Source: Haloarcula mannanilytica
Lineage (GTDB): Archaea > Halobacteriota > Halobacteria > Halobacteriales > Haloarculaceae
NCBI RefSeq assembly: GCF_005406125.1
Contig: NZ_BIXZ01000004.1
Location: forward strand, 186,001-250,000
Direction of reading: 5' to 3'
Length of the DNA: 64,000 bases
Made by a program: the position numbers and the translations under genes
The notes under the pieces: model-generated
Database searches by the model: none
Told to the model about the DNA's origin: nothing
Seen by the model: the letters and a program-made list of their open reading frames with translations, nothing else
Shown here: in pieces, positions 1-64,000 of the stretch
Position numbering within the stretch: position 1 is the stretch's first letter
Layout of the letters: every line of letters starts with the position of its first letter

Positions 1-349
1 TCTGGCTGACGCTCCCGAAGACGAGGGAACCCAGCGGCGAGCGCTTCCGGCCGCCGAGGATAATCATGTCCGCATCCCGCTCCTCGGCGACGTTGATAAT
101 CTGGACCTCCGGGTCCCCGTGGCGCGTCTCCGTCTCGATGGTGACCCCCGATTCCTGCAGGGCCTCCACGAGTGCCTTGCCCGCAGGCGTCTGCTCGACC
201 GACGTTTTCTCAGCCGTATCCTCGTCATCGAACACCCGCAGGACCGTCGCCGTCACCGAGTCCTCGGCGTGAGGGAGCCCCGTAGTCGCACTGGCCTGTG
301 CGCTCGCCCGTTCCTCGCTGGCGTCGACCGGGAGTACCACCTGGTACAT
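1..349 (-). CDS. Universal stress protein UspA family (3' part cut by window edge)
   Basis: Translation from the ATG at 347-349 gives MYQVVLPVDASEERA at the N-terminus, the usual first beta strand and nucleotide-facing loop of UspA-like proteins. About 116 residues are present. They end at LGGRKRSPLGSLVFGSVSQ, which matches the C-terminal ATP-binding loop (G-2x-G-9x-G-S type), so only the last 25 or so residues should be missing beyond base 1. The family makes small cytosolic ATP-binding dimers linked to stress. The role here is inferred from the family only. A 17-bp palindrome lies just upstream of the start. Confidence 0.9.
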   Translation of the reverse strand, partial: MYQVVLPVDASEERASAQASATTGLPHAEDSVTATVLRVFDDEDTAEKTSVEQTPAGKALVEALQESGVTIETETRHGDPEVQIINVAEERDADMIILGGRKRSPLGSLVFGSVSQ

Positions 350-368
350 GTGCGATAGTTCGACCTAT

Positions 369-385
369 ATGTTAATAGTTAACAT
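369..385. promoter_or_regulatory. Palindrome in the usp promoter
   Basis: ATGTTAA-TAG-TTAACAT is a perfect 7+3+7 inverted repeat centred about 28 bases upstream of the usp start at 349. In haloarchaeal leaderless genes the TATA box sits near that distance, so a bound protein would overlap the basal promoter. This is seen directly; its use as an operator is inferred. Confidence 0.45.
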
Positions 386-456
386 GAACCTATGAAGTCG
401 AAAGGGAAGCGATACGACGGGCCCTGACCACAGCCAGTGCGACGGGTAGCCCGGCG

Positions 457-933
457 TTACCGGCGGCTAGCGGTCTCGATTGCGCGCTCGCCGATTTCGA
501 CCACGTCGGCCGGGAACCGGTTGACCTGTGCCCGGAGTGCATCGGCGTCGAACCACTCCCAGTCGTCAGCCGGCTGTTCGCCCGGCCCCGGCGTGATGTC
601 GCGGCTGTCCGCGTGGCCGTAGAAGATGAAGTCGATGTGCTGGTGGCCGACCTCGCCCTCGGCGTCGACGTTGATGTCTTCGAGCAGGAAGTGCTGTGGC
701 TGCGGGATGGAGCGGACTGTTTCGCTCTCGATGTCCTGCTGTGGGGCGATGAGATCTACGTCGAGGCCCAGTTCCTCGCGCGTCTCGCGCAGGGCGGCCT
801 CGTGGGGGAGTTCGTCACGGTCGATGTGCCCGCCGGCGGGCAGCCACATGTCGAGCTTACTGTGTTCGTGGAGCGCGACGGCGCCGTCGCTGACGACGTA
901 GACGGTCGCGACAAAATGACGCGTGGTTTCCAT
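457..933 (-). CDS. Nudix hydrolase
   Basis: A 158-residue protein with a clear Nudix box at about residues 34-56: GGHIDRDE, then E and RETREELGL, matching G-5x-E-7x-R-E-x2-E-E-x-G-U. Family members hydrolyse nucleoside diphosphates linked to another group. The substrate cannot be read from the sequence. The rest of the chain (an acidic loop and WEWFDADAL near the end) is typical of short cytosolic Nudix proteins. It stands alone, downstream of tfb on the same strand with only 43 bases between the two. Confidence 0.88.
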   Translation of the reverse strand: METTRHFVATVYVVSDGAVALHEHSKLDMWLPAGGHIDRDELPHEAALRETREELGLDVDLIAPQQDIESETVRSIPQPQHFLLEDINVDAEGEVGHQHIDFIFYGHADSRDITPGPGEQPADDWEWFDADALRAQVNRFPADVVEIGERAIETASRR

Positions 934-976
934 ACCGACGGAACGGCACAGCCGGTCGTTTAGGTTACGATACCGC

Positions 977-1951
977 TCAGGGGTGGATGTTGTCTTCCGC
1001 TTCCAGCAGTTCGTGGTAGCGGTTGCGGATGGTGACTTCCGAGATGTTGGCGACCTCGCTGACCTCGCTCTGAGTCACCTTCTCGTTGGTGAGCAGCGAG
1101 GCGGCGTACACCGCGGCGGCGGCGAGGCCGACCGGCGACTTCCCGGAGTGGACGCCCTCCTCCTTGGCGTTCTGGAGGAGCTGGCGGGCGCGTCGCTCGA
1201 CCTCCTCGGAGAGGTCAAGATCCGACGCGAACCGCGGGACGTAGCTCTCGGGGTCGGCCGGCTGGATTTCGAGGCTGAGTTCGCGGACGACGTAGCGGTA
1301 GGTCCGGGCGATTTCGTCTTTCTCGACGCGGGAGACGCCGGCGATCTCGTCCAGCGAGCGCGGCGTCCCGGCCTGGCGCGCGGCGGCGTACAGCGACGCC
1401 GTCGAGACGCCCTCAATGGAGCGGCCAGGCAGCAGGTCCTCGTCGAGCGCACGGCGGTAGATGACGCTGGCCGTCTCGCGGACGTTCTCGGGGAGTCCGA
1501 GCGCGGAGGCCATGCGGTCGATTTCGCCAAGCGCCTGCTTGAGGTTGCGCTCCTTGGAGTCCCGTGTCCGGAACCGCTCGTTCCAGGTACGCAGTCGCTG
1601 CATCTTCTCGCGCTGGCGCGAGGACAGGGAGTTGCCGTAGGCGTCCTTGTCCTGCCAGCCGATGTTTGTCGAGAGGCCCTTGTCGTGCATCATGTTCGTC
1701 GTCGGCGCGCCGACGCGGGACTTCTCGTCTTTCTCCTTCGAATCGAACGCGCGCCACTCGGGACCGGGGTCGATCTCGTCCTCCTCGACGACTAACCCAC
1801 AGTCCTCACACACCGTCTCACCGCGCTCGCTGTCGGAGAGTAGCGACCCGCTACACTCCGGACAGACGAGCGTCTCCGACTCCTCCTCGTCCGTCTGCTC
1901 TGTCTCCGTTTCGCGCTCGTTCGAGTATCGGCGGATGCTGGTATCGGTCAT
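977..1951 (-). CDS. tfb: Transcription initiation factor IIB (TFB)
   Basis: 324 residues from the ATG at 1949-1951. The N-terminal zinc ribbon shows CPEC and CEDC about 17 residues apart, followed by the B-finger/linker (GPEWRAF) and two cyclin-like repeats, with a helix-turn-helix near the C-terminus (SEVANISEVTIRNRYHEL). TFB bridges TBP on the TATA box to RNA polymerase. A longer open frame to 2014 exists, but the extra 21 residues are not TFB-like, so MTDTSIRR was chosen. Haloarchaea carry several TFB paralogues; which one this is cannot be decided here. Confidence 0.95.
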   Translation of the reverse strand: MTDTSIRRYSNERETETEQTDEEESETLVCPECSGSLLSDSERGETVCEDCGLVVEEDEIDPGPEWRAFDSKEKDEKSRVGAPTTNMMHDKGLSTNIGWQDKDAYGNSLSSRQREKMQRLRTWNERFRTRDSKERNLKQALGEIDRMASALGLPENVRETASVIYRRALDEDLLPGRSIEGVSTASLYAAARQAGTPRSLDEIAGVSRVEKDEIARTYRYVVRELSLEIQPADPESYVPRFASDLDLSEEVERRARQLLQNAKEEGVHSGKSPVGLAAAAVYAASLLTNEKVTQSEVSEVANISEVTIRNRYHELLEAEDNIHP

Positions 1952-2172
1952 TTGTTGGGGGGACAACCGGGTATCGTACCCGAAAAACGTGTTGTGATAT
2001 ACTGTTGTGTCCACGGCGACTTAAAACTTTTGCACATTTTGAAAGGCCAATTTTCGGAACAGCAAACAAGAGTTGGCGATTTGTATGGATACTGTTCGAT
2101 ACCAGTTAGTATCGCTATAGTTCGCCCCATCGTTTCGAAACGCTTACCGCACGCCCAGCACTCCAGCCCGAC

Positions 2173-2451
2173 ATGAGCGACCCCGCCGTCGACCCCGAGG
2201 AGGTCCGGCACGTCGCGGACCTCGCCCGCGTCGACCTCGCAGACGACGAAATCGAGCGGTTCACCGAGCAGTTGGGCGACATCCTCGATGCGTTCGAAGC
2301 GCTCGACGATGTGCCCGAGACAGAACGGGAGGCCGAACTGTCGAACGTGATGCGCCCCGACGAGACACGCGAAAGCCTCTCACAGGAGGAGGCGCTCCAG
2401 AACGCCAGCGACACCGAAGACGGGCAGTTCAAAGGGCCGAAGGTGTCGTGA
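2173..2451 (+). CDS. gatC: Asp/Glu-tRNA amidotransferase subunit C
   Basis: A 92-residue acidic protein that starts PAVDPEEVRHVADLARVDL, a typical GatC N-terminal helix, and contains FTEQLGDILDAFEALD. GatC stabilises the GatA-GatB complex, which amidates Asp-tRNA(Asn) and Glu-tRNA(Gln) in organisms lacking the matching synthetases. It lies one base upstream of gatA, so the two are clearly co-transcribed. gatB is not in the window, as is common in haloarchaea. Confidence 0.95.
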   Translation: MSDPAVDPEEVRHVADLARVDLADDEIERFTEQLGDILDAFEALDDVPETEREAELSNVMRPDETRESLSQEEALQNASDTEDGQFKGPKVS

Positions 2452-2452
2452 G

Positions 2453-3730
2453 ATGACGGCGTACAACGGCTACATCACCGACGAAACCATCGAAGGTGCC
2501 GACGACGGCCCGCTGGCGGCCAAAACCGTCGCAGTCAAGGACAACATCTCCACCGAGGGCGTCCGGACGACCTGTGGCTCGGCGATGCTTGACGAGTACG
2601 TCCCGCCGTACGACGCGACGGTCGTCGAGCGCCTGAAAGACGCCGGCGCGACCATCCCCGGGAAGACGAACATGGACGAGTTCGGGATGGGAACGACCAC
2701 CGAAACGTCAGCGTTCGGTCCCGTGGAGAACCCCGTCGCTGAGGGCCGCGTGCCGGGCGGCTCCTCCGGCGGGTCGGCCGCCGTCGTCGCTGCTGGCGAT
2801 GCTGACCTCGCGCTGGGAAGCGACACCGGCGGCTCCATCCGCTGTCCGGCCGCCTTCTGTGGCGTCGTCGGCATCAAGCCCACCTACGGGCTGGTCTCCC
2901 GGTACGGCCTCGTCGCCTACGCCAACAGCCTCGAACAGATCGGCCCTATCGCGCCGACCGTCGAGGACGCCGCCGAACTGCTGGATGTCATCGCCGGGCC
3001 GGACGAACACGACGCGACGACACAGGAAGCGCCCGACGCCGACGGCTCCTACGCGGCGGCCGCCGACGGCGATGTCGACGGTCTCTCCATCGGTGTTCCG
3101 ACGGAACTGCTAGACGGAGCCGACGAGGAAGTCGTCGAGACGTTCTGGACGGCGTTGGACGACCTCGAAGCCCAGGGCGCGAGCTATCACGAGGTCGACC
3201 TCCCTTCGGTCGAACACGCCGTCGAGGCGTACTACGTCATCGCGATGTCCGAGGCCTCGTCGAACCTCGCGCGGTTCGACGGCGTCCGTTACGGTCAGTC
3301 CGGCGGCTACGACGGCAACTGGAACGACTCGTTCGCCAACGCACGCGAAGAGGGCTTCGGCGAGGAGGTCAAACGCCGGATCCTCCTCGGAACGTATGCC
3401 CTCTCGGCGGGCTACCACGACAAGTACTACAAGAAGGCCCAGGACGCCCGCGCGTGGGTCAAACAGGACTTCGACGAGGCGCTGGAGGACGCCGACGTGC
3501 TCGCGTCACCGACGATGCCCGTCCCGCCGATGGAGCGCGGTGAGAGCCTCGACGACCCGCTCACGATGTATCTGGCCGACGCAAATACGACCCCCGTGAA
3601 CCTGGCGAACCTCCCGGCTATCTCCGTTCCCGCCGGTGAAACCGACACCGGGCTGCCCGTGGGACTGCAGTTGGTCGGGCCGGCCTTTGGCGAACGAGAG
3701 ATTATTCGGGCCGGCAGCGCGCTGGCCTGA
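2453..3730 (+). CDS. gatA: Asp/Glu-tRNA amidotransferase subunit A
   Basis: 425 residues of the amidase-signature family. The Ser-Ser-Lys triad is visible: the lysine in VAVKDNIS near residue 28, the serine in GGSSGGSAA, and the nucleophile serine in GSDTGGSIRCPA. GatA releases ammonia from glutamine for the GatB kinase/transamidase step. It directly follows gatC. At 425 residues it is slightly shorter than many bacterial GatA proteins (about 480), which is normal for haloarchaea because the N-terminal helix is trimmed. Confidence 0.95.
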   Translation: MTAYNGYITDETIEGADDGPLAAKTVAVKDNISTEGVRTTCGSAMLDEYVPPYDATVVERLKDAGATIPGKTNMDEFGMGTTTETSAFGPVENPVAEGRVPGGSSGGSAAVVAAGDADLALGSDTGGSIRCPAAFCGVVGIKPTYGLVSRYGLVAYANSLEQIGPIAPTVEDAAELLDVIAGPDEHDATTQEAPDADGSYAAAADGDVDGLSIGVPTELLDGADEEVVETFWTALDDLEAQGASYHEVDLPSVEHAVEAYYVIAMSEASSNLARFDGVRYGQSGGYDGNWNDSFANAREEGFGEEVKRRILLGTYALSAGYHDKYYKKAQDARAWVKQDFDEALEDADVLASPTMPVPPMERGESLDDPLTMYLADANTTPVNLANLPAISVPAGETDTGLPVGLQLVGPAFGEREIIRAGSALA

Positions 3731-3760
3731 AACCGGACCCGGACTCCCCGTACGCTTTTT

Positions 3761-3776
3761 GTTCGTCACAACGAAC
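3761..3776. promoter_or_regulatory. Palindrome before the HtpX-like gene
   Basis: GTTCGT-CACA-ACGAAC is a 6+4+6 inverted repeat ending 8 bases before the ATG at 3785. It sits where a regulator would block or help a leaderless transcript. No matching copy was noticed elsewhere in the window. Confidence 0.3.
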
Positions 3777-3784
3777 GAACAATT

Positions 3785-4924
3785 ATGGCTCCCCTCCTAT
3801 CCACTACGTGGTCCCTCCGCGCACGCCTCATCGCGCTCGTAGTGGTGCTCGTCGCCTTCGACGCCGTGGCTGTCGCCGTCGCGTACGTGCTGGGTCATGT
3901 CGCGTTCGGTCTCCTGCCGCTGGTCGGGTACGACACCGGGACGCTGTTCTGGACGATGGGATTCGATATCGTGCCGCTGTGGCCCGTCGTCCTCGTTGGA
4001 ACGCCACTCGTCCTCGCCGTCCAATCCATCTACGGCTACCGGATGACACTCCGGGACGCCGGGACGACCGCAGCCGAATCCCCGGTGACCGACCCCGCGT
4101 CCATCGATGAGATGCGGGCGAAGATACGGCGCAGCGAAACCTCCGACCGCCTCCGAGAACGGGTGGCTCGGCTGGCACAGACGGCGAACATGGCGACACC
4201 GGACGTGACAGTCATCGACTCTGAGACGCCCAATAGCTACGTTGCCAGTCGGCCCGGCGAGCAGACGCTGTTCGTGACTACGGCGCTTGTCGACCAACTC
4301 GACGATACGGAACTCGACGCCGTCATCGCCCACGAACTGGCCCATCTCAAGAACGGCGACGCGTTTGTCATGACTGCGGCCGCGTTCCTCCCGACTGTCA
4401 GCGCGCTGTTTACTCGCACGCTCGGGAAGACACTGCAGTATTCGGCGTTTTGTCACTGGTTCCTCGGCGGCGACGACCGGGACGGGACGTGGGTCGCTGG
4501 CGGGAACATTCACCTCGTGATGCTACTCTTTGCTGTCATCGCGATACCAGTCACAGCAACACTGTATCTCGCCAGCACGGCTTGCTACCGACTCCTCTCA
4601 CGGATTCGGGAGTACGCCGCCGACGCGGGCGGTGTCGCTATCTGTGGCTCCCCGGCGGCACTCGCCAGCGCGCTGGAGTCGCTGACAGACGACCAGCGCC
4701 CGGACACGGATATCCGGACCGCCGAGACCGGCGTCCGAGAGCTCTGTGTGGTCCCGCATGCAATTGAGCCCGACGAGCAGAGTTCGCCGGACGGACGGGC
4801 CGAACGGCTCGCCCACCGATGGCGAACAGTCACTGAACGGGTGCTACCTGGGTCACATCCGGACGTTGACGACCGCATCGCCGCCCTGCAGGAGCGACAG
4901 TCCGCCCTCGATCAACGCGGGTAG
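3785..4924 (+). CDS. M48 family zinc metalloprotease, HtpX-like
   Basis: 379 residues. Two hydrophobic segments lie in the first 90 residues (ALIVVLVAF and VVLVGTPLVLAV regions) and two more flank residues 200-260. The zinc motif HELAH is at about residue 184 (AVIAHELAHLKNGDA) and the third ligand is the Glu in REYAADAGG near residue 279. This layout matches HtpX, a membrane protease that degrades damaged membrane proteins with its active site in the cytosol. The C-terminal region ends with HPDVDDRIAAL, a typical M48B tail. Haloarchaea usually hold several paralogues. Confidence 0.9.
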   Translation: MAPLLSTTWSLRARLIALVVVLVAFDAVAVAVAYVLGHVAFGLLPLVGYDTGTLFWTMGFDIVPLWPVVLVGTPLVLAVQSIYGYRMTLRDAGTTAAESPVTDPASIDEMRAKIRRSETSDRLRERVARLAQTANMATPDVTVIDSETPNSYVASRPGEQTLFVTTALVDQLDDTELDAVIAHELAHLKNGDAFVMTAAAFLPTVSALFTRTLGKTLQYSAFCHWFLGGDDRDGTWVAGGNIHLVMLLFAVIAIPVTATLYLASTACYRLLSRIREYAADAGGVAICGSPAALASALESLTDDQRPDTDIRTAETGVRELCVVPHAIEPDEQSSPDGRAERLAHRWRTVTERVLPGSHPDVDDRIAALQERQSALDQRG

Positions 4925-4971
4925 TCGTAACGAAGGGGTACAGTTTACTCGCCGGCAGCCCGAGAGAGGAT

Positions 4972-5157
4972 ATGAGCGACGACGCCGACGGGCGATTGAG
5001 CTGGCTCCACTGGCCGACGGTGCTGAAGGGACTGGGGCTCGGTATCGGTGCCGGAATGATACTGGCCGTCGCACTGGGTGATTTCTACCTCGGCATGGCG
5101 CTGGGGACGCTGAACGGACTGGCGTTCGGTGTCGGGTGGTCGCACTCGCGGAACTGA
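4972..5157 (+). CDS. Small membrane protein, unknown function
   Basis: 61 residues: a short charged N-terminus (MSDDADGRLSW), then two glycine-rich hydrophobic segments, LGLGIGAGMILAVALG and YLGMALGTLNGLAFGVGW. The ATG follows a purine-rich GAGAGGAT. It lies 47 bases after the HtpX-like gene on the same strand, so it may be co-transcribed. It resembles short haloarchaeal conserved membrane proteins, but no function is known to me. Confidence 0.6.
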   Translation: MSDDADGRLSWLHWPTVLKGLGLGIGAGMILAVALGDFYLGMALGTLNGLAFGVGWSHSRN

Positions 5158-5219
5158 GTTGCCGGGTGGCGCACCGCGGTGGCGACAGCTACCACACACT
5201 GTCGTACTGCTGGCGACAG

Positions 5220-6323
5220 CTACAGCACGCTGGCGTACACGTCGGCCAGTTTGTCGATGGCGTGGTCGACACTCACCACGTCCCGCCGGGCCAGACAGCG
5301 CTCCCGCAGTTGCTCTTGGTCGTCGAGGACGCGCTCGATAGCCCGACGGAAGCCGTCGATATCGCCTTCGTCGTAGGAGTAGCCGGTCTCGCCGTCCTCG
5401 ATGGTGTCGCTGAGCGCGCCGGCGTCGACGCCTGCGACCGGCGTGCCACAGCAGTTGGCCTCTAGGGCGACGAGCCCCTGTGTTTCGACGGGGCTGGGGA
5501 ACGCGAACACGTCCAGCGTCGAGTACAGTTCGGGGAGTTCCGTCCGGTCGAGAAATCCGAGAAAGCGCACGTCAACGTCGCTGTGTTCGGCTGTCGCTTC
5601 GAGGGATTCGCGGGCCGGCCCGTCGCCGCCGAACACGACAGTCACGTCCAGGCCTTCACAGGCGGTGATGATGTCTTCAAGGCACTTCTCGTAGCCGTGG
5701 CGACCGGTGTAGCCGACGATTGGGCCGTCGGGGAGGTCGTACCGCTTGCGGAACACAGCCGTGTCGACCGGTTCAAAGACGGTCGTGTCGACGCCGTTCT
5801 GGACGACCGTTACCGTCGTATCGAGGTCGATAGACTCCCGGAGGTGCGTGGCTGCGCGCTCACCCGGCGCAATGACGGTGTCGGCACGGCCCAGGAACCA
5901 GCGTTCGTAGCTCTCGGCGCTGGAGCGGACCGCTGACTCGACAGCGCCGTTGAAAGAGACGTACTCGGCGTACTCGCTCGTGGGCGTGTGATACGACGCG
6001 ACGAACGGAACGTCGAGTTTGCCGGCGAGCCGTTGCCCCGCCATCCCGAGGCTGAAGGGGGTGTGGGCGTGGACCAGTTCGGCGTCCCGGACGCCCTCGG
6101 GAATCTGTGGCATCCCCAGGCGAAAGCCCTCGTAGAAGGGAAACGGTAGACTCCGGACGGGATACTCGTTCTCGGACGGCTCGTGGTCGCTCTTGGGATA
6201 GACCACGTCCATGCGACCGCCGCGGTCGCGCCAGCGGTCCCGCCACGTCTCGACCGTGTAGGTCACCCCATTGACGGTCGGCAAGTACGTGTCGGTGAAC
6301 GTCGCGACGTGCGGCAGTGCCAT
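5220..6323 (-). CDS. Glycosyltransferase family 4
   Basis: 367 residues from MALPHVATFTDTYLPTVNGV. The N-terminus has the glycine-bearing GT4 acceptor loop (YLPTVNGVTYTVETW), as in mannosyltransferases of the PimB/MshA type. The C-terminal Rossmann domain has GYTGRHGYEK and the E-7x-E donor motif (ETQGLVALEANCCGTP). The likely job is adding a sugar from a nucleotide-sugar to a lipid or glycan on the cytosolic face. The start at 6323 is preferred over 6374 because the upstream 17 residues are not family-like. It is divergent from an MFS gene that is followed by a second GT4. Confidence 0.88.
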   Translation of the reverse strand: MALPHVATFTDTYLPTVNGVTYTVETWRDRWRDRGGRMDVVYPKSDHEPSENEYPVRSLPFPFYEGFRLGMPQIPEGVRDAELVHAHTPFSLGMAGQRLAGKLDVPFVASYHTPTSEYAEYVSFNGAVESAVRSSAESYERWFLGRADTVIAPGERAATHLRESIDLDTTVTVVQNGVDTTVFEPVDTAVFRKRYDLPDGPIVGYTGRHGYEKCLEDIITACEGLDVTVVFGGDGPARESLEATAEHSDVDVRFLGFLDRTELPELYSTLDVFAFPSPVETQGLVALEANCCGTPVAGVDAGALSDTIEDGETGYSYDEGDIDGFRRAIERVLDDQEQLRERCLARRDVVSVDHAIDKLADVYASVL

Positions 6324-6443
6324 CGCCGCGGCGTAGCAGGACCAGGGCTTAAACCGTTGCCATTGGCACGCCACCCGTCAGACGGCTGTCACCCCTGTGT
6401 GGGTGCCAGAGTTCTTTTCAGGGACCGCGGAAGAGTGGAGATA

Positions 6444-7766
6444 ATGGACCGGGATGGCTGGCTGTACGCCTGGGCAATCGCATCGGTGTCGCTTGGTGCG
6501 GGCTCGCTGCTCGTGCCGCTGTATTTCGTCGCCATCGGCGGCGAAACGTTCATGCTTGGCGTCCTCGCTGGGGTGGCCGCCGCCGCGGGCGCGCCGGGGG
6601 CGCTCATTTTCGGACGTATCGCCGACAAAACAGGGAAACGTCGGTCGCTCGTCCTCCTCGCGCTGGGGCTGGCGACCCTCGCGCTGGTGCTCGTCTCGCT
6701 CACCGAGCAGCCGTGGCTGGTCATCGTCGGTAACGGCCTGCTGTGGTTCGCGGCGGGCGCTATCGCGCCGGTACTGACGCTGCTTGTCACCGTTGGAACC
6801 GTCGAACGGGACTGGCCGGCGCGGTTCGCCGTCCTGAACCGCTACCAGGGCTGGGGGTGGGCCGGGGGCCTCGTCCTCGGGCTGGTGTGGACGACGTTGC
6901 TTTCATCCCCGCTCGGAGAGATTGCCGCCCAGCAGTCGCTGCTGTGGCTGTGTGCGGCCGCCGTCGGGCTGGCAGCGTTCCTTGCGGCGAAGTGGCTGCC
7001 GTCCGACCCCGCCGAACTCGACCGCCCGCGAGCCAGTCGGATGGCGCGGGCCATCGCCCGGTCGCGTCGGCTCCCGGTCAGGAGCGCGACGTTCCCGGTC
7101 GGTCCGGGGCGGCTATACTGGCTCACGCGGTCGATGCACCCCCGAGAGGTCGCAGCCCGGTTCTCCCCGGCACTGACGATATACTTTGGCGGTGTCGTCG
7201 CCTTCTTCGTCGGCTTCGGCGTGTTCTGGGGGCCGCTGCCGCTGTATCTCTCGCGGACGCTCGGCTACGGGTCGGGACTCGTGTTCGCGCTGTATCTCGT
7301 CTCCAGCGTCGGCTCGGCGCTGTGGTACGACCGCGCCGGCTCGCTCGCCGAGCGGTACGACCCGAGCGGGCTTCAGGTCGGGGGCCTGCTCGCCCGCGCG
7401 GCGCTCCATCCGGCCGTTGCCGTCGTGGGACTCCTGCTGTCGGCGACGCTGCTGGGGACGATTCTCAACGGTATCGTGTTCGGTCTCATCGGCGTCGCCT
7501 GGGCCGTCATCGCCGTCACCGCGGCCAGCGTCGTCACCCAGCTCGCACCGTCGGCCATTCGCGGCGAGGCGCTCGGCATCTACACCGCCGTCTCCGGATT
7601 GGCAAGCGGCGTCGGGTCAATACTCGGCGGCTGGCTCGGCGGTTACGACTTCCTGCTCGCCTTCGTCGTCGCCGGCGCGCTGGTACTGGTCGGCGCAGTG
7701 CTGGTCGCGGTCGTCTGGCGGCGCTCGCCGACGGTATCGGTCGACAGCGAACCGCTCTCGGCATAA
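6444..7766 (+). CDS. MFS transporter
   Basis: 440 residues from MDRDGWLYAWAIASVSLG. There are about twelve hydrophobic segments. The loop between TM2 and TM3 has the MFS signature GRIADKTGKRRSLV (G-x3-D-x2-G-x-R-R). A long cytosolic loop near residues 195-235 separates the two six-helix halves. The substrate is unknown. Its setting between two GT4 genes transcribed on the other strand suggests export or handling of a glycoconjugate or sugar, but that is inference. A longer open frame back to 6183 overlaps the opposite-strand glycosyltransferase and was not used. Confidence 0.88.
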   Translation: MDRDGWLYAWAIASVSLGAGSLLVPLYFVAIGGETFMLGVLAGVAAAAGAPGALIFGRIADKTGKRRSLVLLALGLATLALVLVSLTEQPWLVIVGNGLLWFAAGAIAPVLTLLVTVGTVERDWPARFAVLNRYQGWGWAGGLVLGLVWTTLLSSPLGEIAAQQSLLWLCAAAVGLAAFLAAKWLPSDPAELDRPRASRMARAIARSRRLPVRSATFPVGPGRLYWLTRSMHPREVAARFSPALTIYFGGVVAFFVGFGVFWGPLPLYLSRTLGYGSGLVFALYLVSSVGSALWYDRAGSLAERYDPSGLQVGGLLARAALHPAVAVVGLLLSATLLGTILNGIVFGLIGVAWAVIAVTAASVVTQLAPSAIRGEALGIYTAVSGLASGVGSILGGWLGGYDFLLAFVVAGALVLVGAVLVAVVWRRSPTVSVDSEPLSA

Positions 7767-7790
7767 CAACCGCGCCGCCTCGAACGCTGC

Positions 7791-8840
7791 TCAGGCCAGT
7801 TCTTCGTACGTCTCGACGAGTCGCCGGCCGACCCGGTCTAGGCTGTGCTCTCTGGCCGTCTCTTTCGCGTTCTCGCCCAGTCGCTCCCGCAGGTCCGGGT
7901 TGTCGGCGAGGCGCTCCAGCGCCTCGCGGAACTCGGCCTCGTCCTCGCAGATGAGGCAATCGTGGCCGTCCTCGTAGTACTCCCGGAACACCGGGATGTC
8001 CGAGAGAACGACTGCCTTTCCGCAGGCCATCGCTTCCAGCACGGCAATGCCCTGGTTCTCGGCCTTCGTCGGGAACAGGTACACGTCGCCGGCCCCGAAC
8101 GCGCCGCGGATGTCCTCGATCCACCCGGTAAAGGTCACGTTCTCGGGCGGGTCGTTCACCCACCGCGAGACGGTCTTTGAGGCCTGTGGCCCGGCGTCGT
8201 AGGGGCCGAACCACGCGAAGTCGTAGTCGGTCTGCTGGGCGAGTTCGCAGAACGTCGTCAGCCCCTTGCGCTCGAAGACGTTGCCGACGGCGAAGACGAC
8301 CATCCCGTCGAGGTCGTACCGGTTCCGGTAGTCCTCCCGGAGGTCCTCGAAACCGTCGAGCGCGTCGATGTCGACGCCGTTCGTCATCGGCCGTATCGGT
8401 GCGTCGACGGGGTAGGATTCCAGGATGTCTTTTGTGTACTCGGAGGGGCAGAGAACCATGTCGGCCTGTGAGTAGAACCACCGGAGGTACTGGCCCAGCG
8501 CCGGCGCGACCAGGTTCGACCCGCGGAAGCTGTCCCGGAAGTCCTCGCGGGTGACGTGAGCGTGGAGGACGAGTGGTATGTCCGCATGTTCGGCATACCG
8601 GGCCACGGCGACGGACCCCGGCCCGATCATGTTGCAGTGAGCGATGTCGAACTCCCGAAACACCGGGTCGTCGAAGGCGATGTTTCCCCCCAGCGCCCAC
8701 GCCGGATGGCCCTCCTGCCAGGGCGTCGTCTCCACCGTGATGTCGGTCTCGGACAGCGCCGCCCGCTGGTGGTCCACGGCGGTGCCGATGCCCGACCGGT
8801 CGAGGTGGTCGGCCAGTTCGAGATAGTTCAGGACGCGCAC
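7791..8840 (-). CDS. Glycosyltransferase family 4
   Basis: 349 residues starting with GTG (VRVLNYLELADHLDRSGIG). The N-terminal domain has GSVAVARYAEH and HAHVTREDFRDSFRGSN. The C-terminal domain has FAVGNVFERKGL and the E-7x-E motif (ENQGIAVLEAMACGKAV). The protein looks like haloarchaeal glycosyltransferases that use nucleotide-sugars on the cytosolic side. An ATG at 8888 would add 16 residues that do not look like this fold; the internal GTG gives the canonical first beta strand. It is convergent with the MFS gene. Confidence 0.85.
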   Translation of the reverse strand: MRVLNYLELADHLDRSGIGTAVDHQRAALSETDITVETTPWQEGHPAWALGGNIAFDDPVFREFDIAHCNMIGPGSVAVARYAEHADIPLVLHAHVTREDFRDSFRGSNLVAPALGQYLRWFYSQADMVLCPSEYTKDILESYPVDAPIRPMTNGVDIDALDGFEDLREDYRNRYDLDGMVVFAVGNVFERKGLTTFCELAQQTDYDFAWFGPYDAGPQASKTVSRWVNDPPENVTFTGWIEDIRGAFGAGDVYLFPTKAENQGIAVLEAMACGKAVVLSDIPVFREYYEDGHDCLICEDEAEFREALERLADNPDLRERLGENAKETAREHSLDRVGRRLVETYEELA

Positions 8841-9056
8841 GTCTCGGGGCACTCCGGCCTGGCCGAAAATCCTACCGACTTCGCACAACCGAAACTAATT
8901 TGCTACGCGGGGAACCGGATCGCCTCCGCCGCTTTTCGGCTGGTGAAACAACTCCAGGGTGGGACTTTCTGGCTGTTAGTACCAGCAGTCCCTGAGTAAG
9001 CGATATTTGCTAGCTCGTCCGGAAGGCATTTTCCCGCCGCCGACACAGTACCGGCA

Positions 9057-9344
9057 ATGACGGACGAGGCGGCCATCGCCCGCGAGCGCATCGAGCGTCT
9101 GGAGTCGCTCGCTCGCGAGGCGGTCCAGGCCGGTAACGAGGCGCGCGCCCGATCGTACGTCCGTCGCGCTCGCCGCGTCGCCGAACGCCACCGCCTGCGC
9201 CTGCCGCGGTCGTTCGAGCGGTCGACGTGTGACGCCTGTGATACGTACCTGCTGCACGGCCACAACGCCCGGTCCCGAACCCAGTCGGGTCACGTCGTCA
9301 TCACGTGCGACTGTGGCGCACAGTCCCGCTATCCGTACGACTGA
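9057..9344 (+). CDS. rnp4: Ribonuclease P protein component 4 (Rpp21/Rnp4)
   Basis: 95 residues. Two long basic helices fill residues 1-55 (ERIERLESLAREAV, RSYVRRARRVAERHRLRL), followed by a zinc ribbon with CDAC at about residue 59 and TCDCG at about residue 83. This is the archaeal Rpp21 layout. The protein pairs with Rnp1/Rpp29 on the specificity domain of RNase P RNA and helps tRNA 5' processing. Its neighbour yhbY is also RNA-binding, a common archaeal pairing. Confidence 0.93.
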   Translation: MTDEAAIARERIERLESLAREAVQAGNEARARSYVRRARRVAERHRLRLPRSFERSTCDACDTYLLHGHNARSRTQSGHVVITCDCGAQSRYPYD

Positions 9345-9396
9345 GATTTCTTTACGACTGTTGGTTTTAAGGGGCTGTCGGCGTTAAACCGCGTAC

Positions 9397-9645
9397 ATGA
9401 CCGATTCTTCTCGACAGTCGCGAATACACGACCTCGACGCGACGCTCCGCGTCGGCAAACACGGTATCGAGTCCGTGGCGGACGAACTCGACGACCAGTT
9501 AGAAAACACAGACCTCGTGAAGGTCAAATTCCTCCGGTCGTCCCGGGGCGGCACAACGGCCGAGGAACTCGCCGACGACCTGGCCGAGATGGTTAACGCT
9601 GAGGTGGTGCAGGTGCGGGGTCACACTGCGGTGTTCGAGAAATGA
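9397..9645 (+). CDS. YhbY/CRM-domain RNA-binding protein
   Basis: 82 residues covering a single CRM domain: RIHDLDATLRVGKHGIE, LVKVKFLRSS and VVQVRGHTAVFEK. The G-K-x-G loop and the final VxGxxxVFEK strand are the family signature. CRM proteins bind pre-ribosomal or intron RNA. The gene follows rnp4 by 52 bases and overlaps mscS by four bases (ATGA), so the three probably form one operon. Confidence 0.9.
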   Translation: MTDSSRQSRIHDLDATLRVGKHGIESVADELDDQLENTDLVKVKFLRSSRGGTTAEELADDLAEMVNAEVVQVRGHTAVFEK

Positions 9646-10523
9646 TGCAGGTCCAACCGCTCGCCGACCTGCTGGAAGGTTTCGGTGTCCCGGCCGCCGG
9701 GTCCATCGCCTCAGCAGTGGTCTTCCTTGTCGTCTTCGTCCTCGTCTACGCCCTGGGGAAGGCAATTGTGATACCCATCGTCGACCGCTCGCTCAAGTCC
9801 CGCGACCTCGATTCCCACGCCCGGCGACCGCTGAAGAAACTCGTCAGTATCGGCGTCATCTTCGTCGCCATCTCCGTTGCCTTCGGGATGGCCGATTACG
9901 GGAACTTCCTGCAGTCGCTGGCGACCATCGCCGCTGCGGCGACGCTCGCCATTGGGTTCGCCATGCAGGACGTAATCAAGAACTTCGTCGCCGGCGTGTT
10001 CATCTACACCGACAAGCCGTTCCGGATCGGCGACTGGATCGAGTGGGACGACCACTCCGGCGTCGTCGAAGACATCAGCCTGCGGGTCTCCCGCGTCCGA
10101 ACGTTCGACAACGAGCTACTGACCGTCCCGAACTCGAATCTGACCGACGGCGTCATCAAGAACCCCGTCGCTAAAGACCAGCTCCGTCTGAAGTTCATGT
10201 TCGGCATCGGCTACGACGACGACATCGACAAAGCGACCGAAATCATTCTAGAGGAAGCGCGGGACCATCCCGAGATCATGGACGACCCCGAACCGTCCGT
10301 TCGGCTGGTCGAACTCGGCGATTCTTCGGTTGGTCTCCAGTCCCGGATCTGGATCGAGGACCCGAACCGCGCTGATTTCATCAAGACCCGCGCCGAATAT
10401 GTCAAGACAGTCAAAGAGCGGTTCGACGCGGAAGACATCAACATCCCGTATCCGAACCGCACGATTGGCGGCGGTCTGGAGATGACCGGGCTGGACAGCG
10501 TCGTGGAACCGGCCGACGACTGA
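9642..10523 (+). CDS. Small-conductance mechanosensitive channel, MscS family
   Basis: 293 residues. Three hydrophobic helices occupy residues 15-115; TM3 carries the Ala/Gly-rich pore lining AAAATLAIGFAMQDVIKNF. The beta domain follows with FRIGDWIEWDDHSGVVEDI and TVPNSNL, the latter a strong MscS signature. The channel opens under membrane tension to release osmolytes during down-shock, which matters for a halophile. There are two possible ATGs in tandem at 9642/9645, and the overlap with yhbY does not decide between them. Confidence 0.93.
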   Translation: MMQVQPLADLLEGFGVPAAGSIASAVVFLVVFVLVYALGKAIVIPIVDRSLKSRDLDSHARRPLKKLVSIGVIFVAISVAFGMADYGNFLQSLATIAAAATLAIGFAMQDVIKNFVAGVFIYTDKPFRIGDWIEWDDHSGVVEDISLRVSRVRTFDNELLTVPNSNLTDGVIKNPVAKDQLRLKFMFGIGYDDDIDKATEIILEEARDHPEIMDDPEPSVRLVELGDSSVGLQSRIWIEDPNRADFIKTRAEYVKTVKERFDAEDINIPYPNRTIGGGLEMTGLDSVVEPADD

Positions 10524-10635
10524 GAACTCGTCGGTTGTATTCTCACGGGGGAGACTGCTGACCGTGGCTAGTATGAGGGGGCAACGCCACAGAGTACCGC
10601 AGCAGCGGCTCACGAATTCGTTTGAGACAGCAAGC

Positions 10636-10655
10636 GGGCGCTGAGGGATTTGAAC
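10636..10655. repeat. 20-bp direct copy of the tRNA-Arg 3' end
   Basis: GGGCGCTGAGGGATTTGAAC here is identical to bases 10749-10768, the acceptor/T-arm end of the adjacent tRNA-Arg gene. The copies lie 113 bp apart. A duplicated tRNA 3' end is the usual trace of site-specific integration (attL/attR), but no integrase lies between them. Confidence 0.6.
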
Positions 10656-10748
10656 TACGCGAACGCCTCCTACGCTCGGGGTTCTCTACTCCAAATCCAC
10701 AGTGCCGGTTCACCTCACCGACTCGCGGCGCTCGTCGGTTCGTTGCAC

Positions 10749-10822
10749 GGGCGCTGAGGGATTTGAACCCCCGACGGTTTGGTCCGAAGCCAAGCACTCT
10801 GTCCAAGCTGAGCTAAGCGCCC
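10749..10822 (-). tRNA. tRNA-Arg (anticodon TCG)
   Basis: Read on the minus strand, the 74-nt gene folds as a cloverleaf. The acceptor stem GGGCGCT/AGCGCCC is perfect. The anticodon loop CTTCGGA gives anticodon TCG (codon CGA), held by TTGG/CCAA. The T-arm is GGGGG-TTCAAAT-CCCTC with one G-T wobble. The lowest anticodon-stem pair is a C-A mismatch. No intron or encoded CCA is seen. Confidence 0.93.
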
Positions 10823-10896
10823 TACGTACAGTGGTATGACGACGTTATGGTTTAAACCAACCGGTTCCGCCGCGAGGGGACACCGCGGTCCCTGGC

Positions 10897-11172
10897 TTAC
10901 TCCGAGACCGTTTCTGCGGCGTCCGTATCGCCGTCAGCGGTGACATCAGCCACGACGGCGTCCGTGTCCACGCCGCGTTCCTCGGCGAGTGCCTCGATAA
11001 GTGCGCGCTGTTCGGCCAGGTCCTGTTCCATCCCGTCGACGCGGTCGTTCGTCTCGTCGACGGTGCTGCGCAAGTTCTCCAGCTGTGTCTTCAGTTCGTT
11101 CACCTTCTTGTAGAGGTCCTCGGCGATGTCGGCGACCTTTTGTATTTTTTTGGCGGTGGAACCAAGTCCCAT
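10897..11172 (-). CDS. Short coiled-coil protein (DUF5798-like)
   Basis: 91 residues from MGLGSTAKKIQKVAD. Residues 10-65 form a strongly heptad-patterned coiled coil (VNELKTQLENLRSTVDE and so on), followed by an acidic Asp/Ala/Thr-rich tail. It resembles a haloarchaeal conserved family annotated DUF5798; function unknown. A GTG two codons upstream (11178) is also possible. Cytosolic, with no membrane segment. It lies between the tRNA and a divergent membrane-protein gene. Confidence 0.75.
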   Translation of the reverse strand: MGLGSTAKKIQKVADIAEDLYKKVNELKTQLENLRSTVDETNDRVDGMEQDLAEQRALIEALAEERGVDTDAVVADVTADGDTDAAETVSE

Positions 11173-11251
11173 AGTCACTGGTACGGAGAGCTGACATTTG
11201 CTCGTTTCGCTCGAACGTCGCTGTTAAGACGCCGCCGGACCGAGCGACGAT

Positions 11252-11665
11252 ATGGACGACTTGCGGCTCGCTCCGACCGTCGGTATCGTCGGTTGCGTTC
11301 TGTATCTCCTCGCGCTTGCGGTCCCGTACGGCCTCGTCGAGACGACCAGCGCCGTGGGAGCGTACTACGACTCGGGGGCGCTCTCCCCGCTGTTACCGGG
11401 GGTGTTCGCGCTCGTCTGCATCATCGTGTTGGCGGCCGGCCGCGAGGGTCGCTCGGACCCCAGCATTGCGGCGGGTGCGAGCATCGGTATGGGCGTGTTC
11501 ATCGTCGCACTCAGTACTCTCTGGGCGTTCACCGTCCCCGAGAGTCTCGTCTTGGGATTGACTGAATCGACGCTGATGGAACACCACCGCTGGGTCGTCG
11601 TCGTCGCCGGCTGTCTCATCCCGCTCAGTGGCACGTGGTTTGCGCGGGCACTGGACCTCCTGTAG
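11252..11665 (+). CDS. Four-helix membrane protein, unknown function
   Basis: 137 residues with four hydrophobic segments: IVGCVLYLLALAVPYGLV, LLPGVFALVCIIVLAAG, MGVFIVALSTLWAFTV and WVVVVAGCLIPLSGTWF. The loops are short and acidic. It resembles small haloarchaeal conserved membrane proteins without a known role. It starts 79 bases from the divergent coiled-coil gene and ends about 80 bases before the SRP RNA. Confidence 0.7.
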   Translation: MDDLRLAPTVGIVGCVLYLLALAVPYGLVETTSAVGAYYDSGALSPLLPGVFALVCIIVLAAGREGRSDPSIAAGASIGMGVFIVALSTLWAFTVPESLVLGLTESTLMEHHRWVVVVAGCLIPLSGTWFARALDLL

Positions 11666-11748
11666 GGCCGTCTCCCGACCGGGGCGTCGTCCAGCGGTCT
11701 GTGGGCGCATCCGAAAGGCCCTTATGGGGTGGCGGCGGAGTTTCAGAT

Positions 11749-12053
11749 GGACTAGGTCGGGGGGCTAGGCCCCCCTCCTCGCCCGCACTGTGGTCTTGAG
11801 CGGGGACCGAACACCGGGGGCGTCCGGTCTGACGGACGTGGACCCCGTAAGCTAACGTGGAAGCCTCGTCCCACGGGGACGGCGGTCCGCGTGGTCGCAC
11901 CTGCAGGGGTGTGCTCACGTGGTTAAACGATGGCACTCCGCCAGGCACGGAAGTGAGCAGCGGACCATCGAACACCCGTCGCTCGTGGGGTCGCGGGGTG
12001 GAGGAGGCAAACGGGATTACCCGCGCCCGAACGCCGGGCAATCCTGGCTGTCC
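11749..12053 (+). ncRNA. ffs: Archaeal signal recognition particle 7S RNA
   Basis: About 305 nt. The 5' part GGGGGGCTAGGCCCCCC and the 3' GGCAATCCTGGCTGTCC pair to close the Alu-side helix. The S domain contains GGCACGGAAGTGAGCAGC, the helix 8 tetraloop and asymmetric AGCAGC loop bound by SRP54. GTGGTTAAACGATGGC upstream matches the conserved helix 5/6 junction of haloarchaeal 7S RNAs. The ends are estimated from the terminal GGAC/GTCC pairing and could be off by a few bases. The RNA scaffolds SRP19 and SRP54 for membrane targeting. Confidence 0.93.
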
Positions 12054-12403
12054 GTTCCATTCATATCTGCGTTTTCGAGACCAGAGAGTGATAGCTCTGG
12101 ATAGCTTTCGGTCCGTCCGCTTCTAAGTGGCCGTTATCTGGTGTGAGACTACTATGGACTGCTGTCGTTCAGGGCCGTATCGGGGGTTCGAAGGCACATA
12201 TGCGGCGAGTAGGTGATTATAGATCTAAATATCCCACTACGATAGCATTTGAGAGAGATATAGACTCAGATAGAGGGTTTTACCAACATACACCAATTAG
12301 TAGCTTTGAGCGCAATAGCGGAACACATATTTAAAAATGGACCCTCCGGCCGGTATCTCTCGTCGTGGCCTGCGGTTCTCGGCGGTCGCACGACTCGATA
12401 CGC
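12054..12403. other. Non-coding gap, AT-rich towards its right end
   Basis: About 350 bases between the SRP RNA and the acyl-CoA synthetase stop. Base content falls to an AT-rich stretch around 12190-12340 (TAAATATCCCACTACGATAG, CACATATTTAAAAATGG). Possible short frames have no recognisable family. No clear RNA gene or repeat was seen. Confidence 0.5.
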
Positions 12404-14074
12404 CTACGGTGACTCCTCGTCGACGCTCCCTTGGGCGTCCCACTCCTGTAGGGCCTTCCGTCGGATTTTCCCGCTGGTCGTCTGTGGCAACGCATCGGCG
12501 AACTCGATCTCGCGGGGATACTCGTACTCGGCGAGATGCTCCCGGACGACGGACTGGATTGCTTCCCGGAGCGTCTCGTGGGCCGGTGCGTCCTCAGCGG
12601 CCTCGACGTAGGCTTTGATAATCTCCCCCCGCGTGTCGTCAGGGACGCCGATGACGCCGGCCTGGACCACATCGGGATGTTCGAGTATCGCGCTCTCGAC
12701 CTCCATCGGGCCGACGCGGTAACCGCTGGTGATGATTACGTCGTCCTTGCGGGATTTGAACCAGACGTAGCCGTCGTCGTCCTGCCGGGCCAAATCGCCG
12801 GTCACAAACCAGCCCTCGACTTCTTTGGCCGCTGTCTTTTCCGGCATATGCCAGTACTCGTCGAAGAACACCGACCGGTCGTGGGGTCGCAGCGCTATCT
12901 CGCCGAGTTCGCCGGTGGGAAGGCGTTCAGCAACGCCGCGGTCGGCGGCGTCGGGGTCCAGAATCGCCAGGTCATACCCCGGCAACGGCTTGCCCATGCT
13001 GCCGGGCCGGGTGTCGAACCAGTTGGAGTTGTTGGCGACAACGAGATTCAATTCGGTCTGGCCGTAGAATTCGTTAATCGTGACCGAATCGAACGTTTCT
13101 GCGATCCAATCGACGATTTCGGGTGTCAGCGATTCGCCGCCGACGGCGAACGTCTCGATGGCGAGGTCGTACGCCGCCGTCGGGTCCTCAACCTCCATCA
13201 GCAGCCGCAGGGCCGTTGCTGGCATGAACGAGCGGGTGACATCGAACTCGGCAAGCAGGTCAAACGCCTCGTCAGCCTCGAACCCAGAGGCGGGATAGCC
13301 GACGATAGTCCCGCCGTGGTGCCACGTCGCAAAGAGGGTCCCCCCGAGCGCCGCACCCCAGGCCCAGTCCGCGGGCGTCCAGACCGTCGCCTCCGGTCCC
13401 AGCCCCTGATCGAAGAAGTTGTACGCGGCTGCGGCCCGCCCGAGCCAGAGCGCGTGGGAGTGCCGGACGCCCTTGGGCGGCCCTGTCGACCCGCTCGTGT
13501 ACAGGATTGCGGTGTCCGTGTCCGGCGTGGACTCGTAGGGCTCGATGTCGGTGTGTTCCGGCGCGGTGAGTACGTCCTCAAAGGCGTGGACATCGCCGGC
13601 CGGTGCGTTGGTCTCGATTTCGATGACGTGTTCCAGCGCCGGACAGTCGTCCCGAACTGCGTCTATGTCGTCGCGCACGGTCGGGTCGATAACCGCGACA
13701 GCTACGCCGGCATCGTCCAGCCGATACCGGAGCGCGTCCGTCCCGAACAGGACCGTCAGCGGAACCGAAACGGCCCCGAGCTTCCAGTTCGCGAGATGCG
13801 TGATCGGGTTCTGGGGTTTTTGTGGCACGACGACGGCGACGCGGTCGCCGGCTTCGACACCGAGATCAGCTAGTCCCACAGCGAGTCTGTCCGATAGCTC
13901 GTCCAGTTCGCGGAACGTGTACTGTTCGCGCCGTCCATCGGGGTAGGCCTGTTCGAGCGCCACCCTGTCGGAGTTCTCGTGTTTCCGCAGAAAATCGACG
14001 GCCGGATTGTACGAGGCCGGCAGGTCCCAGATGAACTGGGAACATGCCTCATCGTACCCCTCGAAGTCCGGCAT
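12404..14074 (-). CDS. AMP-forming acyl-CoA synthetase (medium-chain/acetyl type)
   Basis: 556 residues from MPDFEGYDEACSQF. The AMP-binding P-loop is TAILYTSGSTGPPKGV near residue 190. Later motifs are EFYGQTELNLVV, WFVTGDLARQDDDGYVWF and the hinge KSRKDDVIITSGYRVGP. The C-terminal lid carries PQTTSGKIRRKAL with the catalytic lysine. It activates a carboxylic acid to acyl-CoA in the cytosol; length and motifs fit the acetyl/medium-chain group, and the acid is unknown. Starts at 14089 and 14311 are open, but the extra N-terminus is not family-like. Confidence 0.9.
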   Translation of the reverse strand: MPDFEGYDEACSQFIWDLPASYNPAVDFLRKHENSDRVALEQAYPDGRREQYTFRELDELSDRLAVGLADLGVEAGDRVAVVVPQKPQNPITHLANWKLGAVSVPLTVLFGTDALRYRLDDAGVAVAVIDPTVRDDIDAVRDDCPALEHVIEIETNAPAGDVHAFEDVLTAPEHTDIEPYESTPDTDTAILYTSGSTGPPKGVRHSHALWLGRAAAAYNFFDQGLGPEATVWTPADWAWGAALGGTLFATWHHGGTIVGYPASGFEADEAFDLLAEFDVTRSFMPATALRLLMEVEDPTAAYDLAIETFAVGGESLTPEIVDWIAETFDSVTINEFYGQTELNLVVANNSNWFDTRPGSMGKPLPGYDLAILDPDAADRGVAERLPTGELGEIALRPHDRSVFFDEYWHMPEKTAAKEVEGWFVTGDLARQDDDGYVWFKSRKDDVIITSGYRVGPMEVESAILEHPDVVQAGVIGVPDDTRGEIIKAYVEAAEDAPAHETLREAIQSVVREHLAEYEYPREIEFADALPQTTSGKIRRKALQEWDAQGSVDEESP

Positions 14075-14188
14075 TACTGTCCAGACCATGCCGATCCCTC
14101 GCCAGCGAAGGTGTTGCGTTTTTCGGTCGGGACACTGACACCACGGCCGAGCCGGCAGACCTTTCCGTCCCCATCTCCGGAGTTTACC

Positions 14189-14791
14189 GTGGACTCTAAC
14201 GACATCCGTGCGGAATGGGCCGAGCGGTCCGGGGAGTATTCCCCGACGTATTATGCATACTACGGCGCGGACGAGACAAGTGAGCTGGTGCGGTCGATAC
14301 TCGAAGAGCACGTCGAGAAAGACGCAGCTATTCTAGAGGTCGGGTGTAGCTCCGGGCGACACCTCGCTGCGCTGTCCGATGCCGGCTACTCGGATCTGAC
14401 CGGCGTCGACATCAATGCCGATGCGTTGGATGTCCTCGCGGAGACGTACCCCGATCTCGCGGCCAGTGGCTCGTTTCACGCGATGGCTATCGAGGAGTTT
14501 GTCACGGATGTCGCGGACGGCACGTACGATGTCGTCTTCTCGGTCGAAACGTTGCAGCATCTGCACCCGGATGTCGACTGGGCGTTCGAGGAACTGGCAC
14601 GGATTGTCGATGACCTGCTGATCACTGTCGAGAACGAAGGTGGCACCGAGGGTGAGGTAAATTACGTCGACGACAACGTCCCGCTGTACTACAGAGACTG
14701 GAACGCAGTGTTTACAGCGTTCGATCTCATCGAAACCGACTCCATGGACGGAAATCGGGACACTGTCCGGGTCTTCCAGCCACCGGAATAG
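14189..14791 (+). CDS. SAM-dependent class I methyltransferase
   Basis: 200 residues starting with GTG (VDSNDIRAEWAERSGEYSP). Motif I is ILEVGCSSGRHLAAL near residue 50, the acidic residue ending beta 2 is in LTGVDINADAL, and the motif IV region is YDVVFSVETLQHLH. This is a small free-standing Rossmann methyltransferase acting on an unknown metabolite. It is divergent from the acyl-CoA synthetase, and the starts lie about 115 bases apart, so the longer upstream frame from 13979 was rejected. Confidence 0.82.
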   Translation: MDSNDIRAEWAERSGEYSPTYYAYYGADETSELVRSILEEHVEKDAAILEVGCSSGRHLAALSDAGYSDLTGVDINADALDVLAETYPDLAASGSFHAMAIEEFVTDVADGTYDVVFSVETLQHLHPDVDWAFEELARIVDDLLITVENEGGTEGEVNYVDDNVPLYYRDWNAVFTAFDLIETDSMDGNRDTVRVFQPPE

Positions 14792-15643
14792 ATCGAAAGG
14801 AGAGCTTGGGATAGGAAATTTCGCTATCCACACACATCTCCTGTCGCATACATCTAAAAATACAATTCTAAGTATATATTTGGGATATTTATTTAAATAT
14901 GAGTGTATATGGGCCCGGCCAGTACCAATATAGTGTGAAATATTGATTCGAAGGTCTACAGACGGGTCTCATCTCGAATATGTCGAAAAGACCGAACAGT
15001 TATCGTGATCCAAGCAGGTGTGTTGGCTGTCGGGGCCGCTGCGTGTGAGTTTTTCAACGTGGAACAGGCAATACGGATCCCGGGCAGATGGACAATCGAT
15101 CACAGGAAGGTTGTGCCGACACTTTTAAATAGTAGTATGATATTCCATGCGGAGAATTCGCTTAGATTCAGCAAATGTGTACTAAACACATATATTTATA
15201 TAGTTCTTTCTAGCGATACAGCTATTCCCGAGAGTGAGGAAGTCAGTCAGGAGTACGAAAAGTGCGTTCATCCATGTGGAACAATTTCTGCCAGAAGTTT
15301 CAAGATAGTATGCCATTACTGCGGGTCTACCATGCTATAGAAGCGGTTTCTGGCGACAATAACGACAGATCTTCCCACACTATCGGGAGGATCCCAGAAT
15401 AACGTCTGTACGTCTGTCATTCAAGCTGTTCGGTAATTCTGAACAGCGGTTCGGCTGGAGAGACGATGCAACGGCCCGATAGTGAGTGGCGTCCGTCGCG
15501 TGCTTTCGTCTGTGTCCTCGTATACTGAGGGGCCCGAACAGATTCCGGGAGCTGAGCGGTTTTCTCCGCTATCCGAGCCTATCGTTGGGAGATATGACGC
15601 TGGCAGCACAAGATTCATATAGTATTGCAGTTTGCTACACCGT
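14792..15643. other. Long AT-rich gap before the sugar-acid island
   Basis: About 850 bases with markedly lower GC than the genes on either side (for example CTAAGTATATATTTGGG near 14870 and ACATATATTTATATAG near 15190). It holds nested inverted repeats at 15378-15484 and an 8-bp tandem ACGTCTGT near 15404. One frame (15005-15340) encodes 111 residues with a Cys-rich C-terminus but has no clear family. The right end carries the promoter of the FAH-family gene, with TTCATATAGTAT about 28 bases before its ATG. Confidence 0.55.
15378..15484. repeat. Nested inverted repeats
   Basis: CACTATCGGG at 15378-15387 is the exact reverse complement of CCCGATAGTG at 15475-15484. Inside lies a second stem, GCTGTTC (15425-15431) with GAACAGC (15441-15447) and a 9-nt loop. 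The layout suits a structured element or a transposon scar; which one is not shown by the sequence. Confidence 0.5.
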
Positions 15644-16507
15644 ATGAGGTATTACCAGCTACGCGACGGGAACTCACAGCGGTTAGCAGTCGAGACCGAC
15701 GACGGGACGTACGATTTGACCAGCGCCAAACCCCAGCTCCGGACGTTCCGTGACCTCCTCAAGGCGGCTTCGATTGCGGATACCTCGCCCGATACGATCA
15801 GTACACGCCACCTCGACGCCGCCGAGTCGATTACAGAGGAGCGACTCGACGCGGACGTTATTGATCCGGTCACTGCGGACGAAGTCTGGGCCGCCGGCGT
15901 CACGTACCAGATCAGCGAAGAGGCCCGCAAAGAGGAAAGCGACACGCCGGAGATGTATCTGTACGTTCACGACGCTGAACGCCCGGAGATCTTCTTCAAG
16001 TCGACACCGAACCGTACCGTCGGCCCCGACGAAGATGTCGGTATCCGCGCCGACTCGGACTGGGACGTACCCGAGCCCGAACTCGGAATCGTCCTCTACG
16101 AGGGCGAAATCGTCGGCTACACCATCGGCAACGACATGAGCAGTCGGTCCATCGAGGGGGAAAACCCGCTGTATCTCCCCCAGGCCAAGGTGTACGACCG
16201 CTGTTGTTCGGTCGGCCCGACCGTCGTCACCGATATCGAAGACCCGCACTCGCTGACCCTGTCGATGTCAATTCACCGTGATGGGGAGTGTGTCTACCGC
16301 GGGGAGACAAACACCAGCGAAATGAAACGCACCTGCGAGGACCTCGTCTCGTACTACAACGCGCACAACGCGGTGCCGGAACTGTCCGTGTTGCTTACCG
16401 GGACCTGTCTCGTCCCCGACGACGACTTCACGCTGCAGGAAGGCGACGAGATCTCCATTGACATCGAATCCATCGGGACGCTGAACAACTCCGTCACTGT
16501 CGTCTGA
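15644..16507 (+). CDS. FAH-family sugar-acid enzyme (XacE-like 2-keto-3-deoxypentonate dehydratase or diketo-hydrolase)
   Basis: 287 residues from MRYYQLRDGNSQRL. The fumarylacetoacetate-hydrolase fold is marked by the metal ligands in EPELGIVLYEGEIVGYTIGN, then DMSSRSIEGENP, QAKVYDRCCSVGP and TGTCLVPDDDFTLQEGD near the end. In Haloferax the homologue XacE dehydrates 2-keto-3-deoxy-xylonate/arabinonate. Related family members split 2,4-diketo-3-deoxy acids instead. The neighbouring dehydratase supports a sugar-acid pathway either way. It has its own promoter (TTCATATAGTAT about 28 bases upstream) and sits 126 bases ahead of the dehydratase. Confidence 0.82.
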   Translation: MRYYQLRDGNSQRLAVETDDGTYDLTSAKPQLRTFRDLLKAASIADTSPDTISTRHLDAAESITEERLDADVIDPVTADEVWAAGVTYQISEEARKEESDTPEMYLYVHDAERPEIFFKSTPNRTVGPDEDVGIRADSDWDVPEPELGIVLYEGEIVGYTIGNDMSSRSIEGENPLYLPQAKVYDRCCSVGPTVVTDIEDPHSLTLSMSIHRDGECVYRGETNTSEMKRTCEDLVSYYNAHNAVPELSVLLTGTCLVPDDDFTLQEGDEISIDIESIGTLNNSVTVV

Positions 16508-16633
16508 GTCGATAGCGAAAGGGGGTGTGGTCGCAGTATCGCTGGGAGCCGCTGGACTCGGAATTTGCGGTACGTGATACCACGCCGCGACCCGGAACTG
16601 TTTTTATCGTGGACTTGGATTTCAGCCTGTCGC

Positions 16634-17866
16634 ATGAACTACGCAAATTTACGAGATCCGAATGCGGAATACACCATGCGCGATCTCTCCGGCGAGACGA
16701 TGGGACTCACCGAGTCCCGTGGTGAGAGACGCGACGTGGAGATTACCGATGTCCAGACCGTGATTGTCGACGGGAACTACCCGTGGACACTCGTCCGAGT
16801 ATATACCGACGCTGGTGTCGCCGGCAACGGTGAGGCCTACTGGGGCGGTGCGATCCCGGAGATCATCGAGCGGCTGAAGCCGTTCATCGTCGGCGAGAAC
16901 CCGCTGGACATCGACCGGCTCTACGAACACATGGTCCAGAAGATGTCCGGCGAGGGCTCCGTCGCCGGGAAGGACATCGCGGCCATCTCCGGCATCGAGC
17001 TGGCCCTGCACGACGTGGCCGGGAAGATCCTCGACGTGCCGGCCTACCAGCTCCTGGGCGGGAAATACCGCGACGAGGTCCGAACCTACTGTGACTGTCA
17101 CACCGAGGAGGAGGCCGACCCCGAAGCCTGTGCCGACGAGGCCGAGCGCGTCGTCGACGAACTGGGGTACGACGCCCTGAAGTTCGACCTCGACGTGCCC
17201 TCCGGCCACGAGAAGGACCGCGCGAACCGGCATCTCCGCCAGCCGGAAATCGAGCACAAGGCCGAAATCGTCAAGCGCGTCACCGAACGCGTCGGCGACA
17301 AGGCCGACGCCGCGTTCGACTGCCACTGGGCCTTCGCCAGCGGGAGCGCCAAGCGCCTCGCGCGAGAACTCGAACAGTACGACGTGTGGTGGCTTGAAGA
17401 CCCGGTCCCGCCGGAGAACCACGACGTGCAGCGCGAAGTGACACAGTCGACAGGGACGCCAATCGCCGTCGGCGAGAACGTCTACCGAACCCACGGGCAG
17501 CGCCAACTCATCACCGACCAGGCCGTCGACATCATCGCGCCCGACTGCCCGAAGGTCGGCGGCATGCGCGAGACGGCGAAGATCGCCACGCTGGCGGACA
17601 TGTTCTACGTGCCGGTGGCGATGCATAACGTCTCTTCGCCCATCGGGACGATGGCCTCTGCACAGGTCGGTGCGGCCATCCCGAACGCACTCGCCGTCGA
17701 GTACCACTCCTACGAGCTGGGTTGGTGGGAAGACCTCGTCGAGGAGGACGACCTCATTCAGGACGGCTACATGCCCATCCCGGAAGAACCGGGTCTCGGT
17801 CTGACGCTGGACTTCGACGCCGTCGAGGAACACCTCGCTGACGGACAGGAACTGTTCGACGAGTAA
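16634..17866 (+). CDS. Enolase-superfamily sugar-acid dehydratase (XacD-like)
   Basis: 410 residues from MNYANLRDPNAEYTM. The mandelate-racemase/enolase barrel is recognised by DALKFDLDVP, the metal ligands in AAFDCHWAF, WWLEDPVPPEN and AVGENVY, and the catalytic His region VAMHNVSSP. Such enzymes remove water from aldonic acids (xylonate, arabinonate, gluconate, rhamnonate) to give 2-keto-3-deoxy acids. Of the functions I know, the Haloferax XacD-type dehydratase fits best, given the neighbouring XacGHIJK-like importer. An upstream in-frame start at 16565 adds a non-family leader. TTTTTATCG lies about 30 bases before the chosen ATG. Confidence 0.83.
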   Translation: MNYANLRDPNAEYTMRDLSGETMGLTESRGERRDVEITDVQTVIVDGNYPWTLVRVYTDAGVAGNGEAYWGGAIPEIIERLKPFIVGENPLDIDRLYEHMVQKMSGEGSVAGKDIAAISGIELALHDVAGKILDVPAYQLLGGKYRDEVRTYCDCHTEEEADPEACADEAERVVDELGYDALKFDLDVPSGHEKDRANRHLRQPEIEHKAEIVKRVTERVGDKADAAFDCHWAFASGSAKRLARELEQYDVWWLEDPVPPENHDVQREVTQSTGTPIAVGENVYRTHGQRQLITDQAVDIIAPDCPKVGGMRETAKIATLADMFYVPVAMHNVSSPIGTMASAQVGAAIPNALAVEYHSYELGWWEDLVEEDDLIQDGYMPIPEEPGLGLTLDFDAVEEHLADGQELFDE

Positions 17867-18075
17867 TAGGCACACGGCACAACGAAATAGTGCACGGAGC
17901 GGTCGAACAGAGCCGCCGTGCCAGTTGGCCGGATTTTCGTTTCGACCGTCGCTTCCCGGTTGGTGTGGGTGGCGAATCAAACCATGCTACTTGTTAACTC
18001 GGGTGTCGCCCACTAGTACAGAGCCCGTTTAGACCGGTGAGCGTGTGTCGTCCACTATCTTACAAGATTAACTAT

Positions 18076-18093
18076 GATTGTCGTATAACAATC
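18076..18093. promoter_or_regulatory. Inverted repeat upstream of the importer promoter
   Basis: GATTGT-CGTATA-ACAATC is a perfect 6+6+6 inverted repeat about 41-58 bases before the ATG at 18134. The likely TATA box is TTTATTTG near 18101. A site just upstream of the BRE/TATA fits an activator such as the IclR protein encoded at 26144. That link is inferred. Confidence 0.4.
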
Positions 18094-18133
18094 CGGTAGA
18101 TTTATTTGTATCACCCGCAGTGTTCGATAGTGT

Positions 18134-19519
18134 ATGACTGATAATGACAGATCCGGCGTGAATACGGACAGGCGGAAGTACATGGCAGCACTCGGCGCTG
18201 GAATCGCCGCAGGCGTTGCAGGCTGTTCAGGCGACGGTGGCGACGGGAGTGGCGGCGACGGTGGCAGTACAAGCGGTGATGGCGGCGACGGTGGCGGCGA
18301 TGGTGGGTCCACGAGCGGCGACGGAAGCAGTGGCAGCGAATGGTCGAACACACTCGAGGTCCTCCATGGCTGGGCCGGTGGGGATGGTGAGGCAGCTATC
18401 AACGCCCTCATCGAGGTGTTCCAGGAGGAATACCCTGACATGGAGACGGACTTCCAGGCAGTCGGGGCCAGCGCGAACGTCAACCTCAACGCGACGATCC
18501 TCCGGCGCATGGTCAACGGGAACCCGATGAGTTCCTTCGCCAACTGGCCGGGCAACAACCTCGAACGGTACCGCGGCAATCTCAAAGACCTCGAAGCGGA
18601 TGTCTGGGACGCCGAAGGGTACAAGGATGTCATGCAGAGCCGCGCGGTCGATCTGTGTACGTTTAACGACCAGATGCCTGCGGTCCCGCTTGGCTCACAC
18701 CGGATGAACAACCTGTTCTACAACATCTCGGCGTTCGAAGACGCCGGTGTTGATCCGGAAAGCCTCGACGGCATGGACGCACTGATGGACGCGCTGGACA
18801 CGATACAGTCCGAGACGGACATCACACCGATGGGGCAGGCGATGGTCGCCCCCTGGACCGTGCTCCAACTGTGGGTCCAGGTGCTCCAGAGCGAGGCCGG
18901 CGTCGAAGCCTACACAGACTGGATCGAGGGCAACGGTGACCGGGCTGCTGTCGTGAACGCACTGGAATACGTGCAGGAAATCCAAGAGAACTACATCACG
19001 AGCGACGCCTCGACATCGAGTTTCACCGACATGGGTGGGAAGATGATTGCCGGCGATGTCGCCTGTATGCACCAGGGCAACTGGCTCGCCGGCCAGTTCC
19101 GCGTCGATGATTCGTTCAACTTCGAGGAGCACTGGGACTGGATTGCCTTCCCCGGTACCGAAGGCACCTACACGTACCATCTCGACGCGATCGTCGCACC
19201 CGCGAACAACCCCAGTGAGGAAGAAACCATTGCGTGGCAGAAGTTCGTCGGCACGAAGGATGCGCAGATCGCATTCAACAACCTCAAGGGTTCGGTGCCG
19301 CTCCGGACCGACATCGACCCCAACGAGCTGGGTGATTTCATCGGGCTGACCTACGAGGACCTCACCAGCTCCGAGGCGTACCCGCCGACCCTGGCCCACG
19401 GCCTGGCCGTGACGCCGGAGCAACTGGGCGAGTGCAAGACGGCGATAAGTGAGAACATGATGGGTCCATACGACGTTGAAGCCGCCGCCGACGCACTGAT
19501 GAGCACCGTCTCGGAGTGA
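18134..19519 (+). CDS. ABC transporter sugar-binding lipoprotein (XacG-like)
   Basis: 461 residues. The N-terminus has a twin-arginine motif (RRKYMAALGAG) and a lipobox ending VAGC near residue 34, so it is exported folded and lipid-anchored outside the cell. A Gly/Ser/Asp linker runs to about residue 75, then a family-1 extracellular solute-binding fold (EVFQEEYPDMETDFQ, GKMIAGDVACMHQGNWLAG). It delivers sugar to the two downstream permeases. The set of five genes equals the Haloferax XacGHIJK xylose/arabinose importer in layout. The gene starts the operon after a 267-base promoter gap. Confidence 0.87.
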   Translation: MTDNDRSGVNTDRRKYMAALGAGIAAGVAGCSGDGGDGSGGDGGSTSGDGGDGGGDGGSTSGDGSSGSEWSNTLEVLHGWAGGDGEAAINALIEVFQEEYPDMETDFQAVGASANVNLNATILRRMVNGNPMSSFANWPGNNLERYRGNLKDLEADVWDAEGYKDVMQSRAVDLCTFNDQMPAVPLGSHRMNNLFYNISAFEDAGVDPESLDGMDALMDALDTIQSETDITPMGQAMVAPWTVLQLWVQVLQSEAGVEAYTDWIEGNGDRAAVVNALEYVQEIQENYITSDASTSSFTDMGGKMIAGDVACMHQGNWLAGQFRVDDSFNFEEHWDWIAFPGTEGTYTYHLDAIVAPANNPSEEETIAWQKFVGTKDAQIAFNNLKGSVPLRTDIDPNELGDFIGLTYEDLTSSEAYPPTLAHGLAVTPEQLGECKTAISENMMGPYDVEAAADALMSTVSE

Positions 19520-19566
19520 GGTAGCGAACCGAACGACTTATTTTGTCAACATGAACAACTCAATTT

Positions 19567-20523
19567 ATGGCAACTACTGACAAAGCGGAATCGGCGAAGC
19601 CGCAGGCCGAAGAGGTCGGGTGGGAGACGAAGGTCCGGTACTTTTTGAACAACGACCTCGTCCGGTCGTCGCCGTTCTGGGGAATCCCGTTCCTGCTGAT
19701 GGGGATCGCCGTGTACGGCGGCATCGGTTTCAACACTGCTATTTCGTTGACAGATGCCCGCGGCCTGACGCCGCCGGATTACAGCCTTGGCAATCTGGAT
19801 TTCGAGATGTACACGCAGGTGCTGGGGAGCAGCGCCTTCATCAGTGCCGCCCAGAACAACCTCGTGTTGTTGATCGTTTTCACGACGATCTGTCTCCTGC
19901 TGGGACTGTTTCTCGCTATCTTGCTGGATCAGGGGATCAGGTACAACAACACAGTACAGACGATCTACCTGCTGCCGATGGCGCTGTCGTTCGTCATCAC
20001 GGCGCAGGTGTGGCTCTGGATGTACAACTACGACTTCGGGGTGATGAACATCATCACGAGAGCCATCGGTATCGGCCCCGTCGACTGGATCGGGAATCCG
20101 TCCATCGCGCTCGGATCAGTGATATTCGCGCTCATCTGGCAGTTCAGTGGCTACACGATGGTCGTCTATCTGGCCGGCCTGCGGTCGCTGCCCGACGACC
20201 AGTTCGAAGCGGCACACGTCGACGGCGCGAGCACGCTCAAGACGTACATCCGCATCATCATCCCGCAGATGAAGGAGGCGTCGGTCAGCGCGGCCGTCGT
20301 GTTGATGGTGTTCGCCCTGAAGGCGTTTACCTTCCTGTATGCACTGACCGGCCGCTACCGGCCGCCAAACGGGACTGACATCCTGGCGACGCTGATGGTG
20401 CGTCAGGCGTTCAAGCTCGGAAAGTGGGCCTACTCGGCCGCCATCGCCACGTACCTCCTCATCCTGGCGCTCGGTGTTATCGCCCCGTACCTCTACTACC
20501 AGTACAGACAGGGGAGTCTCTAA
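19567..20523 (+). CDS. ABC sugar permease, MalF-type (XacH-like)
   Basis: 318 residues with six hydrophobic helices, beginning after a charged 40-residue cytosolic N-terminus. The EAA loop that docks with the ATPase is FEAAHVDGASTLKTYIRIIIP near residue 210. This is a CUT1-family membrane subunit. It lies 47 bases after the binding protein and 2 bases before the second permease, so the two form a heterodimer from one transcript. Confidence 0.88.
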   Translation: MATTDKAESAKPQAEEVGWETKVRYFLNNDLVRSSPFWGIPFLLMGIAVYGGIGFNTAISLTDARGLTPPDYSLGNLDFEMYTQVLGSSAFISAAQNNLVLLIVFTTICLLLGLFLAILLDQGIRYNNTVQTIYLLPMALSFVITAQVWLWMYNYDFGVMNIITRAIGIGPVDWIGNPSIALGSVIFALIWQFSGYTMVVYLAGLRSLPDDQFEAAHVDGASTLKTYIRIIIPQMKEASVSAAVVLMVFALKAFTFLYALTGRYRPPNGTDILATLMVRQAFKLGKWAYSAAIATYLLILALGVIAPYLYYQYRQGSL

Positions 20524-20525
20524 CA

Positions 20526-21455
20526 ATGGCCAGTTCATCATCCGACCAGACGTTCGACGTGGCATCGTTCGTTGAGGATTACAGCCTCTACCGCATCAGC
20601 CAGTACGTCCTGGTCGTCCTGTTCATCGGATTCTTCCTCGCGCCGCTCGAGACAGGGATCATGACGGCGTTCAAGACAAACCGCGCCGTCGCCGAGACGA
20701 TCCCGCTCATGCCACCGCTGGCCGAAGGATTCACCCTCGACAACATGACGTTCGCACTGAACGCGCTCTCCGGGGCCTTTTTCAACTCCCTGTTCATGGC
20801 GATCCCGGCGACGATCGGGAGCGTCCTGTTCGGGAGCATGGCCGCCTACGGCCTCACGATGGTCGACTGGCGCGGGCAGCTGGGCGTCCTCGTGTTGTTC
20901 CTCATCGGTATCTTCCTGCCGTATCAGGCGGTGCTGGTTCCGCTTGCGCGGTTCTGGAACAACATCTTCCCGCTCGCGTCGATGGTGGAGCCGCTGTTTA
21001 TCGCGCTCCCGTTTTTGCAGGGCTATCACGCAAACCTCGTGCCGCTTATGATCACCCACATCGCGTACGGGATCCCGATCTGTACGATCCTCTTTCGGTC
21101 GTACTACCAGGGGCTCCCGTCGTCATACGTGGAAGCAGCGAAGATCGATGGCGCGTCGATCACGAAGATCTACCGCCGGATCATCCTGCCGATCTCGAAG
21201 CCGATGTTCGGCGTGGTGTTCATCTACCAGTTCACCCAGATCTACAACGAGTTCCTCTTTGCGTTTACGCTCATCACTGGATCTGACACGCCCGAAGCCG
21301 TCGTGACGCTGATTCTCCCGGCAGTGGGGGCATCGACCTCCGGCGTCGACTTCGGGATCCGGATGTCAGCGGCGTTCCTCGCGGCGCTGCCGACGCTTAT
21401 CATCTACGTCGCGTTCGCAGAACAGTTCGCGAAAGGACTGAGGACGGAGGCATAA
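20526..21455 (+). CDS. ABC sugar permease, MalG-type (XacI-like)
   Basis: 309 residues from MASSSSDQTFDVASF. Six hydrophobic helices; the EAA loop is YVEAAKIDGASITKIYRRI near residue 200, followed by LPISKPMFGVVFIYQF. It completes the CUT1 transmembrane pair. The stop lies 2 bases before the first ATPase gene. A longer reading back to 20424 would overlap the first permease and was rejected. Confidence 0.88.
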   Translation: MASSSSDQTFDVASFVEDYSLYRISQYVLVVLFIGFFLAPLETGIMTAFKTNRAVAETIPLMPPLAEGFTLDNMTFALNALSGAFFNSLFMAIPATIGSVLFGSMAAYGLTMVDWRGQLGVLVLFLIGIFLPYQAVLVPLARFWNNIFPLASMVEPLFIALPFLQGYHANLVPLMITHIAYGIPICTILFRSYYQGLPSSYVEAAKIDGASITKIYRRIILPISKPMFGVVFIYQFTQIYNEFLFAFTLITGSDTPEAVVTLILPAVGASTSGVDFGIRMSAAFLAALPTLIIYVAFAEQFAKGLRTEA

Positions 21456-21457
21456 CA

Positions 21458-22606
21458 ATGGGACGAATAGAAATCTCACACATGACGAAACGGTTCGGCG
21501 ACACGACGGCAGTCGAGGACCTCTCCCTCGATATTCCCGACAGCGAGTTCCTCGTACTGGTCGGGCCGTCGGGCTGTGGCAAGTCGACGACGCTGCGGTG
21601 TATCGCCGGCCTGGAATCCCCAACCGAGGGGAGCATCTACATCGACGGCGAGCACATGAACTACCGGGTGCCACAGAACCGGGACATCGCGATGGTGTTC
21701 CAGGACTACGCGCTGTACCCCCACATGACCGTCCGGGAGAACATCCGCTTTGGCCTGGAGGAGGAATCCGGGTACACGTCCGAGGAACGCGACGCCCGCG
21801 TCGAGGAGATCGCAGACCTGCTCGGTATTTCCTCGATGCTCGACCGGAACCCGGACGAACTCTCCGGCGGCCAGCAACAGCGCGTGGCGCTGGGGCGGGC
21901 TATCGTCCGGGACCCCGAAGTGTTCCTGATGGACGAGCCGCTGTCGAATCTGGACGCAGAGCTTCGGGCGGAGATGCGGACCGAACTACAGCAGCTACAG
22001 CACCGGTTCGACGTGACCACGGTGTACGTCACGCACAACCAGACGGAGGCGATGACGATGAGCGACCGCATCGCCGTGTTGAACAAGGGGACACTCCAGC
22101 AGGTCGGTGAACCGCTGGAGCTGTACCACGCCCCCGAGAACCGCTTTGTCGCCGGCTTCATCGGCGAGCCGTCGATGAACTTCGTTGAGGGGCGACACCA
22201 GAACGGGACGTTCACCAGCGAGTTCTTCGAGTACCCCTTCGACAGCGGTATCCGCGACGACCTCAGCGACACCAGCGAGGTAGTACTGGGCGTCAGACCG
22301 GAAGACATCGACCTGAAACGGCTTCCTGAGGGCGGATCGAGCGGCCTCGCGGACCACGAGTTCCGGATGACCGTCTCCGTCGTCGAACCCCACGGCGACC
22401 GGAACGTCGTCCACCTGCGACACCCCGAGGACGCCTCGGAGTCCGAAGCGATACACGCCCTCACCGCCGGAACCACCGTGGTCGATGCGGGGACCGACGT
22501 GGTCGTCTCGGTCGACCCCGACACCGTCCACGTCTTCGACGCGGCCACCGGCGAGGCGTTACACAACCGCCGCCTCGAATCCGAAGTGGAGGTACACAAT
22601 GTCTGA
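21458..22606 (+). CDS. ABC transporter ATPase, MalK-type (XacJ-like)
   Basis: 382 residues. Walker A is GPSGCGKST near residue 37, the Q-loop is VFQDYALYP, the signature is LSGGQQQR near residue 134, Walker B is VFLMDEPLSNLD and the switch His is in VTHNQTEA. A C-terminal TOBE/OB region of about 140 residues (VVLGVRPEDIDLK) matches MalK-type CUT1 ATPases. It overlaps the next, paralogous ATPase gene by 8 bases, so the nucleotide-binding pair is probably a heterodimer. Confidence 0.9.
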   Translation: MGRIEISHMTKRFGDTTAVEDLSLDIPDSEFLVLVGPSGCGKSTTLRCIAGLESPTEGSIYIDGEHMNYRVPQNRDIAMVFQDYALYPHMTVRENIRFGLEEESGYTSEERDARVEEIADLLGISSMLDRNPDELSGGQQQRVALGRAIVRDPEVFLMDEPLSNLDAELRAEMRTELQQLQHRFDVTTVYVTHNQTEAMTMSDRIAVLNKGTLQQVGEPLELYHAPENRFVAGFIGEPSMNFVEGRHQNGTFTSEFFEYPFDSGIRDDLSDTSEVVLGVRPEDIDLKRLPEGGSSGLADHEFRMTVSVVEPHGDRNVVHLRHPEDASESEAIHALTAGTTVVDAGTDVVVSVDPDTVHVFDAATGEALHNRRLESEVEVHNV

Positions 22607-23753
22607 GCTGTCGCTCGACCGCGTGACGAAGGTGTACCAGGACGACGACGAGGAGATCGTCGCCGTCGACGACATCTCGGTCGACATCGAGGACGAGGAG
22701 TTCCTGGTGCTGGTCGGCCCCTCGGGCTGTGGCAAGTCGACGACGCTGCGGATGATCGCCGGCCTCGAAACCATCACCGAGGGCGAAATCAGGCTCGGCG
22801 GAACCGTCATCAACGACATGGACACACAGGACCGCGACATCGCGATGGTGTTCCAGTCCTACGCGCTGTACCCGCACCTGACGGCCCGCGGAAACATGTC
22901 CTTCGGGCTCGAAGAGTCCACCGACCTGCCGGACGACGACATCGAGGAGCGCGTCGAGGAAGTGGCGTCGATGATGGGCATCGACGATCTACTGGACCGC
23001 AAACCCGGCGAGCTATCCGGGGGCCAGCAACAGCGGATCGCGCTCGGGCGGGCTATCGTCCGGGACCCCGAACTGTTCCTGATGGACGAGCCGCTGTCGA
23101 ACCTGGACGCGAAGCTCCGGGCGGAGATGCGGACCGAGCTCCAGCAGCTCCAGCGCCAACTGGGCGTGACGACGATCTACGTCACCCACGACCAGACGGA
23201 GGCGATGACCATGAGCGACCGTATCGCCGTCATGGACCAGGGCGAACTCCAGCAGGTCGGCGAGCCGCTGGAGCTGTACCACGACCCGAACAACATGTTC
23301 GTGGCGGGCTTCATCGGCGAGCCGTCGATGAACTTCTTCCACGGGAAGTACAATGACGGATCCTTTGTCGGCGACCTCTTCGAGTATCCCGTGAGCCGTG
23401 AGATCGACGACGCCGTCGCCGGGACATCGGAGCTGGTTCTCGGCATTCGGCCGGAAGAAATCGAGATACTCAACGACGCGGATATCGGCGACGATCCGGC
23501 ACACGAGTACGAGATGCACGTGACCGTCGTCGAGCCGATGGGCGACCAGAACGTCGTCCACCTCTCGCGTCCGGGGACCGACGACATGTCCGACAACCTC
23601 GTCGCCGTGACCGAAGGGCTCCGTGATGTGACTGAGGACAGTACCACGACGGTACGGATTCCGTCCGATGCCGTCCACTTCTTCGACGGCGGCAGCGGCG
23701 TGTCGCTGCACAACAGACAGCTCGATCTCACGGAAGAGACGCTGCGGCTCTGA
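22599..23753 (+). CDS. ABC transporter ATPase, MalK-type, second copy (XacK-like)
   Basis: 384 residues from MSELSLDRVTKVYQDDDEE. It carries all ABC motifs (GPSGCGKST, VFQSYALYP, LSGGQQQR, LFLMDEPLSNLD, VTHDQTEA) and a TOBE region (LVLGIRPEEIEIL). It is clearly a paralogue of the preceding ATPase. Two different ATPases per importer is also the layout of Haloferax XacJ/XacK. The gene starts inside the end of the previous one, so translation is likely coupled. Confidence 0.9.
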   Translation: MSELSLDRVTKVYQDDDEEIVAVDDISVDIEDEEFLVLVGPSGCGKSTTLRMIAGLETITEGEIRLGGTVINDMDTQDRDIAMVFQSYALYPHLTARGNMSFGLEESTDLPDDDIEERVEEVASMMGIDDLLDRKPGELSGGQQQRIALGRAIVRDPELFLMDEPLSNLDAKLRAEMRTELQQLQRQLGVTTIYVTHDQTEAMTMSDRIAVMDQGELQQVGEPLELYHDPNNMFVAGFIGEPSMNFFHGKYNDGSFVGDLFEYPVSREIDDAVAGTSELVLGIRPEEIEILNDADIGDDPAHEYEMHVTVVEPMGDQNVVHLSRPGTDDMSDNLVAVTEGLRDVTEDSTTTVRIPSDAVHFFDGGSGVSLHNRQLDLTEETLRL

Positions 23754-23810
23754 GATCAGGTTTCATTCTCGCCAGTCCTCGATTCCCCCGGTGAAAACGA
23801 TACTGCGGAC

Positions 23811-24584
23811 CTACAGCGCGCTGTCAGCGAAGCCGCCGTCGACGGTCAGCACCTCGCCGGTCACGTACGACGAGGCGTCACTACCGAGGAACACCGCTGC
23901 TCCGACCATTTCCTCACGCTCGGCGACGCGGCCGGCCAGCGCCCGCTCGTCGATCTTGGCCCGCTTCTCCGTGCCTTCGGCGTAGGTCTCCTTGTTCTGT
24001 GGTGTGATGACGAAGCCGGGCGCAATAGCGTTGACGCGGATACCCGGCGCTAATTCCTTCGCAGACGCGCGGGTGAACGCCTCGACGCCACCCTTGGCCG
24101 CGGCGTAGGCTGGCAGGTCGGCCATCGACAGGCGAGCGGCGAGCGAGGAGATGTTGATGATCGACCCGTCCTCGTCCATCGCGGGGGCCAGTTCCTGCGT
24201 GACCCGTCGGACGCCGTCCAGCGCCACGTCGGTGACGAAGTCCCAGTCGTCGTCGCCGATGTCGAGGACCCGCTTGCGGGAGATGGCACCCTGTGAGGCG
24301 ACCACGATATCTATGCCGCCGAACGCGTCGACGGCTGTCTCACGGAGCTGTTCCAGTGAGTCGGGGTCGGTCACGTCACAGGTGACGCGCGCGGTGTTCC
24401 CACCGCGTTCCTCGATGGCGTCGGCGGTCTCGGCGACCGCGTCCTCACTCCGACTCGTGGCGATAACGTCCGCGCCCTCAGTGGCGAAGCCCAGTGCAAT
24501 AGCCTGTCCGATCCCGCTCGTCCCGCCGACGACGACGGCCCGTTTGTCACTGACCGTTACCGGCGTGTGTTCGTAGGCAACCAT
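23811..24584 (-). CDS. SDR-family NAD(P) oxidoreductase
   Basis: 257 residues from MVAYEHTPVTVSDKRAVV. Cofactor motif VVGGTSGIGQAI near residue 19, active-site Ser in INISSLAARLS, the Tyr-Lys pair in AYAAAKGGVEAF, and the C-terminal TGEVLTVDGGF. Classical SDRs oxidise or reduce alcohols; next to a sugar-acid dehydratase it could be the sugar dehydrogenase or the 2-keto-3-deoxy-acid dehydrogenase. The downstream IAPGFVITPQNK loop, often substrate-defining, gives no decisive hint. It is convergent with the importer operon and divergent from the MDR gene. Confidence 0.88.
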   Translation of the reverse strand: MVAYEHTPVTVSDKRAVVVGGTSGIGQAIALGFATEGADVIATSRSEDAVAETADAIEERGGNTARVTCDVTDPDSLEQLRETAVDAFGGIDIVVASQGAISRKRVLDIGDDDWDFVTDVALDGVRRVTQELAPAMDEDGSIINISSLAARLSMADLPAYAAAKGGVEAFTRASAKELAPGIRVNAIAPGFVITPQNKETYAEGTEKRAKIDERALAGRVAEREEMVGAAVFLGSDASSYVTGEVLTVDGGFADSAL

Positions 24585-24619
24585 ACCCGAACCCTCGACG
24601 CTCGCCCACATTACGTTTT

Positions 24620-24642
24620 TGGGATCGTGCGGCGAAATCCCA
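24620..24642. promoter_or_regulatory. Inverted repeat between the divergent SDR and MDR genes
   Basis: TGGGAT (24620-24625) and ATCCCA (24637-24642) form a 6-bp inverted repeat with an 11-bp spacer, midway between the two divergent starts. It could be a shared operator. The arms resemble those of the stronger repeat at 25961-26002. Confidence 0.35.
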
Positions 24643-24676
24643 TAGAATTATACGGACCGGTGACGATTCAGCGTAT

Positions 24677-25720
24677 ATGCGGGGATTAGCTAAAGTTAGT
24701 CGTACCAGCGGCGCAATGGAGTTCATCGACCGAGAACGGCCCGAACCGGCCGCCGACGAGGCGCTAGTCGAGATAGACTACGCCGGGCTGTGTGGCAGTG
24801 ATGCGGGGATCTACGAGTTCGAGTCCGCCTTCGAGCGGATGGAGCTTCCGACAATCATCGGCCACGAGTACGCGGGTCGGGTCGTCGAGACCGGCGACAC
24901 CGTCACCAAGTTCGCCGTCGGCGACCGCGTCGTCGAGCGGCCGATCCGGGGCTGTGGCGACTGCTACCAGTGCGAGATCGGCTCGGCGAACGTCTGCCAG
25001 GACGCGGTCATCACCGGCGTCGACCACGACGGCGCGTACAAGCAGTTCATCACCGTCCCGGAGCGGGCGCTGCATCCGGTCCCGGATTCGGTCCCACAGC
25101 AACACGCCGCCGTCGTGGAGCCGACGAGCATCGGCGCGCGAGCGGTCATCGAGAACTCCCGCGTCTCCCCCGGCGACCGCGTGCTGGTCGAAGGACCCGG
25201 ACCCATCGGACAGTTGACCGCACAGATCGCCGCCGCACAAGGCGGGACGGTGACGGTGTCGGGTGTCGGCCCGGACGCTAACTATCGGCTGCCGCTGGCC
25301 GAAGACCTCGGTTTCGACACGATCAACGTCGCCGAGGACGACTTCGAGGCCCGGCGGGACGAACAGACGGACGGCATCGGCTACGATGTCGTTTTCGACA
25401 CGACCGGCCATCCGTCGGGGCTGCCCTCGGCCGTCGACGCGGTCCGGAAGGGCGGACAGATCGTGCTGGTCGGCCAGACCGGCGAGACGACGATGGAGTA
25501 CTCGCCACTGGTCCGCTCCGAGATCGACCTGCAGTGTTCCTACGCGTCGATGTACGAGGACTTCGAGCGCGCGCTCCGACTCATCGACAGCGGCGACGTG
25601 GACTGTGAGACGTTCATCGACGACCGATTCTCCCTCGAAGACGCCGACGAAGCGTTCGAGTCGTTCATCGGCGGCGAGACCTGCAAGCCGGTGTTCGACG
25701 TGTCTCAAGTGTGGGAGTGA
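24677..25720 (+). CDS. Zinc-dependent MDR alcohol/polyol dehydrogenase
   Basis: 347 residues. The catalytic zinc site is built from C in GLCGSDAG and the GHEYAG motif. The structural zinc loop is CGDCYQCEIGSANVC near residue 95. The Rossmann fold has VEGPGPIGQL near residue 175. Medium-chain dehydrogenases of this sort oxidise sugars, polyols or keto-deoxy acids with NAD(P). A promoter-like GAATTATACGG lies about 30 bases upstream. Beside the SDR it could give the second oxidation of a diketo-hydrolase pathway. The exact substrate is unknown. Confidence 0.87.
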   Translation: MRGLAKVSRTSGAMEFIDRERPEPAADEALVEIDYAGLCGSDAGIYEFESAFERMELPTIIGHEYAGRVVETGDTVTKFAVGDRVVERPIRGCGDCYQCEIGSANVCQDAVITGVDHDGAYKQFITVPERALHPVPDSVPQQHAAVVEPTSIGARAVIENSRVSPGDRVLVEGPGPIGQLTAQIAAAQGGTVTVSGVGPDANYRLPLAEDLGFDTINVAEDDFEARRDEQTDGIGYDVVFDTTGHPSGLPSAVDAVRKGGQIVLVGQTGETTMEYSPLVRSEIDLQCSYASMYEDFERALRLIDSGDVDCETFIDDRFSLEDADEAFESFIGGETCKPVFDVSQVWE

Positions 25721-26143
25721 AACCGGTGTCCGTGGCAGTGCGAGGCGAATAAATCACTGACCATACGTTCCATATTGTGGAATAGTTGTTTTGGAGATGA
25801 GTGTCCAAATGGTGCTTTGCAGTCGTAGCGTTCGGCCTGGAGGACTGGATTTCCGGGTGAGTACGTCTCATCCAAGACACCAATAACCTGATTTTGTTCC
25901 GAATGTGCACCAGTCTGTTCACTATAATTGAACGCGGATGTATACGCTGATATGGCGCTGTTCGGGATCATGCGCCTACGACAGTAGGTATCGGATCCCG
26001 AAGAATACGGGTCAATCACTGCTGCATCAGGCGAGGGAGTATATAGAATACAACACGGATACATATATTTTCGGCGAGTCAACCGCTGTTCTGTCCCAGA
26101 TGATTGAACAACTGTTTAATAGGAGGGCGTGCCATGTCGGAGT
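25721..26143. other. Non-coding gap before the IclR gene
   Basis: About 420 bases, rather AT-rich. It carries the stem-loop at 25961-26002, TATA-like ATACATATATTTTCGG near 26060, and a strong Shine-Dalgarno AGGAGG at 26121-26126. A 125-residue frame on the minus strand across the left part has no family features and is not called. Confidence 0.5.
25961..26002. repeat. Nested stem-loop
   Basis: TTCGGGATC (25961-25969) pairs perfectly with GATCCCGAA (25994-26002). Inside, CCTAC (25975-25979) pairs with GTAGG (25984-25988) around a GACA tetraloop, with a symmetric 5x5 internal loop. A 14-bp nested hairpin of this quality is unlikely by chance in this AT-rich gap. Confidence 0.55.
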
Positions 26144-26908
26144 ATGGCAAAGACCGCCCAGAACCCAGTCAAGTCGGTCGAAACGACGTTCAAGGTGCTG
26201 GACGCGCTGAAAGACCTCGACGGCGCCGGTGTCACCGAATTATCCCAGCATCTCGACATTCCGAAAAGTACGGTTCACAACTATCTGAGTACGCTGGAAC
26301 AGGAAGAGTACATCGTCAACAGGGACGGCGTGTACGAGGTAGGGCTCCAGTTTCTGGAGCTGGGGGCATATGCCCGTCATCGGGAAAAGCTGTTCAAGAT
26401 CGCGAAACCGGAGGTCGACAGACTCGCCTCGGAGACCGGCGAACTCGCAAACATCCTCGTTGAGGAGCACGGGCGCGGGTCGTACCTGTACCGGGCACGC
26501 GGTGACAAGGCGGTGCAGGTCAAGGCCCACGTCGGCACGCGCGTCCCCCTCCACACGACAGCGCTGGGAAAAACGATCCTCGCACACATGTCGACCGAAC
26601 AGGTCGATGCGATCGTCGACCGGCACGGTCTCGGCGGCGAAGCCAGCAAGTCGATCAGGACCCGCGAGGAACTGGAGGCGGAACTGGCCGACGTTCGCGA
26701 ACGCGGCGTCGCCTTCGACGATGAGGAACGTCTGGAGGGCCTCCGCTGTGTCGCTGCGCCGGTACTCAACCACGACAACGAGGTCATCGGCGCGATCAGC
26801 GTTTCGGGGCCGACGAACCGGTTCCGTGGCGACCGGTTCCGTGAGGAACTCCCACAGAAAGTCCTGGAAGTCGCAAACGTCATCGAGCTGAACGTCACCT
26901 ACTCGTAA
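26144..26908 (+). CDS. IclR-family transcriptional regulator (XacR-like)
   Basis: 254 residues from MAKTAQNPVKSVETTF. The N-terminal winged helix-turn-helix covers residues 10-65 (ELSQHLDIPKSTVHNYLSTL). The C-terminal effector domain has LHTTALGKTILAHM and RGVAFDDEERLEGLRCVAAPV. In Haloferax the IclR protein XacR activates the pentose genes, so this is the probable regulator of the cluster and its importer. AGGAGG lies 17 bases upstream of this ATG and only 2 bases before an in-frame GTG at 26129, so the start is uncertain. Confidence 0.87.
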   Translation: MAKTAQNPVKSVETTFKVLDALKDLDGAGVTELSQHLDIPKSTVHNYLSTLEQEEYIVNRDGVYEVGLQFLELGAYARHREKLFKIAKPEVDRLASETGELANILVEEHGRGSYLYRARGDKAVQVKAHVGTRVPLHTTALGKTILAHMSTEQVDAIVDRHGLGGEASKSIRTREELEAELADVRERGVAFDDEERLEGLRCVAAPVLNHDNEVIGAISVSGPTNRFRGDRFREELPQKVLEVANVIELNVTYS

Positions 26909-27565
26909 CGATAGTATTCAGTAATGGTGAATGCTATTGCGGCCTTGTGATACACAGCCGCGGGGCTGATTTTGCAGCAGTAATGACCGTGAAGTGGGTG
27001 TACAACGGTATCGGTGGTGTGGCGTTGTAGCGCAGGTGGATACACACTGTAACGGGGTTCGGGTAACCGCACCGACGTGATTCGACGCCTGAATGCCACA
27101 TGCGATGTCGATAAACGACACCAGGCCACAGCTACCTTTGACCTGCCACAGATATTCATAATTGATGAACGATATTTAGCGCCGTTTTGCTGATCTTGAT
27201 CCGTCGATCCCCTGACTGTCCACCGGCCTCAATGAGATTTCCCAAAATAACGAGTGTACGGTTGTTTGTCTAAACGGGAGACAGTGTACTGCCGGCAGCC
27301 GATTCTATCGATGGCCGAAATACTGGATAACAGTGGTCAACGAACAGAAAAAGCAGCATAATGATAAAGTTCGATATGGAAAACCCACAGAAGGCAGTAT
27401 TAGCAGATATATAGAACCATATCGACAGCACCTAGGAAGAAAGGCGTCTACTTCTGGTCGGGGTACTGGTCATGATGTAGATACGCGGCCGAGACCGGCC
27501 ACAGATTCGCGCACATAGCGGTAGCTACCGGTCGATACAGTAATCAACAGCGAAACGGCCGTCGC
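26909..27565. other. Non-coding gap right of the sugar-acid island
   Basis: About 650 bases without a convincing gene. Frames of 86 residues (minus, 26899-27159) and 61 residues (plus, 27333-27518) have no family signs and odd composition for this genome. The stretch 27320-27420 is AT-rich and may be a remnant of transferred DNA. Confidence 0.45.
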
Positions 27566-27742
27566 TCACGCGAGGAACTGGACACCGAGTGCCAGCAAGA
27601 ACAGAATGACAACCCCGACCGACGACAGTTCGAGCCACCGAGAGCGCACGTCAGCGGACCTGATACTTGCGACGAACAGCGTGCCGACGATGCCCACCAG
27701 TACGACCAGCGCCAGGTACACCGCGTTCAGTGCTGATGCCAT
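27566..27742 (-). CDS. Small two-helix membrane protein
   Basis: 58 residues, beginning MASALNAVYLALVVLVGIVG and ending VILFLLALGVQFLA. Two hydrophobic helices are joined by a charged turn (SIRSADVRSRWLE). Codon use is haloarchaeal (GC-rich third positions), unlike the AT-rich DNA on its downstream side. No function is known to me. It is divergent from the gene at 27834. Confidence 0.55.
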   Translation of the reverse strand: MASALNAVYLALVVLVGIVGTLFVASIRSADVRSRWLELSSVGVVILFLLALGVQFLA

Positions 27743-27812
27743 GGTATATCATTACACAGCCCCACAGTAAACGTTAGTGGTTGGGCGGAGTCACGCCACA
27801 ACGGTAATGTGA

Positions 27813-27831
27813 CCCTGTCTCATAGACAGGG
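27813..27831. promoter_or_regulatory. Perfect hairpin right before a start codon
   Basis: CCCTGTCT-CAT-AGACAGGG is an 8+3+8 inverted repeat ending 2 bases before the ATG at 27834. It may be an operator or a short 5' hairpin that affects translation. Confidence 0.45.
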
Positions 27832-27833
27832 GC

Positions 27834-28232
27834 ATGCGTCTCGAACTGCGAATCTGTAAACACTGCTATGAGGGCGATCACGGCAACGCCGAGAAGACCG
27901 CCGTGACACAGGACATGGTCGCCTGCGCCGAACAGGTCCGGGAGTACAAGGACCTCATCGGACTCGACGCGCTCTATATCACCAGAGTTGAGGAGGGCGA
28001 CCCCGGCGGTGCGGAGGCACTTGATGTCATCGTCGCCAGCATTCAGGGCGATCAGGTTGCCCTTTCGGACACGCAACTGGTCATGGAGGACGGCGACGGC
28101 AACATGCTCGTGTATCCGGAGCCGAAAGACATTCTCAAGGTCCTGACACGGAACCTGAACCAGATTCAAGAGCAGACCCGGCAGGATGTTGATGTCGAAC
28201 TCTCGCCGGAAGGGCAGGCGCTGATCGCGTAG
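27834..28232 (+). CDS. Unknown protein with N-terminal CxxC
   Basis: 132 residues, soluble and acidic. It begins MRLELRICKHCYEGDHGN with a CxxC pair at residues 8 and 11, and a third Cys near residue 31 (MVACAEQV). The rest is alpha/beta (LDVIVASIQGDQVAL, ILKVLTRNLNQIQEQ) with no motif I recognise. It could be a metal- or thiol-using accessory protein. It is convergent with the formate dehydrogenase operon, and a strong hairpin precedes its start. Confidence 0.65.
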   Translation: MRLELRICKHCYEGDHGNAEKTAVTQDMVACAEQVREYKDLIGLDALYITRVEEGDPGGAEALDVIVASIQGDQVALSDTQLVMEDGDGNMLVYPEPKDILKVLTRNLNQIQEQTRQDVDVELSPEGQALIA

Positions 28233-28263
28233 TCGCACGGCGAAAAAACGGTTATCGGTCGGT

Positions 28264-29307
28264 TCAGTTCTCAGTGTCGTCTGATTCAGGCTGGCCGCCG
28301 TCGGTCTGAGGTTCGCCCCCGTCGGCCGCGGCCGGCGGTTCCCGTTCCTCTTCCAACTGCTGTTCCCAGCGGATGCGCAGGACGTTCCCGTACATCGACA
28401 GCACGAGACCGACCCCCAAGACGACCATCCCAAGGTTGATGCCGATGGTCAGCAGGATGCTCGATGGCCCGCCGCCGATTGCCAGTTCACGCGGCACCGG
28501 ATACCCCTCGTCGAAGATGCTCCCGATGAGCACCGAGACGATGCCGATGACGGTCATCGCACCGAAGATGGTCGACACAGACCGCCACGACGGCGACAGC
28601 GAGAGTCGTTCGATACCCGTGGTGTCCGGTTCCTCGTCGTCCTCGCTGTGGTGTTCCGGGACCATGCTGCGGGGGATGAACGCCTTCGTCTCGACAGGGT
28701 AGAAGGCGGGGTGCATCCCGTGTTCGAAGACGTGGAACATGACCCCCATCAGCATGATCACGCCCAGCAGGCCGTGGAACGTGACGAAGGCCATCGCGGC
28801 CGCCTTGGTCTGGAACATCGCAGCGAGTCCGGTCTTGCTCCAGATGAGCAGCCCCGAGATCGCAAGCAGGGTCAGCTCGATGGAGAAGATCGCCACGACG
28901 CCCTTGCCGATGTAGGACAGCAGCGGGACCTCGTCGGCCTTGTAGCCCGCGAACTGCCGCGCGCTCGGGTGGCGCTCGTCGGCCCGCCCCAGCACGAACT
29001 GGATGTCCTGGATGAAGGCGTCGATGTCGTCTTTCGCGGGGAGGATCTTCGAGAAGTTGCTCCGGCCGGTCGAGGAGATCAACTGCAGGGTAATCCAGAA
29101 GACGACGAGCGCGACCAGCCCGATGCCAGTGATACGGTGGATCGCCGTCACGCCCGAGGCCCCGCCCATCAGCGTCAGCATCCACCACAGCTCGTCGTTG
29201 AACATGATGGCGTAGCCGGTAAAAAACAGCAGGAACACGTCAAGCCCCAGCAGCGAGTGGAACAGGGTCGTCACGCGCGTGAACTTCCCGTGGTCGAGAT
29301 TGCTCAT
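28264..29307 (-). CDS. Formate dehydrogenase cytochrome b subunit (gamma)
   Basis: 347 residues. Four or more helices of the FdnI/cytochrome b561 type hold the likely heme histidines in TLFHSLLGLDVFLLF, AIHRITGIG and TFHGLLGVIMLMGVMFHVFEHG. An extra pair of C-terminal helices and an acidic tail (residues 315-347) make it longer than FdnI (about 217). It would anchor the exported catalytic subunits and pass electrons to the quinone pool. It is last in the four-gene operon, overlapping the preceding gene by four bases (ATGA). Confidence 0.82.
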   Translation of the reverse strand: MSNLDHGKFTRVTTLFHSLLGLDVFLLFFTGYAIMFNDELWWMLTLMGGASGVTAIHRITGIGLVALVVFWITLQLISSTGRSNFSKILPAKDDIDAFIQDIQFVLGRADERHPSARQFAGYKADEVPLLSYIGKGVVAIFSIELTLLAISGLLIWSKTGLAAMFQTKAAAMAFVTFHGLLGVIMLMGVMFHVFEHGMHPAFYPVETKAFIPRSMVPEHHSEDDEEPDTTGIERLSLSPSWRSVSTIFGAMTVIGIVSVLIGSIFDEGYPVPRELAIGGGPSSILLTIGINLGMVVLGVGLVLSMYGNVLRIRWEQQLEEEREPPAAADGGEPQTDGGQPESDDTEN

Positions 29308-29714
29308 GCGCTATCACCGCCCTGTCCGTCACCGCCGGTCGGCGAGCCGCCGTCGGCCGCGACGGCTTCGCTGACATCCTCGCCCGGATCACGCATCTGG
29401 CCGGCGAGGCGCTGGAACGCCGCCCAGTGGATGAACACCATCACGAGAATGAACGCGCCCATGATAACGTCGGCCGCGTGGATGAGCGCGATGAGGAAAT
29501 CGAGTGCGGGGATGGTGTTCCCGAATACCCAGTCCGAGCCGATGCCGCCGCCCTCGACGCTCGGGTTGACACGGTACAGCGACTCGTAGCCGACTCGAAA
29601 GCCCTGTGCCCAGAACAGCGACAGCCCCGCGACGGCGAGGCCGACGACTGCGCTGATGAGCACTGAGGCGCGACTGTACCCGTTTACGTCCGGTAAGTCA
29701 TCCCTGTCTGTCAT
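29304..29714 (-). CDS. Membrane subunit of the formate dehydrogenase operon
   Basis: 136 residues with two hydrophobic helices, ASVLISAVVGLAVAGLSLFWA near residue 20 and ALDFLIALIHAADVIMGAFILVMVFIHW near residue 80. Histidines (LIALIHAADV, VFIHWAA) could bind heme, which is speculative. The tail is Gly/Asp-rich. It overlaps both neighbours by four bases (ATGA each side), so it is surely part of the complex or its assembly. I do not recognise a named family. Confidence 0.65.
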   Translation of the reverse strand: MTDRDDLPDVNGYSRASVLISAVVGLAVAGLSLFWAQGFRVGYESLYRVNPSVEGGGIGSDWVFGNTIPALDFLIALIHAADVIMGAFILVMVFIHWAAFQRLAGQMRDPGEDVSEAVAADGGSPTGGDGQGGDSA

Positions 29715-30373
29715 TGGAACTCACTGGCGTCCTCGCCAAAGATGATGTCCATGGCCACGTCGTTGAAGAACGTGCCGCTGTCCCTGTTGTCCAGTTCGTC
29801 GGAGATCTGGGCGGGCGTCCCGACCAGAATGGCGTCGGTGGCACACTCCTCGGCGCAGGCCGGTCCCTTGCCGACATCCTGGCGTTCCTCGCACATGGTA
29901 CACTTGTCCATGTTGCCACCGCTACCGACCAGGTTGGCGACTCCATCATCCTCGTTGGGGAACTGTGGCGCACCGAAGGGGCACGCCGAGAGGCAGTACT
30001 GACAGCCGATACAGAGGTCGTCACGAACACGGACGAACCCGTTCTCCTTCGAGATGAGCGAGTCGGTCGGACACACCGAGACACACGGCGCGTTCGAGCA
30101 GTGATAACACTGCATCGGCACCGCGGTCTCGCCGGGTGACTCACCCTGTTCCATCGCCTTGCCGCTGCTGGCGTTGAGCCCGGACGCGGCTTCCTGGCCT
30201 TCGAGCATCGTCGCGATGCTGATTCGCTGTTCGTCGCGTGGAACGTCCCACGTTCGCTTACAGGAGACGACACAACCGCCACAGTCGATGCACGCTTCGA
30301 CATCCGGGAAGATACGCGCGTCCTCGCCGGTACTCATCACGCCGTCGTGCATTACTTCGTTACCTGTTGACAT
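29711..30373 (-). CDS. Formate dehydrogenase iron-sulfur subunit (beta)
   Basis: 220 residues with four cysteine groups for four [4Fe-4S] clusters: CIDCGGCVVSCKRTW, CYHCSNAPCVSVCP, CIGCQYCLSACPFGAP and CTMCEERQDV...CAEECATD. This is the DmsB/FdnH-type electron-transfer subunit between the molybdenum subunit and the cytochrome b. It lacks the C-terminal anchoring helix of FdnH; the two downstream membrane proteins could replace it. It starts 11 bases after the alpha subunit stop. Confidence 0.9.
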   Translation of the reverse strand: MSTGNEVMHDGVMSTGEDARIFPDVEACIDCGGCVVSCKRTWDVPRDEQRISIATMLEGQEAASGLNASSGKAMEQGESPGETAVPMQCYHCSNAPCVSVCPTDSLISKENGFVRVRDDLCIGCQYCLSACPFGAPQFPNEDDGVANLVGSGGNMDKCTMCEERQDVGKGPACAEECATDAILVGTPAQISDELDNRDSGTFFNDVAMDIIFGEDASEFQ

Positions 30374-30384
30374 GCTAGTTCACC

Positions 30385-33300
30385 TTATTGTACCGTCGAG
30401 TTGTCGCGGACATCGAAGTCCTTCTGTGTCCCGATGTCCTGTTCGTCCTGCGGGAACGTGATATCGAGGTCCACGTCGATGTTGTATCGGTCCAGGACCT
30501 CCGGCGTCGCCGGGTTGACCGCGACCATCGACACCTTCGTCTCCTGCATCTGGGTCTCCACATCGTACCCGCGGGATGTGATGGCGTTGGCCGAGTCCCC
30601 GATAGCGTAGGGGACGTGGCCGTCGGGATAGCTGTCTTCCAGGCTCTCGCCTTTGAACACGCCGCCCCAGTGGTAGGGGAGGAACACCTCGCGGTCGTTC
30701 GGCCGGTCCGTGACCCGTGCCTTGACGAGTACGGAGCCACGGTCCGTCGAGGAGATGACGATGAGGTCACCCCCGTCGATACCGAGTTCGTCGGCCTTGT
30801 TCGGCGAAACCTCCGCGTACATATGCGGTTGCAGGTCGGCGGTGTGGATGTTGTTCCGCGTCTCCGCTCCGCCGCCCTGGTGTTCGACCTGCCGGCCGCT
30901 GGTCATTATCGTATCCAGGTCCGGCCCCTCGTCCTGGTTGTGGATGATGTCCGTCGCCCGTTCCTGCTCGACGAGGTTGTTCTGGTCGAGCCGGTAGAAG
31001 TTCCGCTGCTGGCCGTTTGCGGGCCACTCTGACAGCAGCTCCGTATCCGGCCCCTCGATGGGTTCGCGGTGAATCGGCACCTTGTCGAGGAAGCTCCAGA
31101 CGACGGCCCGCGCCCGGCCGCGCCCGGTCGGCGCGTCGGGCTGGCTGTAGTCGTACTCCTCGTAGAACTCGGGGTCGACCCCCTCGCCGATCATCGTTTC
31201 GAGGTACTCGTCGAACACCGGGCTTCCGGTGTCGGGATTATTCAGCGCCTGTGCGGCGGTGTAGACCGACTCCTGATTGTCGAGCGCGTACTGCTGTGGA
31301 ATCGTCAGTTCGTCCGGCTGGACCTCCTGTTCGGGGTCGATGAGGCTCTGTGGCGGTGTCACTTTCCAGCCCGGATACTCCGGGATACCGTGGATCATGC
31401 CGTCCTCGGCCGTGTCGTCGTCGTCGGCCCACTCGGGGTTGTACGGCGCACGCGTCAGGTCCAGGGCCTCCTCCTGGCTCTCGTACCGGTCGCCGACGGC
31501 GTCGAGTGTCTCCTGCATCGGGTACTCGTCGTCGGTCGGCATGCCGTCCCAGTCCTCGGGCGTGGGTGCCGAGACACCCCAGCGGGTCCGGAAGTCCTGA
31601 CCCCCGTTGTTGGGGTCCATGTCGTCGTTCCAGATGATGGGCGTACCCGGATGGTCCTCGCCCCAGCAGGGCCAGGGGAGCATCCAGTACTCGCCCGCGA
31701 CGGGCGTCCCTTCGGCTCCCTTGAGGTCTTCGTTGGAGAACGCCCAGTCGTACTCCAGGTGCTGCTGGAGCCGTTCGGGGGTCTGTCGGTAGCCAATGGT
31801 GTTGGTCCCGAGGTTGAATTCCCGGACGACGCCCTCATACGAGGACTTGCCGTTGTAGAGCTCCGAGCCCGCGCCCCAGTCGAAGTGCTCGCCGAAACCG
31901 AGGTGGCCGGCCAGTTCCTGCATGATCTGCAGGTCAGGTTTGGAGTTGTGGGCCGGCGAGCGGACCGGTTCGGACCACTGCACCGACCGGTTCGTGTTCG
32001 TCAGCGACCGGTGGTGCTCGTACTGGCTGGACGCCGGCAACAGCAGCACCGGCGGCCCCTCCTCGTAGTTGGGGAGGACGCTGGCGACCGAGGGGAACAC
32101 GTCGATGACGACCAGCAGGTCGAGGTTCTCCATCCCCTCTTTCATCTGCTCCATCTCGCTGATGGAGTTCGCCGAGTGCCCCCAGAAGAACGCGATTTTC
32201 GTCTGGTCGGGCTGGTAAATCGGTGTCTCCTGGTAGCGGTCCTCCTGGCCCAGCGCCGATTCGAACCAGCGGGCGACGGTGAGCCCGTTCTGGAACATCA
32301 TCGAGTTCTCCGCCGGGTTGTCCGGACTGTGGTCCGAGTTCGGTGGCAATGAGTCCGCGTCCTCGTTGCCCTCGTACACCGGGCTCTGGCGGACGTACTT
32401 GTCCGGCGGCATCAGCTCGAACCGATTGTACATGTCCGCGAACGAGGTGTCGCCGCTGGTTTCGGGCGTCTGGTCCCAGATTTCGGCCCACCACGACCAC
32501 CCGCCGGCCGTGAGGCCGTAGTAGCCCGGTAGGATGTGGCTCGCGACCGCGAGGTCGGTCGCCCCCTGGACGTTCGCGTGCCCGCGCATGACCTGTAGGC
32601 CGCCGCCGCTCCGGGCCGCGCTCCCGGAGGCCAGGCTCGCCATCGCGTACGAGCGGATGTTCTGGGTCCCGTTGTTGTGCTGGGTCCCGCCCATCGCCCA
32701 CTCGATCTGGATGTGGGGCCGGGCCTCGTCGATCATGTCGGCGATGCGTTCGATGTCCTCGGCGGACACCCAGGTAATCTCCTCGACGGTCTCCTTGTCG
32801 TACTGGTCGAGTTCCGCGTCGACATCTTCCCAGCCCTGGACGCGGTCGGTGAGCATGTTCTGCCCGCTCTCGTCCGCGTCGGGGTCCATCGCGAGCCCGT
32901 GCTTGTCGCGGAGTTCCTTGATGATGCCCATCATCAGGGCCACGTCGGTTCCCGGACGGAACCGCATGAACTCGTCGGCGTGAGCCGACGTTTTGGTAAA
33001 GCGCGGGTCCAGATTGAGGATGGTCCCGCCGCGTTTCTGCCCTTCGAGGATGTGCTGCATCGCAATCGGGTGTGCCTCGGCGGGGTTCTGGCCGATGATG
33101 ATGTTCAGGTCGAAGTTCCGGTAGTCCTGAACCGTGTTTGTCATCGCGCCGTAGCCCCAGGTGTTTGCCAGCCCCGTCACCGTAGTCGAGTGGCAAATCC
33201 GCGCCTGGTGGTCGATGTTGTTCGTGCCCATGAACGCCGCCAGCTTCCGGATGGCGTAGGACTCCTCGTTGGAGTGGTGGGCACTGCCCAGCAACATCAC

Positions 33301-33786
33301 GCTCTCGCGGCTGTGTTCCTCGTCGACATCGACGGCGTCGTCCGGCGAAACGTCGGAGTCGGGCCACAGCGCCTGGATGTCGGTCGACAGGCGGTCGTAG
33401 GCCTCGTTCCAGCCGAGCTTGCGCCACTCCCCGTCCTCCTGTATCATCGGATGCTTCAGGCGCTTCTCGGAGTGTTCCGTCTCGTAGATGCCGGCTCCCT
33501 TTGAACACAGCGACCCGGCATTTATTGGGTGTTCATGCCACGGCTCCATGCCGACGAAAGAGTTGCCTTCCTTCTCGCCGCGGAAGCCACAGCCCACCGA
33601 ACAGTAGTTACAAATCGTCTTTGTCAGTTCGGTGTCCGTGTCTGTGCCGTCCGTTTCCTCACCGCCTTCCTGGAGTGCCTGACCGGCCCCGCTGACGCCG
33701 AGGGCGACGCCCCCCGCGAGTGCGCTCGCTTTCATAAACGAGCGCCGGTCCAGGTCCAGTGAGACTGGTTCCTGTTGTGTACTCAT
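30385..33786 (-). CDS. Formate dehydrogenase catalytic subunit (alpha), Tat-exported
   Basis: 1133 residues from MSTQQEPVSLDLDRRSFMKA. A twin-arginine signal lies in the first 40 residues. The N-terminal [4Fe-4S] site is C59, C62, C66 and C94. The molybdenum ligand is C198 followed by H199 (ARICHSTT), where FDH-N has selenocysteine-histidine, so this is a Cys-type formate dehydrogenase. The C-terminal molybdopterin-binding barrel is present (PHMYAEVSPNKADELG). It oxidises formate outside the membrane and sends electrons through beta and gamma. The ATG at 33831 is rejected because the Tat signal fits this start better. Confidence 0.88.
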   Translation of the reverse strand: MSTQQEPVSLDLDRRSFMKASALAGGVALGVSGAGQALQEGGEETDGTDTDTELTKTICNYCSVGCGFRGEKEGNSFVGMEPWHEHPINAGSLCSKGAGIYETEHSEKRLKHPMIQEDGEWRKLGWNEAYDRLSTDIQALWPDSDVSPDDAVDVDEEHSRESVMLLGSAHHSNEESYAIRKLAAFMGTNNIDHQARICHSTTVTGLANTWGYGAMTNTVQDYRNFDLNIIIGQNPAEAHPIAMQHILEGQKRGGTILNLDPRFTKTSAHADEFMRFRPGTDVALMMGIIKELRDKHGLAMDPDADESGQNMLTDRVQGWEDVDAELDQYDKETVEEITWVSAEDIERIADMIDEARPHIQIEWAMGGTQHNNGTQNIRSYAMASLASGSAARSGGGLQVMRGHANVQGATDLAVASHILPGYYGLTAGGWSWWAEIWDQTPETSGDTSFADMYNRFELMPPDKYVRQSPVYEGNEDADSLPPNSDHSPDNPAENSMMFQNGLTVARWFESALGQEDRYQETPIYQPDQTKIAFFWGHSANSISEMEQMKEGMENLDLLVVIDVFPSVASVLPNYEEGPPVLLLPASSQYEHHRSLTNTNRSVQWSEPVRSPAHNSKPDLQIMQELAGHLGFGEHFDWGAGSELYNGKSSYEGVVREFNLGTNTIGYRQTPERLQQHLEYDWAFSNEDLKGAEGTPVAGEYWMLPWPCWGEDHPGTPIIWNDDMDPNNGGQDFRTRWGVSAPTPEDWDGMPTDDEYPMQETLDAVGDRYESQEEALDLTRAPYNPEWADDDDTAEDGMIHGIPEYPGWKVTPPQSLIDPEQEVQPDELTIPQQYALDNQESVYTAAQALNNPDTGSPVFDEYLETMIGEGVDPEFYEEYDYSQPDAPTGRGRARAVVWSFLDKVPIHREPIEGPDTELLSEWPANGQQRNFYRLDQNNLVEQERATDIIHNQDEGPDLDTIMTSGRQVEHQGGGAETRNNIHTADLQPHMYAEVSPNKADELGIDGGDLIVISSTDRGSVLVKARVTDRPNDREVFLPYHWGGVFKGESLEDSYPDGHVPYAIGDSANAITSRGYDVETQMQETKVSMVAVNPATPEVLDRYNIDVDLDITFPQDEQDIGTQKDFDVRDNSTVQ

Positions 33787-33894
33787 GGTGAATGGTGCCC
33801 ACCCATTACCGGTGCTGTCCACGTTGGCCACGCAGTTTGGTCTGTCATTGTCTGTCGATACCTAACTGACATTCGGAGTCATCCATGATAAAAG

Positions 33895-33911
33895 ATGGTA
33901 TATTTTACCAT
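33895..33911. promoter_or_regulatory. Palindrome between the divergent formate operons
   Basis: ATGGTA-TATTT-TACCAT is a 6+5+6 inverted repeat about 109 bases from each of the two starts (33786 and 34020). ATGAT flanks both sides. It is a candidate shared operator for the fdh genes and the HdrA/MvhD fusion gene. Confidence 0.4.
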
Positions 33912-34019
33912 GATTGGTCCGGGAATTTTTCGACCAGCCAAAAATTTGGGGTTGTATTCACGAATAGATGTGTGAACGCTCCGCAAGGTCTATTACCGGG
34001 ACAGGGTTTTGCATGATTA

Positions 34020-36155
34020 ATGAACACGGGCGCCTTCGTGTGTTCCTGTGGTGGATCGTGCGACATCGACCTCGAAGCGGTTCGGGACGGTGTTGACGAC
34101 GTTGAGGTCGTGGCCAGTTCCGAACTGCTCTGCCAGGACGGCCTGGCAGGGATGTCAAAGGTCATCGAGGAGTACGACCTCGATCAGGTCATCGCCACGA
34201 CGCCGGACCCGTCGTGTCAGGACCGCATCCGCGGGCTGGCCGACGAACACGACCTCCATCCCGAGGCGTCGGTGTTCGTCGACCACCGGGAAACCAACGC
34301 CTGGGTCCACGACGAGGCGGCGGCCACCGACAAGACGGCCCGCCTCATCAACGCAAAGGAGGCCGGGCTGCGCGAGGAAGCCCCGTCACGGACGGTGTCG
34401 AAGGACGCGGGCAACCGCGTTGCCGTCGTGGGCGACCCCGGTGCGGCCCGGTCGCTGACCGACGACGCCGACGTGACGTTCATCGCTGACGGCCGGGATT
34501 TCGCCGACGTAGAGGGCCTGGGCGACGTACGGATGGAACGGGGCCGCGTCGTCGACATCGACGGCTCCTACGGCGAATACGAACTCACGCTGGAGGCCCG
34601 CGTCACCGACGACTGCATCGACTGCATGGACTGTGTTCGAGAAGGCCCCGACGGGATGGTGACCGAGTTCCCCGTTGATATCCACCCGGACGCGCCCGAC
34701 GGCGAGTGGACGGACACGTGTCCGACCGATGCTATCGACCTGGACGGCGTCACCCGCACCGTCGAGGTAGATCAGGTCATCTATCCCGGCGGCCGCGACG
34801 ACGCCCGCGGCGGCCGGCTCGGTTTCTACACCGGGCCGGTCGACGCCGGGACCATCGCCGCCGTCGAATCGCAACTCGGTGGCATCGAGAAACCGCAGTT
34901 CCTCGACCTCGACATGGATGTCTGTGCCGCCGGCGCGTCCAGCCAGGAGGGGTGTACGGCCTGCGTGGACGCCTGTCCCCACGGCGCGGTCGACCGGCCG
35001 ACCATCGACTCCGTCGAGTTCGACGAGACCGCTTGCGAGAACTGCGGTGCCTGTACGAGTTCCTGCCCGACCGGCGCGACACAGCTCCGCGAACCCTCGA
35101 ACCGACGGCTCGCCCGCGAGGTCGAGGCGATGCTTGAAGACGATTCGGACGGGGGGTTGCTCTCGCGGAGCGACAGCAGGGGTATCGAGACCCAGGTCGT
35201 CGCGTTTGTCTGCTCGGAGTACGCCGCGGAACGGCTCCGAGCGCACGGACGCAAAGCCGTCCAGTCGGGCGACCTCGACTACCCGCCGATTCTCCCGGTC
35301 CACGTCAACTGCACGGATACGGTCGGCGAGGCCCACGTCATGCACGCGCTCGCCGCTGGCGCGGACGGCGTCGCCATCGTCGGCTGTGGCGGCTCCTGTC
35401 TCCACTCCGGCCCGGACCCCAAACAGGACCTCGTCGACCGGCTCAATCAGGCGACGACTGATCTGGGCCTTGGCGACCGCGTTGGCTTCTTCGCGCCCGA
35501 GGCCGGCAACCCCGAAGCCTTCGTCGAATCGCTGTCCGGTTTTGTCGAGTTCGGGTTAGACGAGACGCCGATTCCGGCCGGCGACTACGAGGCGACCGGT
35601 CGCAGCGACACCGACCGCGAAGAACCTCGCCCGAATCCGGATTTCGACAGCCACGGCTGGACCTTGGAGAGCGTCCGAACCATCCTCGACCACGTCGAGC
35701 CCGAGCGCGAGGTGATTCGCGGGCTGAAGGACTTCGGCGTCATGTCGGTCAACGACGCGTGTACGCTGACACCGACCTGTACGAACCTCTGTCCGACCGA
35801 CGCCATCAAGCGGACCGGGCAGGGCGAACTCGCCTTCAACCACGCGGACTGCGTGAACTGCGGCCTCTGTGAGGAGGGCTGCCCGGAGACGGCGATTACG
35901 ATGCACGACGGGCTGGACCTCTCCCTGCTCCCCGAGAACCGCGACGGCGAGGCCTGGACGACGGTCCACGAGGGCGACATGCTCGAATGCGTCCGCTGTG
36001 GCAAACCCTTCACCAGCGTCGCCTCAGCCGACAAAATCGAGGAGGAGGTCGGCGATCAGGTGGAGGGGCTGGCCCCCGACGCCGACCACTCAGTCTTCGA
36101 GTACTGTAGCGACTGTCGGAGTCGCTTGCTGTTCGACCAGGGGGAGAAGCGATGA
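34020..36155 (+). CDS. HdrA-N/ferredoxin/MvhD fusion electron-transfer protein
   Basis: 711 residues. The N-terminus (FVCSCGGSCDIDLEAV, then ETNAWVHDEAAATDKTARL) matches the N-terminal HdrA domain of heterodisulfide reductases. HdrA's large FAD domain is reduced to roughly 60 residues with a weak VAVVGDPGAARSL loop. Then come ferredoxin clusters (CTACVDACP, CENCGACTSSCP), an MvhD domain (VAFVCSEYAAERL, NCTDTVGEAHVMHALAAGADGVAIVGC), another ferredoxin (CTNLCP, CVNCGLCEEGCP) and a final CVRC...CSDC zinc-like pair. MvhD links Hdr to hydrogenase or formate dehydrogenase in methanogens. It is co-transcribed with a TorD chaperone and divergent from fdh. Confidence 0.85.
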   Translation: MNTGAFVCSCGGSCDIDLEAVRDGVDDVEVVASSELLCQDGLAGMSKVIEEYDLDQVIATTPDPSCQDRIRGLADEHDLHPEASVFVDHRETNAWVHDEAAATDKTARLINAKEAGLREEAPSRTVSKDAGNRVAVVGDPGAARSLTDDADVTFIADGRDFADVEGLGDVRMERGRVVDIDGSYGEYELTLEARVTDDCIDCMDCVREGPDGMVTEFPVDIHPDAPDGEWTDTCPTDAIDLDGVTRTVEVDQVIYPGGRDDARGGRLGFYTGPVDAGTIAAVESQLGGIEKPQFLDLDMDVCAAGASSQEGCTACVDACPHGAVDRPTIDSVEFDETACENCGACTSSCPTGATQLREPSNRRLAREVEAMLEDDSDGGLLSRSDSRGIETQVVAFVCSEYAAERLRAHGRKAVQSGDLDYPPILPVHVNCTDTVGEAHVMHALAAGADGVAIVGCGGSCLHSGPDPKQDLVDRLNQATTDLGLGDRVGFFAPEAGNPEAFVESLSGFVEFGLDETPIPAGDYEATGRSDTDREEPRPNPDFDSHGWTLESVRTILDHVEPEREVIRGLKDFGVMSVNDACTLTPTCTNLCPTDAIKRTGQGELAFNHADCVNCGLCEEGCPETAITMHDGLDLSLLPENRDGEAWTTVHEGDMLECVRCGKPFTSVASADKIEEEVGDQVEGLAPDADHSVFEYCSDCRSRLLFDQGEKR

Positions 36156-36778
36156 ACGACGCGGCCGTCTACGAGGCCCGGTTAGAGCTCGTGGATTTCG
36201 TCATCGACGTGTTCTGGGACGTGCCCGAGGAGGCGTTCGTCGAGCGGCTACTGACCGGCGACATTCAACTGCCCGAAGACTCCATCAACGACCAACTTGA
36301 CGAGGGCTTCGAGATGCTGCAGGCGTGGATCGACGAGAACGCCGACCGGCCGGTCTCGGCGGTACAGGACGACCTCGAACGGGAGTACACGGACCTGCTC
36401 GTCGGCCCGCGACCGCCGGTGTTGCCCCACGAGACGAACTACCGCGAGGATACGGAGTTCATCGGTGAGGGCCTGGCCGAAGTCGAGGCCAGCTACGCCG
36501 CGGCGGGATGGGCACCGCCCGAGGAGTACCCCGAAGAAGAGGACTTCATCGCTATCGAGATGGCGTTCCTTCGGTATCTCATCGAGCGCCAGCGCGAGGG
36601 TGACGAGGAGACCGTCGGCTACGAGCGGGTGTTCATCGAGCAACACCTCAGCGAGTGGGTCGTCGACTTCACCGACGAGATGCGCGAGGAAGCCGACGAC
36701 GGGCTGTTCCTCGCCGCGGCGCTCGTCTGTGAGGGACTGGTCCGGTTCGAGGACGAAATCGTCGCGCAGATCGGCTAA
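36152..36778 (+). CDS. TorD/DmsD-family molybdoenzyme chaperone
   Basis: 208 residues, all-helical and very acidic. It contains the family region YTDLLVGPRPPVLPHETNY and IEMAFLRYLIERQ, and the C-terminal helices WVVDFTDEMREEADDGLF. TorD-type proteins bind the Tat signal and apoprotein of a molybdoenzyme until cofactor is loaded. Here the client is most likely the divergent formate dehydrogenase. Its ATG overlaps the stop of the fusion gene by four bases (ATGA). Confidence 0.82.
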   Translation: MNDAAVYEARLELVDFVIDVFWDVPEEAFVERLLTGDIQLPEDSINDQLDEGFEMLQAWIDENADRPVSAVQDDLEREYTDLLVGPRPPVLPHETNYREDTEFIGEGLAEVEASYAAAGWAPPEEYPEEEDFIAIEMAFLRYLIERQREGDEETVGYERVFIEQHLSEWVVDFTDEMREEADDGLFLAAALVCEGLVRFEDEIVAQIG

Positions 36779-36785
36779 CAGGCGG

Positions 36786-37019
36786 CTACCGGATGCGGAG
36801 GACGAGTCCCACACTGGCGACAAGGCCGACGACCATCAGTACCTGTACTGCGGGCAGCAGGAGCGCCATCGTCTGTTCCATGAGAAAGAGCGACCGCCAA
36901 GAGTTGACCGACCGTGCGATGACCGCGACGGCTCCCGCGCCCGCGACCAGCACGCACAGCAGCGTCACCGAGGCCGCCGCGACGACACCGAACGGATTGG
37001 TGCGCAGTCGTTCACGCAT
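36786..37019 (-). CDS. Small two-helix membrane protein (third of three)
   Basis: 77 residues from MRERLRTNPFGVVAA. Two hydrophobic segments: VVAAASVTLLCVLVAGAGAVAVIA and MALLLPAVQVLMVVGLVASVGLVL. It overlaps the stop of the preceding gene by 8 bases. It has no heme or metal motif and ends LRIR. It is tail-to-tail with torD. Unknown function; a membrane partner of the redox system is possible but not shown. Confidence 0.6.
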   Translation of the reverse strand: MRERLRTNPFGVVAAASVTLLCVLVAGAGAVAVIARSVNSWRSLFLMEQTMALLLPAVQVLMVVGLVASVGLVLRIR

Positions 37020-37287
37020 CGGGGACCACCCGCCGACCGATGACGAGGACAACGAACAGCGGGACGAGGACGAGCAGCAGGCGGCTCACGAACAGGCCGA
37101 TGTAGCTGATAGTCGATTGGAGATGGATCTCCCAGTGCCAGCTCCCTTTGAGTTCGGCGATGAGACCGATTGTCCCGACGACAAGTAACGACAGCGCCAG
37201 CAGCGTGGCGAGCGTGTAGACCAGCATCCGGAGGTACCTGAGAACGGACACGGCGGTCAGCCGGGCGTTTGATCGCTCAGTCGCCAT
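37012..37287 (-). CDS. Small two-helix membrane protein (second of three)
   Basis: 91 residues from MATERSNARLTAV. Helices: MLVYTLATLLALSLLVVGTIGLIA and YIGLFVSRLLLVLVPLFVVLVIG, with SWHWEIHLQ between them that could reach the outer face. The start overlaps the upstream gene's stop by one base (TGATG), so translation is coupled. A pair of histidines in the middle loop is the only possible ligand. Confidence 0.6.
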   Translation of the reverse strand: MATERSNARLTAVSVLRYLRMLVYTLATLLALSLLVVGTIGLIAELKGSWHWEIHLQSTISYIGLFVSRLLLVLVPLFVVLVIGRRVVPDA

Positions 37288-37436
37288 CAACTCCCCTCCC
37301 CGGCCCAGTGCTGCTGATAGATGTCGTACGTGATGACGGCGAGGACGACCAGTCCGGCACCGAGGACCATCGCGCCCATGTCGGGTGGAAACGGGAGGTT
37401 GAGTCCCGATTCCGCATGCATGGGGATAGTTAGCAT
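37287..37436 (-). CDS. Small single-helix membrane protein (first of three)
   Basis: 49 residues from MLTIPMHAESGLNLPF (an ATG five codons downstream gives 44). A single helix MVLGAGLVVLAVITYDIYQQHW near residue 25 is followed by AGEGS. It is the head of a three-gene operon that faces the DyP-like gene at 37534 across a 97-base gap. Function unknown. Confidence 0.5.
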   Translation of the reverse strand: MLTIPMHAESGLNLPFPPDMGAMVLGAGLVVLAVITYDIYQQHWAGEGS

Positions 37437-37533
37437 GGAATTTGCTACGGACTCACAGGTAAAAAACCGTTGCGACCTGTTCGGCTGAGACAAAGTTTTT
37501 CTCTGCGTAGCCCTACCCTTGTGATATCATACC

Positions 37534-38751
37534 ATGACTTCGCGCCGTGGGCTGTTGCTCCGACTCTCCACGCTTACCGGGGCTGCGGGTCTCAGCGGCT
37601 GTTCGTCCCTGCTGGCCAGACAGGCGGTGTCGCCGACCGGTGACCTCGACCCCAACCCACGAGCCGACGAACTACCGATGCGTCAGCACGCCTGGAACGA
37701 CGCTCTGCGACGGGACGACGCCGACAACGAACTGCTGCCACGTCACTTCCGGCTCTACATGCTCGACCTCGACGTGTCGCCGTCGGACTCGGCCGCGGAG
37801 ACAGTCGAACTCGCGATGCGAACGCTCGAAGACGCCTACGAGTTCAACAGCGAGGGACTCCTGCACATGCTCGGTTGGGGGACGAGCTACTTCGACACGC
37901 ACGGCTCGCTCGACGCGTCGCCGATACGCAGCCCCCGCGTTCTCTCCCGGACGGACGACCCCGACCTGCAGGCCTTCGACGCGATACTAGTGCTCGCAAG
38001 CGACGTTCCCTCTCAGCTCGCGGCCGCCGAATCGGCGATGTTCGACACGCGGCCGACGCTCGCGGGCGCGGACGTGCAGGGGCGACTCGGGAACGTGTTC
38101 TCTGTCGCCGACCGCCGCGGAGGGTTCATCGGCGAGGGACTGCCCGCGGCCCACGCCGACGCCGAGGGCGTGCCCTCGACCATCCCCGAATCGGCCCCGA
38201 TGTTCTCGGGCTTCTTTTCCGGCCGCTCGGGGTCACAGGCCAGCGAGGACCGCGTTACCATCTCGGACGGCCCCCACGCCGGCGGGACGACGATGCACCT
38301 CTCGCGGCTGAACGAGTCCTTCGACAACTGGTGGGAGCTCGCCCAGTCCGAGCGCGTCCAACGGATGTTCTCGGCAGAGTTCTCCCAGGAAGACATTGAT
38401 AGGGGTGACCTCCCCTTCGCTGACATGGTCCGCGAACACGCAAGCGAGGACGGACAGGTCGGCCACTGGGAGAAGGTCGCCCGCGCCCGCAAAGACGGGG
38501 AGCCGATCATTCTTCGCCGGGATTTCAACACGGTCGATGGCGGCCAGGCCGGGATTCACTTCCTCTCGCTGCAGGCCCACCTCGGGGACTTCGAGGCGAC
38601 CCGCGACGCCATGAACGGCTGGTGGCTCCGCGAGGAACACGAGGACCTGCGCGACCGCCAGAACAACGGCCTGTTGGAGTTTATCGAGGTCGTAACGCGT
38701 GCAAATTTCTACGTCCCACCGCGGGACAAGCGGGCGTTCCCGAGCACGTAG
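37534..38751 (+). CDS. DyP-type peroxidase-like Tat lipoprotein
   Basis: 405 residues. The N-terminus has twin arginines (MTSRRGLLLRLST) and a lipobox ending LSGC near residue 24, so it is exported and lipid-anchored. The C-terminal half follows the dye-decolourising peroxidase fold: GTTMHLSRLNESFDNWWEL, DMVREHASEDGQVGHW (a likely heme-ligand His region) and ILRRDFNTVDGGQAGIHFLSLQ. The usual distal G-x2-D-G motif is instead GFFSGRSGSQ. It may be a peroxidase-like redox protein or a non-catalytic relative. It is preceded by a divergent operon of small membrane proteins. Confidence 0.7.
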   Translation: MTSRRGLLLRLSTLTGAAGLSGCSSLLARQAVSPTGDLDPNPRADELPMRQHAWNDALRRDDADNELLPRHFRLYMLDLDVSPSDSAAETVELAMRTLEDAYEFNSEGLLHMLGWGTSYFDTHGSLDASPIRSPRVLSRTDDPDLQAFDAILVLASDVPSQLAAAESAMFDTRPTLAGADVQGRLGNVFSVADRRGGFIGEGLPAAHADAEGVPSTIPESAPMFSGFFSGRSGSQASEDRVTISDGPHAGGTTMHLSRLNESFDNWWELAQSERVQRMFSAEFSQEDIDRGDLPFADMVREHASEDGQVGHWEKVARARKDGEPIILRRDFNTVDGGQAGIHFLSLQAHLGDFEATRDAMNGWWLREEHEDLRDRQNNGLLEFIEVVTRANFYVPPRDKRAFPST

Positions 38752-38800
38752 CGGGCACTCGCCAAACCAGGAGTTCGGTCCGCAGAAACAGACTGCGCTC

Positions 38801-38935
38801 TTACTCTTCGTCGTCGTCCGTCGTCGTGTCGTTCTGGTTCACGTCACCCGGCCAGACGCCATGGTCCCAGACCTCGAAGCCGTTGAACATCTCTGTCGCG
38901 CCCTTTGGGTTCCAGTGACTGTCTTCGTGTGCCAT
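38801..38935 (-). CDS. Very small soluble protein (44 residues)
   Basis: MAHEDSHWNPKGATEMFNGF opens the protein, then EVWDHGVWPGDVNQ and an acidic Thr/Asp/Glu tail. There are three tryptophans and three histidines in the first 34 residues, unlike random frames. Codon use is haloarchaeal. It lies in the molybdoenzyme island next to other small genes. Function unknown; a small subunit or assembly peptide is a guess. Confidence 0.45.
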   Translation of the reverse strand: MAHEDSHWNPKGATEMFNGFEVWDHGVWPGDVNQNDTTTDDDEE

Positions 38936-38979
38936 TGTAAATCAACTTTTGTGTGGTTCCGGCTTAAGCTTTGGTGCCG

Positions 38980-39324
38980 TCACTCCGACGGCGTCCCCGG
39001 CGGTTTCTGTTCGTCCGTGACCTCATCGAGGAAGGCGTTGGCGTAGAGGTCGACGTGCATTTTCAGGACCGCGCTCTCGTCTATCCCGCTCTCCTCGGCC
39101 TGTCGGCGGAGCAGCGCAGCCAGTTCCTCGGTCGGTTCGTACCGTATCTCGCGGCCGTCGACCTCGAACTCCACGTCGTGGGACTGCGAGACGAGGTGTT
39201 CGATCTCCAGCAGTGCTTGTTCGACTTTGGTCTCCATCGCTTCATCGATGTCTTCTAGCCGCCGGTCGGCCCACTCCTGAGCCGCCTCGTACAGGCGGTC
39301 GCTCACCTCGAAGGCGAGCGTCAA
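38980..39324 (-). CDS. Helical cytosolic protein, unknown function
   Basis: 114 residues from a TTG start (LTLAFEVSDRLYEAAQE) that overlaps the stop of the upstream zinc-protein gene by four bases. Mostly helical and acidic (EWADRRLEDIDEAMETK, ELAALLRRQAEESGIDES). No motif I recognise. The TTG gives a compact start and coupled translation; an ATG at 39360 would add 12 residues overlapping the previous gene. Confidence 0.55.
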   Translation of the reverse strand: MTLAFEVSDRLYEAAQEWADRRLEDIDEAMETKVEQALLEIEHLVSQSHDVEFEVDGREIRYEPTEELAALLRRQAEESGIDESAVLKMHVDLYANAFLDEVTDEQKPPGTPSE

Positions 39325-39464
39325 AACGACACCCCCTCGCCTTCGAACTCGGGCGTCCACAGCGTCGTCTCCTCACACACCGGACAGTTCTGTCGGCGCG
39401 GCTGGCCCTCGAACGCCGAGAGGTCGATCATCTGGCCGCATTCCTCGCAACTGTAGTAGGTCAT
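39321..39464 (-). CDS. Small zinc-ribbon protein (47 residues)
   Basis: MTYYSCEECGQMIDL and NCPVCEETTLW give two CxxC pairs 18 residues apart, a typical rubredoxin/zinc-ribbon knuckle. It overlaps both neighbours by four bases (ATGA and TTGA), so it is a middle gene of a coupled operon. It may bind zinc or iron; the sequence does not decide between them. Confidence 0.6.
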   Translation of the reverse strand: MTYYSCEECGQMIDLSAFEGQPRRQNCPVCEETTLWTPEFEGEGVSF

Positions 39465-39727
39465 TCGTCGGTCGGGGGCCAGGACTGGGGTGCCGGATCC
39501 GCTTCCGTGATCTCGGAGTACAGGACCACGAGCGTCCCGAGGACGATGGCTAATACGAACACTCCGGCGAGACCACCTAGCGCGTTCTGGCCGACGAACG
39601 ACCCCGTTCCAGTCGCGAAGTCGATCGTCGACAGTACCTCGAACAGTGTCAGTAACAGCCAGACGAACGCACCCAGTACCACGAAGGTGAGTATCTTCGA
39701 CTGTTGGATCGCGGTTCGGAGTGTCAT
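39461..39727 (-). CDS. Two-helix membrane protein heading a small operon
   Basis: 88 residues. Helices: ILTFVVLGAFVWLLLTLFEVL and LGGLAGVFVLAIVLGTLVVLY, with a short acidic tail (ADPAPQSWPPTDE). It is the first gene of the three-gene set with the zinc protein and the helical protein. A palindrome (39723-39750) covers its start codon. Function unknown. Confidence 0.6.
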   Translation of the reverse strand: MTLRTAIQQSKILTFVVLGAFVWLLLTLFEVLSTIDFATGTGSFVGQNALGGLAGVFVLAIVLGTLVVLYSEITEADPAPQSWPPTDE

Positions 39728-39750
39728 TGTCGTTCGTGTATAACAATGAC
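39723..39750. promoter_or_regulatory. 8-bp-arm palindrome over a start codon
   Basis: GTCATTGT (39723-39730) and ACAATGAC (39743-39750) are exact reverse complements with a 12-bp spacer. The left arm contains the ATG (as CAT) of the gene ending at 39727. An AT-rich TATA-like stretch (TTATAAATATA) lies just upstream. A bound protein would block transcription start. Confidence 0.45.
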
Positions 39751-39775
39751 TATCAAGTGTTATAAATATACGGCG

Positions 39776-40561
39776 TTATTCCTCGGCGAGCTCCCAGTCG
39801 GCCTTCTCGGCGGCGTCCGAGAGCGGAATGAACTCCCACCCCGTCCGTTCGGCGATGGGCTCGTCGTCGGGGCGGCCGACCAGCACCATCCGCTCGGCGT
39901 AGAACATCGAGTGCTCGTCGATGTCGGCCAGCCGCTCGGCCGGTTCCTGGCCCGCGCCGCTGAAGAAGTCGGCGTCGATACCGTGGTCGCGCTGGAACTT
40001 GTTGATGACGAAGGCATCAACGTCGCCGACGATACCGACCCAGTCGGCCCACGCCCGCGCCTCCTGAAAGACCCGCTGTGGGTCGGCGAACTGCCGGGCC
40101 GCGTCGTAGGTCACCGCCATCGTCATATCGTCGATGCCGCCGCCGTGGGGGCCGCTCGCCTCGACGGACTTTTCGCCGGCAGCGGGGTCCTCGGCCACGT
40201 TCGAGGCCGGGTCGGTGTCGGTCGCGGCCGCGCCACCCGCGCCGCCGCTGTCCGTCGGGATGCCGACCGGCTTGTCCTTGTTCTCTCTGGGAACGTGCGG
40301 GACCGACTGGTCGCTGGGGTCCGCGCTGGCAGTGTCCGGTCCATCCTCCGCGATACCGGTATCCCCATCAGTACCCGTACCTGTGGCCGTAGCCGACCCG
40401 TTATTCTCGGCCTCAGCGTCGCTGTCGGGCCGAACCGATACAGTCCCGGGCTCCGGCTCATCTTCCGGATCACCTTCCCCGCTCCAGAACCAGTCGCCCC
40501 GGTTCGGCGTCTCTTCGTCGTTCTGTACGTCGAGTTCATCGAGGTCGATTTGGTCTGTCAT
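39776..40561 (-). CDS. Acidic protein coupled to the AOR-like gene (DUF7124-like)
   Basis: 261 residues. The first 145 residues are low-complexity and rich in Asp, Glu, Gly and Ala, likely disordered (DELDVQNDEETPNRGDWFW). A folded C-terminal part follows: MAVTYDAARQFADPQRVFQEA, WVGIVGDVDAFVINKFQRDHG and SMFYAERMVLVGRP. No catalytic motif is recognised. It starts on the last bases of the AOR-like gene (ATGA), so it is probably a partner of that enzyme. The family name is from memory. Confidence 0.62.
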   Translation of the reverse strand: MTDQIDLDELDVQNDEETPNRGDWFWSGEGDPEDEPEPGTVSVRPDSDAEAENNGSATATGTGTDGDTGIAEDGPDTASADPSDQSVPHVPRENKDKPVGIPTDSGGAGGAAATDTDPASNVAEDPAAGEKSVEASGPHGGGIDDMTMAVTYDAARQFADPQRVFQEARAWADWVGIVGDVDAFVINKFQRDHGIDADFFSGAGQEPAERLADIDEHSMFYAERMVLVGRPDDEPIAERTGWEFIPLSDAAEKADWELAEE

Positions 40562-42327
40562 TCTCCCAGTGTCGTGTCCGCTGGTCGTGTCGCCCCGTCG
40601 ACGGCGTCCGCGAGGCCGAGCCGTTCGATTGTCTCGCGGGTGGGTCGGCCGTCCGCGTCCCAGCCCCGCTGGCTGTAGTACTCGTCGAGCATCGCGTCGA
40701 AGGACTCGGTGTCGATTGCCGCGCCCGCATTCGGCCCCGAATCGAGGGGTTCCCGGAGCTTCGCCGGGAGTTCGTCGTCGGCTCGCGATACGCCTTCGCG
40801 GACGTTGAACAACCGCGTCAGGTTCCACACCCGTTCGCCGACCGTCGCGAGGTCGCCGTCCGTGTCTAGACCGACGGCGTCGAGCCACTCCGCGCCGAGA
40901 TCGTCGAAGGCGTCGCCGACGAAGTCATCGACGACAAGACACCACAGCACCGAGCGCTGGTCCTGCTCTCGGATGACGGCCGCGGCCGCCCGCTCGGGGC
41001 TCCAGTCGCCGTCGAAGGCCTCCCGCTCGATTGTGAGGGCGCGTCGGTGACAGGCTCCGCGGTCGCTGGTCGCGTACGCCAGCGCCATGCTCCGCGCTCC
41101 GCGGGGGTCGTACGCGGGCAGTTCCATCGCCTTGACCGTCGGCAGGAGGTCGTCCCCGCCAAGACGGGCCGAGGCCGCGTCGACGCCGTCGGCCAGGGCG
41201 TCCCCGAGCGTCGTCTCCCGCGTGACGATCTCGTTCAGCAGCGCCCGCGCGTCGTCGGGGCTTCCGTAATCGAGCGATTCCTCCAGTAGGCCGGCGTCAC
41301 CGGCTTTGATTGCCCACGCGACAGCGCTCCCGGCGCTGATGAGGTCGAGGCCGAGTCGGTTGCACGTCTCGCCCAGCGCCGCCACGGCGTCGAAATCGTC
41401 GATGCCGAGGCCGGCCCCGAGGCTCATCGCCGTCGCGCCCCGCGGAATGGTTTCGCCGTCCTCCGTCTCGACGCGAAAGCCGCCGGGGCTGCCCTCGTCG
41501 TCGTACTCCCGGCCCGCGGCGAGTTCTTGGACGGCCTCTATGCCGACGCCGTCGGCTCCCTCGAACTGACCGTCTTCCCAGCCCCGCGTCGAGAGCGCGC
41601 CGACCTCGTTGGCGAAATCGACCGTTTCGACGGTCCCGCTGGCGTGGAGCCACTGGCCGGTGTCGCCCTCGCGGTACCGCTGTGCGTACTGTTCCCGCAG
41701 CTCCGCGAGGTCCGTCGGCGGGTCGCCGCGGACGACGACGGCTTTCAGCCGCTTTGCACCCATCACCGACCCGGCACCGCCCCGGCCGGCGTGGTGTTCG
41801 CCACCGTCTGAGGCGATAGTCGCGAACGCGACCCCCTGCTCGCCCGCGGGGCCGATACACGCTACCGAAGCATCGGGAAACGCCGCCGCGGTTTCGGCGG
41901 TGTCCTGCCCCCACGTCTCGGTCGGTTCGACCGTCGCGCCGTCGTCCTCGACGACGAGTTCGACCGGCTCCGAGGCGCGGCCGGTGACCAGAATTCCGAT
42001 GTGGTCCTGCAGCGCGCCGGCCAGCGTGTCCGGGAACGTCCCGCCCGCGTAGGAATCGAGGAAGCCGCCGGTCAGCGGCGACTTCGTGACCGCGGCGTAG
42101 CGCGTCTCGCCGGGCAGGAGTCCGGAGACCGGCCCGAGCATGAACAGCAGGACGTTCTCGGGACCCAGCGGGTCGGTTCCAGCGTCGAGTTCGTCGTACA
42201 GGTACCGAGCGCCGAGTCCCTTGCCGCCCACGAACCGCTGACGCCACTGCCCCGGGACCGGACGGCTCTCGACCGACGCCGACGACAGGTCGACGCGCAG
42301 TATCCGGTCCCGATTGGCTACTGTCAT
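40558..42327 (-). CDS. Aldehyde ferredoxin oxidoreductase homologue without the usual cluster cysteines
   Basis: 589 residues from MTVANRDRILRVDLSS. Domain 1 motifs of tungsten/molybdopterin AORs are present: FVGGKGLGARYLY, GETRYAAVTKSPLTGGF, CIGPAGEQGVAFATI, GRGGAGSVMGAKRLKAV and NRLGLDLISAGSAVAW. Where AORs carry the C-x2-C-x3-C cluster motif, residues 271-284 read AGREYDDEGSPGGF. Only four cysteines exist (about 157, 322, 426, 463). The pterin-binding frame is therefore kept, but the [4Fe-4S] site is apparently lost. It is co-transcribed with the acidic protein downstream and lies among cofactor genes. Substrate unknown. Confidence 0.85.
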   Translation of the reverse strand: MTVANRDRILRVDLSSASVESRPVPGQWRQRFVGGKGLGARYLYDELDAGTDPLGPENVLLFMLGPVSGLLPGETRYAAVTKSPLTGGFLDSYAGGTFPDTLAGALQDHIGILVTGRASEPVELVVEDDGATVEPTETWGQDTAETAAAFPDASVACIGPAGEQGVAFATIASDGGEHHAGRGGAGSVMGAKRLKAVVVRGDPPTDLAELREQYAQRYREGDTGQWLHASGTVETVDFANEVGALSTRGWEDGQFEGADGVGIEAVQELAAGREYDDEGSPGGFRVETEDGETIPRGATAMSLGAGLGIDDFDAVAALGETCNRLGLDLISAGSAVAWAIKAGDAGLLEESLDYGSPDDARALLNEIVTRETTLGDALADGVDAASARLGGDDLLPTVKAMELPAYDPRGARSMALAYATSDRGACHRRALTIEREAFDGDWSPERAAAAVIREQDQRSVLWCLVVDDFVGDAFDDLGAEWLDAVGLDTDGDLATVGERVWNLTRLFNVREGVSRADDELPAKLREPLDSGPNAGAAIDTESFDAMLDEYYSQRGWDADGRPTRETIERLGLADAVDGATRPADTTLGE

Positions 42328-42416
42328 CACCACCCACTCCGCCGTCGGTCGACTAAAGGATTATCCCCATCAATCATGCACGAAGCACCTTTCTGCCAGA
42401 CACGAGAAGCCGGGGT

Positions 42417-43022
42417 ATGCGCGCAGGAGTTATCGTCGCGGGCGGCCGGTCGACGCGGTTCGGGGACAGCGACAAGGCCGTGGCCGACCTCGCCGGGACG
42501 CCGATGATCCGTCGCGTCGCCGACCGCATAGGCCAGGTCGTCAACGAACTCGTCGTGAACTGCCGCGAGGACCAGGTCGAGGCCATCGACGCGGCGCTGT
42601 CGGGCCACGCGCTCGACCCGACGTTCGCACTGGACGAGGACCCCGACCAGGGGCCGATGGCCGGCATCGCGACCGGACTGGGAGCCGTCGACAGTGAGTA
42701 CGCCGCCGTGGTGGCCTGTGACATGCCCTTCGTGGACCCGGGGTTCGTCGAGTATCTGTTCGAGCGGGCGGCGTCGCACGAGGCCGCAGTCCCGCGCCCG
42801 GACGAGTGGTTCCAGACGACCCAGGCGGTGTACCACGCCGGGGCAATGCGGGCGGCCTGTCGGCGAGCGCTGGACCGCGGCGAGCACAAGGTCGTCGAAC
42901 CCATCTTCGACCTCGATTACGTGGTTGTGGAGCGCGAGGAAGTCCTCGAACACACCACGATGAAGACCTTTGACAATCTCAATACCCGCGAAGAGTTCGA
43001 GGCGGCGGTCGAACGGTTCTGA
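42417..43022 (+). CDS. mobA: Molybdenum cofactor guanylyltransferase
   Basis: 201 residues. The nucleotide-binding start AGVIVAGGRSTRFGDSDKAV and the metal-binding VVACDMPFVDPGF match MobA. GPMAGIATGLGAV is the GTP-side loop. It joins GMP to molybdopterin to form the bis-MGD cofactor that the formate dehydrogenase needs. It is divergent from the AOR-like gene (89 bases) and convergent with the yqeC-like gene. Confidence 0.9.
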   Translation: MRAGVIVAGGRSTRFGDSDKAVADLAGTPMIRRVADRIGQVVNELVVNCREDQVEAIDAALSGHALDPTFALDEDPDQGPMAGIATGLGAVDSEYAAVVACDMPFVDPGFVEYLFERAASHEAAVPRPDEWFQTTQAVYHAGAMRAACRRALDRGEHKVVEPIFDLDYVVVEREEVLEHTTMKTFDNLNTREEFEAAVERF

Positions 43023-43049
43023 GCGAGCACAGCTGGTGTCGGTCCGCTC

Positions 43050-43769
43050 TCAGACGACAGCGACCAGCGGGTCGTCGGCCCGCATCTCCGCGAGCACTAC
43101 GCGCGGGACATCGGCCCGGTCGTGTATCGCCTCGGCGACCGCCCGCGCACTCGCTTCGAGGTCGGCGTCGTCAACCATGTTGAGCAGCGGAATCGCGGTT
43201 GCGTCGCCGGGCACATCTTTCAGCCCGCCGCGGTCGCTGGCGAGGACCGCCGCGACATCTTCCGGCCGAATCTCGTCGTCGGGGTTGAGGCCGGTTATCG
43301 CGGCCACTTCGTCGACTCGGTGAACGATCTCCTCGGTCAGCGGCTCGCCGACGACGTGGGCACTGGCGATGGGAACCACCGTGGATGCCGTCGAGGGTAG
43401 CTGTGGCTCGCGGTCGCTCGGCGCTTTGAACTCACGCATCCGCGCGCCGTCGGCTTTCACCAGAATCGGGTGGTCGATGTCGGCTAGCTCGGCGACGGTC
43501 TCCGGATCGTACCCGCGGTAGCGGTCCGGTCGCTCCTGTGCCGGAACGACGCCAAGCGGCCACGCGGACCCACCTTCGATGGCTGCCCGCGGGTTTTCTG
43601 TCACCACAACCTCGTCAACCCAGCCGTCGAAAATCGGAATCCTGACTGTCGCGGTGACGACCGCGTGGTCAAGGTGACCGGCGAGCGTTGCCATCGTCGT
43701 TTTCTTGCCCCCAGCGCCGACGAAACAGGTCGTCCCTCGCCGTGCGTCCAGCGCGTCGACGATGTCCAT
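43050..43769 (-). CDS. YqeC-like selenium-cofactor/molybdoenzyme accessory protein
   Basis: 239 residues from MDIVDALDARRGTTCF. A P-loop (FVGAGGKKTTMATLAGHL) near residue 17, the HPILVKADGARMREFKAPSD region and VVPIASAHVVGEPL match the YqeC family. In bacteria it works with selenium-dependent molybdenum hydroxylases. Here it probably helps cofactor maturation; no selenium genes were seen in this window. A second start at 43775 adds two residues. It is divergent from moaA across 108 bases. Confidence 0.75.
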   Translation of the reverse strand: MDIVDALDARRGTTCFVGAGGKKTTMATLAGHLDHAVVTATVRIPIFDGWVDEVVVTENPRAAIEGGSAWPLGVVPAQERPDRYRGYDPETVAELADIDHPILVKADGARMREFKAPSDREPQLPSTASTVVPIASAHVVGEPLTEEIVHRVDEVAAITGLNPDDEIRPEDVAAVLASDRGGLKDVPGDATAIPLLNMVDDADLEASARAVAEAIHDRADVPRVVLAEMRADDPLVAVV

Positions 43770-43877
43770 ATCCACCGAAGGGCCGTGTCGGGATTAACCG
43801 TTACCCCGATGAGTACGGTTTCGGAACCGGCACAGTCACGCCATTTAAGAGGATGTGCTGTGAATAGTTAGCAAGGA

Positions 43878-44960
43878 ATGCTCGAAGACGACTTCGGTCG
43901 CGAGGTGTCCGGTGTCCGCGTCTCCCTGACCGACCGGTGTAACTTCGACTGCGTCTACTGTCACAACGAGGGGCTGGGAGACACACGGGGCCCGATGGAG
44001 GCACAGGACGACGAACTCACCGCCGACACCATCGTGGCGTTTCTCGAAGTCGCCGCCGAGTTCGGCGTCGACTCCGTGAAGTTCACGGGCGGGGAGCCGA
44101 TGCTCCGGGAGGACCTAGAGGAGATCGTCCGACGCGCCCCCAACGAGATGGAGGTGTCGATGACGACCAACGGCACCTTCCTCCCCGGCCGCGCCCCGGA
44201 CCTCGTCGACGCGGGTCTTGAGCGGGTCAACGTCTCGCAGGACGCACTGGACAGCGAGGCCTTCGCCGAACTGACCCAGAGCGGGGCCTACGACCGCGTC
44301 CTCGAAGGCGTCGAGGCGGCGCTTGACGCCGGCCTCAAACCGGTGAAGCTCAACATGGTCGTCTTCGAGCCCACGGCGGGGTACGTCCCGAAGATGGTCG
44401 ACCACGTCGCCGAGAACCCCGGTCTCCAGCTCCAGCTCATCGAGTACATGCCGGAGCTGGCCGGCCACCCGGAGTGGGCAATCGACATCCAGCGGGTCCA
44501 CGACTGGCTGGAGGACCGCGCCGACACGGTCGAACACCGCGAGATGCACGACCGAAAGCGCTACTGGATACACAGCAGCGAGGAGACGGCCGAAAGCGCA
44601 GGAACCACTACCTCGCTGGCCGCCTCCGACGGCGGCGTGCGGACGGAGCCGGTCAACAACCAGAACAGCGGGATGGTCGAAATCGTCGACCCCGTCGGCA
44701 ACGAGAACTTCTGTGCGAACTGCCACCGCGTACGGCTCACTCACGACGGCTTTCTCAAGGGCTGTCTGAACCGCAACGACGACCTGCGGGACATCGGCAC
44801 GACCAAGGAGTCGATGCGCGCCGCGTTCCGCGAGACGGTCGACACCCGCGTCCCCTACTACGGCGAGTACATGGTCGAAACCGAGGACGGCGAGTGGGAG
44901 ATAAACGACGACTACATCGACACCGACGGGGACCGTGCGCCCTACGAGTACTCCGAGTAA
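43878..44960 (+). CDS. moaA: GTP 3',8-cyclase (MoaA)
   Basis: 360 residues. The radical-SAM motif is CNFDCVYC near residue 22. [14 protein letters not shown] is the SAM-side motif. The C-terminal cluster is [11 protein letters not shown] plus GCLN near residue 293. It makes the first molybdopterin intermediate from GTP. An insert rich in Thr, Ser and Gly around residues 235-265 makes it about 30 residues longer than most MoaA. It heads the direction moaA, transporter, DHH gene. Confidence 0.92.
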
Positions 44961-45011
44961 CGGCCGCCGCGGGCAAACGCTCTTACTGTTCCCTCGTGAA
45001 AACCGGCTACG

Positions 45012-46097
45012 ATGAGTTTCACGTTCCGCGACCGGACGCCGATCTCGCTGTCGTGGAACGAACTGACCGGCGCGGTCGGGGACTCGGCGACGGTGTTGCC
45101 GGTCGTCGTGGCCGTCGCCGTGCTGACCGAGCTCTCGCTCCCGGTCATGCTCGTCTGGTTCGGCGTTTTTCAGGTCGTCTGGGGGCTGTACTACGGTGTC
45201 CCCATCTCCATCGAGCCGATGAAGGCCTTCGCCGCGCTGGTCATCGCGGGGACGATTTCGACCGGCGAACTCGTTGTCGCGGGGCTACTGCTGGCAGTGA
45301 TTCTACTCGCGCTCGGTACCACGCGGTCCCTCGGGACGGTCAATCAGTACGTCGACGACACCGTCGTCCGGGGAATCCAACTCGGCGTCGCGCTGGTCCT
45401 GCTGGAGACGGGGGTGGGTCTCGGACTCAGCGACCCGCGGCTCGTGGCCGTCGCCGTCGGCGTGGTGGCGGTCCTCGCGGTGATCGGCCACAGCGGGCAG
45501 AGCGCCTTCGCCGTCTTCGTCCTCGGGGTCGGCCTCGCCCTCGCGGAAACCGGGGTGCCGACGCCGGCCGTCCCCGCCGTCGACGCCATGTTCATGCTCC
45601 CGACAATGACGGTGTCGGTACAGACGGCAGAGGCGGTCCTCGCACAGATCGCAGTCACGGTCGGCAACGCCGCCCTCGCAACGTCGGTCCTGCTCGCGGA
45701 CTACTTCGACCGAGATGTGTCCGCAGACCAGCTCTCGAACAGCATGGGACTGATGAACCTTACGGCGGTCCCGTTCGGCGCGTTCCCGATGTGTCACGGC
45801 AGCGGCGGCGTCGCCGGAAAGTACGCCTTCGGGGCCAGAACGTCCGGCGCGAACCTGATACTCGGGGCGGGCTACATCCTCACCGCCTTCCTCGCCGTCG
45901 GCGTCATCGCGGCCTATCCGACGGCGCTGCTCGGCGTCATTCTGGTGCTGATCGCGCTCCAGCTGGGCTGGACCGGCGTTTCCAGAACGGATAACCTGGT
46001 TGTCGTCGTGGCAATCGGCCTCCTCGGCGTCCTTGTCAATCTCGGGCTCGCGTTCGTCCTGGGTGTGCTCGTCCAGCAGTTACGTGCTCGGTTGTGA
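45012..46097 (+). CDS. MOT1-like molybdate/sulfate transporter
   Basis: 361 residues, about ten hydrophobic helices. Two MOT1 signatures are visible: YGVPISIEPMKAFAAL near residue 65 and FPMCHGSGGVAGKYAFG near residue 262. The family moves molybdate with high affinity. Its place 51 bases after moaA and inside the cofactor island supports molybdate or tungstate uptake. The ion cannot be settled by sequence alone. Confidence 0.85.
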   Translation: MSFTFRDRTPISLSWNELTGAVGDSATVLPVVVAVAVLTELSLPVMLVWFGVFQVVWGLYYGVPISIEPMKAFAALVIAGTISTGELVVAGLLLAVILLALGTTRSLGTVNQYVDDTVVRGIQLGVALVLLETGVGLGLSDPRLVAVAVGVVAVLAVIGHSGQSAFAVFVLGVGLALAETGVPTPAVPAVDAMFMLPTMTVSVQTAEAVLAQIAVTVGNAALATSVLLADYFDRDVSADQLSNSMGLMNLTAVPFGAFPMCHGSGGVAGKYAFGARTSGANLILGAGYILTAFLAVGVIAAYPTALLGVILVLIALQLGWTGVSRTDNLVVVVAIGLLGVLVNLGLAFVLGVLVQQLRARL

Positions 46098-46150
46098 GAT
46101 GAGCTGTCCCCCACACGCTTGTATCAGGGGCCCGAAGCGTCGACTGATAG

Positions 46151-47164
46151 ATGCGCCCCGCAACGGAACTCGAAAATCTGCTCGGAGAAGCGGAGTCGCT
46201 CACCATCGTCTGTCACAACAACCCCGACCCCGACTGTCTGGCCAGCGCGCTGGCGCTCGGCCGCATCGCGGCCGCTGTCGGTATCGACGAGCGACGCATC
46301 CTCTACAGCGGTGAGATTTCCCACCAGCAGAACCGCTCGTTCGTCAATCTGCTGGAGATGGACATTCAGGAGTTCGACGTGGCCGACGTGACCGACCGGG
46401 CGGCCTCAGAGTTGCTCGCCTTCGTCGACCACTCGATTCCGGGGTCGAACAACCGTGTTCCAGCGGACGTTTCTGTCGACATCGTCATCGACCACCATCC
46501 CGCCGATGACATCACGGCCCGGTTCGTCGACCACCGAGTGGAGATCGGGGCGACGGCGACGATACTGACCGAGTACCTGCGGGACCTCGAAATCGAACTT
46601 GATGACCGGCTGGCGACCGCGCTGCTGTTTGCGATCCGTCGGGAGACGCTGGGGTTCCTGCGCGGCGTGACACCGGACGAGTACGGGGCCGCCGGCTTTC
46701 TAACGGACGCGGCCGATTCGGATCTGCTCCGAAAGCTCTCCTCGCCGTCGGTCAGCGGTGCGACCGTCGATGCCATCGCGGACGCCATCGGGAATCGGAC
46801 GGTCCGCGGGTCGGTGCTGATCTCACACGTCGGGCGGACGCCGGAGCGGGACGCCCTGCCACAGGCGGCCGACTACCTGGCGACGCTTGAGGGCGTCGAG
46901 ACGGCCATCGTCTTCGGTATCATTGAGGACACCATCCAGCTCAGTGCCCGGTCGACGGACTCCCGGGTCAACATCGGCGATGTTCTGAGCGAGTCGCTGG
47001 GCGACGTGGGGAACGCGGGCGGACACCGGGAGATGGCCGGCGGCGAGGTGCCACTCGGTATCTTCGCAGACTACACGAGCGACGACACCGTACTCGTCGA
47101 CATCGTCGAACAGGTGATTTCGGCGCGGCTGTTCGCCGGATTGAACCTCTCCGAAGAGAACTGA
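46151..47164 (+). CDS. DHH-family phosphoesterase (NrnA/RecJ-like)
   Basis: 337 residues. Motifs: VCHNNPDPDCLASALAL (metal-binding), SIPGSNNRV, then DIVIDHHPADD, the DHH signature near residue 117. The C-terminal DHHA1-type domain has VNIGDVLSESLGDVGNAGGHREMAGG. Such enzymes cleave short oligonucleotides, cyclic dinucleotide products or pAp. Which one is not shown. It starts 53 bases after the transporter and ends beside the convergent aCPSF1 gene. Confidence 0.88.
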   Translation: MRPATELENLLGEAESLTIVCHNNPDPDCLASALALGRIAAAVGIDERRILYSGEISHQQNRSFVNLLEMDIQEFDVADVTDRAASELLAFVDHSIPGSNNRVPADVSVDIVIDHHPADDITARFVDHRVEIGATATILTEYLRDLEIELDDRLATALLFAIRRETLGFLRGVTPDEYGAAGFLTDAADSDLLRKLSSPSVSGATVDAIADAIGNRTVRGSVLISHVGRTPERDALPQAADYLATLEGVETAIVFGIIEDTIQLSARSTDSRVNIGDVLSESLGDVGNAGGHREMAGGEVPLGIFADYTSDDTVLVDIVEQVISARLFAGLNLSEEN

Positions 47165-47172
47165 GCTGCCGT

Positions 47173-49095
47173 TTAGGACAGCCGGAACGTTTCGAGGTTC
47201 TTCGGGTTGTGCGTCCGCATGTTGAACTTCTGGTACAGCGCCGAGGACAGCTGGTTCGTCGAGGACTCGTCGCCGTGGACGCACAGAATCTTCTCCGGCC
47301 GCGGGTGCATCGTCTCGACGAACGACTCCAATCCCTGCCGGTCGGCGTGGCCGGAGAACCCGTCAACCGTCTCGACACCCATTTTGAGGCTGACCCGTTC
47401 GGCGCGCGGCCCGCTCGTATCGCCAAGAGTAATCTCGTCCTGGCCACGCTGGATCTGGCGACCGAGTGTCCCCTCGGCCTGGTAACCGACAAAGGCCATC
47501 GTGTTGTCCGGGTCGCTGCCCAGCAGGCGGAGCCAGGACATCACGGGACCGCCGGTGACCATCCCGGAAGTGGTCAGGATGATGGCCGGTTCGTCGTCAG
47601 CGATGTCCTGTCGCATCTCGTCGCCGCCGTCGACCTGCTCGAACTGCTCGGCGAGGAACGGGTTCTCGTCCTCGTAGAGGATGCGCTGGCGGAGGTCCTC
47701 GCGGAGGTACTCCGGATACGCGGTGTGGATGGCCGTCGCCTCGCGGATCATCCCGTCGAGGTACACCGGCATCGTCGGGATGTCGCCCTTCCGCATCGCT
47801 TCTTCGAGGACGAGCATGAGTTCCTGGGACCGACCCACGGCGAAGGCCGGAATCAGGATTTTGCCGTCCTTCTCGTAGGCCTCGTTGATGACATCCCTGA
47901 GGACCCGTTCGGAGTCGGACTGGTCGGTCTGGTAGTCGTTTTTCCCGCCGTAGGTCGACTCAAGCACGAGTGTCTCCACCCGCGGGAAGTCGTTGACAGC
48001 CCCGTCAAGCAGGCGGGTGTCCTTGTAGTGGATGTCCCCGGAGAAGGCGACGTTGTACCGCCCCTCGCCGATGTGGAAGTGACACACCGCCGAGCCGAGA
48101 ATGTGGCCGGCGTTGTGCATCGTGAGCTTGATGTCCGGCGCGATGTCGGTGACGTTGCCGAACTCAAGGGGAATCGTGTGTTTCAGCGCGTCTCGGACCT
48201 GCTGGCTCTCGTAGGGCGGGGTGCGGCCCTCTTTGGAGGCCACGTCGAGGTAGTCCAACTGGAGCAGGCCCATCAGGTCCCGCGTCGGCGCGGTCGTGTA
48301 AATCGGGCCGTCGTAGCCGTATTTGAAAAGGATGGGGATAAGCGCAGAGTGGTCCAGATGTGCGTGTGTCAGTACGACGGCGTCGAGGGAGTTCGGCCCC
48401 GCCGCGAGCGCTTCGGGGGCCTGAAGATACGGGACCTCGCCCTCAGCGCCGGGCTTGTCACCGCAGTCGATGAGGATGCGTGATTCGGGCGTCGAGAGGA
48501 TGAACGACGCGCGGCCGACCTCTCGGCAGCAGCCAAGTGTGGTCAGTCGAACCCAGTCTTCGTCGGCCGTGGTTGGTCGGTTGATCTGGCGGCCGACGCG
48601 CTGGAGGATGTCCCGGCGCTCCTCTCGCTCCTGCTTGAGGTAGTTCCGGACGTTCGAGACGGTCGAGGACTCCATCGGTGGCGTGCGGACGACCTCAGGC
48701 GTCCAGCCGACAGAGGCCGAAATCTCATCGAGCGTTGCGCCGTGGCGGCCGATGACGCGGCCGGGCTTTTCGGCCTCGATAAACACTTCGCCGGTCTGGC
48801 GGTCGAAATCCAGGTTCTGGACACCGGCGTCCTCGGGAATCGTCTGCGTAATTCGCGCCCGAGCCTCGTTCGGCGGGACCAGCGCCTCCTGCGTGGGTCG
48901 GACGTTGATTCGCTTTCGGAGGGTCTGTGCGAGGTTCCGAACAATCCCGTCGCGGTTGGCGACCGTCTGTGCGTCCGGCGTGTAAATAACCAGTTCCGGT
49001 CCCTCGAAGGCGACGGACTCGATTTCGATGTCGTTCGGCGTCTCTTCTTCGACCTGTGCTTTAATTCGATCAAGTGTCTCGTCTGCGGAACTCAT
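47173..49095 (-). CDS. Archaeal CPSF1/FttA beta-CASP ribonuclease and termination factor
   Basis: 640 residues. Two N-terminal KH-like RNA-binding domains fill residues 1-180 (IEAEKPGRVIGRHGATLDEI). The metallo-beta-lactamase core has TLGCCREVGRASF, VVLTHAHLDHS near residue 241 and ESTYGGKNDYQ. The beta-CASP domain and C-terminal GFSGHADRQGLE and CVHGDESS motifs follow. FttA/aCPSF1 terminates transcription and trims RNA 3' ends. The length matches family norms. Confidence 0.95.
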   Translation of the reverse strand: MSSADETLDRIKAQVEEETPNDIEIESVAFEGPELVIYTPDAQTVANRDGIVRNLAQTLRKRINVRPTQEALVPPNEARARITQTIPEDAGVQNLDFDRQTGEVFIEAEKPGRVIGRHGATLDEISASVGWTPEVVRTPPMESSTVSNVRNYLKQEREERRDILQRVGRQINRPTTADEDWVRLTTLGCCREVGRASFILSTPESRILIDCGDKPGAEGEVPYLQAPEALAAGPNSLDAVVLTHAHLDHSALIPILFKYGYDGPIYTTAPTRDLMGLLQLDYLDVASKEGRTPPYESQQVRDALKHTIPLEFGNVTDIAPDIKLTMHNAGHILGSAVCHFHIGEGRYNVAFSGDIHYKDTRLLDGAVNDFPRVETLVLESTYGGKNDYQTDQSDSERVLRDVINEAYEKDGKILIPAFAVGRSQELMLVLEEAMRKGDIPTMPVYLDGMIREATAIHTAYPEYLREDLRQRILYEDENPFLAEQFEQVDGGDEMRQDIADDEPAIILTTSGMVTGGPVMSWLRLLGSDPDNTMAFVGYQAEGTLGRQIQRGQDEITLGDTSGPRAERVSLKMGVETVDGFSGHADRQGLESFVETMHPRPEKILCVHGDESSTNQLSSALYQKFNMRTHNPKNLETFRLS

Positions 49096-49256
49096 AAGTT
49101 TGGAGATGGAGGCCCGATAGCCGTCGGAAAACCACGGCCCTCAATTGCCGTTATCTAGCGGGAGTGCAAGCATAGTAAAGAACCTTTGCTTGTTTCGCTG
49201 TGCCAATACCGGCAGGAACCGGCGAATTTTAGTGTGCGACTGCGAGATGTAGTTGT

Positions 49257-49439
49257 ATGGGCTTTGGTAGCTACGATGAATCCGAACAGAAGGACAACGA
49301 CGTAGATGCAGACGACAGCGAGGGCGTTGCGGTCCACGAGAACGACCACGACGGATCGGTCTCCTTCGAGACGGAGGCGACCACGAGCGACCTCGTCGAC
49401 AAGCTCGGCGACATGAAAGACGAAGACGACGAGGAGTAA
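49257..49439 (+). CDS. Short acidic protein (DUF5786-like)
   Basis: 60 residues, extremely acidic. MGFGSYDESEQKDN opens it and SVSFETEATTSDLVDKLGDM is a predicted folded stretch, then an Asp/Glu tail. It resembles a short haloarchaeal family annotated DUF5786. Function unknown. It is divergent from aCPSF1 and leaderless-like, with AT-rich AATTTTAGTG upstream. Confidence 0.75.
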   Translation: MGFGSYDESEQKDNDVDADDSEGVAVHENDHDGSVSFETEATTSDLVDKLGDMKDEDDEE

Positions 49440-49455
49440 GGGCCTCGACTGCCCC

Positions 49456-49806
49456 TCAGAACGGCGCTCCCTGACCGACTTTGTCCGCGAGTTCGCCGCG
49501 TTCGTCCAGCTGTTCGAGGATGTCGCTCCCGCCGATGAACTCCCCGTCGACGAACGTCTGCGGGATTGTCTCGCGTCCGCTGTGCCGTTCTAGGGCTTCC
49601 CGGTACGCGTCGGTGGCCTTGAGTACGTCCACCGTCTCGATGTCGTCGCGGTGTTGTTGCAGCAATCCGAGAGCTTTCTTCGAGTAGCCACACTGTGGCA
49701 TCAGCTCGTTACCTTTCATGAACAGCACGACCTCGTTGTCCTCGATGACGCTGTCGACCTGTTCCGTGACCTCTTCCGGCGAGAGTTCTTCGGGCTCGAA
49801 TGCCAT
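49456..49806 (-). CDS. Monothiol glutaredoxin
   Basis: 116 residues from MAFEPEELSPEEVTEQ. The active site CGYS is in FMKGNELMPQCGYSKKAL near residue 39. The glutathione/thiol-site motifs TIPQTFVDGEFIGGSDIL are present. CGFS-like monothiol glutaredoxins bind and transfer [2Fe-2S] clusters, often with BolA. Here bolA lies directly upstream on the same strand with 73 bases between. Confidence 0.9.
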   Translation of the reverse strand: MAFEPEELSPEEVTEQVDSVIEDNEVVLFMKGNELMPQCGYSKKALGLLQQHRDDIETVDVLKATDAYREALERHSGRETIPQTFVDGEFIGGSDILEQLDERGELADKVGQGAPF

Positions 49807-49879
49807 ACCCTCCCTAACGGCGTCGGCAATAAAGACGTACCGGCGGGGCAAGCAAGGGCACGCCGCCGGGGGCGCTCGC

Positions 49880-50122
49880 CTACTCGGCTTCCTCGGGCGT
49901 CAGCGTCGTCAGCTCGATAGCGTGGATGTCACGCGTGAGATGCTCGCCCAGCGCGTCGTGGACGAGCTGGTGCTGGTCGACCAGCGATTTCCCCTCGAAC
50001 GCCGGCGAGACCACGCGCACGGCGTAGTGTTTGTCGTCGTCCGGGTCCCGCGGTGTGGTGACTGTTGCCCGTGCCTCCGGGAGCGATTCCTCGATGAGTT
50101 CGGCGACTGCGTCCTCGTCCAT
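49880..50122 (-). CDS. BolA/IbaG family protein
   Basis: 80 residues from MDEDAVAELIEESLPEARATV. The fold shows HYAVRVVSPAFEGKSLVDQHQLVHDAL, the usual BolA helix-turn, and the end TRDIHAIELTTLTPEE. The conserved His in VDQHQLVHD is a likely cluster ligand with a glutaredoxin. Upstream of the glutaredoxin gene, so the two form a functional pair. Confidence 0.88.
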   Translation of the reverse strand: MDEDAVAELIEESLPEARATVTTPRDPDDDKHYAVRVVSPAFEGKSLVDQHQLVHDALGEHLTRDIHAIELTTLTPEEAE

Positions 50123-50168
50123 ACCCGCTCTGAGGGGAGCGGCGGGCAAAACAGTTGGCGTCCCGCAG

Positions 50169-50345
50169 TCACCAGTCGGGCGACAGTTCGCGTCCGATAC
50201 CGACGCCGATAGCGGCCAGACCTATGAGGGCGAGTACGATCCCACCGAGCCAGATCGGCGAGAGTGAGGCCGCGAGACGGACCGCCCAGAGCCCGGCCAC
50301 CAGCGCCAGCCCGCCGGCCACGACCAGTGTGACGAACCGCTCCAT
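50169..50345 (-). CDS. Small two-helix membrane protein
   Basis: 58 residues, MERFVTLVVAGGLALVAGLW at the start and LGGIVLALIGLAAIGVGIG near the end, with RELSPDW as tail. Glycine-rich helices. No known function. It lies 46 bases upstream of the BolA start on the same strand, so it could share its transcript. Confidence 0.5.
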   Translation of the reverse strand: MERFVTLVVAGGLALVAGLWAVRLAASLSPIWLGGIVLALIGLAAIGVGIGRELSPDW

Positions 50346-50424
50346 ACCTGCGTCTGTGGCGACCGGCTGTAAATTCCTGCCGGCTGAACCACAGGTGTTT
50401 GTGCCTCGGGTCCCTACATGACGT

Positions 50425-50808
50425 ATGAGCGACGCAACGCTCGTCTACGACGACGACTGCGGCTTCTGTACGTGGTGGGCGGACTTCCTCGACGAGCGGT
50501 CCGACCTCGACATCGTCGGCTTCTCCGAACTCGACGACGAGTTGCTGGCGCGCCTGCCGGAGGATTACGAATCCTGTTCGCATCTGGTAACCGACGACGA
50601 GGTGTACTCCTGTGGGGAGTCCATCGAGACGGCGCTCACCTACACAGACATGGGCAAGCCGGCGCGGCCGCTGGTCTCGTTTTTCCGCCAGTTCGAGGAC
50701 TACGAACGGTTCCGCGAGCGGGCCTATCGACGAGTCGCAGACAACCGTTCGAAGTGGGGGAAAATCATGTCGAAGACGCCGCCGGCGCGCAGGGACGATT
50801 CGAACTGA
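50425..50808 (+). CDS. DCC-family thiol-disulfide oxidoreductase
   Basis: 127 residues. The DCC signature YDDDCGFCTWWADFL is at residues 8-22, with the CxxC at residues 12 and 15. Further motifs: SCSHLVTDDEVYSCGESI. DUF393/DCC proteins are thioredoxin-like and probably act on disulfides. It is convergent with the LMF1-like gene (5 bases between stops), so it may belong with that membrane protein. Confidence 0.85.
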   Translation: MSDATLVYDDDCGFCTWWADFLDERSDLDIVGFSELDDELLARLPEDYESCSHLVTDDEVYSCGESIETALTYTDMGKPARPLVSFFRQFEDYERFRERAYRRVADNRSKWGKIMSKTPPARRDDSN

Positions 50809-50813
50809 CAGCC

Positions 50814-52277
50814 TTAGACCCGTGCGAGTTGCAGGTCGCCCTCGCTGACCGGGCTGACGTAGGTGCCGACGCGTTCGCGCTCCCACCACCGGCCAGTTTC
50901 GCGGCGCTCCTCGGGCGTCGTGAACCGGTACCGGTAGCGGACCGCGCGGACGTGCGTGGGTGTCGTCTCGGCGAACGGGACCGACTCCAGCAGTTTTTCG
51001 GTGGTCTCGTCGCCGGCCAGCAGTCGATCTAATAGCACGAGGAACCACGGACTCCGACGAGGCGAGGGAGCCATCGCTGCGAACCACAGCTGCCAGTCCA
51101 GTCGGTAGTGGTACGGCGCGACCTGCCGCGGCCGCTGGGCGGGGTCCGTGGGCTTGCCCTTGAACTCGTAGGTCTGCCAGTCCGTGTCGGCCGTGATGAC
51201 CTCGTCGGTGGTCCTCTGGACGACGATCTCATATCGATTCCGAGTAATCGAGCCGAACGCGCCGTAGGTGTTGACCAGTCGGAGCGGGTCAAAGGCGGTG
51301 TTCATCACCTGTCGTTCCGAAAGGATGTTTCGGACCGGGTCGACGCTCCGCCAGAGGACGACCGCGGCGAGGACGACAGAAATCGCTTGCAGGTACAGCG
51401 GCGGCGCGCTTGCGCTCACACTCGGCGCGGTGACCGGGAAGACGGACGTGAGGACGCCGTCGCTGAACGTCGCGATGGCCTGGACGATGGTGAGGGCGTT
51501 GAGCCACGAGAAGTTCCCCGTCAGCATGAGCCAGCCCTGGAACCCGATAGTCGCAGCCCCCGCCACCGACGCCCAGGGCTGGGGCGCGAAGTAGAGGAAC
51601 GGCACGGCGACTTCAACGACGTGGTTGCCAAGCACCTCCAGCCGATGGAACCGGTCTGGGAGGTGGTGTACGTACCAGCTCACCGGGTTCGGAATCGGTT
51701 GTGTCTCGTAGTGGTAGTCCAGCGCGGTGAGGTCCCGCCAGCAGTCGTCACCGCGTAGTTTGATGAGTCCAGCGCCGAACATATTGCGGAACAGGAGCCA
51801 CTTGAGCAGCCAGATAACGACGATCGGCGGCCCCGTCGACCCTGCACCGAGAAACGTCGCGAGGAAACCGGTCTCAAGCAGCATCGACTCCCAGCCGTAC
51901 CCGTAGAACGTCTGGCCGGCATTGACAAAAGAGAGATACAGCGCCCACAGGGTGAGCCACAGCAGTATCGATAGGGGAACTGCGTACGGACGCGGAAACC
52001 ATGACGGGAGGCCGACGAATGCCAGCACTGAAAGCCCGACGCCAGCCCAGGCCGTGATGCCAATGGCGCGGTCGTCCGGGTAGAAATAGAACAGGCTGGG
52101 GCGGTCACGGAACTCGTGGCGCTCGACGTACTGCTGTATCGGCAACAGGCCGTCTTCGCCCGCGAGCGGACGGAACTGCGTGGCTGCGACGAGGAAGGCC
52201 AGTAGGTAGATGACCGCAAGCCCCCGGTGAAACAGGAACCTGACGAGCCAGTACGCCTCTGACTCCCACGGCAGCAT
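50814..52277 (-). CDS. Lipase maturation factor (LMF1-like) membrane protein
   Basis: 487 residues with about eight hydrophobic helices, starting MLPWESEAYWLVRFLFHRG. Signature stretches: FRNMFGAGLIKLRGDDCWRDLTALDYHYETQPIPNP and NTYGAFGSITRNRYEIVVQR, both typical of LMF1. In animals LMF1 helps lipases fold in the ER. Its archaeal role is unknown. It ends beside the DCC redox gene, which suggests thiol-related folding outside the membrane; this is inference. Confidence 0.85.
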   Translation of the reverse strand: MLPWESEAYWLVRFLFHRGLAVIYLLAFLVAATQFRPLAGEDGLLPIQQYVERHEFRDRPSLFYFYPDDRAIGITAWAGVGLSVLAFVGLPSWFPRPYAVPLSILLWLTLWALYLSFVNAGQTFYGYGWESMLLETGFLATFLGAGSTGPPIVVIWLLKWLLFRNMFGAGLIKLRGDDCWRDLTALDYHYETQPIPNPVSWYVHHLPDRFHRLEVLGNHVVEVAVPFLYFAPQPWASVAGAATIGFQGWLMLTGNFSWLNALTIVQAIATFSDGVLTSVFPVTAPSVSASAPPLYLQAISVVLAAVVLWRSVDPVRNILSERQVMNTAFDPLRLVNTYGAFGSITRNRYEIVVQRTTDEVITADTDWQTYEFKGKPTDPAQRPRQVAPYHYRLDWQLWFAAMAPSPRRSPWFLVLLDRLLAGDETTEKLLESVPFAETTPTHVRAVRYRYRFTTPEERRETGRWWERERVGTYVSPVSEGDLQLARV

Positions 52278-52357
52278 ATTTCGGATGTGGTCCAGCCACG
52301 GACTAAACCGTATCGGGCGGTAGTGTGGTCAGCCGCAGCTAGCCGTCGCCTGTCGGC

Positions 52358-52768
52358 TTATCCCATCAGTTGCTGGTGAGTGGGCTTCATACAGCGGTCC
52401 TGCACGACGCGGCGGCCGGCCGCCTCGGCGCGTTCGACGGCCTCGTCGTCGTGGATGCCCAGTTGGAGCCAGATGACGGCATCGTCGTCCCGTTCCAGGG
52501 CCGCGTCGACGATGTCACTGACCTCCTCGCTTGGCCTGAACACGTCGATAATGTCTATCTCGCCAGGGACCTCCGACAGCGAGTCGTAGGCCGTCTGCCC
52601 GAATATCTCGTCGGCGAAGGGGTTGACCGGAATCACTTCGTACCCCTGCTCGTGGAGGTATTTCGGAATTTCGTGGGCGTCCTTGCCGGGGCTAGTCGAG
52701 CACCCGACGACTGCAACGCGGTCCAGCGAAAGGATCTCTCGGAGTTCGTCGTCAGAACTGACAGGCAT
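52358..52768 (-). CDS. CoA-binding domain protein (YccU-like)
   Basis: 136 residues from MPVSSDDELREILSLD. The Rossmann fold has VAVVGCSTSPGKDAHEIPKYL near residue 18, DVFRPSEEVSDIVDAA and VIWLQLGIHDDEAVERA. Such small proteins bind CoA; the function is unknown. The CMKPTHQQLMG end is typical. Starts further up (52795) are not family-like. Stands alone. Confidence 0.87.
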   Translation of the reverse strand: MPVSSDDELREILSLDRVAVVGCSTSPGKDAHEIPKYLHEQGYEVIPVNPFADEIFGQTAYDSLSEVPGEIDIIDVFRPSEEVSDIVDAALERDDDAVIWLQLGIHDDEAVERAEAAGRRVVQDRCMKPTHQQLMG

Positions 52769-52814
52769 ATTAGAGCGTTCGCCGGGCGGCGACAAAAGGT
52801 ATTGCCCGCGAGAG

Positions 52815-53189
52815 TTACTGCGTGGCTTCGTCGGACTCCGTTGGTTCCTCCAGATAGCGCTGGCCCCACGCCGCCATCTCGGAGATGACCGGCTCCAGTG
52901 ACGCTCCGAGGTCGGTCAGCGAGTAATTGACGCGGAACGGTTGTTCGTTGATGACTTCCCGGTCGACGAGTCCCTTCTCTTGAAGATCTTCGAGGCTGTC
53001 CGAGAGGACTTTCGAGGAGATTCCGTCGACATCCTCCTTGAGTTCATTAAAGCCCGACGGGCCGTTTTCAAGCAGGCGGTGGATGATGACGGGATGCCAC
53101 TTCTTGCCGATGAGAGAGGCGGTCGTCGTTATGGGGCACCACTCCTCGCCAGCACACCAGACGGAGAGCTTCTCCGGTGAATCGCTCAT
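52815..53189 (-). CDS. HxlR-type winged-helix regulator
   Basis: 124 residues from MSDSPEKLSVWCAGEEWCP. The HxlR fold shows IGKKWHPVIIHRLLENGPSGFNELKE, ISSKVLSDSLEDLQEKGLV and VNYSLTDLGASLEPVI. HxlR/MarR-like proteins respond to redox or aldehydes; two cysteines near the N-terminus could sense this. The in-frame ATG at 53237 is not preferred. Targets unknown. Confidence 0.88.
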   Translation of the reverse strand: MSDSPEKLSVWCAGEEWCPITTTASLIGKKWHPVIIHRLLENGPSGFNELKEDVDGISSKVLSDSLEDLQEKGLVDREVINEQPFRVNYSLTDLGASLEPVISEMAAWGQRYLEEPTESDEATQ

Positions 53190-53600
53190 GTCTTGCCGGA
53201 ATTTCGGCCGCGGACGGCTAATAACTACCCCTGTCAAGATACCGACGGCCGCTTCGTGGGAGGCTTCGGAGAGTCTATAGAGTGACTCGTGTTTCGCCCG
53301 TACATATTGGCAGGAGCCCTACCCAGACCGTGACAGAGCCGCCGTATTTCCGTAATGACCGTACAGATGTTATTGCAGTTTGAGGGGTTGAAACCGCCGA
53401 ATACAGTTGTTTCAGATGTTGGAATCGGTTGCCGAAGAGACGTTCAAACCCTACGAAGTGAAACGGGCATACGAGAAGACCGATACCACCATTCTCGCAG
53501 TCATCACAGTCCAACTGGTTGAAAAGACAGATTCAGAACGTCCGTCTTTCGGCCAGCCGTGAGTAGCTATATTTTTATTTGATTATTCAGTGTATTCTTT
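53190..53600. other. Gap between the HxlR gene and the ThuA-like gene
   Basis: About 410 bases. A 48-residue frame at 53416-53562 on the plus strand (MLESVAEETFKPYEVKRAYE) reads smoothly but has no known family, and it overlaps a 79-residue minus frame. TATATTTTTATTTGATTATTC near 53568 is the promoter region of the ThuA-like gene. No repeat was seen. Confidence 0.4.
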
Positions 53601-54299
53601 ATGGTCGCAGTCACAGTGTGGAACGAAAACCAGCACGAACGGGCCACGGGACCGGCAAATGCCATGTACCCCGACGGTATCCATACGGCGCTGGCTGAGA
53701 TGCTCGTCTCGCACGGCCACACTGTCCAAACAGCGACACTCGACGAACCAGAGCACGGATTGACTGCGGATGTCCTCGCCGAAACGGACGTATTGCTATG
53801 GTGGGGTGATGTCGCCCACGATGCTGTCACCGATACGGTAGCGGCCCGAGTCGAACAGGCCGTTCGTGGCGGGATGGGGTTCATTCCGCTCCATTCCAGT
53901 TACGAATCGAAGCCCTTCGAGTCGCTCATGGGAACGAGCGGTGTCCTGCGGTGGCGCGAAGAAGGGGAACGAGAGCGTGTCTGGGTCGTCGAAGCGGACC
54001 ACCCTATCACTGATGGACTCCCCGAGGAATTCGAACTCGAACGCGCCGAAATATACGGACAGGGGTTCGACCTGCCGCAACCGGACACGCTGGTGACGGT
54101 AAGCTGGTGTGACGACGGCACGGTGTTCCCCAGCGGGTGCTGTTACCACCCCGGAGACGGGAGAGTATTCTACTTCCAGCCCGGCCACGAGACGTTCCCG
54201 GTGTATCACCACCCGGCTGTCCAGCAACTCCTCCACAACGCCGTCGAGTGGGCTGCACCGACTTGCCGGACCGAGCGCTCCCGTGGTGCACAGCTTTAG
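53601..54299 (+). CDS. ThuA-like domain protein
   Basis: 232 residues. The flavodoxin-like ThuA fold shows VTVWNENQHERATGPANAMYP, DVLLWWGDVAHDAV, GMGFIPLHSSYESKPFESL and FYFQPGHETFPVYHHPAV. The last motif is a strong family mark. ThuA proteins accompany trehalose or sugar use in bacteria; the reaction is unknown. An AT-rich promoter lies 30 bases upstream. Alone here. Confidence 0.86.
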   Translation: MVAVTVWNENQHERATGPANAMYPDGIHTALAEMLVSHGHTVQTATLDEPEHGLTADVLAETDVLLWWGDVAHDAVTDTVAARVEQAVRGGMGFIPLHSSYESKPFESLMGTSGVLRWREEGERERVWVVEADHPITDGLPEEFELERAEIYGQGFDLPQPDTLVTVSWCDDGTVFPSGCCYHPGDGRVFYFQPGHETFPVYHHPAVQQLLHNAVEWAAPTCRTERSRGAQL

Positions 54300-54562
54300 C
54301 GGTTGGGACAACGGAGATCATTGGGCCGTATCTCGGCGTCGGTCAAACCGCTGTCCCGCTCGATGCGTAGCGGGTCCGATAGACAAAACTCGGCAAAAAA
54401 GTTAGGGGCTGTCTGTCGCGTGAGTAGGCCTCCTTTTCGACCCAGGGCGCGGTCGAAGGCGACTGCAAACTTCGGGGCCTGCATCACGACTGTGTGCCAG
54501 CATGCGAGGACAACTAGACCGATTCCAAAGGGTTTGTATCGGATGACTCCGGAGAGTGGCCT

Positions 54563-55726
54563 ATGACGGAGAACGTGGTCGTACTCGGTGCGGGGTATGC
54601 GGGCGCTGGGACGATCAAGAGCCTGGAAGACGAACTGGACGGGGAGGCCGATATCACCTGGATTTCTGAGACGGACTACCATCTGGTACTACACGAATCC
54701 CATCGGTGCATTCGGGACCCGAGCGTTCAGGAGAATATCGCGATTCCAGTCCACGAGATCAAGCAGCCCTCGACCGCGTTCATTCAGGACGAAGTCGTCG
54801 GCATCGACACCGAGGCACAGGAGGTCGACCTCGCCGACTCCGACACGGTCGAGTACGATTACCTGCTTGTAGGCCTGGGTTCGCAGACGGCCTTCTTCGG
54901 CATCGACGGGCTCAAAGAGCACGCGCTGACGCTGAAGAGCCTCGACGACGCGCTCGAAATCCACGACAACATTCAGCAGGCTGCTCGTGAGGCCTCCACC
55001 AACGACCCGGCGCAGGTCGTCATCGGCGGTGCTGGCCTCTCAGGTATCCAGACCGCCGGCGAGGTCGCCGAGTTCCGCGACGAACACAACGCGCCCATCG
55101 ATATTCACCTCGTTGAGGGTCTCGATCAGGTGCTGCCCAACAGCGATCCGGAACTCCAGGGTGCCCTGCGCAAGCGCCTGGAGGCCGCCGACGTGAACAT
55201 CAAGTGCGGCGAATTCATCGGCGAGGTTGACGAGGAGACGGTCTACATCGGCGACGAGGACGAACTGGACTACGACGTGCTGGTCTGGACGGGCGGCATT
55301 ACCGGCCGGGACTGCATGCAAGACGTGGACCTGGACAAGGACGAGCGCAACCACCGCGTCCACGCTGAGGGGAACTTCCAGACCGATGACGAGCGCGTGT
55401 TTGCGATTGGTGACTCGGCACTGATCGACCAGCCGGGCGACCAGCCCGCGCCGCCAACCGCTCAGGCCGCCTGGCAGGCCGCCGAGGTCGCCGGCGAAAA
55501 CCTGGCTCGCGCCGTTCGTGGCCAGCCGCTCAAAACCTGGACGCACAAGGACAAGGGGACAGTCGTCTCTGTCGGCGAGAAAGCCGTCGCCCACGACGTG
55601 ATGAACATGCCCATCGAGACCTTCGGCGGGCTGCCGGCGAAACTGCTGAAAAAGGCGATTGCCGCCCGCTGGATCAACGACGTAACCGGTGTCGGCCGGG
55701 CTGCCAAAGCCTGGCCCGACATGTAG
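54563..55726 (+). CDS. Type II NADH dehydrogenase / FAD-dependent pyridine nucleotide oxidoreductase
   Basis: 387 residues. FAD site VVLGAGYAGAGTIKSL at residue 5, NAD site VVIGGAGLSGIQTAGEVAEF near residue 153, and the second FAD motif VFAIGDSALID near residue 276. QPAPPTAQAAWQAAEVAGENL completes NDH-2. It passes electrons from NADH to the quinone pool without pumping. A paralogue with another donor is possible. The end of the chain (GRAAKAWPDM) is amphipathic, as in membrane-bound NDH-2. Confidence 0.88.
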   Translation: MTENVVVLGAGYAGAGTIKSLEDELDGEADITWISETDYHLVLHESHRCIRDPSVQENIAIPVHEIKQPSTAFIQDEVVGIDTEAQEVDLADSDTVEYDYLLVGLGSQTAFFGIDGLKEHALTLKSLDDALEIHDNIQQAAREASTNDPAQVVIGGAGLSGIQTAGEVAEFRDEHNAPIDIHLVEGLDQVLPNSDPELQGALRKRLEAADVNIKCGEFIGEVDEETVYIGDEDELDYDVLVWTGGITGRDCMQDVDLDKDERNHRVHAEGNFQTDDERVFAIGDSALIDQPGDQPAPPTAQAAWQAAEVAGENLARAVRGQPLKTWTHKDKGTVVSVGEKAVAHDVMNMPIETFGGLPAKLLKKAIAARWINDVTGVGRAAKAWPDM

Positions 55727-55757
55727 CGAGTACCTTTTTACGTCCCCTCCTCTCCTC

Positions 55758-55869
55758 GCGGCGCTTCGCGCCGCTGCGGGGAGCGGGTTCGCAAAAATCT
55801 ACGCTAAAAACGACCGTCTCGCTCCCGCTGGTCGCGAGACGTGAAACCGCGCTCGCTCCGCTCGCGCGG
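55758..55869. repeat. Three consecutive GC-rich hairpins between convergent genes
   Basis: Stem 1 is GCGGCGC-TTC-GCGCCGC (55758-55774), stem 2 is CGTCTCGC/GCGAGACG (55815-55841) and stem 3 is CCGCGC/GCGCGG (55847-55869). They lie between the stops of two convergent genes, where they could act as transcription barriers or RNA 3'-end signals. GCTCGCTCCGCTCGC-like strings are common in haloarchaeal intergenic DNA. Confidence 0.5.
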
Positions 55870-55914
55870 TACGCTGTTTCTACCGCACCGCGTTGCGACT
55901 GTTTCGTGAGAATC

Positions 55915-57138
55915 CTACCAAGCGGACTCTAACACACCGATAATGTCTTTTCGGGTGGGCTCCAGTCCTGATGGGGCGTTCGCCATGAAAGAGTCTTCGA
56001 GGACCGCGTCGGCGACTGCCGAGAACTCTCCGCGGTCAGGGCCGTCAACGTCACGGAGTCGCGTCGGCAGTCCCAGTGCCGTCACCACCTCACTGACCCG
56101 GTCGACGACCGCAGCAGCACGGTCGTCTGCGTCCCCGACGCCAAGTGCGTCAGCAAGCAGCGACCGCCGGCCGTCGACCTGTTCGAACAAATACGAGAGC
56201 GCGTGCGGAGCGATTACCGCATGGGCCGCGCCCTGCTGGACCTCGTAGGTTCGGGTGAGTCCGTGACCGAAGGCGTGGATCAGCGAGAGCGTGATCCCGT
56301 CTGTCCGGGAAATACCGTACTGGACGAGCATGATGCCCTGCGTGAGCGCCTGGTACACCCGCGGGTCGTCGTCACCATCACCGAATGCGAGCAGTCCGTC
56401 AGTGAGGAGACCGAGGCCGTGTGACGCGGTGGCATCGGTTATCGGCGTCGCGTTGGCCGCGTACAGTGTCTCGATGCCCTTGTCGAAGCCGTTCATCGCC
56501 GACGCTGCGAGGACCGACCGGGGGGTTGTCGAAATCAACTCGGGGTCATAACAGACGGTCGCGGGCATCAGTTTCGGGTCGCTGATGCCACCGCTGGCTG
56601 GTTCATCTACAGGACAGGTGTCAGGGTCGGCTGTAACCCCCGCCACAATGGAGAGGTCAGCACCGGCCAGCGTCGTCGGGACGGCCACAATTGGCGGCAG
56701 TTCCGCTTCCGGGACAGCTATCGTTCCGGAGTCGACGAGCGCATGGCCGACAGCGGCCGGGTCGCGGTCGGTGGCCGCGAGGAGGCTGATGATTTTCGCC
56801 ACGTCGAGACTGCTCCCGCCACCGACGGCTACGAGACAGTCGGCATCGGTCTCGCGGAAGCGTTCGAGGCCGTCGTACGCGGTGCCGAGCCGTTTGGCTG
56901 GCGTCGTTTCCGCGAAGACACCGGCCAGTCGGTCGCCGAGGCCGTCCCGAACGGGGTCCATCACGGCCGGCGTCGTTCCGACGGTCGAGCCACAGACGAC
57001 CAGCGCACGGTCGTATCCCTGTGCGTCCAGCTCCGTGCCCAGTGCGCGGGTCGTACCGGGCGCGTAGCGGAGCGTTGCGGGGTCGTACTCGAACCGAAAC
57101 GGGACGGCGAGGTCGACAGCAGTCGGTGTGTCAGTCAT
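55915..57138 (-). CDS. Iron-ADH-family dehydrogenase homologue, metal ligands mostly replaced
   Basis: 407 residues from MTDTPTAVDLAVPF. The NAD site VAVGGGSSLDVAKIISLL near residue 104 and TTLAGADLS fit the family. Against FucO-type enzymes the metal ligands Asp, His, His and His read N216, K220, H288 and Q302 (MNGFDKGIE, LIHAFGHGL, VQQGAAH). The Fe/Zn site therefore looks broken. It could be a metal-free dehydrogenase, a changed chemistry or a non-catalytic relative. Substrate unknown. It stands alone, convergent with NDH-2. Confidence 0.8.
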   Translation of the reverse strand: MTDTPTAVDLAVPFRFEYDPATLRYAPGTTRALGTELDAQGYDRALVVCGSTVGTTPAVMDPVRDGLGDRLAGVFAETTPAKRLGTAYDGLERFRETDADCLVAVGGGSSLDVAKIISLLAATDRDPAAVGHALVDSGTIAVPEAELPPIVAVPTTLAGADLSIVAGVTADPDTCPVDEPASGGISDPKLMPATVCYDPELISTTPRSVLAASAMNGFDKGIETLYAANATPITDATASHGLGLLTDGLLAFGDGDDDPRVYQALTQGIMLVQYGISRTDGITLSLIHAFGHGLTRTYEVQQGAAHAVIAPHALSYLFEQVDGRRSLLADALGVGDADDRAAAVVDRVSEVVTALGLPTRLRDVDGPDRGEFSAVADAVLEDSFMANAPSGLEPTRKDIIGVLESAW

Positions 57139-57393
57139 CACTGCGACTCACTCGGTCCCGTCCAGCCTCGGGCCAGCGAACGGCGGGAGTAGGCGTTCGA
57201 TAGCGACCCGGGTCCGGGTGTCGTCCGTGCCCGCAGCTATTGGATCGAGGCCGTCTGTGGCAGGTGACATTACCGACATATTGGGCCCCACCATTGAGAA
57301 GGTTGCTCACACCGCTGATACCGGGAGACACGCGTGTAACTACGTTGCCAGACACAAGTGAACCGTTAACAAGCGCCTTTCTGTAGTGTAGGC

Positions 57394-57579
57394 ATGGCCT
57401 GTCCATATCTGGAGTATCGGACGGCAGCCGGGACGCAGTCGTTCGATCACGAGCGGGCGTACTGCACCGCGGCAGAGACGTTCGTCCAGCCGATGCGGGC
57501 CGACATCTGTAACGACCGGTACGACCTGGATCACGGGCAGCACTGCGAAATATTTCGGGCCCACGCGGAGGACGAATGA
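57394..57579 (+). CDS. Small four-cysteine protein overlapping the BKACE gene
   Basis: 61 residues. Cysteines at 3, 24, 39 and 51 ([34 protein letters not shown]) with histidines around them look like a metal-binding set. Haloarchaea encode similar short proteins with unknown role. The ATG of the next gene overlaps its stop by four bases (ATGA), so it is translationally coupled with the BKACE enzyme. Confidence 0.7.
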
Positions 57580-58433
57580 CTGGGGGCTACGAGGCGTACC
57601 TCGATGCGGACCCGGTCATCATCACCGCGGCGTTGACCGGCGGCGTCCATGGCAAGGAGGCGAATCCAAATCTCCCGGAAACACCGGAAGAAATCGGTCA
57701 CGCTGCCGGGAAAGTCGAAGCTGCTGGCGCGTCCGTCGTCCATCTCCACGCCCGGACACCGAACGGTGAGCGCTCCTTCGAGACGGAGTGCTTTCAGGAG
57801 ATCGACGACGCCGTTCGCCGTCACACCGACGACATCATCATCCAACACTCTACGGGCGGGACGGGCGCGCCGGACGACGTGCGCCACCAGCCACTCCGAA
57901 CGGACCCGCCGCCGGAGATGGCCTCGCTGGACATGGGGCCGCTGAACCGCTACGACCACCTGACCAGCGAGAACACGCGCGCCCTGGTCGACTCCCTACA
58001 CGCCGAGATGGTTGCCCGCGGTATCAAGCCCGAATTGGAGGTGTTCAATGACGGCCACCTGAACGAACTCCGGGGACTGCTCGACCGCCGCGACCTCGCA
58101 GAACCGGTGTACGCGACGCTCATCTTCGGCCCGGGAACGCTGACACCGCCGACACCGGGGAACTTCCTGAACGCGATCGACAATCTCCCCGAGGGTGCGC
58201 TGTTCAACACGCTCGGGTTCGGGCGGCACCAGTTGCCGTTTGCGACCATGGGACTGCTGTTCGGCGGCCACGTCCGCGTGGGTCTCGAAGACAACGTCTA
58301 CTACCAACGGGGCGAACTCGCCGAGAGCAACGCACGACTCGTCGAGCGCGTGGTGCGATTAGCTGACGAACTGGGCCGCCCTGTCGCATCCACCGCGGAG
58401 GCCAGAGATATCCTTGGTCTGGAAGAACTGTGA
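57576..58433 (+). CDS. Beta-keto acid cleavage enzyme (BKACE, DUF849)
   Basis: 285 residues. The TIM-barrel family signs are [37 protein letters not shown] (zinc-site histidines), [11 protein letters not shown] and [34 protein letters not shown] enzymes combine a beta-keto acid with acetyl-CoA to give two new products. The acid is unknown. It is co-transcribed with the small Cys protein. Confidence 0.9.
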
Positions 58434-58807
58434 CGCCGCGAAAGGCGACTGTTGCGGGCGAGTGGGGGAGAAAATATAATAGTAGGATAATATATTGGAA
58501 TAGTATATTAAGCTGGAGTGGTCGTGCCGTTAGATTCCCAACGACAGTTACGAACAGCCAGATCTCTGGATAGACACCAACTGAGAAGCTAATTACGTTC
58601 GAATTGATATGAGCGATGCCCCAGACGAGCGAGAACGTCTATGCAGGTGTCTGATTGTGCTGTTTGAGGATTCGAATAGCGCCGACAGCGGCGGTATCTG
58701 CTATTATTCTATGACAACACCTGGTTTCCCGCCAACCTATAATTTACCCTATATTTAAGGTGTAATTCCGATTAACCTATACAATCTATACTCGGTATAG
58801 TCGTTCC
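58434..58807. other. AT-rich gap beside the moeA pair
   Basis: About 370 bases. Poly-AT stretches (AATATAATAGTAGGATAA, ATATTGGAATAGTATATTAA) follow the BKACE stop. A 49-residue frame from ATG 58609 reads MSDAPDERERLCRC but has no family and is not called. No RNA gene was recognised. Confidence 0.4.
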
Positions 58808-60688
58808 CTACTGGGGCTCCATCCCGGCCATTCCCTCAGTCATCGAGTCGATATCGGCAAGCGTCTCAGCGAACTCCGTGACACTGTCTTTCTCCCGCCG
58901 CTTTGGGTTGGCGAGAATCCGAACCGGTTGTGTTCCCAGTGAGACGAATCCAAGGTCGAGTTTCGCTGCCGTGGCCCGGAGTCCCAGGCCCACGTCAGCG
59001 TCGCCGGCCAGGACCTTCCGGGCGGGGCTCTCGTGGGCTTTCGTCGTGAGTTCGTAGCCGTCGATGGCATCGACGACTTCGGCGCGACCGATGCCCCGCT
59101 CTCCGCCGAGGGCGTCGAGCGCGTCGTCAAAACTCCGTCGCAGTCCAGAGGCGGTGTCGCGGTTGACGAAGCGGTAGTCCCCGTCAACGAGGTCTTCGAG
59201 GCCTGTGACGGCGCTGTCAGGACCGATGACGAGCCCCCACTCTCGCTCCCAGCCGCCGATATCCGTCGCTTCGTGGTCGCTGTCGACCGGTCCTGCGATG
59301 GCCGCGATATCGGGCACACCGTTGTCGAGGCGGCGAAGGCCCTCCGTGGACCCGAGCGGGAGATACCGCGGGCGAGAAACAGTGTCAAGCAAGCGCGAGA
59401 GGAGCGGGTCGTCCTCCCCCATGCCGAGCAGGGTCGGCGGCCTGACTGCCGGGGAGAATAGCGTCACGTCGACTGCCTCCCCTTCCGCCAGATAGTCCGT
59501 CCCCGGCGGCACGTCGACGAAGCCGTCGGCGTCGACGAGGCTCGTCGTCGCACCGCTGCCCTTGTCGACGGGGTAGACCAGTAGCGACCCCGTTTCGTCC
59601 TCGACCAATCCGGCCGGCATAAGGCGTCTGCGCCCCTCGCCGTAGCGTTCCTGTACCGCCATCGTGCCGGAGACCGTTGCCGTCTGTGGCGGGTCCCGAC
59701 CGGCGGCGTCCCGGACCGCCGGCGCGACGAACGTCTGGAAAATGGTCAGCGCCGACACCGGATAGCCCGGCAGGCCGACGTACGCCGAGTCGCCGATAGT
59801 CCCCACGAGCATCGGCTTGCCGGGCTTGACCGCGACGCCGTGAAGCCTGAGTTCGCCCCGTTCCTCGATGACGCGGTAGATGACATCCACCGCGCTCGCG
59901 CTGGTCGACCCCGACGAGAGAACGAGGTCGCACTCGTCGGCCGCCTCGTGGAGCAACCGCTCCATCTCCTCGTAGTCGTCGCCGGCGTGGGGGTACATCA
60001 CCGGGTCGCCGCCGGCCTCCGCGACCGCGCCGGCCAGCGTGTAGCTGTTCACGTCGTATATCTCGCCAGCGGCGCTGTCGAGTGGATTACCGGGCCGAAC
60101 GAGTTCGTCGCCGGTCGAGAGGATGCCGACCTTGGGTCGGCCACGCACCGGGACCTCGTCGACACCCAGTGCCGACAGGAGACCGATCTCTCTGGGTGTG
60201 ATTCGCGTTCCGGGGCCGAGCGCACGCGCCCCGGCCGCGATGTCCGCGCCCGCGAGCATCACGTTGTCACCGGGCGCGACGGACGTACGTATCTCGACGC
60301 CGTCGTCAGTCTCGGTCGTCCGCTCGACCATCACGACGGCATCGGCACCGGACGGCATCACCGCGCCGGTCGAGATTTCGGCGACCGAACCTGACTCGAC
60401 GGTCACGTCGGGCTCCTCGCCGGCATGGACCTCGCCGGCGACCGACAGCGTCACCGGGTCGGCCTCGTCAGCGCCGAAGGTGTCCCTGGCCCGGACCGCA
60501 TAGCCGTCCATGCTCGCGCGGTCGAAGCCGGGCACGTCGATGTCGGCGTCGATCCGCTCCGCGAGGACGCGGTCGCGGGCGTCCGCGAGTGGGACCGTCT
60601 CGGGTTCGGGGTCGATGTCGAGGCCTGCGACGACTTCGTGGGCCTCCTCGGGCGAGGCTAGGTCGCGGAACTCCCGTCGGTCGCTCAC
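58808..60688 (-). CDS. MoeA with C-terminal substrate-binding-like domain
   Basis: 626 residues from a GTG (VSDRREFRDLASPEEAHE). The MoeA core has DVPGFDRASMDGYAVRARDTF, GDNVMLAGADIAAGARAL, VGILSTGDELVRPG and SSGSTSASAVDVIYRV. After about residue 415 comes a PBP-like domain (TVSRPRYLPLGSTEGLRRL, VGLGLRATAAKLDLGF). MoeA inserts molybdate into adenylated molybdopterin. The extra domain may bind the oxyanion or a regulatory ligand. The GTG overlaps the stop of the first moeA by four bases. Confidence 0.88.
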   Translation of the reverse strand: MSDRREFRDLASPEEAHEVVAGLDIDPEPETVPLADARDRVLAERIDADIDVPGFDRASMDGYAVRARDTFGADEADPVTLSVAGEVHAGEEPDVTVESGSVAEISTGAVMPSGADAVVMVERTTETDDGVEIRTSVAPGDNVMLAGADIAAGARALGPGTRITPREIGLLSALGVDEVPVRGRPKVGILSTGDELVRPGNPLDSAAGEIYDVNSYTLAGAVAEAGGDPVMYPHAGDDYEEMERLLHEAADECDLVLSSGSTSASAVDVIYRVIEERGELRLHGVAVKPGKPMLVGTIGDSAYVGLPGYPVSALTIFQTFVAPAVRDAAGRDPPQTATVSGTMAVQERYGEGRRRLMPAGLVEDETGSLLVYPVDKGSGATTSLVDADGFVDVPPGTDYLAEGEAVDVTLFSPAVRPPTLLGMGEDDPLLSRLLDTVSRPRYLPLGSTEGLRRLDNGVPDIAAIAGPVDSDHEATDIGGWEREWGLVIGPDSAVTGLEDLVDGDYRFVNRDTASGLRRSFDDALDALGGERGIGRAEVVDAIDGYELTTKAHESPARKVLAGDADVGLGLRATAAKLDLGFVSLGTQPVRILANPKRREKDSVTEFAETLADIDSMTEGMAGMEPQ

Positions 60689-61908
60689 TGTGACCACTCC
60701 CAGTCCTCGACGGTCACGGTGTCGCCGGCGTCGTACCCCTCGACGGACTCCGGCACGACGACCCAGCCGTCCGCCAGGGCGACGCTTGAGAGGACGCCGG
60801 AGCCGCTGGCCCGCGTCGGCGTCGCGGTCGGCTGTTCGTTCGCATCTGCGTCGTGTAGTTCCACCCGGGCGTATGTTCGGGTCCCCGGCTCGCTGGCTAT
60901 CTTTCGTGTGAGCTCGGCCTCGGTCGTCGGCGGCTCGGTCGCCGGGAGGTGGCCGGCCCGCCGGAGCGCCGGCCGGAGGAACTGGACGGCGTTGACGATG
61001 CAGGCAACCGGATAGCCCGGAAGCATGAGTATCGGCGTCTCCTCGACCACGCCGAGCGCGACCGGGTGGCCGGGTTTCAGCGCGACGCCGTGGACCAGCA
61101 CCTCGCCGAGGTCGTCGACGACCTCCGGGAGCAGGTCCCGCTCGCCGACGGAGGAGCCGCCGGTCGTCACCACGAGGTCGTGGTCCAGGTCGTCGCTGAT
61201 GGCCGCCCGGAGCGCGTCCACGTCGTCGGTGACAATGTCGCGGTAGGTCGCCGCGCCGCCCCAGCGCTCGACGTACTGGGTGACGGTCTGGCCGTTCGTC
61301 TCGATGACCTCCCCCGGCGCGGGGTCGTCCTGTACCAGCTCCTCCCCCGTCGGAAGCACGCTGACGGTGGGCTGCTCGTACACCTCGACAGTGTCGTTCC
61401 CAACGGATTTCAACAGCCCCAGGTCAGACGGGCGGAGCCGGTGGCCCACCTCGTACAGCGTCTGTCCCTCCGCTACGTCCTCGCCGACGGGCGCGACGTT
61501 CTCCCCGCCCGCGACCGCGTCGAACACGGTGACGCTGTCGCCGGTCACCTCGGTCTCCTCGACCATCACGACGGCGTCTGCGCCATCTGGGAGTTCACTA
61601 CCGGTGTGGACGCGGGTCGCTGTTCCTGTGGTCACCGTCTCACCGACCCGGAGCGATTCCGGCGACCGCTGGCTCGCGCCGAAGGTGTCCTCGGCTCTGA
61701 CGGCGAAGCCGTCCATCGCCGCCCGGCGGTAATGCGGCACCGCTCGCTCAGCGGTGATTTCCGTGGCGACGACGCGCTCGTCGGCGTCGCGCAGCGGGAC
61801 GCGCTCCGTCCGCTCGTGTGGCGTCACGGCGTCCAGTAGCGTCTGCCTGGCTGTTGTCACCGGTGTCCGGTCCTTGAACCCGGCCGACTTTCGGGACTCG
61901 TTGCTCAT
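60685..61908 (-). CDS. Molybdopterin molybdenumtransferase MoeA
   Basis: 407 residues from MSNESRKSAGFKDR. Core motifs: AVPHYRRAAMDGFAVRAEDTF, TGSELPDGADAVVMVEETEV, SVLPTGEELVQDDPAPGEV and TTGGSSVGERDLLPEVV. It lacks the extra domain of its downstream partner. Two adjacent MoeA genes are common in archaea and may serve molybdenum and tungsten separately, which fits an AOR-like and an FDH gene in the window. Confidence 0.9.
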   Translation of the reverse strand: MSNESRKSAGFKDRTPVTTARQTLLDAVTPHERTERVPLRDADERVVATEITAERAVPHYRRAAMDGFAVRAEDTFGASQRSPESLRVGETVTTGTATRVHTGSELPDGADAVVMVEETEVTGDSVTVFDAVAGGENVAPVGEDVAEGQTLYEVGHRLRPSDLGLLKSVGNDTVEVYEQPTVSVLPTGEELVQDDPAPGEVIETNGQTVTQYVERWGGAATYRDIVTDDVDALRAAISDDLDHDLVVTTGGSSVGERDLLPEVVDDLGEVLVHGVALKPGHPVALGVVEETPILMLPGYPVACIVNAVQFLRPALRRAGHLPATEPPTTEAELTRKIASEPGTRTYARVELHDADANEQPTATPTRASGSGVLSSVALADGWVVVPESVEGYDAGDTVTVEDWEWSQ

Positions 61909-61976
61909 GCCGGTACGAATGGCCGGCACACCAAAAAGCTCGCCAGGTTCAGGAGGCTGTAGACAGTAGGGCGCGT

Positions 61977-62135
61977 ATGGCCGAGTCGATCCTGCGCTGT
62001 CGCCTCTGCGGGAGTGAGCTCTCGACGGGACTGGTCGCGACCGACAGCCGCCACGGCTGTCTCAACGCCACTCCAATCGCCGGGACTTGTCCCGAACACG
62101 GTCCGGTCGGGCCGCACCACGCTGTCGAAGAATAG
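61977..62135 (+). CDS. Small zinc-finger-like protein (52 residues)
   Basis: MAESILRCRLCGSELSTGLV starts it, with CxxC at residues 8 and 11; two more cysteines follow at 28 and 38 and histidines near the end (RHGCLN, GTCPEHGP). The pattern suits a small zinc knuckle. Codon use is normal for the genome. It starts 68 bases from the divergent moeA gene. No function known. Confidence 0.55.
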   Translation: MAESILRCRLCGSELSTGLVATDSRHGCLNATPIAGTCPEHGPVGPHHAVEE

Positions 62136-62187
62136 CTAGGCCGAGCGACGCGGAGGTTCAAGTACGGGAACGGGACCACGACCCGGT

Positions 62188-63414
62188 ATGCAGGCCATGG
62201 CTCCCGCCGTCGACCCGACAGCGACGCTCGCGCTACTCGCTGCAGTCGGGGCGGGAGTCGGCCTCGGAACGCTCAGCGGGCTCGTACCGGGGCTGCACGC
62301 CAACACGTTTGCGTTGCTGCTCGCCGCTGCCGCGAGTAGCCTGCCCGGGCCGCGGCTCTACGTGGGCGTGGCAATGCTTTCGGCCGGCGTGACACACACC
62401 TTTCTGGACGTGATTCCGGCGCTGGCACTTGGCGTTCCGGACCCCGCGATGGCGGCCAGCGCGCTGCCGAGCCACCAGCTAGTTATCGAGGGACGGGGCC
62501 GGGAGGCGCTTCGTCTGTCAGCGCTGGGGAGCGGGCTGGCCGTGGTGTTTGCCGTCCCGCTCGCGATTCCGCTGACGCTGGTGATGGAACGTGCCTATCC
62601 GCTCCTCCGGCCGTGGCTGTCGGTGCTGCTTGGTGGCGTGGCCATCCTGCTCGTGGTCACGGAACAGAGCCGCCGAAAGCAGTTCGGCGCGGCGTGTTCG
62701 CTGGCAGCCAGCGGGCTGCTCGGAATCGCCCTGCTCGACGCGTCGGTAACCGGAGCGCTGCCTGTGACGGACGTACTGGTCCCGCTGTTTTCGGGACTGT
62801 TCGGCGCGCCGGTGCTGCTGGCCGCCATCGCAGGCAACGGCGTCCCCCCGCAGGCCGACCCAGCGGTAACCACGCCGCCGCGGACCGTCGGCGTTCTCGC
62901 CGGCATCGGCACGCTCTGTGGGGGCGCCGTCGGCTACATCCCGGGTATCTCAAGCGCCATCGCAGCGACGCTGGCACTGGGGCTGGTCGCCGACCAGGGA
63001 CCGCGGGCGTTCATCGTCACAACGAGCGGCGTCAACACGGCGACGGCAGTCTTTGCGCTGTTTGCGCTCATCTCGCTGGGCACGCCACGTACCGGCGTCC
63101 TCGTGGCGCTCGACCGGGCCGACGTTCCCCTGGTGCTCCCGGCGCTGCTTGCTGCGGTCGCCATCGCTGCCGTCGCCGGGGCGATACTCGTCCCGACGCT
63201 TGGCGACCGCTACCTCCGGATCGTCGGCCAACTGGACCCGGCATACCTCTCGCTGTCGGTGATCGCAGTACTCGTCTGTCTCTCCGCGCTCTTTGCCGGC
63301 CTGGTCGGTGTCGGTGCGTTCGGGGCCGCGACCGCAGTGGGCCACCTCCCGCCGAAGTTCGACGCTCGGCGGGCGACCCTGATGGGGGTGTTGCTCGTCC
63401 CGCTGGCGTTATAG
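62188..63414 (+). CDS. TctA-like permease (archaeal tricarboxylate transporter-type)
   Basis: 408 residues, about ten hydrophobic helices. The family repeats are GLGTLSGLVPGLHANTFALLL near residue 25 and GAVGYIPGISSAIAATLALG near residue 250, each with a glycine-rich hinge and a proline, as in TctA/COG1784 proteins. No binding protein or small TctB subunit lies nearby, so the substrate is unknown. The ATG at 62197 is an alternative. Its stop overlaps the stop of corA by 6 bases. Confidence 0.8.
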   Translation: MQAMAPAVDPTATLALLAAVGAGVGLGTLSGLVPGLHANTFALLLAAAASSLPGPRLYVGVAMLSAGVTHTFLDVIPALALGVPDPAMAASALPSHQLVIEGRGREALRLSALGSGLAVVFAVPLAIPLTLVMERAYPLLRPWLSVLLGGVAILLVVTEQSRRKQFGAACSLAASGLLGIALLDASVTGALPVTDVLVPLFSGLFGAPVLLAAIAGNGVPPQADPAVTTPPRTVGVLAGIGTLCGGAVGYIPGISSAIAATLALGLVADQGPRAFIVTTSGVNTATAVFALFALISLGTPRTGVLVALDRADVPLVLPALLAAVAIAAVAGAILVPTLGDRYLRIVGQLDPAYLSLSVIAVLVCLSALFAGLVGVGAFGAATAVGHLPPKFDARRATLMGVLLVPLAL

Positions 63415-64000
63415 GTAGCCCCGCTGGCGGAAGTGAACGAGCAGGACGGCGACGACGATCGCCATTCCGATCATCACCGCCGGATAGCCGTACGCCCAGC
63501 CCAATTCGGGCATGTTGTACGGGCTGTCGGTGAAGTTCATCCCGTACACGCCGACGACGAACGTCAGCGGGATGAAGATCGTCGCAACGACGGTGAGCAC
63601 CTTCATCACCTCGTTGGTGGATTGGGACACCGTGTTCAGGTAGATGTCACGCGCGCCCGCCACCAAGTCGCGGTAGGTCTCGGTCAGGTCGACGATCTGA
63701 ACCAGGTGATCGTACACGTCCCGGAAGTACTTCTCCGTCTGTGGCTGGATTTGTGTGGGGTCGCCACGGGCGAGCACGCCAATCGCTTCCCGCGCGGGCC
63801 AGACCTGCTTGCGAAACGAGAGGAGGTCGCGCCGAACGTCGTTGATCCGTTCGAGCGTCTCGATATCGGTGGATGCTGTCACTTCCTCCTCTATTTGCTC
63901 GATGTCGGTCTCGATCTCGTCCAGCAGGTCGAAGTACGCGTCGACGATGACATCGATGACCCGATAGGCGGTGAAATCCGGCCCGCGGTGAAGGAGTCGC
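63409..64000 (-). CDS. CorA-type magnesium channel (5' end cut by window edge)
   Basis: About 196 C-terminal residues. The last two helices carry the GMN gate motif (FVVGVYGMNFTDSPYNMPELG) and LGWAYGYPAVMIGMAIVVAVLLVHF. The upstream part (FTAYRVIDVIVDAYFDLLDEIE) is the cytosolic stalk helix, and the frame stays open to base 64000. It imports Mg2+ or Co2+. An ATG at 63882 exists but is internal. Confidence 0.9.
   Translation of the reverse strand, partial: RLLHRGPDFTAYRVIDVIVDAYFDLLDEIETDIEQIEEEVTASTDIETLERINDVRRDLLSFRKQVWPAREAIGVLARGDPTQIQPQTEKYFRDVYDHLVQIVDLTETYRDLVAGARDIYLNTVSQSTNEVMKVLTVVATIFIPLTFVVGVYGMNFTDSPYNMPELGWAYGYPAVMIGMAIVVAVLLVHFRQRGYL

Follow-up and report, generated by a model that had tools for sequence, protein, structure and literature searches.

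The open reading frame at positions 34020 to 36155 (plus strand) of the window, the 64,000-nucleotide stretch of Haloarcula mannanilytica DNA that was analyzed, is a real gene. It encodes a 711-residue cytosolic iron-sulfur protein with 32 cysteines, here called HM, whose sequence revealed no signal peptide, Tat signal, or transmembrane segment. Domain comparisons make a derivative of an HdrA-MvhD fusion the best explanation for this protein, one that would have lost the bifurcating flavin domain and that carries a HycF-like tail. HM is probably a cytosolic redox maturation partner of the chaperone TorD for Tat-exported molybdoenzymes, chiefly formate dehydrogenase (FDH) of the FDH3 type. Within the genus, 13 other genomes encode a protein with 94 to 96% identity to it (95 to 96% in the named Haloarcula records); in other haloarchaea the identity is about 51 to 77%.

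The original prediction described a single chain joining an HdrA N-terminal domain, ferredoxin, MvhD, a further ferredoxin, and a CxxC pair, and matches to Pfam, NCBIfam, and the PDB located every one of these parts. Their order is HdrA N-domain, vestigial FAD fold, ferredoxin, MvhD-like domain, second ferredoxin, and CxxC...CxxC. The N-terminal domain (residues 1 to 125; 34020 to 34394) contains C8, C10, C14, C38, and C66 and has the fold of the N-terminal Fe-S domain of HdrA; residues 2 to 139 match the HdrA model NF041778, and residues 3 to 145 match the PDB HdrA 9sfi. HdrA-type models of NCBIfam span residues 2 to 139 and 308 to 509, and the PDB sequence search returned HdrA for the N-domain and the central ferredoxin and HycF for residues 581 to 701. 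With an AlphaFold2 model (pLDDT 82, pTM 0.76), computed from an input without plasmid-derived rows, Foldseek gave HdrA as the top match (E 3e-18), followed by HycF and MvhD, and VIA-align matched HdrA with a Z score of 16.6 over residues 1 to 373. VIA-align also paired residues 1 to 120 with periplasmic binding proteins and with riboflavin synthase, matches that were taken as common alpha/beta arrangements.

The flavin site of HM is lost. For this comparison HM was aligned with complete HdrA-MvhD fusions from other archaea; relative to the complete fusion, about 246 residues, most of the flavin domain among them, are absent, and in one complete homologue (L141) the stretches that HM lacks are residues 173 to 198, 264 to 283, 328 to 370, and 390 to 546. 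Neither GxGxxG nor the CSIC/GG loop that follows the second strand is present, and, judged by position, E356 and K409, the residues for bifurcation as numbered in PMC12054007, would lie in the missing stretches. Structure and alignment show what is left to be the core of the fold (residues 129 to 290; 34404 to 34889), which is non-contiguous and split by a small inserted single-cluster ferredoxin remnant, identified by alignment (C199, C202, C205, and C234; 34605 to 34739) and variable among relatives. Residues ∼131 to 288 superpose on ∼103 to 113 residues of the FAD domains of thioredoxin reductase and lipoamide dehydrogenase (Z of ∼7 to 8, rmsd of 2.6 to 2.9; VIA-align). The structure prediction thus contains a core only and no full FAD-binding fold. 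The loss of the FAD domain that had been proposed is real, and its proposed size, about 60 residues, has to be revised, since the remnant comprises ∼110 superposable residues and not 60 contiguous ones. A deep-branching archaeal HM (L121) still has GGGAVG, which suggests that HM decayed from a genuine HdrA.

HdrA proteins are the top relatives of HM in both sequence and structure. With HdrA2 (type Ia HdrA), the HdrA-MvhD fusion of methanogens and ANME (NF040770; PMC12054007), it shares the order of N-domain, FAD fold with inserted ferredoxin, ferredoxin, and MvhD. It differs from HdrA2 by the missing flavin-binding/bifurcation region, by an additional C-terminal ferredoxin and CxxC pair, and by its partners, which are TorD and an exported molybdoenzyme and not HdrB.

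The cysteines of HM are conserved to different degrees. Those of the central two-cluster ferredoxin (residues 300 to 356; 34917 to 35087; Pfam and alignment), namely, C302, C312, C315, C319, C339, C342, C345, and C349, are invariant from bacteria to haloarchaea, as are C581, C587, C591, C611, C614, C617, and C621 of the C-terminal ferredoxin (residues 573 to 630; 35736 to 35909; Pfam and alignment) and the pairs C657/C660 and C696/C699 of the CxxC...CxxC metal site (residues 655 to 700; 35982 to 36119). In haloarchaeal classes A to C, the first motif of the C-terminal ferredoxin reads CTLTPTC and not CTLCxxC, one cysteine being replaced, and this ferredoxin may possibly hold one [3Fe-4S] and one [4Fe-4S] cluster. 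Models and structure show that this ferredoxin and the metal site together resemble HycF, subunit 6 of formate hydrogenlyase (PDB 7z0s/7z0t; Foldseek E 1.5e-6; residues 571 to 707); the resemblance covers the tail of HM only, and HycF is an electron conduit within a membrane complex. The MvhD/FlpD-like domain (residues 393 to 510; 35196 to 35549) matches PF02662 with an E value of 3e-17 and 63 bits against a cut-off of 22.3, and its TM-score against the PDB MvhD 5odc_D is 0.66 by target; it is the single FlpD/MvhD occurrence in the genome. It contains C398, C431, C456, and C460. Of the five [2Fe-2S] cysteines of HdrA2-type MvhD, four are kept in Haloarcula HM and in haloarchaeal classes A to C, whereas the MvhD cysteines are absent from class D and from the bacterial relatives, including the 4Fe-4S proteins of proteobacterial FDH3 operons. 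Annotation of haloarchaeal HM genes as “hydrogenase iron-sulfur subunit” should be avoided.

In the window, the start codon of a TorD/NarJ-type chaperone (PF02613; 36152 to 36778, plus strand) overlaps the stop codon of HM (ATGA). Divergent from these two genes on the minus strand lie fdhA (30385 to 33831; Pfam, NCBIfam, and Tat motif), encoding an FDH3-like catalytic subunit, fdhB (29711 to 30373; Pfam and NCBIfam), encoding an FDH3 beta-type 4Fe-4S subunit, the gene for a small membrane subunit of the FDH operon (29304 to 29714), and fdhC (28264 to 29307), encoding a cytochrome b membrane anchor (PF01292). The locus therefore has the traits of the FDH3 type: an FdhA with a Tat signal, an FDH3-like FdhB, and a membrane cytochrome b. 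The active-site Cys-His of FdhA (ICHSTT) is invariant in the FdhA alignment, and comparison with relatives makes the internal ATG at ∼33786 a likelier start than the GTG at 33831.

Two further genes accompany the cluster. The first (27834 to 28232, plus strand) encodes a conserved 132-residue CKxC protein, recognized by sequence comparison as a companion of haloarchaeal FDH/HM loci, with an invariant CxxC (C8 and C11), no match to a Pfam or NCBIfam family, and a poor structure model (pLDDT 55). Its group at ≥65% identity lies within FDH-bearing haloarchaea of classes A and B, and a paralogue group at 38 to 56% identity lies mostly outside them. The second, at 37534 to 38751, is often present in the haloarchaeal cluster; its product, a member of DUF7405 (Dyp-peroxidase-like), has a Tat/lipobox-like N terminus.

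In the window, FdhA carries a Tat signal (LDRRSFMKASALAGGVALG). Of 81 FdhA-type open reading frames, 76 have an RR Tat motif, and the other five are incomplete or belong to an unlinked cytosolic FDH. The Psr/Phs-like enzymes that replace FDH beside HM carry the motif as well. A related haloarchaeal FDH was described as membrane bound and peripherally oriented (PMC5437934), and exported membrane-bound FDHs were reported for ANME-1 genomes (PMC9012536), which are likely the setting of some deep archaeal HM loci. The export signal and the puzzle raised in the original prediction, a cytosolic protein beside an enzyme that leaves the cytosol, are thus both genuine, and the puzzle is general to the HM family.

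HM and the exported FDH occur together in two domains of life. Among 292 Halobacteria genomes, HM was found in 80 and FdhA in 78 (FdhA at E ≤ 1e-100; HM matches well above the ferredoxin background), with both in 77, so that only 1 FdhA genome is without HM and 3 HM genomes are without FdhA. Counted by genus (77 in all), 30 have both, 1 has FdhA only, and 3 have HM only (Fisher p 7e-17), although kinship inflates such counts. The pairing of HM, FdhA, and TorD nevertheless recurs in distant groups. Of 20 loci in other Halobacteriota, 19 place TorD no more than 50 bp from HM, as do most haloarchaeal loci; an FDH3-type FdhA is in the stretch in 17, two of the remaining three being contig ends. 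In seven annotated loci on proteobacterial plasmids, HM lies inside an FDH3 operon with TorD, usually with DUF3305/DUF3306 and often with MobA, MoeA, or FdhD nearby. These plasmid proteins are homologous to HM along most of its length and share the operon context of the 4Fe-4S protein of proteobacterial torD-fdhGHI (FDH3) operons, a gene whose annotation goes no further than “fer4” or “4Fe-4S binding protein.” It is listed as “fer4” by Bay et al. (PMC4464133), and in Shewanella, SO_4506, which from gene order would be the HM orthologue, is listed as “iron-sulfur cluster-binding protein” beside the chaperone FdhT (PMC5826389). None of the papers found reports a function for either the proteobacterial or the haloarchaeal protein.

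In a minority of loci, those of Natronorubrum bangense, where NrfD is annotated, and of three others (L044, L045, and L047), HM stands with TorD and a Psr/Phs/Arr-like molybdoenzyme with its Fe-S subunit in place of FDH. Formate is therefore not the common denominator; an exported molybdoenzyme together with TorD is. One HM (G160, L046) lacks both of these neighbors. Class B haloarchaea (L048, L049, L075, L078, and others) carry FdhA, and TorD where it was seen, in the same region at a greater distance; TorD is kilobases from HM in these loci and in several alphaproteobacteria. Some genomes have a further FdhA locus without HM nearby, and one haloarchaeon (G129) has FdhA, FdhB, and TorD and no HM, which shows that HM is not strictly required.

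Because HM is cytosolic and yet consistently associated with a chaperone and with an enzyme destined for export, it would most simply act before that export takes place. We propose that, within the cytosol, HM and the co-encoded TorD would act on the FdhA(B) precursor and that HM would pass electrons to or from the precursor's Mo/W cofactor and proximal clusters before Tat export, either as a reductive activation or as a redox check of cofactor loading. The mature FDH would then send formate electrons to quinone via FdhB and FdhC with no involvement of HM, and the clients in general would be Tat-exported bis-pyranopterin molybdo- or tungsto-enzymes. That FdhB and FdhC already provide a membrane electron path counts in favor of maturation. 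A precedent is given by HydN and YsaA of Escherichia coli, ferredoxin-like proteins that contact FDH-H and are needed for its full dye-linked activity (PMC6004506). The likeness, ferredoxin-like proteins tuning FDH activity, is drawn by description. Against the maturation reading stand the haloarchaeon without HM, the additional FdhA loci, and the distant TorD genes noted above; HydN and YsaA, moreover, can equally be read as electron-transfer subunits, and a long Fe-S relay is unusual in a maturation factor. HydN and YsaA are also much smaller than HM and, to our knowledge, lack HdrA and MvhD parts.

It is unlikely that HM instead works like HdrA/MvhD in methanogens, or BamE/F with the AOR-family BamB, as a cytosolic hub that carries electrons from FDH or an AOR-like enzyme to a soluble acceptor. 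HM does keep the HdrA and MvhD folds, and an AOR-family gene is near it in many haloarchaeal loci; in three genomes that gene follows HM directly and its product has the cluster cysteines. Against this, the linked FDH is exported, the flavin site is gone, and the MvhD cysteines are lost in bacteria and class D. A profile search detected no complete HdrA in the Haloarcula genome, and no HdrB partner was found there (best match 22.5 bits against a 345-bit cut-off), so that a methanogen-like Hdr/Mvh hub is not supported. The AOR-like protein proposed as another partner (40558 to 42333, minus strand; Pfam), loosely linked in the window, has none of the four cysteine ligands of its [4Fe-4S] cluster, neither the three in CxxCxxxC nor the fourth, and the same is true of the class A and B relatives compared; these cysteines are kept only in class D AORs, directly after HM. 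AOR is present in 163 of the 292 genomes, twice the range of HM, and was not seen in the bacterial and other archaeal HM loci. It was therefore rejected as a dedicated electron partner. At three loci (L041 to L043), an AOR gene with cluster cysteines directly follows the gene for a short HM variant whose N-domain and MvhD cysteines are degenerate.

Very improbable is a cytosolic pool of FDH, active before or without export, for which HM would be an alternative small subunit taking its electrons. HydN and YsaA of E. coli have such a relation to FDH-H (PMC6004506), yet almost every linked FdhA has kept the Tat motif, as have the Psr/Phs-like replacements, a membrane anchor is encoded with FDH, and the related haloarchaeal enzyme was described as membrane bound (PMC5437934). 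The many clusters, the four-cysteine tail, and the absence of a catalytic site could fit a redox or metal sensor regulating TorD-dependent assembly or expression, which we regard as scarcely probable, as a Pfam search of HM found no DNA-binding or signaling domain.

The maturation of haloarchaeal FDHs apparently also differs in another component. FdhD, described as essential for the FDHs of E. coli (PMC6239281), had no PF02634 match in the 292 haloarchaeal genomes (G007 and G000 included), among them the 78 with FDH3-type FdhA; a TIGR00129 search agreed, and a relaxed search (E ≤ 5) in 13 haloarchaeal genomes returned only sub-threshold noise. Among 17 genomes of other archaea that were searched, 16 scored above the cut-off. 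HM was also considered as a substitute for FdhE, but the comparison was uninformative because all 15 genomes examined gave no FdhE. Halodesulfurarchaeum formicicum HSR6 is a formate-oxidizing haloarchaeon (PMC5437934), and judging from these searches haloarchaeal FDHs apparently mature without FdhD, although a very divergent FdhD may exist. HM is not a simple FdhD substitute, since the two coexist in other archaea.

More tentatively, HM may represent a widespread and so far unrecognized class of redox maturation proteins, a flavin-free relay derived from HdrA that would reductively activate Tat-exported Mo/W enzymes and, in haloarchaea, provide an FDH route without FdhD. If this is true, a protein with HdrA and MvhD parts need not be an energy-coupling hub, and the topological paradox would be settled for the whole family. 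With maturation before export, the Fe-S gene of torD-fdh operons, hitherto unexplained, would also gain a function that can be tested.

What the first reader, a model, noticed from the sequence alone, without database searches (positions are those of the whole stretch)
41470..41530. AOR homologue that has lost the [4Fe-4S] cysteine motif
The protein at 40558-42327 keeps the pterin-site motifs of aldehyde ferredoxin oxidoreductases (GGKGLGARYLY, AVTKSPLTGGF, GRGGAGSVMGAKRLKAV). The place of the usual C-x2-C-x3-C motif reads AGREYDDEGSPGGF. Only four cysteines exist in the whole chain, spread far apart. It is coupled to an acidic, partly disordered protein. A pterin enzyme without its cluster would need another electron path, or may have a non-redox job.
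Basis: partly seen in the sequence, partly recalled or inferred. Interest (0 to 1): 0.7.

Follow-up and report, generated by a model that had tools for sequence, protein, structure and literature searches.

The report
Clusterless AOR-fold protein beside formate dehydrogenase
Salt-loving archaea keep a protein shaped like a tungsten aldehyde-oxidising enzyme that has lost its iron-sulphur cluster and key catalytic residues, is found only in genomes that also carry a formate dehydrogenase, and so is more likely a helper that handles the metal cofactor than an aldehyde-oxidising enzyme.

Summary
The gene is on the minus strand (window 40558-42327) and encodes a full-length AOR-fold protein with none of the four [4Fe-4S] cysteines. 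This is a fixed trait, not a local mutation: the cluster motif is absent from all 127 orthologues examined, which form one clade with a single loss. The loss also goes beyond the cluster: Glu311-Tyr312-Glu313 became Arg-Gly-(Ala/Gly/Ser), pterin ligand Asp489 became Trp, Cys494 became Asp. These replacements are nearly invariant, dN/dS is about 0.1, and the predicted structure keeps the whole AOR fold (Z 45). An aldehyde oxidoreductase with another electron path is therefore unlikely. Genome context points to formate dehydrogenase (FDH). All 108 carriers among 194 Halobacteria have FDH and the accessory protein YqeC, and the gene usually lies near FDH, YqeC or MobA. Halobacteria lack the standard FDH maturation factor FdhD (0 of 194), whereas 57 of 57 FDH-bearing relatives outside the class have it. 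Best reading: a redox-dead AOR paralogue recruited to handle the Mo/W-bispterin cofactor for FdhD-less formate dehydrogenases. The association is shown; the mechanism is inferred. 23 genomes with FDH and YqeC lack the protein, so it is not universally required.

The parts
40558..42327 (-). AORx: 589-aa AOR-fold protein without Fe-S ligands
   Evidence: Pfam AFOR_N and AFOR_C; AF2 pLDDT 88.7, pTM 0.92; Z 45-46 to 1aor/1b25/9mqx; dN/dS 0.075-0.117
41476..41517 (-). former C-x2-C-x3-C loop, residues 271-284 AGREYDDEGSPGGF
   Evidence: the surrounding loop 273-297 varies from 22 to 69 aa among 127 orthologues; blocks 271-300 have pLDDT 59-67
41434..41445 (-). PRGA, residues 295-298, in place of AOR Pro310-Glu311-Tyr312-Glu313
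   Evidence: Arg296 126/127, Gly297 127/127
40927..40944 (-). WCLVVD, residues 462-467, in place of pterin/cluster motif DSAGLC (AOR 489-494); Trp462 and Asp467 near-invariant
   Evidence: each 124/127; 2 of the remaining 3 are gaps
41041..41064 (-). DRGACHRR, residues 422-429, retains His427 (AOR His448)
41791..41796 (-). His178-His179 in place of AOR Arg182-Ala183
   Evidence: 126/127 and 120/127
39776..40561 (-). acidic DUF7124 protein, 4-nt overlap with AORx
   Evidence: PF23439 E=1.1e-39; ATGA overlap; the DUF7124 family occurs in all 194 Halobacteria
42417..43022 (+). MobA-like guanylyltransferase, divergent neighbour
   Evidence: PF12804 E=4.6e-36; TIGR02665 hit below its cut-off
43050..43775 (-). 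YqeC
   Evidence: TIGR03172 182.8 bits, cut-off 73
43878..44960 (+). MoaA
   Evidence: TIGR02668 377 bits, over cut-off
45012..46097 (+). MOT1-type molybdate transporter
   Evidence: PF16983 E=1.7e-43
30385..33831 (-). formate dehydrogenase-like catalytic subunit, 1148 aa, with the Cys-His pair ARICHSTT
   Evidence: best NCBIfam hit TIGR01591 E=3e-116, below its full cut-off; CH motif
34020..36155 (+). HdrA/FlpD-type polyferredoxin
   Evidence: PF02662 and Fer4 domains
36152..36778 (+). TorD-type molybdoenzyme chaperone
   Evidence: TIGR03482 and PRK04976 hits, below cut-off

Best explanation
A paralogue of tungsten aldehyde oxidoreductases lost its [4Fe-4S] cluster and catalytic residues once, in an ancestor of haloarchaea. 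It was kept as a redox-inactive protein that binds or passes on the Mo/W-bispterin cofactor (the form AORs hold, and the precursor that MobA converts to bis-MGD) during maturation of formate dehydrogenases. Haloarchaea lack FdhD, the usual FDH sulfuration and insertion factor, so YqeC and, in most genomes, this protein are candidates to fill part of that gap. Shown here: cluster loss, loss of catalytic and pterin residues, a single origin, purifying selection, retained AOR fold, co-occurrence with FDH and YqeC, gene proximity, absence of FdhD. Inferred: that a pterin is bound, and the role in cofactor handling.
For: All four cluster cysteines are absent from 60/60 orthologues; the 16 haloarchaeal paralogues listed and three solved AORs keep all four. 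The three-cysteine motif is also absent from the named orthologues, and only 1 of 127 has any CxxC/CxxxC. One loss, SH-aLRT 100. Pocket replacements near-invariant. Fold kept. 108/108 carriers have FDH, Fisher 2.7e-23, and YqeC, 1.7e-30. Within 6 kb, 56/66 named loci and 29/40 genus representatives carry FDH, YqeC or MobA, against 2/16 cluster-bearing paralogues. FdhD in 0/194 Halobacteria (second model) against 57/57 FDH-bearing genomes of the phylum outside the class. Halodesulfurarchaeum formicicum HSR6 (identified by replicon length 2,085,946 bp), of a genus that respires formate (PMC5437934), has no FdhD hit (G007) but has fdhA, YqeC and AORx in one locus.
Against: 23 genomes with FDH and YqeC lack AORx, so it cannot be generally essential, and YqeC tracks FDH better (131 of 133). 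11 of 40 genus-representative loci show none of FDH, YqeC or MobA within 6 kb, some because the fetched stretch or contig is short. Co-occurrence counts are not corrected for phylogeny, and the FdhD/YqeC swap is one split between classes. No biochemical evidence that any pterin is bound; several pterin contacts are changed (Asn93, Asp489).
Confidence: 0.42

Rival explanations
1. Cofactor-free pseudoenzyme: a structural or regulatory partner of FDH or of the Moco machinery that keeps the AOR fold as a scaffold and binds no pterin.
For: Loss of catalytic residues, Asp489, Cys494 and Asn93; low-complexity loop; FDH link.
Against: The pocket-side motifs are the most conserved part of the protein (mean entropy 0.53 for residues 396-432 and 0.74 for 296-345, against 1.56 for the C-terminus), which suggests a ligand still sits there.
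Confidence: 0.22
2. A non-redox (hydratase- or lyase-type) Mo/W-pterin enzyme of one-carbon metabolism: it keeps a pterin and His448, lost electron transfer, and acts near formate or C1-folate genes.
For: His427 and many N-terminal pterin-side residues kept; formate-THF ligase near AORx in some loci; FolD and EtfBA in the H. formicicum HSR6 locus.
Against: The Glu311-Tyr312-Glu313 motif is lost throughout; neighbours are as often cofactor genes (MobA, YqeC, MoaA) as C1 enzymes.
Confidence: 0.18
3. A working aldehyde oxidoreductase that passes electrons to another partner without its own cluster, for example to a polyferredoxin.
For: AOR fold and several pterin-side motifs retained; an HdrA-like polyferredoxin lies in some of the loci.
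Against: Catalytic Glu313 and Tyr312 and pterin ligand Asp489 are lost together with the cluster in all complete orthologues tested; the polyferredoxin is absent from many AORx loci.
Confidence: 0.06
4. Alternative cluster: the three near-invariant cysteines 157, 322 and 426 ligate Fe-S or another metal elsewhere in the fold.
For: Cys157 124/127, Cys322 127/127, Cys426 126/127.
Against: The same three cysteines occur in 9mqx and 9g7j together with the four normal ligands, so they are ancestral and explained without metal binding.
Confidence: 0.04

Closest known systems
Aldehyde ferredoxin oxidoreductase, Pyrococcus furiosus (1AOR), and FOR (1B25)
   Same: whole fold (Z 45.4 and 46.4, rmsd 2.2-2.3 angstrom over 563-573 residues); about 33% identity; Arg76, Gly95, Asp343 and His448 kept
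   Different: no [4Fe-4S] ligands; Glu313, Tyr312, Asp489, Asn93 and Arg182 replaced
Cluster-bearing haloarchaeal AORs L074, L075, L088 (42-44% identity)
   Same: sister clade (SH-aLRT 99); share Tyr93, His-His 182-183, Arg450 and an aromatic residue at 489
   Different: keep all four cluster cysteines and Tyr312-Glu313; two of the three sit beside an aldo-keto reductase and none beside FDH
Synergistota AOR relatives (L155, L157)
   Same: next branch of the tree; same DRG(A/G)CHQRA and SL(V/I)VCDF context
   Different: C-x2-C-x3-C and the fourth Cys present
FdhD (FDH sulfurtransferase and bis-MGD chaperone)
   Same: proposed step, FDH cofactor maturation, by genome context only
   Different: unrelated sequence; absent from all Halobacteria tested

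Membership tests
AOR / tungsten oxidoreductase (WOR) family | AFOR_N and AFOR_C domains, AOR fold | tested here: met
AOR / tungsten oxidoreductase (WOR) family | [4Fe-4S] ligands C-x2-C-x3-C plus Cys494 | tested here: not met
AOR / tungsten oxidoreductase (WOR) family | catalytic Glu313/Tyr312 and His448 | tested here: not met
   Glu and Tyr lost, His kept
AOR / tungsten oxidoreductase (WOR) family | two DxxGL(C/D) pterin motifs | tested here: not met
   first kept as (N/D)xxGxD in most; second replaced by WxxxxD
AOR / tungsten oxidoreductase (WOR) family | bound W/Mo-bispterin and aldehyde oxidation | not testable with these tools
   needs purified protein
FdhD family | FdhD-NarQ domain (PF02634) | tested here: not met
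   Pfam scan returns only the AFOR domains
Pseudoenzyme (fold kept, catalysis lost, purifying selection) | catalytic residues lost in the whole clade while dN/dS is far below 1 | tested here: met
FDH maturation factor | needed for FDH activity or cofactor loading | not testable with these tools
   only co-occurrence and gene proximity were tested

The most novel reading that the evidence does not exclude
Haloarchaea mature formate dehydrogenase without FdhD, through a different route in which YqeC and an AOR-fold, cluster-free bispterin carrier handle the cofactor between MobA and the apo-enzyme.
Probability: 0.2. Interest if true: 0.85.

Novelty: new variant of a known kind. Interest (0 to 1): 0.6.

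Why it matters
AOR-type proteins are taken to be tungsten redox enzymes with a [4Fe-4S] cluster. Here a whole clade, widespread in haloarchaea, is a poor candidate for that activity, so its automatic annotation as aldehyde ferredoxin oxidoreductase is probably misleading. The context search also found that Halobacteria have formate dehydrogenases but no FdhD, which is essential for FDH where it has been tested (PMC13197769), although one haloarchaeal genus demonstrably respires formate. That makes a concrete open question (what replaces FdhD) directly testable by deleting yqeC and this gene.

Tried and rejected
Pseudogene or sequencing error: rejected (127 orthologues, dN/dS about 0.1). Relocated cluster ligands: rejected by the ancestral-cysteine test. 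Motif misaligned rather than lost: rejected, since almost no orthologue has any CxxC or CxxxC (1 of 127). DUF7124 as an obligate partner: rejected, since it adjoins only 13 of 40 loci and its family occurs in all Halobacteria. AORx as the sole FdhD substitute: weakened by the 23 FDH/YqeC genomes that lack it. The same protein outside Halobacteria: none above 46% identity in 196 genomes of the phylum, and the seven best outside hits fetched all keep the C-x2-C-x3-C motif. Literature: no paper found on DUF7124; six papers hold both yqeC and formate dehydrogenase, and none of their titles or abstracts links the two; the 2026 WOR classification was searched for halophiles, 'lack' and Cys, with no mention of clusterless haloarchaeal members (PMC13328260). 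The careful tree did not finish; the quick tree is used. Foldseek and VIA found no fold other than AOR/FOR/WOR/BamB among significant matches.

Full report
OBSERVATION. The gene lies on the minus strand, 42327 to 40558, 589 aa. Pfam finds AFOR_N (E=2.7e-62) and AFOR_C (E=2.4e-94) over nearly the whole chain. phmmer aligns it end to end with 9mqx, 1AOR and other solved AORs. AGREYDDEGSPGGF is residues 271-284, window 41517-41476, and stands where 1AOR reads nkpCyaCpigC. There are four cysteines, at 157, 322, 426 and 463.

CONSERVATION OF THE LOSS. 108 of 194 Halobacteria genomes carry an orthologue of 53% identity or more (counted). In an alignment of 60 of these with 22 paralogues and solved AORs, all four AOR ligands (288, 291, 295, 494) are absent from every orthologue, while the 16 haloarchaeal paralogues listed from separate loci and the three solved AORs keep all four. 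Named orthologues from Haloarcula, Natrinema, Haloferax, Halorubrum, Halobellus, Natronococcus, Haladaptatus and others agree. The former loop (273-297) ranges from 22 to 69 residues with acidic low-complexity inserts in 127 orthologues. AlphaFold gives this stretch pLDDT 59-67, against 88.7 overall. A cluster site could hardly tolerate that. The quick maximum-likelihood tree needs one change of state: the clusterless rows form one clade (SH-aLRT 100), sister to cluster-bearing haloarchaeal AORs L074, L075 and L088 (99), then Synergistota (98).

MORE THAN THE CLUSTER WENT. Relative to 1AOR: Glu311-Tyr312-Glu313 became Arg-Gly-(Ala/Gly/Ser); Asp489 became Trp and Cys494 became Asp (each 124/127, two of the remaining three being gaps); Asn93 became Tyr; Arg182-Ala183 became His-His; Lys450 became Arg. 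Arg76 (118/127), Gly95, Asp343 and His448 are kept. That these residues bind pterin or catalyse in AOR is from established knowledge of the 1AOR structure, not tested here. The sister clade already has Tyr93, His-His and an aromatic residue at 489 but keeps the cysteines and Tyr-Glu, so part of the pocket changed before the cluster was lost. dN/dS among six Haloarcula copies is 0.075-0.117. The predicted fold is the complete AOR fold: Z 45.4 to 1AOR and 46.4 to 1B25, rmsd 2.2-2.3 angstrom over 563-573 residues.

RELOCATED CLUSTER TEST. 9mqx and 9g7j carry these three as well as the four ligands; they are ancestral and need no metal to explain them.

GENOME CONTEXT. In the window the gene overlaps a DUF7124 gene by 4 nt and faces mobA, yqeC, moaA and a MOT1 molybdate transporter on one side and an FDH-like subunit, an HdrA-like polyferredoxin and a TorD-like chaperone on the other. 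The FDH-like subunit carries the Cys-His pair (ARICHSTT). Its best NCBIfam match is TIGR01591, below that model's full cut-off. Much of this arrangement recurs across several haloarchaeal families (L036, L040, L055, L057, L061, L068). Other AORx loci carry different FDH types: about 1000 aa with Fe-S and membrane subunits, about 700 aa beside formate-THF ligase, or FDH with a NuoF-like subunit. Within 6 kb, FDH, YqeC or MobA occurs in 56 of 66 named loci and 29 of 40 genus representatives, against 2 of 16 loci of cluster-bearing paralogues.

CO-OCCURRENCE. Over 194 Halobacteria: AORx 108, YqeC 133, any FDH 144. All AORx genomes have FDH (36 FDH only, 50 neither; Fisher 2.7e-23) and all have YqeC (25 YqeC only, 61 neither; 1.7e-30). 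YqeC and FDH coincide in 131 of 133. Thirteen FDH-positive genomes lack YqeC; the seven inspected (L168-L174) carry another operon type with two molybdopterin proteins, whose function was not established. The counts are not corrected for phylogeny, and genome lists were transcribed from tool tables.

FdhD. PF02634 has no match in 194 Halobacteria, while the same search finds it in 8 of 14 controls; TIGR00129 agrees on 59 genomes. In the phylum set, 57 of 57 FDH-bearing genomes outside the class have FdhD, and all 20 YqeC matches are inside the class. Genome G007 has a replicon of 2,085,946 bp, the exact length published for Halodesulfurarchaeum formicicum HSR6 (PMC5437934). Halodesulfurarchaeum respires formate (PMC5437934). 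G007 shows no FdhD but has fdhA (66% identity to a TIGR01591 FDH), yqeC and AORx (57% identity to the window protein) within 16 kb. In Methylorubrum extorquens FdhD is indispensable for the tungsten FDH tested, and MobA acts just before it (PMC13197769). YqeC was known as a proposed accessory of selenium-dependent molybdenum hydroxylases (PMC2276186), with no clear phenotype when deleted in C. difficile (PMC11448449).

INTERPRETATION. Shown: single cluster loss, loss of catalytic residues, retained fold, selection, and association with FDH, YqeC and MobA in a lineage without FdhD. Inferred: AORx still holds a bispterin and serves FDH cofactor assembly or delivery. AOR enzymes hold the cofactor without nucleotide, which is the substrate form of MobA; a redox-dead AOR would therefore be a natural holder before or around guanylylation (inference from known biochemistry). 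Against this, 23 FDH/YqeC genomes do without AORx, so YqeC is the stronger general candidate and AORx may be auxiliary, metal-specific or a scaffold. An aldehyde oxidoreductase with a different electron path is unlikely.

VERDICT. Observation confirmed and strengthened; first reading partly supported; a new variant within the AOR superfamily that should not be annotated as an aldehyde ferredoxin oxidoreductase; a testable link to FdhD-less formate dehydrogenase maturation.

Noticed in passing
Halobacteria as a class; window FDH at 30385-33831: No FdhD in any of 194 Halobacteria genomes although 144 carry formate dehydrogenase-like genes; all 57 FDH-bearing relatives outside the class have FdhD.
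   Followed up: partly
window 43050-43775: YqeC, described elsewhere as a selenium/molybdenum-hydroxylase accessory, tracks formate dehydrogenase in haloarchaea (131 of 133 YqeC genomes have FDH). The own genome also has a second, 44%-identical copy (G000:C6).
   Followed up: partly
window 39776-40561: DUF7124 occurs in all 194 Halobacteria; the window copy is a second, longer one with an acidic low-complexity N-terminal half, found beside AORx mostly in the window-type FDH locus.
   Followed up: partly
window 37534-38751: DUF7405 protein with a weak Dyp-peroxidase C-terminal match and a Tat/lipobox-like start, conserved inside the FDH-AORx locus of several genera.
   Followed up: no
L168-L174: Haloarchaeal operon with two molybdopterin proteins (about 757 aa with DNCNRLCHSST and about 650 aa with DNRAR.CH) plus an approximately 500-aa NuoF-like protein; it matches Fdh-alpha strongly yet occurs in genomes without the FDH-type YqeC, AORx or FdhD.
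   Followed up: no
Halorubrum and Halobellus orthologues L132, L138, L139, L141: Acidic low-complexity insertions of up to about 44 residues in the former cluster loop.
   Followed up: yes
window 50814-52277: Lipase maturation factor family protein (PF06762, E=2.6e-63) in an archaeon.
   Followed up: no
L165 (Dehalococcoidia): A distant AOR homologue with a partly broken cluster motif (CWSCPVKSG), a possible independent case.
   Followed up: no
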